From: Bacteroidota bacterium
Lineage (GTDB): Bacteria > Bacteroidota > Bacteroidia > Chitinophagales > Chitinophagaceae
DNA length: 33,030 bases
NCBI GenBank assembly: GCA_005882975.1
Contig: VBAS01000047.1
Span: 1 to 33,030 of the forward strand
Direction: 5' to 3'
Within the stretch, counting starts at the first letter, position 1; each line of letters opens with the position of its first letter. Both the position numbers and the translations under genes were made by a program. Below are positions 1 through 33,030 of this stretch, one piece after another. Under the pieces are notes generated by a model. It saw only the letters and a list, made by a program, of their open reading frames with translations, was not told the DNA's origin and did no database searches.

Positions 1-1119
1 GCCATACAACAGAGAATGACATCAGGATCATTGCAAGGGATACAACACGGATAACGGGAATGCCTTGTCGGATAAACTCGTCGCCTTGTCCGTATATGGA
101 AAGAAATAGTTGCGGAAAAAGATTGAGTAGAATACAAAGAACAATGGCAATACTGGTACTCAACTTTACTATTTTCTTTATTACAAAAAGTACTTCGTCT
201 TTTTTGCCTTGTCCAATTATGTTACTTACCATGCTATTGCTGGTAGAAGCAAATGCCCAGCTCATACAGCCGAACATGCCAAATACATTTCGCATAACAT
301 TTGAAATGGCTTGCGGCATATCTGATGATTGATTTCTTTCAATAAGAATAAAGAAGAACTCCCAGCTCATGATACTGATCGCATGCTGAAATACTAGCGG
401 TGCCGACATCGAAGTTATGAGTGATGCATTTCGTTTATCCCAACGCAGGTTTTTCCTTTTTGATGGATAACAATATAAATAACAAACATGCCCACAAACT
501 CGGCAATGATAGATGCGTAGGCTGCTCCATTAAAACCCAATTCCGGTAAACCCCATTTGCCAAAGATCAATGTGTAATCAAAAACAACATTTGCTACTGC
601 TTCGGCAATTGTTCCCATCACCATGTATTTACTTTGGTTGGTACCGACAAGCAAAGCATTTCGCATTTGATATATATATAAAAATGGCAAACCCCAGATG
701 CGGATCTTTATAAAACTGATTGCCATTTCAGCTTTTTCAGGCTCATGTAATATGGCCCGAAGAAGAGTTGGTGTTATAGTATAAGAAAGAATAATGGCGA
801 TCGCAGAAACAAGTAGTGCATTAAATATTCCCTGGTTGAAAATTTTCCCGATCTCTTCAGTTTTACCTTCTCCCGCCCGGCGACTAATAAGTGCCAGCAA
901 GCCATTATTCATAGCAAAACCTATAGAACCAAAAATTAAATAATAAACCCCGGTGATGCTGGCGACGGCAAGTGTTGTGGTCGAATAATGTCCAAGAAAA
1001 ATATTATTAGTAATAAAATTCAGTTGGGGAACAAGAATAGCAATGCTTACAGGCAGAGTTAGTTTAAGGATCTGCTTGTTGGTGATCTTAAATTGCAGGC
1101 TATTTTGAAGGCTATCCAT
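1..1119 (-). pseudogene. MATE family efflux transporter, frameshifted (C-terminus runs off the window edge)
   Basis: The 415-1119 ORF reads as a MATE N-terminal half. On the same strand, shifted frame, 1-~450 translates as LRWDKRNASLITSMSAPLVFQHAISIMSWEFFFILIERNQSSDMPQAISNVMRNVFGMFGCMSWAFASTSNSMVSNIIGQGKKDE..., a continuous MATE-like second half. Confidence 0.8.
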
Positions 1120-1155
1120 TGAGTAAAGGGCTGCAAGATAAGGAAGAGCTAGATG

Positions 1156-1233
1156 CTGGATACTAGATACTGGATTCTGGATATTAGATTATAGTTTGTT
1201 TTTAGCACCCAGTATCTAGCATCTAGTATCCAG
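1156..1233. repeat. Inverted repeat of TAGATACTGG/CTGGATACTAGAT units
   Basis: CTGGATACTAGAT (1156-1168) is the exact reverse complement of ATCTAGTATCCAG (1221-1233). CTAGATACTGG (1163-1173) is the exact reverse complement of CCAGTATCTAG (1209-1219). Confidence 0.85.
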
Positions 1234-1239
1234 TAACTT

Positions 1240-2114
1240 TTGCCTCAGTCTGATTTTTGTTCTAACATTGCACGCAATAAAATCAACTATCTGAAACCTT
1301 CTTTTCATATTAAGACTGAGGCGGAGTATAACCCGGCGAATTCGATCTTATTAATGATCGCCAGTGCAAGGCATTGCAGCTTTGCAGTAATGAATTATTT
1401 GTCAAAAGAATTAGTTGAGTTTGGATACTACACTTCAACCGAGAAGATGAAAATGATTATAAAAGTTTTTTTGAAGGGGTGGAGTCGTTAAATAACCGGT
1501 ATTATCAAACTGCGATCGGTTATGATTCGAACGAATCAGTCCAAATACCGTCGGTTGTGTATAAGTATGAAGACGGTCAATTGAATTTAGATGCCACTTT
1601 TGGAAAAAGTGTTCATACAACTGTTGTTTCAGAAAATGTTCCGGGCTGGAATCTTTATAATGTTTATCGTCTTCCTTCAAGCCTTCATTCGGCAATCAGC
1701 TGGAAATTCTTAAGTGCAAAATCCTGGAGCGTTTATTCTGTATTATTAAAAGGTCAAGCTTCACAAAATGATGAAGCAATGATCATAGATTTTAAAACGG
1801 ATGAGTTTTCAGTGGTCATTTTGAAAAATAATAAATTATTACTTGCAAAAACATTTTCATACACATCGCCTGAAGACGTCTTGTATTATTTGTTGAAATG
1901 CTGCCAGCAATTAAACTTATCACAACAAACTATCAAGCTATCATTAGCTGGCTTGATTGAGAAAGACTCTGCAGTTTACCGGGAATTGTATAAATATTTT
2001 ATCAATCTTGAGTTTGAATCTTTATCAGCAGAAGTAAAACTTTCTGAAGCATTAATCGTACATCCCGAACATTATTTTTCATCAATCAGTAAACTGGCTG
2101 CATGCGTATTATAG
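1240..2114 (+). pseudogene. DUF3822-like protein, split by a frameshift
   Basis: ORFs 1240-1491 and 1479-2114 lie in different frames and appear to form one protein (LKPSFHIKTEAEYNPANSILLMIASARHCSFAVMNYL... then ...EDENDYKSFFEGVESLNNRYYQTAIGYDSNES...). The position directly upstream of and overlapping rsmD fits the usual Bacteroidota DUF3822-rsmD pair. No ATG start is evident. Confidence 0.6.
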
Positions 2115-2644
2115 GTGGAGAACATGGCCGCAGAAGAATTAGCCCCCCGGCAAATATGCCGCATACAAGACCCACCACTGATGTAGCCAAAGAAGGACTC
2201 TTCAATGTAATCTCCAACAACCTCGACATTGAAGAATTAAAAACACTGGATCTTTTTGGCGGCACAGGCAGCATTAGTTATGAATTAGCGAGTCGCGGTG
2301 CAAATGACCTGACAATAATTGAGAAGGATCCAAAGATGTATGAGTTCATTAAGAAAACTGCTACTGAATTAAAGCTTGAAAATTTCAGGGTACTAAAGAT
2401 GGATGTATTTAAATTCATTGATCAGTGTACTGACAAGTTTGATTTTATTTTTGCTGGTCCACCTTATGCACTCGGCAATATTGATGATCTGCCGAAACTT
2501 ATTTTTGAAAAGCAATTGTTGAACTCCAAAGGATGGTTTGTGCTTGAACATACGCCGAGAAATGATTACAAGAAATTTCCCTTTTATGCTACTGAGAGAA
2601 ATTATGGCACTACGATCTTTTCTATTTTTATTGAAAACCGGTAG
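2102..2644 (+). CDS. rsmD: RsmD family RNA methyltransferase (16S rRNA m2G966)
   Basis: MRIIGGEHGRRRI..., TRPTTDVAKEGLFN, LDLFGGTGSISYELASRGA and FIFAGPPY are RsmD hallmarks. Confidence 0.88.
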   Translation: MRIIGGEHGRRRISPPANMPHTRPTTDVAKEGLFNVISNNLDIEELKTLDLFGGTGSISYELASRGANDLTIIEKDPKMYEFIKKTATELKLENFRVLKMDVFKFIDQCTDKFDFIFAGPPYALGNIDDLPKLIFEKQLLNSKGWFVLEHTPRNDYKKFPFYATERNYGTTIFSIFIENR

Positions 2645-2705
2645 ATCATCAAGGAACATTCACAATTCACCATTGACCATTCACCAATAGTTATTATCTT
2701 GATGA

Positions 2706-3275
2706 ATGCTTAAGACAGAAGCAAGGGATTTATATAAGAAAAAAAGATTGGATCTTTCCGCTACCGAAAGAATTAAGCTTGATGACCTGTTGTTGATACA
2801 ATTGCAAACTGTACAATTGCCATTTATTACTTTTTTGCTTTCTTATTGGCCGATCGAACAAAATCATGAACCTAATACTCACTTGTTTACTGATTATTTA
2901 GAATTTCAGAACCCTGAATTGATCATTTGTTATCCTAAAACCAATTTTGAGGATCATAGCATGCAATCAGTGCAGACAGATGATGATACTCGTTTTCGTA
3001 AGAATAAATATGATCTGTATGAGCCGGAAGATGGCGTAGTTGTTAATCATGCAGGTATGGATATGATCTTTGTTCCATTGCTGTCATTTGATAAAGAGGG
3101 GTACAGGGTTGGTTATGGAAAGGGCTTTTATGATCGCTATCTTTCCCAATGCAGAAGTGATTGTCTTAAGATCGGATTTAGTTATTTTGAACCGTTAGAT
3201 GCAATTGATGATACCAATGAATTTGATGTACCTTTAAACCTTTGTGTAACACCGACGACTGTTTATGTATTCTAA
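2706..3275 (+). CDS. 5-formyltetrahydrofolate cyclo-ligase
   Basis: Signature VPLLSFDKEGYRVGYGKGFYDRYLS. Confidence 0.9.
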   Translation: MLKTEARDLYKKKRLDLSATERIKLDDLLLIQLQTVQLPFITFLLSYWPIEQNHEPNTHLFTDYLEFQNPELIICYPKTNFEDHSMQSVQTDDDTRFRKNKYDLYEPEDGVVVNHAGMDMIFVPLLSFDKEGYRVGYGKGFYDRYLSQCRSDCLKIGFSYFEPLDAIDDTNEFDVPLNLCVTPTTVYVF

Positions 3276-4356
3276 TCTTTTCCTAAAAACATTCCGCATA
3301 CTTCTCTTTCCCCTGGCCATCATTTATTGGTTGATCATTTTTATCCGGAATAAATTTTACGATCTGAAAATTTTCGATTCAGCAACATTTGGCATGCCTT
3401 TGATATGTGTTGGTAATCTTTCCGTCGGCGGTACAGGTAAATCGCCTATGGTGGAATTTTTGGTAGGAAATTTGAAAGATGATTTTAAGGTGGCAACGCT
3501 TAGCAGGGGATACAAAAGAAAAACAAAAGGATATGCATTGGCAAATAAAAGATCTGATGCATTGGAGATAGGAGATGAGCCAATGCAATTCAAGTTGAAG
3601 TTTCCCGATGTACCTGTAGCAGTAGGAGAAGAAAGATTAGATGCTATTTCTCAACTTCTGCATGATAAGCCCGACATTCAATCTATTATTCTTGATGATG
3701 CATTCCAACATCGTGCAATAAAAGCGGGAATGAATATTTTGTTGACAGATTATAACAATCTTTTTACCCGTGATTTTTATTTGCCCACAGGTGATCTTCG
3801 TGATCTGAAATCAAGTTATAAAAGAGCCGAGATAATAGTAGTGACAAAATGCGAGCCCTTCTTAACGGAAAACGAAAGAAACAAGATCATCGAAGAGATC
3901 AAGCCGTTAGCTACGCAACATATTTTTTTTGCAGCTAATCTATACCCTGCACCTTATCATATAATCCGGCATCATGAAACAGTAAGTCTTCTTCCGGACG
4001 CAGAGATCCTGCTTGTAACGGGTATTGCAAATCCTCAGCCTCTTAAAGATCTTGTGATGGACCATTCTGAAACATACTATATGTTGCATTACCCCGATCA
4101 TCATATTTTTACTATTGATGACTGGAAGGATATAAAAAAAAGATTTGATAAAATAGAAGCAGAGAAAAAAATAATATTGACAACGGAAAAAGATGCTGTA
4201 AGACTCTCGAAGTTTGGCAGTCAATTAAATGATGTGCCGCTTTATGTAATTCCGCTGCAACATCATTTCCTTTTCAATGAGGAGGCAAAATTCTTATCAT
4301 TGATAAAAAACTATATAAAAGATTTTACCGATAGTTATCGGGATAAGATTAAATAA
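3265..4356 (+). CDS. lpxK: Tetraacyldisaccharide 4'-kinase
   Basis: MPLICVGNLSVGGTGKSPMVEFL, TLSRGYKRKTKGY, GDEPMQFKLKFPDVPVAVGEER, ILDDAFQHRAIKAGMNILLTDY. Confidence 0.93.
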   Translation: MYSNLFLKTFRILLFPLAIIYWLIIFIRNKFYDLKIFDSATFGMPLICVGNLSVGGTGKSPMVEFLVGNLKDDFKVATLSRGYKRKTKGYALANKRSDALEIGDEPMQFKLKFPDVPVAVGEERLDAISQLLHDKPDIQSIILDDAFQHRAIKAGMNILLTDYNNLFTRDFYLPTGDLRDLKSSYKRAEIIVVTKCEPFLTENERNKIIEEIKPLATQHIFFAANLYPAPYHIIRHHETVSLLPDAEILLVTGIANPQPLKDLVMDHSETYYMLHYPDHHIFTIDDWKDIKKRFDKIEAEKKIILTTEKDAVRLSKFGSQLNDVPLYVIPLQHHFLFNEEAKFLSLIKNYIKDFTDSYRDKIK

Positions 4357-4361
4357 ATAAA

Positions 4362-6392
4362 ATGGGAAGAAAAAATTCAAAAAAGAAAAAAGATAAGGAA
4401 AGGGGTAAACAAAAAGATAAGCATTCCCATGATCAGTCGTTGACCGGTGTATTGGATATAAGCCGTTCAGGAACTGGTTTTGTTGTGGTGCCAAATATGC
4501 CTGTCGATATTCTTATTCGTCCGGATGATCTGGGTACTGCATTGCATGGCGATACGGTAAAGGTTAAAGTAAAGGATGCTAAAGAAAAACATAAAAGACA
4601 GCGGGGAGTTATAACTCAAATCGTCAGTCGAAAGCAAACTGAATTTGTGGGAACACTTCAAATGAATAAAGGCTTTGCATTTTTTGTGGCTGACGGTAAT
4701 AAGAAGATGCCTGATATTTTTATTCACTCTTCTAAATTCAATAATGCCAAGGATCGTGATAGGGTAGTTGTAAGATTGCGGGAATGGGAAGACCAGGATA
4801 AAAGACCCGAAGGAGAGGTGCTTCAGATCCTTGACAAGGAAAATGAGAATGATATTGCGATGAAGGAAATTTTATTGCAATTCGGATTCCCATTAGGGTT
4901 TCCTGATGAGGCGTTGGAAGAAGCAGCAAGAATTCCTGATATTATTACAGATAAAGAAATTAAGAATCGAAAGGATTTTCGTGATATTCTCACATTTACG
5001 ATCGACCCTGTTGATGCAAAAGATTTTGATGATGCTATTTCATTCAGAGTATTGAAAAATGGTAACTATGAAATTGGGGTTCATATTGCTGATGTTAGCC
5101 ATTATCTTGAAGAAGGCACATCATTGGATAACGCAGCGTATGAAAAAGCAACTTCAGTTTATTTGCCGGACCGGGTAAATCCAATGCTGCCTGAAGAGAT
5201 CTCCAATGTACTTTGCTCATTAAGACCGCATGAAGAAAAGCTGACTTTCTCTGCTGTTTTCCAAATAACACCTGACGGAAAAATAAAACAATATTGGCTG
5301 GGTAAAACAATTATCCATTCAGATCACCGGTTTACTTATGAGGAAGTGCAGGAAATAATTGAAACAAAGGATGGGTTGTATCGTGATGAAATTCTAATTC
5401 TGAATGGCCTTGCACAGCAAATGCGTAATGATCGATTTAAAAACGGTGCAATTAATTTTTCATCACAGGAAGTTAGGTTTAAACTTGATGAAAATAATAA
5501 GCCGATCGGTATCATGATAAAGGAAAGCAAAGAAGCGCATCAGTTGATCGAAGAGTTTATGCTTCTTGCTAATCGTACGGTGGCAGAAAATCTAGGTAAA
5601 ATAAAGATCAATAATAAACCAATTCCTTTTCCTTACCGGATTCATGATGACCCGGATGAAGAAAAATTGTTGCCCTTTGTTGCATTTGCAAAAAAATTCG
5701 GTTACCAGTTTGATATTTCAAGCCCCGATGCGATCGCTTCATCATTTAATCATATGCTAAAACAAGTTCATGGGAAGCCTGAACAACATGTACTGGAACA
5801 ATTAGGAATAAGAACAATGTCAAAAGCGAAGTACACAACTGAAAATGTTGGGCACTATGGTCTGGGCTTTGAACATTATTGTCATTTCACTTCTCCGATC
5901 CGTCGTTACCCGGATGTAATGGTGCACCGCATTCTTGAGCAGGCATTAAATAATAATTTTATCATTGATAAGAAGATCGAAGAAAAATGCAAGCATTGCA
6001 GTGATAAGGAACGATCAGCAATGGAAGCTGAAAGAGCTGCTAATAAGTACAAGCAGGTTGAGTATATGCAAAATTTTTTAGGTGATGAATTTGAGGGAGT
6101 CATCAGCGGGGTATCATCTTTTGGTTTTTGGGTAGAAACAGTTGAACATAAATGCGAGGGACTTGTTAGTATACACAGCTTATCTGAGTATGATGATTTC
6201 AGGCATATAGAAACTGATTATTGTCTTGCAGGAGCCCGGTCAGGAAGAACTTTCAGGATGGGCGACAAGGTTTGGATAAAAGTGATTGCAGCCAACCTTA
6301 CAAAGAGGCAATTGGATTATGAATGGGTAGTGGCAAGTGGTTTGAAGGAGGTAAAGAAGAAAAAAGCTAAACCGCAAAGTCGCAAAGAATAA
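4362..6392 (+). CDS. rnr: Ribonuclease R
   Basis: RNB motifs TIDPVDAKDFDDAISF, GVHIADVSHYLEEGTSLDNAAYEKATSVYLPDRV, HFTSPIRRYPDVMVHRIL; C-terminal S1-like domain. Confidence 0.95.
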   Translation: MGRKNSKKKKDKERGKQKDKHSHDQSLTGVLDISRSGTGFVVVPNMPVDILIRPDDLGTALHGDTVKVKVKDAKEKHKRQRGVITQIVSRKQTEFVGTLQMNKGFAFFVADGNKKMPDIFIHSSKFNNAKDRDRVVVRLREWEDQDKRPEGEVLQILDKENENDIAMKEILLQFGFPLGFPDEALEEAARIPDIITDKEIKNRKDFRDILTFTIDPVDAKDFDDAISFRVLKNGNYEIGVHIADVSHYLEEGTSLDNAAYEKATSVYLPDRVNPMLPEEISNVLCSLRPHEEKLTFSAVFQITPDGKIKQYWLGKTIIHSDHRFTYEEVQEIIETKDGLYRDEILILNGLAQQMRNDRFKNGAINFSSQEVRFKLDENNKPIGIMIKESKEAHQLIEEFMLLANRTVAENLGKIKINNKPIPFPYRIHDDPDEEKLLPFVAFAKKFGYQFDISSPDAIASSFNHMLKQVHGKPEQHVLEQLGIRTMSKAKYTTENVGHYGLGFEHYCHFTSPIRRYPDVMVHRILEQALNNNFIIDKKIEEKCKHCSDKERSAMEAERAANKYKQVEYMQNFLGDEFEGVISGVSSFGFWVETVEHKCEGLVSIHSLSEYDDFRHIETDYCLAGARSGRTFRMGDKVWIKVIAANLTKRQLDYEWVVASGLKEVKKKKAKPQSRKE

Positions 6393-6818
6393 ATAAGAGT
6401 TCGCAAAGCGATGAATGAAAATGAACTTTCAAAAATTGTTGTGGACTGTATTTTTAAGGTTCATAAAAATCTTGGTCCTGGATTGCTGGAAAGTGCATAT
6501 GAAGAATGCTTGTTTTATGAGCTGTCAAAAACAAGCTTAAATATTGAAAGACAAAAGCCATTGCCGCTTTTTTATGAAACAATTAGAATGGAAATTGGCT
6601 ATAGACTGGATTTTTTGATCGATAATAAAGTAGTTATTGAAGTGAAAGCAGTTGAGGCAGTGAATGATGTTCACAAAGCTCAGGTAATAACTTATCTTAA
6701 ATTATCTGGTACCAAGTTGGCACTATTAGTAAATTTTAATGTTGTTTTAATTAAGGACGGAATAAAAAGAATAGTTAATAACTTATAAAACTTTGCGTAA
6801 TCCTTGCGCCTTTGCGGT
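6371..6818. repeat. CGCAAAG-type inverted repeats enclosing the GxxExxY gene
   Basis: Left ACCGCAAAGTCGCAAAG (6371-6387) matches the reverse complement of CCTTGCGCCTTTGCGGT (6802-6818) at 15/17. Inner CGCAAAG (6402-6408) matches the reverse complement of CTTTGCG (6791-6797) at 7/7. Confidence 0.85.
6411..6788 (+). CDS. GxxExxY protein (PD-(D/E)XK nuclease-like fold)
   Basis: GLLESAYEECLFYEL (the GxxExxY signature), YRLDFLIDNKVVIEVKAVE, HKAQVITYLKLSGTKLALLVNFN. Confidence 0.92.
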   Translation: MNENELSKIVVDCIFKVHKNLGPGLLESAYEECLFYELSKTSLNIERQKPLPLFYETIRMEIGYRLDFLIDNKVVIEVKAVEAVNDVHKAQVITYLKLSGTKLALLVNFNVVLIKDGIKRIVNNL

Positions 6819-6829
6819 AAAAAAAATTT

Positions 6830-7789
6830 ATGCAGTCATTTGAAACATTATCCAAACAATTTGCTGAGAAATTTGATACAAGGCATTTTCCCGAACAGCC
6901 GGCTTCGCTGTACGAACCCAATGAATATTTTTTGAAACTCGGTGGTAAAAGAGTTCGTCCCGTTTTATGTTTAATGGGCAATGAACTCTTTGATGAAATT
7001 ATTCCCGATGCATGGCATGCCGCAACAGCAATTGAGCTTTTTCACAATTTTACTTTGATCCATGATGATATTATGGATAAAGCGCCTTTAAGGAGAGGCC
7101 AGCAAACTGTTCATACAAAATATAACGATAGTACAGCATTGCTTGCAGGCGACGTAATGATGGTGAAAGCGTATGAATATCTGAATAAAACCTCTTCAAA
7201 ATATTTAAGTAAAGTGTTGTCTTTATTTAACAAGACGGCGATCGAGGTTTGCGAAGGACAACAAATGGATATGGACTACCAGTCACAGAATAATGTAAGC
7301 ATGAATGATTATTTGCAAATGATAGAGCTTAAAACTTCTGTAGCATTGGCGGCCAGTTTGAAAATAGGCGGCTTGCTTGGTGGTGGCGGCGAAAGAAATC
7401 AAAATCTTTTATATGAATTTGGAAAAAAACTGGGAATTGCTTTCCAGGTACAGGATGATTACCTTGATGCATTCGGAGATAAAAATAAAACTGGTAAACA
7501 AGTGGGTGGAGATATTTTGGCCAATAAAAAAACTTTTTTACTTATTCATGCAATGGAATCTCCTTCCTGCAAAAAAGAATTAGAACAATTAATGAATACG
7601 AACCCGGATGATAAAGTACAAAAAGTAATAGCCTTGTATAAAGACTGCAAAGCCGATGAATGGGCCATTCAATTAAAAAATAAATACTTTGATGAAGCCC
7701 TGACTCACTTAGATGATATTGCCGTTCTTTCAAAAAGAAAAGAGCCTCTTAGAGAGCTGGCTCTTTTCCTTGTACAGAGAGATTTCTAG
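6830..7789 (+). CDS. Polyprenyl (isoprenoid) diphosphate synthase
   Basis: GGKRVRPVLCLMGNELF, LIHDDIMDKAPLRRG (first Asp-rich motif), FQVQDDYLDAFGD (second Asp-rich motif). Confidence 0.93.
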   Translation: MQSFETLSKQFAEKFDTRHFPEQPASLYEPNEYFLKLGGKRVRPVLCLMGNELFDEIIPDAWHAATAIELFHNFTLIHDDIMDKAPLRRGQQTVHTKYNDSTALLAGDVMMVKAYEYLNKTSSKYLSKVLSLFNKTAIEVCEGQQMDMDYQSQNNVSMNDYLQMIELKTSVALAASLKIGGLLGGGGERNQNLLYEFGKKLGIAFQVQDDYLDAFGDKNKTGKQVGGDILANKKTFLLIHAMESPSCKKELEQLMNTNPDDKVQKVIALYKDCKADEWAIQLKNKYFDEALTHLDDIAVLSKRKEPLRELALFLVQRDF

Positions 7790-8157
7790 ATCATTGTACC
7801 GCTGGCATCAAATCCAATAGCGATACAACTTATAATTATTGCAAGATCTACTAACACACTAAAGAAAAAAACCGGAATGGTGATCCTGGTTGGCAAAGCC
7901 GCAAGATTCACAACAAGTGTAATTCCCATTCCTCCAATAATGAATGGCCAGAAAATAAAATGATTTCCGGCAAGTACTACTGCAAACATTGTAATTATTG
8001 TCAGCACGCAACCATGAAGAGTAATTGCTGCGGCAAGCCAGCCAAGGCGATATTTCTCCTGGCTTATACACCAGTCAATAAATTTTTTCCATACAGATAT
8101 TTTTGTATCATCATGCTGATGTGCATATACATGTTTAATTGTTGTTTCCATTATCAA
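7786..8157 (-). CDS. Small integral membrane protein of unknown function
   Basis: 123 aa with several hydrophobic segments; convergent with the upstream gene. Confidence 0.7.
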   Translation of the reverse strand: MIMETTIKHVYAHQHDDTKISVWKKFIDWCISQEKYRLGWLAAAITLHGCVLTIITMFAVVLAGNHFIFWPFIIGGMGITLVVNLAALPTRITIPVFFFSVLVDLAIIISCIAIGFDASGTMI

Positions 8158-8315
8158 TTATTTTACACAAAATTCTTTCGTTAAAGGTTTTTCAACGATG
8201 AGGATCGTTAATATTTCACATGATCTTTGTCAGTAGCACGTAAATGAGGGATCTTTTAATATTAAAAACCCTTCTTTCAAAATTTTCCCTATTTTGAACT
8301 TCAAAACCAACGCTG

Positions 8316-10070
8316 ATGGCTAATTCATTGTTTCGTCGTAAAACAATCGATTCAATTCTTACTGATGCTGAAAAAGGTGATGCAGAAGTTCATGCACATG
8401 GATTAAAAAGAGTTCTTACTGTTCGTGATCTTACATTTTTTGGAATTGCGGCCATCATTGGCGCAGGAAGTTTTAGCTCTCTTGGCGAAGCTGTTTTTAA
8501 AGGAGGTCCTGGTGTTGTATTGCTTTTTGTTATTACAGGTATTGCCTGTGCATTCACAGCCCTTTGTTATTCCGAATTTGCAAGTCGCATACCAGTAGCA
8601 GGAAGCGCCTATACTTACGCATATGCAAGCTTCGGAGAATTGTTTGCCTGGATAATTGGCTGGGCACTGATCATGGAATATTCAATTGGCAATATTTATG
8701 TAGCATTTAGTTGGAGCGATTACTTCACTTCTTTTTTGCATAAGGTAAATCTTCATATACCAGATTATCTGACCACCAGCTATGCCGAAGCACATAAAGC
8801 AGTATTAAATAATAGCTCGAATGATGAATTGATCAATGCATGGAATTCGGCCCCAATGCTCGGAAAACTTCGGATAATTTTTGATATGCCGGCCCTGGTG
8901 ATCAATTTACTTATTACTTACCTGGTTTTCCGCGGGATAAAAGAAAGCCGCAATTTCAGCAATGTGATGGTGATGTTAAAACTTGCCATTGTCGTACTCG
9001 TGATCTTAGTTGGCGGTTCACTAATATTATCACATGGATTAACTTTTAACTGGACACCAGCAAATGATGAAGGAGTAAGATCATTTATGCCCAATGGGTT
9101 TAGCGGTGTAATGGCTGCTGTGGCCGGCGTTTTCTTTGCCTATATTGGATTTGATGCGGTCAGTGTGTTAGCAGAAGAAAGTAAAAACCCACAGCGGGAT
9201 CTTCCCCGTGGTATGATCTATTCATTAGTGATCTGCACGGTTGTATATATTTTATTGTCCCTCGTACTTACGGGTGCTGTTCATTATAAGAATTTTGATG
9301 GTGTAGGTGATCCGCTTGCATTTATTTTTGAAAAGCAAAATCTAAATATTGCATGGATGCAAATACTCGTTTCAATTTGTGCAGTAATTGCAATGACAAG
9401 TGTGTTGCTTGTTTTTCAAATGGGACAGCCAAGAATTTGGATGAGCATGAGCCGCGACGGTTTGCTGCCCCCGGTTTTTCAAAAGATCCATCACAAATTT
9501 AAAACTCCCTCTTTTGCCACCATCGTTACGGGATTAGTTGTAGGAGTTCCTATTCTTTTTACAGATAAAACGTTTGTGCTTGACTTCACAAGTATTGCAA
9601 CCCTGTTTGCTTTTGTTCTTGTTTGCGGTGGTGTATTATTGATCCCAAGAAAAGAAAAAGTGGCGGGCCGTTTTCAGATTCCTTATATCAACGGACAGTT
9701 TTTATATCCATTGATCATTGCGATTTCTCTTATTTTGTTCGCGGTTCTTAGTAAAAATTATTTCGGCAACCTTTTTGATTTTGACTTTTCAGCAAATACA
9801 GAATACAATGAAGGGAAGAAAAGCTTTATGGATCTTGCCACTCCCAATATTTCTGTTATTATTTTTTGGATAGTTTGTTTTCTACTGGCTGTTGCAACTA
9901 TTATAAAAAAATATTCTTTGATCCCATTGATGGGGGTTACTACCTGTCTTTATTTACTTACGGGCATGAATAAAGATAACTGGGCATGGTTTCTCAGCTG
10001 GCTAGGGATCGGGCTGATCATTTATTTTATTTATGGGTATAATAAAAGTAAACTGGCTGCTAAAAAATAA
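8316..10070 (+). CDS. APC family amino acid permease (cationic amino acid transporter-like)
   Basis: LTVRDLTFFGIAAIIGAGSFSSLGEAV, GVFFAYIGFDAVSVLAEESKNPQRDLPRGMI, multiple TM segments. Confidence 0.88.
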   Translation: MANSLFRRKTIDSILTDAEKGDAEVHAHGLKRVLTVRDLTFFGIAAIIGAGSFSSLGEAVFKGGPGVVLLFVITGIACAFTALCYSEFASRIPVAGSAYTYAYASFGELFAWIIGWALIMEYSIGNIYVAFSWSDYFTSFLHKVNLHIPDYLTTSYAEAHKAVLNNSSNDELINAWNSAPMLGKLRIIFDMPALVINLLITYLVFRGIKESRNFSNVMVMLKLAIVVLVILVGGSLILSHGLTFNWTPANDEGVRSFMPNGFSGVMAAVAGVFFAYIGFDAVSVLAEESKNPQRDLPRGMIYSLVICTVVYILLSLVLTGAVHYKNFDGVGDPLAFIFEKQNLNIAWMQILVSICAVIAMTSVLLVFQMGQPRIWMSMSRDGLLPPVFQKIHHKFKTPSFATIVTGLVVGVPILFTDKTFVLDFTSIATLFAFVLVCGGVLLIPRKEKVAGRFQIPYINGQFLYPLIIAISLILFAVLSKNYFGNLFDFDFSANTEYNEGKKSFMDLATPNISVIIFWIVCFLLAVATIIKKYSLIPLMGVTTCLYLLTGMNKDNWAWFLSWLGIGLIIYFIYGYNKSKLAAKK

Positions 10071-10089
10071 TTATTTGTCCGGCTTTGGT

Positions 10090-10192
10090 GCTACTATTAA
10101 GCTTCCGTTGCGACGCTCCGTTCAAGGTTCTGCTTAACTTTGAGCAAATGCGTCGCAGTTTACCCAGACACTGAGCTTGCGAAGTGGAAGGG
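10090..10192 (+). repeat. Dispersed intergenic repeat, copy A
   Basis: GCTACTATTAAGCTTCCGTTGCGACG (10090-10115), followed by AGTTTACCCAGA (10157-10168); shared with copies near 30731 and 32610. Internal TGCGACGC/GCGTCGCA inverted repeat. Confidence 0.75.
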
Positions 10193-10197
10193 TCGCA

Positions 10198-10213
10198 GCC
10201 GATAGCTATCGGC
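10198..10213. repeat. Perfect 16-bp palindrome GCCGATAGCTATCGGC
   Basis: Read directly from the sequence. Confidence 0.9.
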
Positions 10214-10246
10214 TCTTATACTTTAGTAACTTTGCTGAGCAATCTT

Positions 10247-11263
10247 ATGAAATTTGAAATAGGTGATATTGTTCTCATATTACATTCAAACGAAGAAGCC
10301 CAGGTGGTCGACATTATCAACGACAAAATGGTAATGGTAGATGCCGGAGGCGTACAGTTCCCTGTTTATAAAGACCAGATCGAATATCCCTACCTGAAAC
10401 GCTTTATGGAAAAGAAGAATGGGAATGAAAAAAAGCAGAAACATTACATCGATGATCTTAAAAAGGAGAAAGAAAATAATGCCGGGCGGGAAGAAGATGG
10501 TATGTGGCTGACTTTTTTACCTGTTGTTGATACGGACGAATTCGGAGATGATGTTGTAGACGAATTAAAAGTTCATTTGCTTAACATGACAAATACGGCT
10601 TACAATTTTGATTACAAGCTTGCATTTTTTGGTAAGCCCGAGTTTGAATTAAAAAATACGATTCATCCTTTCGAAGATTTTTATATTCATGATGTTCCTT
10701 TTGAAGATCTGAGTGATAGTCCTTTTTTCGAATTCGAGTTTTCTTTAGTAAATCCAAATAAGGCAAAAGCAGAAATATGTACCGCGTCACTAAAGCTGAA
10801 ACCTAAACAACTTTTTACCAAAATAGAAGAGATAAGAAGCAAGAACGAAGCAAGTTTTTCATACCGTTTATTTGACAAATATCCTGATAAGGTTGTTCAT
10901 GAAAAATTTGATATAGGATCTCTTGCAGCAAAATATAAAGTGTATGATGCTTCAAAAGCAAAAGAACATCTTGAGCCGCCGCGTTCTGTCATTGACCTTC
11001 ACATTGAAAAACTAACTGATAACTGGCATCATCTCGGAAATCTCCAGATACTTGGGATACAACTAAAGACTTTTGAAAAGTATTATGATCTTGCCATTGC
11101 ACATCTTCAACCCTCGTTGATCGTCATTCATGGTGTTGGCAGTGGCAGGTTGCGGGATGAGATACATGAATTGCTAAAACTTCGAAAGGAAGTAAAGACA
11201 TTCGTCAATCAGTATGATCCTCGTTTTGGTTACGGAGCCACCGAAATATTTTTTGAATACTGA
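10247..11263 (+). CDS. DUF2027/Smr domain-containing protein (MutS2-like Smr C-terminus)
   Basis: C-terminus VIDLHIEKL...IVIHGVGSGRLRDEIHELL...YGATEIFF. Start placed at MKFEIGDIVL rather than the GTG at 10184, which lies in a repeat. Confidence 0.82.
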   Translation: MKFEIGDIVLILHSNEEAQVVDIINDKMVMVDAGGVQFPVYKDQIEYPYLKRFMEKKNGNEKKQKHYIDDLKKEKENNAGREEDGMWLTFLPVVDTDEFGDDVVDELKVHLLNMTNTAYNFDYKLAFFGKPEFELKNTIHPFEDFYIHDVPFEDLSDSPFFEFEFSLVNPNKAKAEICTASLKLKPKQLFTKIEEIRSKNEASFSYRLFDKYPDKVVHEKFDIGSLAAKYKVYDASKAKEHLEPPRSVIDLHIEKLTDNWHHLGNLQILGIQLKTFEKYYDLAIAHLQPSLIVIHGVGSGRLRDEIHELLKLRKEVKTFVNQYDPRFGYGATEIFFEY

Positions 11264-11278
11264 TCCACATTTTAAAAG

Positions 11279-11286
11279 TAAATTTG
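11279..11286 (+). promoter_or_regulatory. Putative Bacteroidota -7 element (TAnnTTTG) of rnpB
   Basis: TAAATTTG, 6 nt upstream of the inferred rnpB 5' end. Confidence 0.6.
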
Positions 11287-11291
11287 CCATT

Positions 11292-11676
11292 CGCTGCAAA
11301 CCGTGCTATCGCTTCAGCGCTTCCAGTTGAGGAGGAAAGTCCGGACAGTACAGAGCAATGCACCCCGTGATAAGCGGGGGTACTTCAACCAATGCTGAAA
11401 AGTAAGTTGAAGTAACAGATAGTGCCACAGAAAATAACTACTTCGCTTCGGCGGAGAAAAGATGAAAATGTGGGGTAAGAGCCCACGGCTTTTGATCGTG
11501 ACATCATTTGCGGGTAAACCTTGCATGCTGAAATGCCACATATAGTATCGTTTGAGGGCTGCTCGTCCAAGATACAGGGTAGGCAGATTGATCCCGGTGA
11601 GTAATTACCGGGACAGATAAATGATAGCGGTCCCGATTTATCGGGATAACAGGATCCGGCTTACAAGTTTGCAGCG
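11292..11676 (+). ncRNA. rnpB: RNase P RNA (bacterial class A)
   Basis: Conserved GAGGAAAGTCCGGAC, ACAGATAAATGATAGC and ACAGGATCCGGCTTAC; terminal P1 stem CGCTGCAAAC (11292-11301) pairs with GTTTGCAGCG (11667-11676); followed by TTTTTTATTTTT. Confidence 0.95.
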
Positions 11677-11690
11677 TTTTTTATTTTTAA

Positions 11691-12392
11691 ATGTCAAAGT
11701 TTTTTATAATCTTTATTTCAATTTTTTTATTCCTTGCTGCTTGTAAAAACAATACGAAGCAAGAAAATGAAAAGCAAATTATAAAAAGGGAAGACACTGT
11801 AGGCATTAAAAATTCTATAGGAAATTCAGAAAATAAAACTAACCCCATAGCGAAATCAGGCAGTGCTCAGATTAATTCCCGCAAAGACTCAATATTATTA
11901 CAATTAACCCAGGACATACTTACAGCGATCAAAAACAAAAACTATTTTGCAGTTGCAAATTTTATTGACCCAATATTGGGTGTAAGATTCTCTCCATATG
12001 CTTATGTGGACACTGTCGATAATGTGATATTTTCTAAAGAAAAACTTGCTTAACAGTCGAAACTCGTAAAACAAGATAAAACTGTTTGGGGTGTTATTGA
12101 TCCAACCGGGGAATCGATTAACATGACTTTAAATGACTATATGCAAAAGTTTGTCTATGATGTTGATTTTGTTAAACCAGAGAAGCAGAGTGTAAATAAA
12201 TCTATTGGAGGTGGCAACTCATTGGATAATCTGGAATTAATTTATAAAAATTGTGATTTCACCGAAAGCTATTTCTCAGGTTTCGAAGAAAAATATGGAG
12301 GAATGGATTGGAGAAGCCTGCGTCTGGTCTTTAAAAAAAGAAATGGAAAATTTTTCTTAGTAGGAATCGTTCACGACAAATGGACGATATGA
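11691..12392 (+). pseudogene. Putative lipoprotein interrupted by an in-frame TAA at 12051-12053
   Basis: ORFs 11691-12053 and 12123-12392 are in the same frame. The frame reads ...FSKEKLA*QSKLVKQDKTVWGVIDPTGESINMTLNDYM... with only this stop between them. N-terminal lipobox-like LFLAACKNN. Confidence 0.7.
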
Positions 12393-12395
12393 TAG

Positions 12396-13310
12396 TTATA
12401 AAAACGAATTACCGATATAGCCACCCAACTCCATCAGCCATGCAATTCCCAGATGAACCATTAATCCACCCAAGATCGATCGTGTATTGTAAACAACTAT
12501 TCCCAGTATCATTCCCCCAAAATAAGAACTGATACATTCGCCAAGAGGTTTGCCAAAATGTATTGTACAATAAAAACAAGCCATTGGTAAGATCGCATCT
12601 TTACCTGCAATTTTTACAAATGCCAAAATAAGAAAGCCACGAAAGAAAAGTTCTACGGAAATAAAATCACTTCCGTAAGAAAGTTCATGAAGCAAATGAT
12701 AGAACCATTTATTTTTTACACCATATAAAGCTGTGTCAACATCCTTGAGTTTTGGATACATGCTTAAAAAATCTGATTGGGTAGAAGCTGCTGCGATTAA
12801 AGGCACCATTATCAAAAGCATAATTAAATATGGTTTCCAATTAAAACTTTTTACCGTTAAGCCAAAAAATTTTTCTTTAGAATAATAAATTTTCCAGACG
12901 ATAAAAAGAATAAAACACAATACTATTAACCTTATAGGCCAGTATATGACCTGGTTCCAGTAATAATCCCAATAAATATTATTTGATAAATGAAAGGTTG
13001 TGTTCATTACCATTTTCCAGGAGAAAATGGCCGGCGACAAAAAAATAAGTAAAAGGATTAATGGGTTTTTAAAATAATTTTTCCTATCAAAAAGAAGATA
13101 AAACGAATAGGGTAGAGCAAAGGCAATTAAAAAGACCAGGTAACGAAATAGAAATTGAATCCCCGTCGAATCAAATTCATCAATTTTACGATCGACATCA
13201 TAATGAAAATTCAAATAGATCATTAAAGCCGCCAACAGGCTGCAGGCTATAAAAACTTTGCCATTTAAGCTTTTTAAATAATCAACCAGGTATCTAAAAA
13301 TATCTTTCAT
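12396..13310 (-). CDS. CPBP family intramembrane metalloprotease
   Basis: VELFFRGFLILAF, CTIHFGKPLGECISSYFGGMILGIVVYNTRSILGGLMVHLGIAWLMEL; multiple TM segments. Confidence 0.8.
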   Translation of the reverse strand: MKDIFRYLVDYLKSLNGKVFIACSLLAALMIYLNFHYDVDRKIDEFDSTGIQFLFRYLVFLIAFALPYSFYLLFDRKNYFKNPLILLLIFLSPAIFSWKMVMNTTFHLSNNIYWDYYWNQVIYWPIRLIVLCFILFIVWKIYYSKEKFFGLTVKSFNWKPYLIMLLIMVPLIAAASTQSDFLSMYPKLKDVDTALYGVKNKWFYHLLHELSYGSDFISVELFFRGFLILAFVKIAGKDAILPMACFYCTIHFGKPLGECISSYFGGMILGIVVYNTRSILGGLMVHLGIAWLMELGGYIGNSFL

Positions 13311-13413
13311 TAAAACTGAAAATAGAAGTTTTTTTACTATCGTTTAAACTTTTCTCAAAGCCCGGCTTCTCATATTTCATGTTTGATTTTCCACAACCCT
13401 TTAAAACTAATAA

Positions 13414-14287
13414 AATGAAAAAGTTCTCAATTAACCGGATCAGCGTAGTGGCATTTACCTTCATGGTTGTCGCTATGCTTTTTTCTTGTCAAAAAGATCT
13501 TAGCTCATCGAACAACAACAACACATCTGTAACCGAAGAACAGGCTACAACTTATTCTGAAGAAAGTTCACAGGCTGAAGTAAGTTTTGATGATGCAGAA
13601 GATGTTGCTACGATCGCAGCAGACGAAGAAGGTAATGCAAGTTTATATGGTATGAATGGCCGCTTGATCCATCCATTGTTTACAGAATTAAGAGCTGCTA
13701 TTGGTGATTGTGCAGAGATCACAATTACACCAAATGATTCTACCTATCCTAAAACGATCACAATTGATTTTGGGAATGGTTGCGTTGGTCGTGATGGAAA
13801 ATTTCGTGTCGGTGCCATCGTTGTTCATCTTACTGCACCTTTGCGCAGACCAGGTTCTGTAGTTACTATAACTTTTAGAGATTATTATGTAAATCGTGTT
13901 CATCTTGAAGGTTCAAAAATTATCAGCAACCTTAGTGAACCACCATCGCACAAATGGAGAGTAGAAGTAGTAGGCGGTAAAGTAACATTCCCTGCGGGCA
14001 GAGGTTACAGTTATCAAAGCGTGAAAACGAAAACTCAGATTGAAGGAATGGATACAAGGATCGTTCGTGATGATGCGTATGAAATTACAGGTCGTTCACA
14101 AACTGAATTCAATAGTGGCCTTACAATAACCCTGAACACTGAAACTCCACTCGTAAAGAAAGTAGCGTGTCCCTGGATCAGCGATGGTAAATTAAAGATC
14201 AAGATCAATGACCGGGTACTTTATCTTGATAACAAAGCATTACTGTCCTGGAACGATGGGAATAAACAATTAGAAATAAATTTATAG
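13414..14287 (+). CDS. Putative secreted lipoprotein of unknown function
   Basis: MKKFSINRISVVAFTFMVVAMLFSCQKD lipoprotein signal; start trimmed from 13379. Confidence 0.75.
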
Positions 14288-14309
14288 ATCTCTCATATAT
14301 GGCAATCAA

Positions 14310-14335
14310 AAAAGACCTCCGACCGGAGGTCTTTT
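14310..14335. terminator. Bidirectional intrinsic terminator-like hairpin
   Basis: AAAAGACCTCCG-AC-CGGAGGTCTTTT between convergent genes. Confidence 0.85.
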
Positions 14336-14353
14336 AAATTTATTGGGTTTGAT

Positions 14354-14758
14354 CTAAATAGTATTTGTTACAACCAATAAGGCATAAATAACACCTGGTA
14401 TAATGAAAAGGAACCAGAACAAAATACTTAACCAGAACTTTCCATTTATTTCACCCTCGTGAAGATAAACAGCAAGCGGTGGAAGCAGAATGGCCAGTAC
14501 AATAAGCAACCACATTTCAACATTTGCGGATTTATTTGCTTTCTTTTCTTTCTGAAAAACTTTCACTTGTTTTTTTGCCTCTTTGATCCTTACTTTCTGT
14601 TCTTTTTTAGAAAGGCTTTTGAATTCTGCAAATGCCGCTTTAACGGTACCAGGATTAGGTTCATTGCTGCCCGGTAATATCACTAATGCAGAAGATTGAA
14701 GGGGAATCATCGAGATCATCATTGCTGCCATCACTAGTGAGCTAAAGATCTTTTTCAT
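14354..14758 (-). CDS. YqaE/Pmp3 family membrane protein with N-terminal signal segment
   Basis: C-terminus ILLPPLAVYLHEGEINGKFWLSILFWFLFIIPGVIYALLVV. Confidence 0.8.
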   Translation of the reverse strand: MKKIFSSLVMAAMMISMIPLQSSALVILPGSNEPNPGTVKAAFAEFKSLSKKEQKVRIKEAKKQVKVFQKEKKANKSANVEMWLLIVLAILLPPLAVYLHEGEINGKFWLSILFWFLFIIPGVIYALLVVTNTI

Positions 14759-14863
14759 AAGTATAATGTTTGGTTGATTAATGAACAAAAATATAATGTA
14801 CCTGAGCACAATCTACCAATTTTTATCAATAGGTTGTAAAATTTTAGCCCTTAATTTTAATCC

Positions 14864-15556
14864 ATGAAATCAATTGGACTTATTGGTGGCTTAACATATG
14901 TATCCACGATAGAATACTATCGCTACTTAAATGAATTAGCGAATGAAAAACTTGGGGGAACCGAAACAGTCCAGATCATTTTGTATTCAGTAAACTTTGG
15001 CGAAATTAAAGTTCTTACAGAAGCTGGTGAATGGGGAAAAATTTCCGACATTATTTGTAAAGTTGCGCAAACAATTGAACGAGCTGGTGCATCTTGCCTG
15101 CTTATTGGTGCCAACACAATGCATAAGATCGCAGATGAAGTACAGGCCGCAATAAAGATCCCCGTTATTCATATTGCTGAAGCTGTAGCAAAAGCTATTC
15201 TGAAAAATGGATTGAGAAAAGTTGGATTGATAGGAACCCGGTATACAATGCAACTTGAATTTTACACTGATCATCTCGCAAAGCACGGAATAGAAACAAT
15301 AATTCCAGACCAGGAAGACATTGAATACATTAACTACACCATCTACAATGAGTTCAGTAAAAATATTTTTACTGCCGAAGCAAAGACAAATTATCTGAAT
15401 ATTATTTCAAAGCTTAAAGAAAGAGGCGCTGAAGGAATTATAGGAGGTTGTACAGAAATATCAATTTTAATTAAGCAAAGCGATTGCGACATTCTGATCT
15501 TTGATACAGCAAAAATTCATTCTGAAGCTGGAGTAGAATATGTGACAGGATCGTGA
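14864..15556 (+). CDS. Aspartate/glutamate racemase family amino acid racemase
   Basis: MKSIGLIGGLTYVSTIEYYRYLNE, GANTMHKIADEVQ, GIIGGCTEISILI. Confidence 0.88.
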   Translation: MKSIGLIGGLTYVSTIEYYRYLNELANEKLGGTETVQIILYSVNFGEIKVLTEAGEWGKISDIICKVAQTIERAGASCLLIGANTMHKIADEVQAAIKIPVIHIAEAVAKAILKNGLRKVGLIGTRYTMQLEFYTDHLAKHGIETIIPDQEDIEYINYTIYNEFSKNIFTAEAKTNYLNIISKLKERGAEGIIGGCTEISILIKQSDCDILIFDTAKIHSEAGVEYVTGS

Positions 15557-15609
15557 TCTTAAAACCAAAGGACATTCTGCAAGGAGATGCTGTCAATTCC
15601 TAAAGAAAA

Positions 15610-16770
15610 TTATTTAGAAACTGTTTCTTTTTGGCTCTGATCAACATAAGCAGAGATCCATCCAACTTGTCCATTTTTTACCAGATAGAATTGCTTTGTT
15701 TCATACAGAGAAGAAAATTGTCTCATGATTTTTAAGAGCAAACCGGTTCCCGCCATCAAAGATTTTTGATCAAATACGCCGTGCACAGTTTTGGCTGCTT
15801 TCATGATCGCCGCTTTTTCATTATTATCTTCGGAAGTTTTTGCAAGATTTTCTGGTGAAAAGTTTGCAAAACTGGTGTATAGTTTTTCATAATACTTTAC
15901 CACTTCTTCAAATGTAACTGAAATGACTGCGTTATCTATAAGTTCAGGATGCATTAAGGTAGCAGCAGCCCATGCAGCACCACCGCTGAATGCAATATAA
16001 TCACTCAATGGATAAGCGCCGCTGGCATTCACCGCATAAATGATATCTGCATTTTCAGCTTGTGATAAAGTACGGGTAAGTTGTTTTTGATAGTTGCCAA
16101 GGCTTTTATCTTCTTCCATTCTTTTATCTGCGGCATTTGACATGCTTTTTGTTCCCCAATTCAACTGAAACAAATAAAAATCTTTTGTGTTGCCATAAGG
16201 AAAGTAACCACCCTTAGTATTACCGCTTCCAATATCAATCAGGAAAGTTGAATATCTTCTTGATTCCGGAACAATGCCAAGGTGTGAAAGCAAAGCTTCC
16301 TGTTTTACATCTATTACAGCTACTGTTTTTGATTGGTCATTGATCCTTATCTTAAATGAATCGATCAGTTTTTTTATGAATTCTGTTTTTTCATCTTTTT
16401 CTGCCTGCATTTTTACGCCGCTGCTGATCGCTGTAAAAATTCTTTTGTCGGAGATCTTATAATCTTTCCTTGCCGTTTCATATAGACCACATAGTGCATT
16501 CAGCGTGGCAGAGAATGTTGATTCATTAAAAGAAATAAAATCAGTATTGACAGAGGTATCTTTTAAAATATTAAAGCTGCCGTTGGATTGAGCATTTTTG
16601 CCAAGCTCCACCATACTCATCTTTACGCCTTTCGATCCTACTTCAATGCCGGTATAAACAGTAGAGTTATTGTATTTAAGCTTAAGATTATTTTGTGCCG
16701 ATAAAAAGCTTACAGAAACACAAAGGCAAACAGACACGATAATACTGCGCTTAAAATGGATATGGAACAT
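15610..16770 (-). CDS. Exported protein with actin-like ATPase (ASKHA, Ppx/GppA or CD39-like) motifs
   Basis: Signal peptide ending LSAQ; VYTGIEVGSKGVKMSMVEL, STFLIDIGSGNTKGGYF. Confidence 0.5.
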   Translation of the reverse strand: MFHIHFKRSIIVSVCLCVSVSFLSAQNNLKLKYNNSTVYTGIEVGSKGVKMSMVELGKNAQSNGSFNILKDTSVNTDFISFNESTFSATLNALCGLYETARKDYKISDKRIFTAISSGVKMQAEKDEKTEFIKKLIDSFKIRINDQSKTVAVIDVKQEALLSHLGIVPESRRYSTFLIDIGSGNTKGGYFPYGNTKDFYLFQLNWGTKSMSNAADKRMEEDKSLGNYQKQLTRTLSQAENADIIYAVNASGAYPLSDYIAFSGGAAWAAATLMHPELIDNAVISVTFEEVVKYYEKLYTSFANFSPENLAKTSEDNNEKAAIMKAAKTVHGVFDQKSLMAGTGLLLKIMRQFSSLYETKQFYLVKNGQVGWISAYVDQSQKETVSK

Positions 16771-16877
16771 AGGTGAGGTATTTTGGTAGTTGTAAAACTA
16801 CTTAATACCGCGCTGCTTCGAACGGGGAGGTAGCTGCAAATGAAACTGTGTGAAAAGAATGTGATTAACTCTGAGTG

Positions 16878-17714
16878 TTACTGATCAGGTTCTCTCTTTA
16901 GTAAAGCAGCAATTGTTTCACCACCTTTTGTTATTTCTTCATCATAAACGATCCTTACTCTTGCACTTTTAACTTCAGAAGAACTTAATGTTAATGAGTG
17001 ACGACTCTTACCTGCAGTAATAATAAGAATGGCTGTGTTGGGAGGAATGCTGCCCAGATTTTCTGCAACCATTTCTATTTCATGAAAGGTATTGTTCAGA
17101 TCTATCTTTACATAAGTAGTAAGTGGTTTTGCACTTAATCTTTGGTGGGTCATTACAACCTGTTTATCTACCAGTACAGTTATTGAATCGCCATCAATTT
17201 GAGCGTTGTCATAAAAATCGAGACGAATGGTGCCGGTATCAACTTTTATTTCAGGAACTTCTTTAAATGCAGATTCTCTTATCCGGGTTAAAATAATGTT
17301 GCCGCCATCGCAACTTTGAAGTGTATTCAAAACATTTCCCGACCAATAGCCTTTTAGTGTTTCCTTGTTGCCTTCACGATAATAAGTGAGATCGAAATTT
17401 TTGACGCAGATAACACATCGTTGAGGAATATGATATGTTGTTACGGAACCTTCCTGCAGTGTAAGTTTTTTTGAAATACGGTCAAATGATCCTCTAAAAT
17501 TTTTCTTTACATAGTTGTCGATATCTTGGTAATGGTATGAATCACCGGCAAGCACATTGCCTTTTGCGTTTATCTGGAGTTCAATATTATTTTCGGGAAA
17601 ACATCCTCTCATGCTAAGTGTACCCTTCCAATAGCCGCTGACGTCCTGGCCAGCGCATTGAAAAATGAGCGTAGTAAACAAAAAGCTAAATGCCAGGAGT
17701 ATTTTCACCGTCAA
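16878..17714 (-). CDS. Secreted protein of unknown function
   Basis: MTVKILLAFSFLFTTLIFQCAGQ signal sequence; no motif recognised. Confidence 0.7.
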   Translation of the reverse strand: MTVKILLAFSFLFTTLIFQCAGQDVSGYWKGTLSMRGCFPENNIELQINAKGNVLAGDSYHYQDIDNYVKKNFRGSFDRISKKLTLQEGSVTTYHIPQRCVICVKNFDLTYYREGNKETLKGYWSGNVLNTLQSCDGGNIILTRIRESAFKEVPEIKVDTGTIRLDFYDNAQIDGDSITVLVDKQVVMTHQRLSAKPLTTYVKIDLNNTFHEIEMVAENLGSIPPNTAILIITAGKSRHSLTLSSSEVKSARVRIVYDEEITKGGETIAALLKREPDQ

Positions 17715-17811
17715 AATTTAAGACAAAAAATTCGCCTGAAATGTGAAAATTATACAAAAGGCGAATTTTATTTTAAACATGTGGTGATAACCCCGGCTTA
17801 TGAACAGCCGT

Positions 17812-17973
17812 TTACTTATTTCTTAACCCCAAAAAGGCGATTGCAATGATCATAAAACCTATTCCGGTAATGGTTGGAGGTAAAATTTTCCCTTTTGTTC
17901 CAAGATAGATCATGTAAATGCCGAGAATAATAAGCAGGATGGCGGCAATGGCAAGAGTGGAATTCTTTTTCAT
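17812..17973 (-). CDS. Small (53 aa) membrane protein, absent from the supplied ORF track
   Basis: MKKNSTLAIAAILLIILGIYMIYLGTKGKILPPTITGIGFMIIAIAFLGLRNK* translated from the minus strand; two hydrophobic segments. Confidence 0.65.
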   Translation of the reverse strand: MKKNSTLAIAAILLIILGIYMIYLGTKGKILPPTITGIGFMIIAIAFLGLRNK

Positions 17974-18123
17974 CTTACATTGTTTCAGATTTTTAAAGAA
18001 CCTTTAAGTTCGGAAATAATTAACTCTTATGAAAATATCTTACTCCCGATCTTCCTGGTGCAGTGGTTGCTTCATTTGCAGCTCTATTAAAGTCAAACGT
18101 TATCTTCGCTCAAAAAAAAGGAA

Positions 18124-18432
18124 ATGTTTATACACCATGTTTATTTCTGGCTAAAGAATTCTGGTAATAAAGAAGATAAAGCTAAATTGATCGAAGGGTT
18201 GAGAAAACTTTCAAAAGTCAGTACGATCAAAAACTTTTATATCGGTCAGCCTGCTGCTACCCGCCGCGAAGTGATCGACAGCTCTTATGATGTAAGCTGG
18301 TTATTGTTTTTTGATACCGCCACCGACCAGGACAGCTATCAAACAGATCCTATCCATTTAAAATTTGTGGAAGAATGTTCTGCGCTTTGGACGAAAGTTA
18401 CCGTTTACGATTCTATTGATGCAAACATTTGA
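18124..18432 (+). CDS. Dabb family protein (stress-responsive A/B barrel)
   Basis: MFIHHVYFWLKNSGNKEDKAKLIEGLRKL...YDVSWLLFFDTATDQDSYQTDPIHLKFVEE. Confidence 0.85.
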   Translation: MFIHHVYFWLKNSGNKEDKAKLIEGLRKLSKVSTIKNFYIGQPAATRREVIDSSYDVSWLLFFDTATDQDSYQTDPIHLKFVEECSALWTKVTVYDSIDANI

Positions 18433-18457
18433 ATACTCTAAAGGAGCGTTATAGTAT

Positions 18458-19378
18458 TCAATTTGTATAACCCCATTTTTTCATTATCGCCAGGTCTTCT
18501 TTAGCACAATCAAGCGGCGTTTTACCCTGGTAAGATTCTTGTTCAATGATATAATGAACATTCTTTGAATTTTTTCTTATCATGTCAATTACATCTTTCG
18601 TATTTACTATACCAGCTCCAAGAATCGTGCTTTCATATCTTTCATTACCTCCGCTTGCTTTTATTTCATCTTTAACATGAATTGATGAATATCGACCGGG
18701 ATATTTTTTTACGATCTCTGCTGCGTTGGCACCACCATTATATAAGTTGCCAATATCCAATTGTTGAATCACCAATTTAGGATCTGTGTTTTTCATCATG
18801 ATATCATAGAGCATTTCACCTCCAAGACTTTCACTAAATTCAAAATCATGATTATGATAACCGAATTTCATTCCTGATTTTTTGCAGAGCTCCCCGCTTT
18901 TGTTAAACACTTCCATAAAACTTAAGAGACCATCTTTATCTTTTCTAAGCGATTGGTTAAGGGATGGACTGATAACATATTTCTGCCCCATAGTTGCTGC
19001 ATCTTCTACTGTATATTTCCATAAGTCAGTAAAATCTTTTTTTGCCGCATCCCAATGTTGTGAACCCAATACTGTATGCCCACTTGGCATTTTTATTCCA
19101 AGTCCATCCAATATTTTTTTGAACTCGGCTGCAGTATACCCGTAAAATTTTCTGTTCACATAATTAGCATGCTCCACATGCTTATACCCCATTGCCGATA
19201 ATTGTTGCAAAGTCCCTAAAGGATCTTTTCCCATATCATCCCGTACGGAATAAAGTTGAATACCCACCAGTTCGTTGCCTTTTGTATTTGTATTCGCAAA
19301 AGAAAGGCGGGATAAAAGAGAGCTGCCGGCTAATGCCAGTGTTGATCTTTTTATAAATGTTCTGCGTGAATTACTCAT
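18458..19378 (-). CDS. Sugar phosphate isomerase/epimerase family TIM-barrel protein with Tat-like signal
   Basis: MSNSRRTFIKRSTLALAGSSLL; GIQLYSVRDDMGKDPLGTLQQLSAMGYKHVEHA; LDIGNLYNGG. Confidence 0.88.
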   Translation of the reverse strand: MSNSRRTFIKRSTLALAGSSLLSRLSFANTNTKGNELVGIQLYSVRDDMGKDPLGTLQQLSAMGYKHVEHANYVNRKFYGYTAAEFKKILDGLGIKMPSGHTVLGSQHWDAAKKDFTDLWKYTVEDAATMGQKYVISPSLNQSLRKDKDGLLSFMEVFNKSGELCKKSGMKFGYHNHDFEFSESLGGEMLYDIMMKNTDPKLVIQQLDIGNLYNGGANAAEIVKKYPGRYSSIHVKDEIKASGGNERYESTILGAGIVNTKDVIDMIRKNSKNVHYIIEQESYQGKTPLDCAKEDLAIMKKWGYTN

Positions 19379-19602
19379 GGCAAACGATTTTAATAGGGGT
19401 TTAAGATATGATTTTCCTTCGAATCTTAACCGCATGCTGATAAATAAAATAAAATTCATTCAACAAACAAAGACAATCAGATGAAGGATTTGAAGTACCG
19501 ACATTTCCTGATTGAATTATTATTTGTTGATGCTTTCAAACTTTATCGTTTCTACGTCAGTAATTAAGGTTACATTACAGAACACGGAATAATATATTTA
19601 AA

Positions 19603-20151
19603 ATGGATAATGAGATCATAGTTCAGTTTGTGTTTTTTGAGACAATGGGAGATAACAATGAATTTATTTCTCAATGGGATCAATATTCGAAGGAAATAAA
19701 GAAAACGCAGAAAATAAAACTTCAGCAGGAAACGGGTAGTAAGAAAAAAGCAAAATATTTATCGCAGCATTCTTGTTATAAGGATGAATTTAAATTTGTT
19801 TTCAAAAAAGAAAGACGATCGGCGCATTTCCCGGAAGTTGAAATGCGGGTACGCCAGTTAGGCGGATATACTCCCTTGCAGATCCAATGCAATCATAATT
19901 CAAAAACAAATGAAAGTAAAGTGTTTGTTTTTATGAATGGATATGAAACAGACATGAATTCCTGTAGTAAGCTGTTGCATTATCGGTTTCTGAATATTTA
20001 CAAAGCATATTTTGAAAGCAGCAATTATGACTATATCCTTGAATTTTTTGTTGCTAATGATCAAAGCACAGAATTCATGGATCAATTAAAGACTCAAACT
20101 GGTCATTTTGAATCAGGAATATATAAGGAATGTGTGCTGCAAGCAGTGTGA
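19603..20151 (+). CDS. Hypothetical protein (182 aa)
   Basis: Open frame with ATG start, convergent with the next gene; no motif recognised. Confidence 0.65.
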   Translation: MDNEIIVQFVFFETMGDNNEFISQWDQYSKEIKKTQKIKLQQETGSKKKAKYLSQHSCYKDEFKFVFKKERRSAHFPEVEMRVRQLGGYTPLQIQCNHNSKTNESKVFVFMNGYETDMNSCSKLLHYRFLNIYKAYFESSNYDYILEFFVANDQSTEFMDQLKTQTGHFESGIYKECVLQAV

Positions 20152-20169
20152 CCTCAAGCAGCATTTCTA

Positions 20170-21312
20170 TCAATTTACTTCTAATTCATTTTTTGCAGGC
20201 AGTTTTGGAAAACTATGATGTGGTTCTGTTTGATACCAGAACACTACTGAACTGATATCGGACTGCTGCACCAGGTAACGGCCACCGCTTTTCCATCCAA
20301 GATCTTGTATCGTTACTTTTAAACTCTTTTCAAAACGTATGGGATCCATTATATGCCATCGGTACAAACCGAATCGTTGCATTACATTGTAATGGCCATC
20401 TCCATCGATCACTTGATGTAAGCCAGTATAGGCCGTAGAAAATTCTGTATAGTCAACAACATCAACACCGGCTGCATTTTTCTTTCTTGTATCAAAATCA
20501 TAAGAGCCGCAAAAATAATCTTCAGTTCCCGTGCCGTTGATCGTTGGAAACTGCGTGTCTCCATCCATATAAAATTTTATTTCACCCTCTCCCCACCAGC
20601 CATTGTTATGCACGCCCCATGCAAGTAATGTTCCGACATACTGACCCTTGCCCTGGATGCTATCAACCAGTGTGCAGATCCCGCCTTTTACCGGGTTGCT
20701 TCTTCTAAACTGCGCATGAAAATAACCAGCATCGTCGGGAACGTTGGTAAGGGTGTAATTGACCTGGTAATACATATTTGTCATTGTGATCTTACATTTT
20801 TTTCTGAAGGGCATTACCCAATAACAATTAAAAGCACTACCGGGATTAATTGTAACGGGTAAAGAATTGAGATGTGAATAGCCGCCCCAGCCGGCGCCAA
20901 AAAAATCACCAACAGGAACTTCTACTGACGGTTCGCTTTCATCATCCCAATAAAAATGAAGAATAGAAAATCGCCAGTTACCAGTTGGTGTCATCCAGAT
21001 ATGTTGAATGGCGCCTGGTCCGGCTATCTCAGCTATGGTAAAAGTTTCGCCGGGTTTAATAACTACAAATGGATTTACTTTCCAACCTTGACCCAGATCT
21101 CTTGCAGCACTTTTTGCACTGCCATTTTCCAAAGTAGCCATGCCACCTTTGCCCGGTTCACCAGTTAAATTTTCAGGACTGATCGATCTTGTTTTTGCAT
21201 CACTCAACCGGAAAAGATTTCCAAGGTTCATATTAAGCCCATTAAATTTTTCCGGTTGCTGCGCAGAAGTGATGGTTGAAATAAAAAGGGATAAAAAAAA
21301 TAACTTTCTCAT
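20170..21312 (-). CDS. Glycoside hydrolase family 172 / DUF2961 secreted protein
   Basis: NLGNLFRLSDAKTRSISPEN, GPGAIQHIWMT, VEVPVGDFFGAGWG, NGTGTEDYFCGSYDF. Confidence 0.88.
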   Translation of the reverse strand: MRKLFFLSLFISTITSAQQPEKFNGLNMNLGNLFRLSDAKTRSISPENLTGEPGKGGMATLENGSAKSAARDLGQGWKVNPFVVIKPGETFTIAEIAGPGAIQHIWMTPTGNWRFSILHFYWDDESEPSVEVPVGDFFGAGWGGYSHLNSLPVTINPGSAFNCYWVMPFRKKCKITMTNMYYQVNYTLTNVPDDAGYFHAQFRRSNPVKGGICTLVDSIQGKGQYVGTLLAWGVHNNGWWGEGEIKFYMDGDTQFPTINGTGTEDYFCGSYDFDTRKKNAAGVDVVDYTEFSTAYTGLHQVIDGDGHYNVMQRFGLYRWHIMDPIRFEKSLKVTIQDLGWKSGGRYLVQQSDISSVVFWYQTEPHHSFPKLPAKNELEVN

Positions 21313-21401
21313 ACCAGTATTTTTTGGTGATGAGAAAGTTAATGAATAATCTGTTGAGAGATCGGAGTTAATTGATTTTTTTCAATCCGGCACTTACAAA
21401 G

Positions 21402-21914
21402 TTATTGTTTATCGTAAGCAGCTTTTGTAGTTACTTCTCCTTGTTGAGAACTTCTGACTGCTGTAACTGTAAGAGATTTGCCGCCATCACCCAATGTCCA
21501 TGTTTCTGTACTTGAGAATGTAAAGCTTTGGCCATTTCTTTCGCCTGTTGTAGTGGAACTGATCGATAAACTTTGTCCATCAGCGGCCCATTTCAAAGTT
21601 GATTTTCTTACGGAGCCTCCAAACCCTGTGCCTTGTACTTCTTTACCATCAAAGCCAAGAGTTTCAGTAGTAGTCACATCGTCTCCGCCCTGGAAAGAAG
21701 GAGTTGTTCTTGATATAGTGATCGCATCATCTTTTTGTTCCACTTTTAATGCTTTAGTAGCAAACCGGGCACCTCTTTCTCCGAAATCGCTTTTGCCTTC
21801 ATTTAATGCCCAACTACCAGAGAAGTTTGCACGATCTGCTTTAGTGCTGAATGAAACAAGTGTAGATGAAACTATAACAGCTGCTAATAATTTTTTTACA
21901 AAAGACATATTCAT
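21402..21914 (-). CDS. Secreted protein of unknown function
   Basis: Signal peptide; FSGSWALNEGKSDFG... repeat-rich beta-type sequence. Confidence 0.72.
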   Translation of the reverse strand: MNMSFVKKLLAAVIVSSTLVSFSTKADRANFSGSWALNEGKSDFGERGARFATKALKVEQKDDAITISRTTPSFQGGDDVTTTETLGFDGKEVQGTGFGGSVRKSTLKWAADGQSLSISSTTTGERNGQSFTFSSTETWTLGDGGKSLTVTAVRSSQQGEVTTKAAYDKQ

Positions 21915-22008
21915 AATAATTGATTTTAGGACGATAAATGTAAGGAAAGATCTGAAATGAAAAGATGAATAAAATATATGATTTGTTATTCAATTGTAAA
22001 TTAGCCGA

Positions 22009-22851
22009 TCATTTAAAGATCCTTCCAAAAAAATCTTTCATGTCATTCCATGATGCAGTGTCAGCCGCGGCATTATATTCTATTGGCATTTTAAATTTCT
22101 TTCCCGTTTCCGTAGCATCAGGATTTGTAAAAGCATGTGTGGCGCCGGGATATGATTTGAAAGTATAAGATTTACCAATAGAATCCATTTGTTTTTTAAA
22201 CTTATCAACATCTGCTTTTGGAACAAATGAATCTGCTTCACCATGACAAACTAATATTTCTGCTTTTGTTAAGTTTTTATCTGGCGGTGTGCCAATAAGA
22301 GTTCCATGAAAACTTACAACTCCATTTAGAGGTTCACCCATTCTTGCAAGATTAAGAAGCACACCACCTCCAAAACAATAACCGATACCAGCGATCTTAC
22401 TTTGATCCACATTTGGATTTTTTTTCAATTCTTCTAATGCAGCGTCAAAATGTTTTTTTGCCATATCGGGATGCATATAAAAAGGTGTAGCCAGGGCTTG
22501 TGCAGTTCCAGGATCATTTCCCATGCGGCCATTTCCATACATGTCAACCGCCATTGCGATATAACCCATTTCTGCCAGCATTCTTGCACGGCGTTTTATA
22601 TAATCATTTAGGCCCCACCATTCATGCACAACCAAAACGGCAGGACGTTTACCCTCAATGTTTTCATCATAGTAAACATAACTGCTCATGTTGAGCGTAT
22701 CAATTTTATAACTTACTGTCTCTTCTTTTATTTTTGGTGTTTTTGTTTCTGTTGATTTCGTGCTGCTCTCATTTGAACTTGTTTTATCAGAATTACTATT
22801 ACATGAACAAAAAATAAGGAGTGCAGCGGGCAAAAGAATTTGAAGTTTCAT
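22009..22851 (-). CDS. Dienelactone hydrolase family lipoprotein
   Basis: MKLQILLPAALLIFCSCNSN lipobox; RPAVLVVHEWWGLNDYIKRRARMLAEMGYIAMAVDMYG; IAGIGYCFGGGVLLNLAR; GATHAF. Confidence 0.92.
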   Translation of the reverse strand: MKLQILLPAALLIFCSCNSNSDKTSSNESSTKSTETKTPKIKEETVSYKIDTLNMSSYVYYDENIEGKRPAVLVVHEWWGLNDYIKRRARMLAEMGYIAMAVDMYGNGRMGNDPGTAQALATPFYMHPDMAKKHFDAALEELKKNPNVDQSKIAGIGYCFGGGVLLNLARMGEPLNGVVSFHGTLIGTPPDKNLTKAEILVCHGEADSFVPKADVDKFKKQMDSIGKSYTFKSYPGATHAFTNPDATETGKKFKMPIEYNAAADTASWNDMKDFFGRIFK

Positions 22852-22952
22852 ATCATTGGTTTTGTTGTGATGAAAGAATATAAAGTTCATAAAATATTTT
22901 TTATTGACAATGGCTTTTTTGCACGCCTGGGTTTTTCATATCTTCAACAATT

Positions 22953-24581
22953 ATGAAAAAATACCTGGTTATAGCATTCTTCTTTGCATCCATGTCCATT
23001 TCTGCCCAAAGTTGGCAGGATACAGCAAATATGATCGATAATATCATGAATAAATATAAGAATGATGGACCGGGTGCAGAATTTGCAATAAGCAGGCACG
23101 GAACTTTGATATCAACAGCAAAGGGAATGGCTGATCTTGAACATATGTCGCCGTTCACTAAAACTACAAAGACAGAGGCTGGCTCAGTTTCAAAACAATT
23201 TACTGCCGCTGCAATTTTATTATTAGAACAGCAAGGAAAACTTTCTATCAATGACGACATAAGAAAATATTTACCGGAGATAAAAGATTATGGTCATGTT
23301 ATCCGTATATATCATTTGCTCCATCATACCAGCGGGTTGAGAGATTGGGGAAGTGTTATTTCGCATTCAGGCTGGCCAAGGGGAACAAGAGCCTATACAA
23401 ACAATGATGCATTTCAAATTATCATTCGCCAGAAATCGCTTAATAATATTCCGGGTGATGAATATATCTATAGTAATTCAAACTATACAGCACTTACAAT
23501 GATCGTGCAACGGGTAAGTGGCATGAGTCACGCAGCGTTTACAAAAAAATATTTGTTTGAACCTGCTGGCATGAAGAATACCGAATGGAGAGATGATCAT
23601 ACAAGAGTGGTTCATAACCGGGCAATTGCTTATAGCAAAGAAGATGGAGTGTATGTAACTAACATGCCAAATGAAGATACATACGGGCATGGGGGATTAT
23701 TGACCACAGCGGAAGACCTTTTGCTTTGGAATCAATTTTATTTATCAGGAAAATTTGGGAGCCCTTCACTTTTCTCCAGGCAAACTGAAACAATGACTTT
23801 GAATAATGGAAAAAGAAATGGCTATGCAGCAGGTTTAAGTACTGACCCCATAAATGGATGGAAGGCGATCAGCCATACAGGAAATACTGCTGCATACTTT
23901 GCGGATCTTGAATATTTTCCTGAATTGGGTCTTTCATTTGCATGGCTTAGTAATACAACGTCGGTTTCGTTTGATGATGTACCTTATTCTATTCGGAATT
24001 TATTTGTAAAAAATCTGCCATTAACTGTCTCCACAGAGTTGAAAACTGATTCAACTATTGATTGGAAAAAATTTATTCCTTTTTCAGGAGCATACCGTAA
24101 CGAGAAAACAGGTTCTGGCTTTAAACTTTATTCAAAGGATAATGGGATTTATTTGTTACCCAATGGAGGACCGTTACGAACAATTAATAACAATACACTT
24201 GGTTTAGGGCGGGGAAGATTATTGTTTCCCGACAAACAATCTGGTAAACTAACTGTAATTACTGCTGCAGGAGATACAGTGATTTATTCCGCAATCGATA
24301 CGGCTCTGTCTGATCCTGCATCTTTGCAGGAGTATACCGGAGCTTATTTTTCTGATGAAACAGAATCGTATATGTATGTAGAATTAAGAGATGGAAAACT
24401 GTTTATATATCCCCGAAAGGAAATGGAAGAAGAACTTATGGGGATCTATAAGGATGCGTTTATATATCCAGGTGCCGAAATATGGTTTGAAAGAGATATA
24501 AAAAAAGGTATCACCAATTTTTATATTACAATTGCCCGGGCAAGAAAAGTGGAATTCAGAAAAGTATATAAAATAAACTAA
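22953..24581 (+). CDS. Serine hydrolase (beta-lactamase/penicillin-binding-like)
   Basis: TEAGSVSKQFTAAAILLLEQQGKLSINDDIRKYLPE (SxxK), YSNSNYTALTMIV, HTGNTAAY. Confidence 0.9.
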   Translation: MKKYLVIAFFFASMSISAQSWQDTANMIDNIMNKYKNDGPGAEFAISRHGTLISTAKGMADLEHMSPFTKTTKTEAGSVSKQFTAAAILLLEQQGKLSINDDIRKYLPEIKDYGHVIRIYHLLHHTSGLRDWGSVISHSGWPRGTRAYTNNDAFQIIIRQKSLNNIPGDEYIYSNSNYTALTMIVQRVSGMSHAAFTKKYLFEPAGMKNTEWRDDHTRVVHNRAIAYSKEDGVYVTNMPNEDTYGHGGLLTTAEDLLLWNQFYLSGKFGSPSLFSRQTETMTLNNGKRNGYAAGLSTDPINGWKAISHTGNTAAYFADLEYFPELGLSFAWLSNTTSVSFDDVPYSIRNLFVKNLPLTVSTELKTDSTIDWKKFIPFSGAYRNEKTGSGFKLYSKDNGIYLLPNGGPLRTINNNTLGLGRGRLLFPDKQSGKLTVITAAGDTVIYSAIDTALSDPASLQEYTGAYFSDETESYMYVELRDGKLFIYPRKEMEEELMGIYKDAFIYPGAEIWFERDIKKGITNFYITIARARKVEFRKVYKIN

Positions 24582-24705
24582 ACGTATTAACACAAAATTG
24601 AGAGTAGCGTTTATGGTGCTTTGTTTTTTTGAAAGATCTTTATTTTAACCTGGTATTTAAAAGTTATTATTCGCAATGTTAACTTGCAGGAGTCAAAATC
24701 ATTTT

Positions 24706-25521
24706 ATGAGGTATAAATTTTTGTTGACAATTATAATTTCAGGTTTTTCGATCGTTTCTTTTTCACAAACAAAACTTGGGGAAGTAGCTTGTATATACGT
24801 TACCTCGCCAAATCTTGATTCTTCTGTTGCTTTGTATGATAAAATAGGGTTTACAAAAATTGCTTTTAATTCTCTTCCCGTTCCCTGGGTGCAGGTAACG
24901 GATGGCAGCCTGCTCATTATGATGAGAAAAGATTCAGTGAAGTATGCAGGACTTACTTATTATACAAACGATCTTGAAAATACAGTAGCGCAACTGGAAA
25001 AAATAGGAATTCAATTTACACAAAAACCCAAAGAAGGAGATCCGATAAAAAGATATTTTTTCAAATCACCTGATGGATTAAATATAATGCTTGCTTCCAA
25101 TGTCGGAGGGTTTAAGCAGCCAACAGGAATAACTATGCTTAACATGAATCCTATCGCTCTTCAATCCGAAGATAAATATCCCAATAAGGAATGTGGTGCC
25201 TTTGGTGAATTCTGTCATCCTGTTATTGATCTTAATACATCTATCGAGTATTGGAAAAAACTTGGCTTTGAAGTAAAGTCACAAATGAACCAACCTTATC
25301 CGTGGGCAATTCTTTCTGATGGTTTAATGCTGATCGGTTTGCATCAGACAAAAGATTTCAGTTATCCTGCTGTTACTTACTTTGGATTAAACACCGAAAA
25401 AAGAGTTCAGGAGTTAAAACAAAATGGCGTAACTGGTTTTACAGAAATGATGGGTAAAAAGAATGTGGTTCTTAAGACGTGGGAAGGCCTTCATTTCTTT
25501 TTGTTTTCGATGGGAATGTAA
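24706..25521 (+). CDS. Secreted two-domain VOC (glyoxalase/bleomycin resistance-like) protein
   Basis: Two VOC-like halves (YVTSPNLDSSVALYDKIGFTKIAF... and HPVIDLNTSIEYWKKLGFEVKSQM...); N-terminal signal. Confidence 0.8.
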   Translation: MRYKFLLTIIISGFSIVSFSQTKLGEVACIYVTSPNLDSSVALYDKIGFTKIAFNSLPVPWVQVTDGSLLIMMRKDSVKYAGLTYYTNDLENTVAQLEKIGIQFTQKPKEGDPIKRYFFKSPDGLNIMLASNVGGFKQPTGITMLNMNPIALQSEDKYPNKECGAFGEFCHPVIDLNTSIEYWKKLGFEVKSQMNQPYPWAILSDGLMLIGLHQTKDFSYPAVTYFGLNTEKRVQELKQNGVTGFTEMMGKKNVVLKTWEGLHFFLFSMGM

Positions 25522-25558
25522 GAAAACTATTCTTGATCTATTTCACGTATAAATTACA

Positions 25559-27127
25559 ATGAAAGGTTTACAACTAATATTATTGGTTTTGTTGTTTTCT
25601 TTCTCTGCCTTATCGCAAAAGAAATATTATTTCAGAGGTTATAGAAAAGAACCTGATTGGGAAAGACAGGATGGAAGCAAGCAACATCCGTTTGAAAGTT
25701 TGGAAGCTTTTAAAAAGCTCCGGTTAAAGCAAGGCGATACTGTTTTTTTTCAGGGAGGTGATGTTTTTACAGGAACGATCACGATCAGCGATATTCATGG
25801 AACTTTTAAGAAGCCGATCGTTTTTACTACTTATGGAAAAGAGAAAGCAAAAATTTATCCTGGCAATAAAGAAGGCTTTGTTTTTACTGGATGTGAAAAT
25901 TTTTCGATCAGCAATTTTATTGTATATGGGTCCGGTCGCAAAGCTGGCAATACAACAGATGGACTGAAACTGATGAACTGCAATTTTATGAAAATTAAAA
26001 ACGTGGGAATAGCAGGCTTTCAGAAATCCGGTTTACAATTATTTAATTGTCGTGATGCTGAAATTGACGGAGTGATCACACAGGATAATGGCCAGGCCGG
26101 TATTACTGTTGAGGGGGAATATCAAAAAAGATTATCAGAAAAAATTCATTTTGTCAATTGTCGGGCTGATAATAATCCCGGCGACCCGACAAATCTTACT
26201 AATCATAGTGGGAATGGAATTGTTGTTGGTAATTGCAGAAATGTTTTGATAGAATATTGTACAGCGACCAATAATGGATGGGATATGCCGCGAATTGGTA
26301 ATGGACCCGTTGGTATCTGGGCTTATGAAGCAGACTCAGTAATTATTCAACATTGTATTTCTTACAGGAATAAAACTGCACCCGGCGCTGCTGATGGAGG
26401 GGGATTTGATCTTGATGGCGGTGTTACAAATTCTATAATTCAGTATTGTCTTTCCTATGAGAATGAAGGAAGCGGCTATGGTATCTTCCAATATTGGAGT
26501 GCCGGTAAATGGAAAAACAATACCGTTCGGTATTGTATAAGCATCAATGATGGAAGAGTAACTGAGAATGCTTCTGGAATGTATATCTGGAATGGGCACA
26601 ATGGTGATTCAACGTTTACAGACTTTTATGCGTACAATAATTTTTTTTATAACGATACTAAATATTCGTTCAGTTTTTCCCAACTGAATGAGCATAAAAG
26701 ATTTTATTTTTTAAATAATGTTTTTGTTTCATCAGATACAAGCGATATTTTTTTTGGTGTTGACAGCAGCACAACAGATATTTTCCTGAACAATGTATGG
26801 ATTCGTAAAAGCGGTGGGTTCATGCAAAACGGTTTCAACAGTGTGGAACAATGGGCGAGGTCCACTGGTTATGAGGTCAGGGACAATAAGTTTTATGGAA
26901 TTACTTTAGACAGAATGGTCTTTGATCTTCCGAAATACACTGACATTACTGATCCATATAGTTTCAAAACAAATCCTGTATTATTGAAGACCTGTAATAA
27001 TATTTTATGGGATAAAGGGCTTGATCTAAAAAAAATGTTTGGGATCGATCCGGGAAAAAAAGATTTTTTTGGTAACCCTGCCTCGAATGGTGGCCCATTT
27101 GAACCAGGGGTTTGTCAAATGTATTGA
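25559..27127 (+). CDS. Secreted right-handed parallel beta-helix protein
   Basis: Signal peptide; Asn-rich repeating coils typical of parallel beta-helix proteins (NFMKIKNVGIAGFQKSGLQLFNCRDAEIDGVITQDNGQAGITV...). Confidence 0.8.
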   Translation: MKGLQLILLVLLFSFSALSQKKYYFRGYRKEPDWERQDGSKQHPFESLEAFKKLRLKQGDTVFFQGGDVFTGTITISDIHGTFKKPIVFTTYGKEKAKIYPGNKEGFVFTGCENFSISNFIVYGSGRKAGNTTDGLKLMNCNFMKIKNVGIAGFQKSGLQLFNCRDAEIDGVITQDNGQAGITVEGEYQKRLSEKIHFVNCRADNNPGDPTNLTNHSGNGIVVGNCRNVLIEYCTATNNGWDMPRIGNGPVGIWAYEADSVIIQHCISYRNKTAPGAADGGGFDLDGGVTNSIIQYCLSYENEGSGYGIFQYWSAGKWKNNTVRYCISINDGRVTENASGMYIWNGHNGDSTFTDFYAYNNFFYNDTKYSFSFSQLNEHKRFYFLNNVFVSSDTSDIFFGVDSSTTDIFLNNVWIRKSGGFMQNGFNSVEQWARSTGYEVRDNKFYGITLDRMVFDLPKYTDITDPYSFKTNPVLLKTCNNILWDKGLDLKKMFGIDPGKKDFFGNPASNGGPFEPGVCQMY

Positions 27128-27227
27128 GAGGATTTGGTCTGGCTTATATAACAGACATTATCCCGGAGGATTTGTTAACTGAACATTTTGATTTGTCTCC
27201 TCTATATTTGCCAAAATTTAAAAACTA

Positions 27228-27722
27228 ATGAAGAGTTTTTTGGTCTTTTTATCCGCTATGATCTTATTTTCATCCTGTTCCAAAAATGATATGAATCAAT
27301 GTAATTATGATGCTTGTGCGATCGCTGCGCCTGCATCTGAAATTACCCAATTGGAAGCCTATTTATCTTCAGCTTCAATTACTGCAACTAAGCATTGCAG
27401 TGGCATGTATTATACCATTGATGTAGCTGGTTCCGGCTCTTCAGCCACTGCTTGCTCAACCGTAGGCGTGAAATATAAAGGGCAATTAACGAATGGAACT
27501 ATATTTGACCAGGCCACCACTCCAGTAACTTTCTCACTTAATAATTTGATCGAAGCCTGGAAAAAAGGCATACCGATGTTAAAACCGGGAGGCAAAATAA
27601 AATTGTATTGTCCTCCGACACTTGCTTACGGTAGCCAAGTTGTTAGAGACAATGCAGGTAATACTGTTATTCCTGCAAACTCGATTCTCATATTTGAAGT
27701 GGAACTGACGAATGTTTATTGA
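27228..27722 (+). CDS. FKBP-type peptidyl-prolyl cis-trans isomerase lipoprotein
   Basis: FSSCSKND lipobox; VGVKYKGQLTNGTIFDQ, EAWKKGIPMLKPGGKIKLYCPPTLAYG, NSILIFEVEL. Confidence 0.92.
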   Translation: MKSFLVFLSAMILFSSCSKNDMNQCNYDACAIAAPASEITQLEAYLSSASITATKHCSGMYYTIDVAGSGSSATACSTVGVKYKGQLTNGTIFDQATTPVTFSLNNLIEAWKKGIPMLKPGGKIKLYCPPTLAYGSQVVRDNAGNTVIPANSILIFEVELTNVY

Positions 27723-27770
27723 TCTGATTGAAAAATCTCTAACAATCCTTTTTTATTTCAGACCAACTGC

Positions 27771-28778
27771 TCAGCTATGATCTTTTTTATGCCTGTCAAA
27801 CCTGTGGGCAACTACAAGACGAATATTGCCTGAGGAGAATTTATAATTTTCTGGCGTAAGAGAGCCTTGCGTCGATATAGAGCTACCTGTCCAGTTAGCA
27901 CTTATATTCCATCTTCTTCCATTATACCCAGCCGCCGCTTTAAAAACTTTGGAAGGATTGAGAGAAACATTTTTTTCTTTTATTGCTTCATTTTCTTCTC
28001 TTACAAAATTGACATCTAAATTGATCACCATGGAACCTGTAATAAAAAAGTGTTGCGCCATCACCAAAGTATAGGCATAACCTGCCCCCGGACCAAAACT
28101 CAGGATATTGATCTTATTAATTCCTGCTTGTGGAAACTTACTGCTATAGAAAGCAGGTATCAATGCACTATCGCCCTGTGCTGTGCCGTGATGAATTTCA
28201 CCACCATATATAATTGACCCGGCCGACTTCTTTTGCCACTCACTTTGTAAGAGTGCGGCACGATAAGAAAATCTTTTTTTGTTAGGAACCTGGTAAGCAG
28301 AAATGCCAAAGAAAGTTGTTTTCACATCTTCACGATAGTAATATTTGTCTGCGGGAACACCTGCTAATCCTTGTGGTTCCAAATGATAACCTTTAGGGGC
28401 TACGTACATCAGGTCAATGGCCCATTTATGGGGATACACATGCACCTGGAAATTGAAACCTTTTGTTTTTCCTTTTTCATCGGCTTTGTTGTTTAAGAAA
28501 CTAAAGCCATTAAAAAGATTTATTGAAATGTTTTTAACCGTAACGCCTACCCCAAGATTCAATTTAGGATTTGCTTTGTACTCAAGATCTTCTGCGCTTC
28601 CGTCGGAAGGGAAATTAAGATGAACATATTTTTTTGATAAATACAGGCGGACAGTAGTCTTACCGGGAAAAGTCTCATAATAAGAGGTGTCTTGCTGAAA
28701 ACCCTTTTGAGCATTCAATTGTACAGAACAAATGATGAAAATAAGGGCCGTTAAAAGAACTTGCTTCCGTTGGTTCAT
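27771..28778 (-). CDS. DUF4421-like outer-membrane beta-barrel-type protein
   Basis: Signal peptide; KYVHLNF, YKANPKLNLGVGVTVKNISINL, KGFNFQVHVYPHKWAIDLMYVAPKGYHL. Confidence 0.65.
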   Translation of the reverse strand: MNQRKQVLLTALIFIICSVQLNAQKGFQQDTSYYETFPGKTTVRLYLSKKYVHLNFPSDGSAEDLEYKANPKLNLGVGVTVKNISINLFNGFSFLNNKADEKGKTKGFNFQVHVYPHKWAIDLMYVAPKGYHLEPQGLAGVPADKYYYREDVKTTFFGISAYQVPNKKRFSYRAALLQSEWQKKSAGSIIYGGEIHHGTAQGDSALIPAFYSSKFPQAGINKINILSFGPGAGYAYTLVMAQHFFITGSMVINLDVNFVREENEAIKEKNVSLNPSKVFKAAAGYNGRRWNISANWTGSSISTQGSLTPENYKFSSGNIRLVVAHRFDRHKKDHS

Positions 28779-29017
28779 TTTATAAATATTAAAACTTAAA
28801 TAATTGTTTGGTTTAACTGCTGCGGTTTGAAAAAGATTTTAAAAATAAATTTTAATGCCGGGTGTAGCAAAATTTATTTTGTGATCACAACTGATTGACC
28901 GGTGCGTAGTAAAGAAAATGAAAATGTGTGAATCATGTAACAATTGCCCATAAGTATATAACAATTGAGGAAATACTTGCACATACCTTGCTCATGTCTC
29001 AATAAAACCCCCTCAAA

Positions 29018-29806
29018 ATGAATTCTATTACAATTTCCCCCCAAAAAAAGACAACACCGTCCGTTTGGAGTGAATCTTCCATTCCATTGGTTTCGGTTCT
29101 CGCACATGAATTAAGAAATCCCCTGACCAATATCATGCTCACGGTTCATTTGCTTGAATCCAAAATTTTAGATGACAACGATAGAATGTATATTGATATT
29201 ATTAGGCGTAGTTCGACGAAGATCAATGACCTGATAAATGACCTTTTGAAAGGACAAAGGAAGGATGAGATAAAAACGGAAAAACATTCTATTCATCAAT
29301 TGCTTGACGATGTGATCGAACTGGCAAGCGACAGGCTGATTCTTAAAAAAGTTATCGTTAAGAAAAATTATGCTCCTTACGATCTAAAAATAAAAATGGA
29401 CAGCCCAAAAATAAAAATAGCTTTGACAAATATCGTCATCAACGCTATTGATGCTATGCCTTCAGAAAAAGGAGAACTGAAACTTGGAACAAAATTAATA
29501 AAGGGCAGATGTGCTGTATCCATCCAGGACAATGGCATTGGTATAAGCAAAGAGAATTTACCATTGATATTTGAGCCTTATTTTACCAGCAAACAAAATG
29601 GAGTAGGAGTTGGATTAGCAGCAACAAAAGATATTCTTCAATCGAACAAGATAGATGTACGAGTAGAATCATTGGTAGGGCATGGAACAAGATTCATTTT
29701 GTTGTTCGAAAAAAATAGGATGACCGCTAAAATTAGAAATTTAAATGGTCATCAACATACAATTACCGGGAACAGAATGCCTGTATTAATTGCATGCGAA
29801 GCTTGA
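29018..29806 (+). CDS. Soluble sensor-less histidine kinase (HisKA + HATPase_c)
   Basis: H-box LAHELRNPLTNI; N-box ALTNIVINAIDAM; G-boxes VSIQDNGIGISKENLPLIFEPYFTSKQNGVGVGLAATKDIL. Confidence 0.9.
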   Translation: MNSITISPQKKTTPSVWSESSIPLVSVLAHELRNPLTNIMLTVHLLESKILDDNDRMYIDIIRRSSTKINDLINDLLKGQRKDEIKTEKHSIHQLLDDVIELASDRLILKKVIVKKNYAPYDLKIKMDSPKIKIALTNIVINAIDAMPSEKGELKLGTKLIKGRCAVSIQDNGIGISKENLPLIFEPYFTSKQNGVGVGLAATKDILQSNKIDVRVESLVGHGTRFILLFEKNRMTAKIRNLNGHQHTITGNRMPVLIACEA

Positions 29807-29836
29807 AAATAAATTAGTGACAGTGATTAGGATTTA

Positions 29837-30691
29837 TTAAACGCTATACACGTTTTCTAAAAGACAATCGCCTGACCAGGGGAAAGGACGGCGTGGACCC
29901 GGAGGCTCCGGCATATCTGCAAAAGGTTTTAATTCATCGTAAAGCCTGTTCAGTTTACCTGCAGTTTTTAGTTTTGATTTTGATTCGATATGTTTCCATC
30001 CATATTTCTCAAAAAACTCTTCGCCTTCTTCAGGTGCAAATTGAAATAATGCACCGCTTCCTTCTAAAGCCGGTTGCATTTCTTTTAATATCATTTCTAA
30101 AAGCGCAGGAGAAACAAGATCAAAAACCCAGCGACGAAAATGATGTTGTGATGAAAGGTCAGTCGCCAATTCAGCATTTTGTTCAGCGGTGAGGTAGATG
30201 GTTAATCCTTCTGTGATCACAAGAGCTTTTTTACATTCATTATTTAATTGCTGAAATAACTCAAATCTTGCTTTTCTGTCTGCAAGATCGAGAGCAATGC
30301 TTCTGTAATCACATTTTGGTTTTTCATTTTTCAGTATCTCATTTTTGTAATTGATCATTCCTGGCAGGTCAACATCTATCCACTTTAAATTTTTTGGCAA
30401 TTGCATTCTGTAAGCTCTTGCATCAAGACCAGCAGCAAGGTTAACGATCATATCATATCCCTGCTCAACATGCTGTATGACGAATTCATCAATCAAATAA
30501 GTTCTTGCAACAAAAGACCAACTATTCTTCCTGCTGAATTCGATGGCATTGGCAATTTGCTCACCTTTTTCTCCCGCAAGACTGCGTGCAAAAGGATCAT
30601 GAAAAACTGCATCGGGTCTTTCACTTTCTTCGGCTCTGAAGATGGCAACCCATCTTGCTGTATCGGAAATATTTTCTACGAGTTGATTCAT
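29837..30691 (-). CDS. Class I SAM-dependent methyltransferase (LCMT-like family)
   Basis: DTARWVAIFRAEESERPDAVFHDPFARSLAG; DMIVNLAAGLDARAYRM; WIDVDLPGMI; ALVITEGLTIYL. Confidence 0.88.
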   Translation of the reverse strand: MNQLVENISDTARWVAIFRAEESERPDAVFHDPFARSLAGEKGEQIANAIEFSRKNSWSFVARTYLIDEFVIQHVEQGYDMIVNLAAGLDARAYRMQLPKNLKWIDVDLPGMINYKNEILKNEKPKCDYRSIALDLADRKARFELFQQLNNECKKALVITEGLTIYLTAEQNAELATDLSSQHHFRRWVFDLVSPALLEMILKEMQPALEGSGALFQFAPEEGEEFFEKYGWKHIESKSKLKTAGKLNRLYDELKPFADMPEPPGPRRPFPWSGDCLLENVYSV

Positions 30692-30730
30692 GAATTGAAG
30701 GTAAAAAATTATTATGAGTAGGGCTGAGTT

Positions 30731-30756
30731 GCTACTATTAAGCTTTCGTTGCGACG
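30731..30756 (+). repeat. Dispersed intergenic repeat, copy B (partial)
   Basis: GCTACTATTAAGCTTTCGTTGCGACG differs from copy A at one position over 26 bp. Confidence 0.75.
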
Positions 30757-30794
30757 TACATGCCTACACAATATGCCTAAAGAACGTACACGAA

Positions 30795-31448
30795 TCATCT
30801 TAAAATAAATGAAACAAACGTCGCACCTCTAGAAGTTAATGTAGCTGTAAAATTATCTATCGTAACGTTGGTCATCATTGTTTGCAAATTTTGACTGACG
30901 TTTTCGATAAGACTATTAATTTCTAAATCATTTAAGTGGTCTTTAAGATAATCATATTCCCAGCTTGGTAACAGGGTTCTAAAGAAACTTAGAAAAGTAC
31001 TCGTTCGAATTTGGGACACTTCAGGTCTGAATGTTTTTGGAGATTTAAAAAACCTTAATAAAAAAATATGACTTTCGTTCAACTGCTCAAGAATTCGCAT
31101 TTGATTTTCGAGATCGTCGTAAGTATAATTAGGAGATAAAATACCCGTTAATAAAATATTTTTGAAGGCATTGCGCTTTTCCTCAGATCTTTCATTTGCA
31201 ATTTTGATTGTAGTAGCTTCAAAAACATCTAAGAAATCAACTTTAGAAATGAATTCAGAATTAATTCGCTCTTTGTTCTCACTTATTTCATCTTTTAAAG
31301 CTTGTAAAAAGTCATTAACCCTTTGTTCCTTCCTATCAGCTAATATATCGCTTAAAATAGATCCAATTGCCCCACCAATTCCTGGAATAAACGATATAAG
31401 AGCTTTGATGGTGCCTTCAATTACAAATTGGTTATCTTTTTTATCCAT
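30795..31448 (-). CDS. Hypothetical helical protein with N-terminal Gly-rich hydrophobic segment
   Basis: MDKKDNQFVIEGTIKALISFIPGIGGAIGSILSDILADRKEQRVNDFLQALKDEI...; start trimmed from 31511. Confidence 0.7.
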   Translation of the reverse strand: MDKKDNQFVIEGTIKALISFIPGIGGAIGSILSDILADRKEQRVNDFLQALKDEISENKERINSEFISKVDFLDVFEATTIKIANERSEEKRNAFKNILLTGILSPNYTYDDLENQMRILEQLNESHIFLLRFFKSPKTFRPEVSQIRTSTFLSFFRTLLPSWEYDYLKDHLNDLEINSLIENVSQNLQTMMTNVTIDNFTATLTSRGATFVSFILR

Positions 31449-31569
31449 GCTGTTATTTTGCTTCGTTGTGGGCCATTGGGATAATTGCGCCCAACTCGCA
31501 GGTTTCTGCAAATTGTTGTTCCAAATCTAATTAAGAAAAGAACAATTGAGAAATGAAATCATGATAAAA

Positions 31570-31745
31570 AAGTGTCCCATAGGGACACTTGGTGGGTAGT
31601 AGTAAAAATCATCAAAATGTATCAGCGTTCCGTAGGAACGCATTGTGCTAAATTTTCGAATTTCGATTTGCACCAAACGTTCCGATGGAACGTTATGGCC
31701 ATTCACGATTGTTAAACTACCCATCAAATGTTCCTGCGGAACATT
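31570..31745. repeat. Composite palindrome: four spaced perfect hairpins in a larger symmetric inverted repeat
   Basis: AAGTGTCCC-ATA-GGGACACTT (31570-31590), GCGTTCC-GTA-GGAACGC (31625-31641), AACGTTCC-GAT-GGAACGTT (31676-31694), AATGTTCC-TGC-GGAACATT (31727-31745); TGGGTAGT (31593-31600) pairs with ACTACCCA (31716-31723). Confidence 0.9.
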
Positions 31746-31776
31746 CTTAGCAGTTACGTAATGTCATCTCGTTATT

Positions 31777-32460
31777 TTATTCTGCTGTCAACAATTGTTC
31801 AAAGAAAGCGCCAATATTATTTTTTCTATCTACAAAATGAAGTTCAAGCATCCAATGTCTTTTGTTTCCGTGTTTGTCTAATTGAAGAATATTAGTATGA
31901 TTATCCGGGTGTACATCTAAACAGAGATCATTAGGATCATCAGGTTGTTCATGAGGATAACGACCGAGAATATGACCAGCTATTGCATTTCCAAATTCAT
32001 AGCCATAACGTTTTGTAAGGTCGTTCACATAATTAAAATATCCGGCGCCAGTAAGATCGGTTTGTTTAAAATACCAGGCATTCGCTTCGTGCCATGCAGC
32101 TTCTACGTCTTTTTTTATTTTTAGTTTTAAAGGATCGTTACCTAAAACATATGTTCTTCCAAGATCTGCTTCCCAATCTTCAAAAACGGGATGAAAATCG
32201 AAGAACAAGATGTCACCCTTTTGTATAATAAGGTTTGGTGGATCTGCTATGTATGGTTGTAAGGTATTGATGCCTGTTCTTACAATTTTTTTGCCCCAAT
32301 GAATTTCTGTACCAAAATCTTCCTTGGCAATCTTTACTATTTCATCGGAGAGTTCTTTCTCAGATTTGCCGGCAACTATTGATCCTCTTTTTTCTACAGT
32401 GTCAAATAATTCTTTTGCTTTTTGTTCAGCAAGGATTAGTCTTTGTCTTGTTTCGTTCAT
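31777..32460 (-). CDS. M24 family metallopeptidase (aminopeptidase P/creatinase-like fold)
   Basis: GDILFFDFHPVFEDWEADLGRTYVLG, AIAGHILGRYPHE, NHTNILQLDKHGNKRHWMLELHFVD. Confidence 0.85.
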   Translation of the reverse strand: MNETRQRLILAEQKAKELFDTVEKRGSIVAGKSEKELSDEIVKIAKEDFGTEIHWGKKIVRTGINTLQPYIADPPNLIIQKGDILFFDFHPVFEDWEADLGRTYVLGNDPLKLKIKKDVEAAWHEANAWYFKQTDLTGAGYFNYVNDLTKRYGYEFGNAIAGHILGRYPHEQPDDPNDLCLDVHPDNHTNILQLDKHGNKRHWMLELHFVDRKNNIGAFFEQLLTAE

Positions 32461-32598
32461 AATTTTTTTATTAAATCAAAGGAAACTGTTTGAAATGACC
32501 ACTAACTACCGCTTTTCGCTGCTCGAACTTATAGCTTTGGAAATACAACAAGGTGAATAGAATTACAGAAAGTATAAGAGTGCCCTTCGTCTCGCTCT

Positions 32599-32631
32599 GG
32601 GTAAACTATGCAACGAAAGTTTAATAGTAGC
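32599..32631 (-). repeat. Dispersed intergenic repeat, copy C (minus orientation)
   Basis: The reverse complement reads GCTACTATTAAACTTTCGTTGC...AGTTTACCC, matching copies A and B. Confidence 0.75.
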
Positions 32632-32682
32632 AATGCAGATGGGCTCATAATAACCTTCAACTTTCAACTGGCAACTTTCAAC

Positions 32683-32690
32683 TATATTTG
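32683..32690 (+). promoter_or_regulatory. Putative Bacteroidota -7 element (TAnnTTTG) of prfB
   Basis: TATATTTG, ending 6 nt before the prfB ATG. Confidence 0.55.
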
Positions 32691-32696
32691 CGCCCT

Positions 32697-33030
32697 ATGA
32701 CAATCGAAAAATTGAATGATATGCGGTCCCGCATTGCCGGGGTAAGGAGGTTTCTTTGACGTCGATAACCGCCTTGATAAGATCCAAAATGATAAGCAAC
32801 TTTCACTAAGTCCCGGTTTTTGGAATGATAATGCCCGTGCGACTTCCATCATGAAGGAAATAAAAGTGAATGAATACTGGGTTGACCTGTATAACCAAAC
32901 AGGATCGGCAGTGGAAGATTTTGCCGTATTGTTTGAATTCTGGAAAGCTGGTGATGCAACAGAAGAAGAAACAAAAGTTGCGTATGATAAAGCATTAACA
33001 ATGCTTGATGATGCAGAATTCAAAGCAACG
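32697..33030 (+). CDS. prfB: Peptide chain release factor 2 (5' part) with programmed +1 frameshift
   Basis: Frame 0: MTIEKLNDMRSRIAGVRRFL then TGA (32757-32759). The +1 frame continues DVDNRLDKIQNDKQLSLSPGFWNDNARATSIMKEIK..., the RF2 N-terminal domain. Internal SD AAGGAGG (32744-32750), slip codon CTT, TGAC. Confidence 0.93.

Follow-up and report, generated by a model that had tools for sequence, protein, structure and literature searches.

Hairpin repeats and their Y1 transposases

Insertion sequences of the IS200/IS605 group, among them IS608 and ISDra2, encode a HUH/Y1 transposase (TnpA) and carry hairpins at their ends; classical members have one imperfect hairpin per end, hairpins and guide tetranucleotides direct their excision and insertion as single strands, and non-autonomous forms are expected. 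In REP/BIME/REPIN systems, tagged palindromes are dispersed in inverted pairs, and in REPtrons a low-copy Y1 gene, the RAYT (TnpA-REP), is flanked by such repeats. In TIRtrons (Di Nocera et al. 2013, PMC3733652), a Y1 gene (TIRYT) lies between inverted repeats, some of them double-palindromic, and repeat copies occur elsewhere; TIRYTs retain the motifs that separate RAYTs from IS200 transposases. The Bacteroidota genera we searched for are absent from the main text of that paper. For subclass 1.2 of TnpA-Y1, Quentin et al. (2018, PMC6006769) list no REPs; they describe it as generally devoid of terminal IS200 structures and as not sharing the properties of insertion sequences.

Here we analyse a four-hairpin element in a stretch of 33,030 nucleotides (the window) from a Bacteroidota genome bin. 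Like the IS200/IS605 members it is associated with a homologous HUH/Y1 TnpA and has hairpins at its ends, but each of its ends, which are inverted repeats of one another, has two hairpins, and the TnpA belongs to subclass 1.2, whereas theirs belongs to 1.1. With REP/BIME/REPIN and RAYT systems it shares dispersed palindromes in inverted pairs, a GTAG-type tag and the REPtron trait of a low-copy Y1 gene flanked by repeats. It differs from them in its unit of four hairpins (~175 bp), in its tags, which follow the hairpin (GTAG 8 nt 3' and GGTG 3 nt 3') instead of forming the GT[AG]G at the hairpin 5' foot of REPs, and in its TnpA of class 1 (Y---Q--HH) rather than the RAYT class 2 (Y---NP). A Y1 gene flanked by inverted repeats with copies elsewhere also recalls TIRtrons, the RAYT-distinguishing motifs of TIRYTs being the difference. 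Motifs, protein length and Bacteroidota distribution agree with the 2018 account of subclass 1.2, from which the hairpin ends and gene-less derivatives found here depart.

Anatomy of the four-hairpin element

The element is intergenic, occupies positions 31570-31745 of the window and consists of two inverted halves, 31571-31648 on the plus strand and 31670-31745 on the minus strand, which match our half-element model R1 with 74.7 and 71.6 bits. The outer hairpin H1 (31570-31590; 9-bp stem, AAGTGTCCC-ATA-GGGACACTT) is followed by the left outer tag, the GGTGGGTAGTAG region (31591-31603, plus strand), in which GTAG lies 8 nt 3' of the 15-base core of H1. The inner hairpin H2 (31625-31641; 7-bp stem, GCGTTCC-GTA-GGAACGC) borders the centre (31642-31675), where the inner tags ATTGTGC and GCACCA enclose ~20 bp at the position that tnpA takes in autonomous copies. 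Beyond it lie the inner hairpin H3 (31676-31694; 8-bp stem, AACGTTCC-GAT-GGAACGTT), the right outer tag ACTACCCATC (31715-31724), which reads GATGGGTAGT on its minus strand, and the outer hairpin H4 (31727-31745; 8-bp stem, AATGTTCC-TGC-GGAACATT). The hairpins, the centre and the element as a whole have no strand assigned.

An earlier sequence-only reading had described four perfect hairpins with 3-nt loops and stems of 9, 7, 8 and 8 bp, 51-53 bp apart, and these were found as described. The complementarity that it noted across the centre (GGTGGGTAGT/ACTACCCATC and GTGC/GCAC) is real, and arises because the two halves are inversely repeated, each running hairpin-GTAG-hairpin-GGTG. Its picture of hairpins nested in a larger inverted repeat holds for the two inverted halves, but the inner hairpins do not form separately in the minimum-energy fold of the single strand, where H2 and H3 pair with each other. 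An element made of two inverted two-hairpin ends, which enclose tnpA in the autonomous form, accounts for the regular spacing and the two-level symmetry.

Perfect hairpins with a 3-nt loop and a stem of 7 bp or more number six in the window, and four of these belong to the element. First-order Markov simulations of the window (n = 200) gave a mean of 4.0 hairpins per window, and more than two within 170 bp occurred in 0/200. Both strands of the 201-nt region folded far better than shuffled sequences (z = -7.6 and -7.0; 0/200 shuffles as good). An Rfam search of the window matched RNase P alone (bacterial class A RNA at 11293-11679; RF00010, 209.7 bits) and left the element without a match.

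Copies, size classes and consensus

A DNA search revealed relatives of the element in genomes of the same and of other genera, so that the multiple copies with conserved hairpins anticipated from the sequence were indeed present. Of 100 genomes sampled from the same family, 26 had matches to model R1, among them G008 and G036 with at least 47 halves apiece, G104 with 34, G117 with 23, G113 with 17, the window's own genome with eight and G033 with five. Across five genomes, 80 halves form 29 convergent pairs, the dispersed inverted pairs of palindromes that characterize REPs and REPINs, and these fall into three discrete sizes: 11 pairs of 115-126 bp with three hairpins, the inner one common to both halves; 16 pairs of 163-179 bp with four hairpins, the type of the window copy; and two pairs of 634-672 bp in which four hairpins enclose tnpA. 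Hairpins, tags and spacing are the same in tnpA-bearing and gene-less copies, the latter thus having, like a MITE, the ends of an autonomous element and no transposase gene. With dispersed copies, conserved hairpins and size classes, the proposal of a repeated, non-autonomous DNA element stands. Full copies in G104 have H1 to H4 in common, with flanks that are unrelated between subgroups and longer flanks common to some copies. G036 also has half-elements arranged tail-to-tail (minus then plus, ~79 bp apart; e.g. C607:21938-22092) instead of convergently.

Each half reads outer hairpin, GTAG, ~25 nt, inner hairpin, GGTG. The outer hairpin is mostly TGTYCC-NNN-GGRACA and the inner one mostly CGTTCC-NNN-GGAACG, and spacing between successive hairpins peaks at 47-54 bp. 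When all offsets were scanned in the loci fetched up to that stage, GTAG at offset 8 (n = 102) and GGTG at offset 3 (n = 42) stood out from the next commonest tag position (n = 11); the set used for the outer-hairpin consensus was selected for GGTAG at the tag position, and tag conservation there is by choice. The 15-base hairpins of the alignment were allowed at most one mismatch, which partly imposes their pairing. Pairing was not imposed on the flanking positions 57 and 73, which were G-C in 16 cases, A-U in 13, C-G in two, U-A in two and unpaired in 19; since this pair varies in a paired way, the stems covary. A compensatory change was also seen in H4, from TTCC/GGAA in the window to TCCC/GGGA in its orthologue on contig C324 of the same bin (GTCCC/GGGAC). 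A single copy, unconserved hairpins and stems without covariation, the outcomes that the sequence-only reading had named as speaking against it, were looked for and none occurred.

Linkage to a subclass 1.2 transposase

Genes with the PF01797 domain directly adjoin the element in G002 and G033, and several loci have the order H1-H2-tnpA-H3-H4 with the same tags as gene-less copies. The associated TnpA is ~153 aa long and carries the signature of subclass 1.2 (DH[IV]H, WQ and Y---Q--HH in ~150 aa); with a slightly loosened pattern, DHuH, WQ and Y---Q--HH were all present in 119 of 124 proteins. Profile matches to solved transposases (ISDra2 TnpA, E = 3.8e-10; IS608 TnpA, E = 2.2e-4) confirm the homology to the HUH/Y1 enzymes of IS200/IS605. 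The RAYT motif Y---NP was found in 0/124 associated proteins, and a class-2 RAYT was therefore rejected as the partner. Of the proposed REP/REPIN-like element mobilised by a RAYT, the REP likeness and the association with a Y1 gene survive, while the transposase is a TnpA-Y1 of subclass 1.2; likewise, the gene expected to be flanked by the same hairpins exists as a Y1 gene and is not a RAYT.

Linkage was assessed on 80 relatives of the G002/G033-type TnpA from named records, nearly all from Bacteroidota (Pedobacter, Flavobacterium, Algoriphagus, Dyadobacter, Mucilaginibacter and others), with Rhodohalobacter and other Balneolaceae also among the hosts. Perfect hairpins reached 2.70/kb within 500 bp of these genes versus 0.196/kb beyond 700 bp, a 14-fold enrichment across Bacteroidota. 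As the protein signature is that of subclass 1.2, we take this enrichment as a revision of the 2018 description of genes without REPs and generally without terminal hairpins. Where a genome had a close tnpA (E ≤ 1e-60), the element was present in 11 of 12 cases, versus 15 of 88 for the other genomes (Fisher p = 5.5e-7), in a census of mostly independent genomes with a model built partly from tnpA-adjoining loci. Four genomes (G008, G036, G107 and G122) have several to many copies and no close tnpA, which counts against a mobile element; in G036 the at least 47 halves occur with no close full-length gene. The contig that carries tnpA in the window's own bin breaks off 37 bp upstream of the gene, which hides any flanking hairpins from view.

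Related TnpA proteins tend to share a hairpin type: on the TnpA tree the type changes 29 times, versus 57 when shuffled (0/200), a contrast inflated by near-copies on a tree with mostly weakly supported deep branches. Other TnpA clades are flanked by other hairpins, of GCTCC or ACTCC type or with 4-nt loops. A more distant Y1 clade with IHxVWATK proteins (L030, L031, L032, L043, L050) has single hairpins on both sides, with stems of 8 bp or longer and 4-nt loops of the TTTA, TTCA and TTAA types.

REPtron-like domestication has been proposed for RAYTs and REPINs, and tnpA could similarly have become fixed as a host gene, serving to maintain or spread the hairpin repeats while itself staying immobile at a locus simply flanked by them. 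The low copy number of tnpA, which counts against a mobile element, agrees with such a role, as do the tandem arrays at some loci and the complete four-hairpin element on one side of tnpA only in G002 and G033. Several genomes, however, place tnpA exactly between the halves, in the fashion of an insertion sequence, and we hold domestication to be a serious but minority possibility.

The prfB locus and neighbouring repeats

The right end of the window is prfB (release factor 2, with the in-frame stop present). Contigs C256 and C324 of the bin G000 each carry prfB, 99% alike at the amino-acid level, and C324, which gives the bin's best second match to the element, has it at 87%. The prfB pair suggests that the assembly, which is fragmented and has an estimated contamination of 6.3%, mixes two closely related strains, and the C324 copy is probably the orthologous prfB-upstream locus of the second strain. 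A transposed paralogue was rejected, as the C324 copy again lies upstream of prfB. At the orthologous locus of G003, from the same genus, the left and right blocks adjoin with no hairpin element between them; this junction was read by eye, MAFFT having misplaced the right-hand block, and is not base-precise. The difference fits an insertion in the window lineage or a loss in G003. The prfB loci of G002, G004 and G005, also of this genus, have no such element, and their upstream regions are too different for empty sites to be recognized.

Strong folding of both strands, the intergenic position and retention at the C324 locus would suit a structured RNA, a multi-site protein-binding array or a terminator array with a host function, to which the tnpA link is secondary. 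Dispersal into unrelated contexts, discrete size classes, tnpA linkage across genera, the lack of an Rfam match and palindromes that read identically on both strands make this improbable. Ordinary recombination might instead have spread sites for a host protein, with TnpA uninvolved, which would suit the tandem arrays and those genomes that have copies but no close tnpA, but hairpin enrichment at tnpA, co-occurrence of element and tnpA, and a hairpin type that follows the TnpA tree render this very improbable indeed.

The surroundings of the element differ between the two contigs. Right after H4 the window has ~800 bp (31746-32555) that C324 lacks, including a peptidase gene of the M24 family; the gene beyond a short repeat, block A, differs as well. 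Block A (31490-31540; ACTCGC..TTGTTCCAAATTTAATTAA..GGAACAA) is itself an inverted repeat and was also seen near gene starts in L015, L016, L018 and L019; G033 has three of its copies inside 9 kb. It looks faintly like an integron attC half, but an attC reading of this flanking ACTCGC/TTGTTCC block was set aside, no second arm being seen by eye.

A second repeat, block B (GAATAGAATT...GTACAAGTGTGCGACGCAACAG...AGTAGCAATGCAGTTGGGC), is an independent, abundant intergenic repeat, found at 32545-32640 of the window, at C2:331240-331300 in G033 and in many other places. By pattern match, the left edge of block B (GAATAGAATT...GCGACGCAACAG) lies 22-23 nt outside the outer hairpin in five element copies from G000, G001 and G033, and further copies with this arrangement were noted by eye. 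G033 has at least 35 other copies of block B, in most of which similarity begins near the same edge, and G000 has many. The simplest reading is that the element prefers this edge as a target, although the element and block B may instead have spread jointly.

A probable gene-less single-strand DNA transposon

Because tnpA occupies the place of its ~20-bp centre in other copies, the window element is best read as non-autonomous, and we consider it likely that it is a MITE-like, presumably mobile, copy of a single-strand DNA transposon. Autonomous copies would read H1-H2-tnpA-H3-H4; the window copy, lacking tnpA, would have kept both two-hairpin ends, joined by ~20 bp, possibly after an internal deletion. 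Exposure of the region as a single strand, for instance on the lagging-strand template, would let the hairpins fold and a subclass 1.2 TnpA-Y1 supplied in trans bind them. The GTAG and GGTG tags may serve TnpA in positioning cleavage, after which it would excise or copy the element and join it to a new site, perhaps next to certain genomic repeats.

On balance, we lean towards a family of single-strand DNA transposons in Bacteroidota that had not been recognised before. Its members would have a subclass 1.2 TnpA between two inverted ends of two hairpins each, and its gene-less derivatives, with four or three hairpins, would spread in trans with a preference for the edge of another genomic repeat. 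In the text of the open-access papers searched, we found no earlier description of the element. The four-hairpin element is a candidate DNA partner for subclass 1.2, which had been reported as partnerless. With a conserved candidate substrate across many Bacteroidota genera, the activity of this subclass becomes directly testable. The element is intermediate between IS200-type elements and REP systems, and it would account for a class of palindromic repeats in Bacteroidota genomes.
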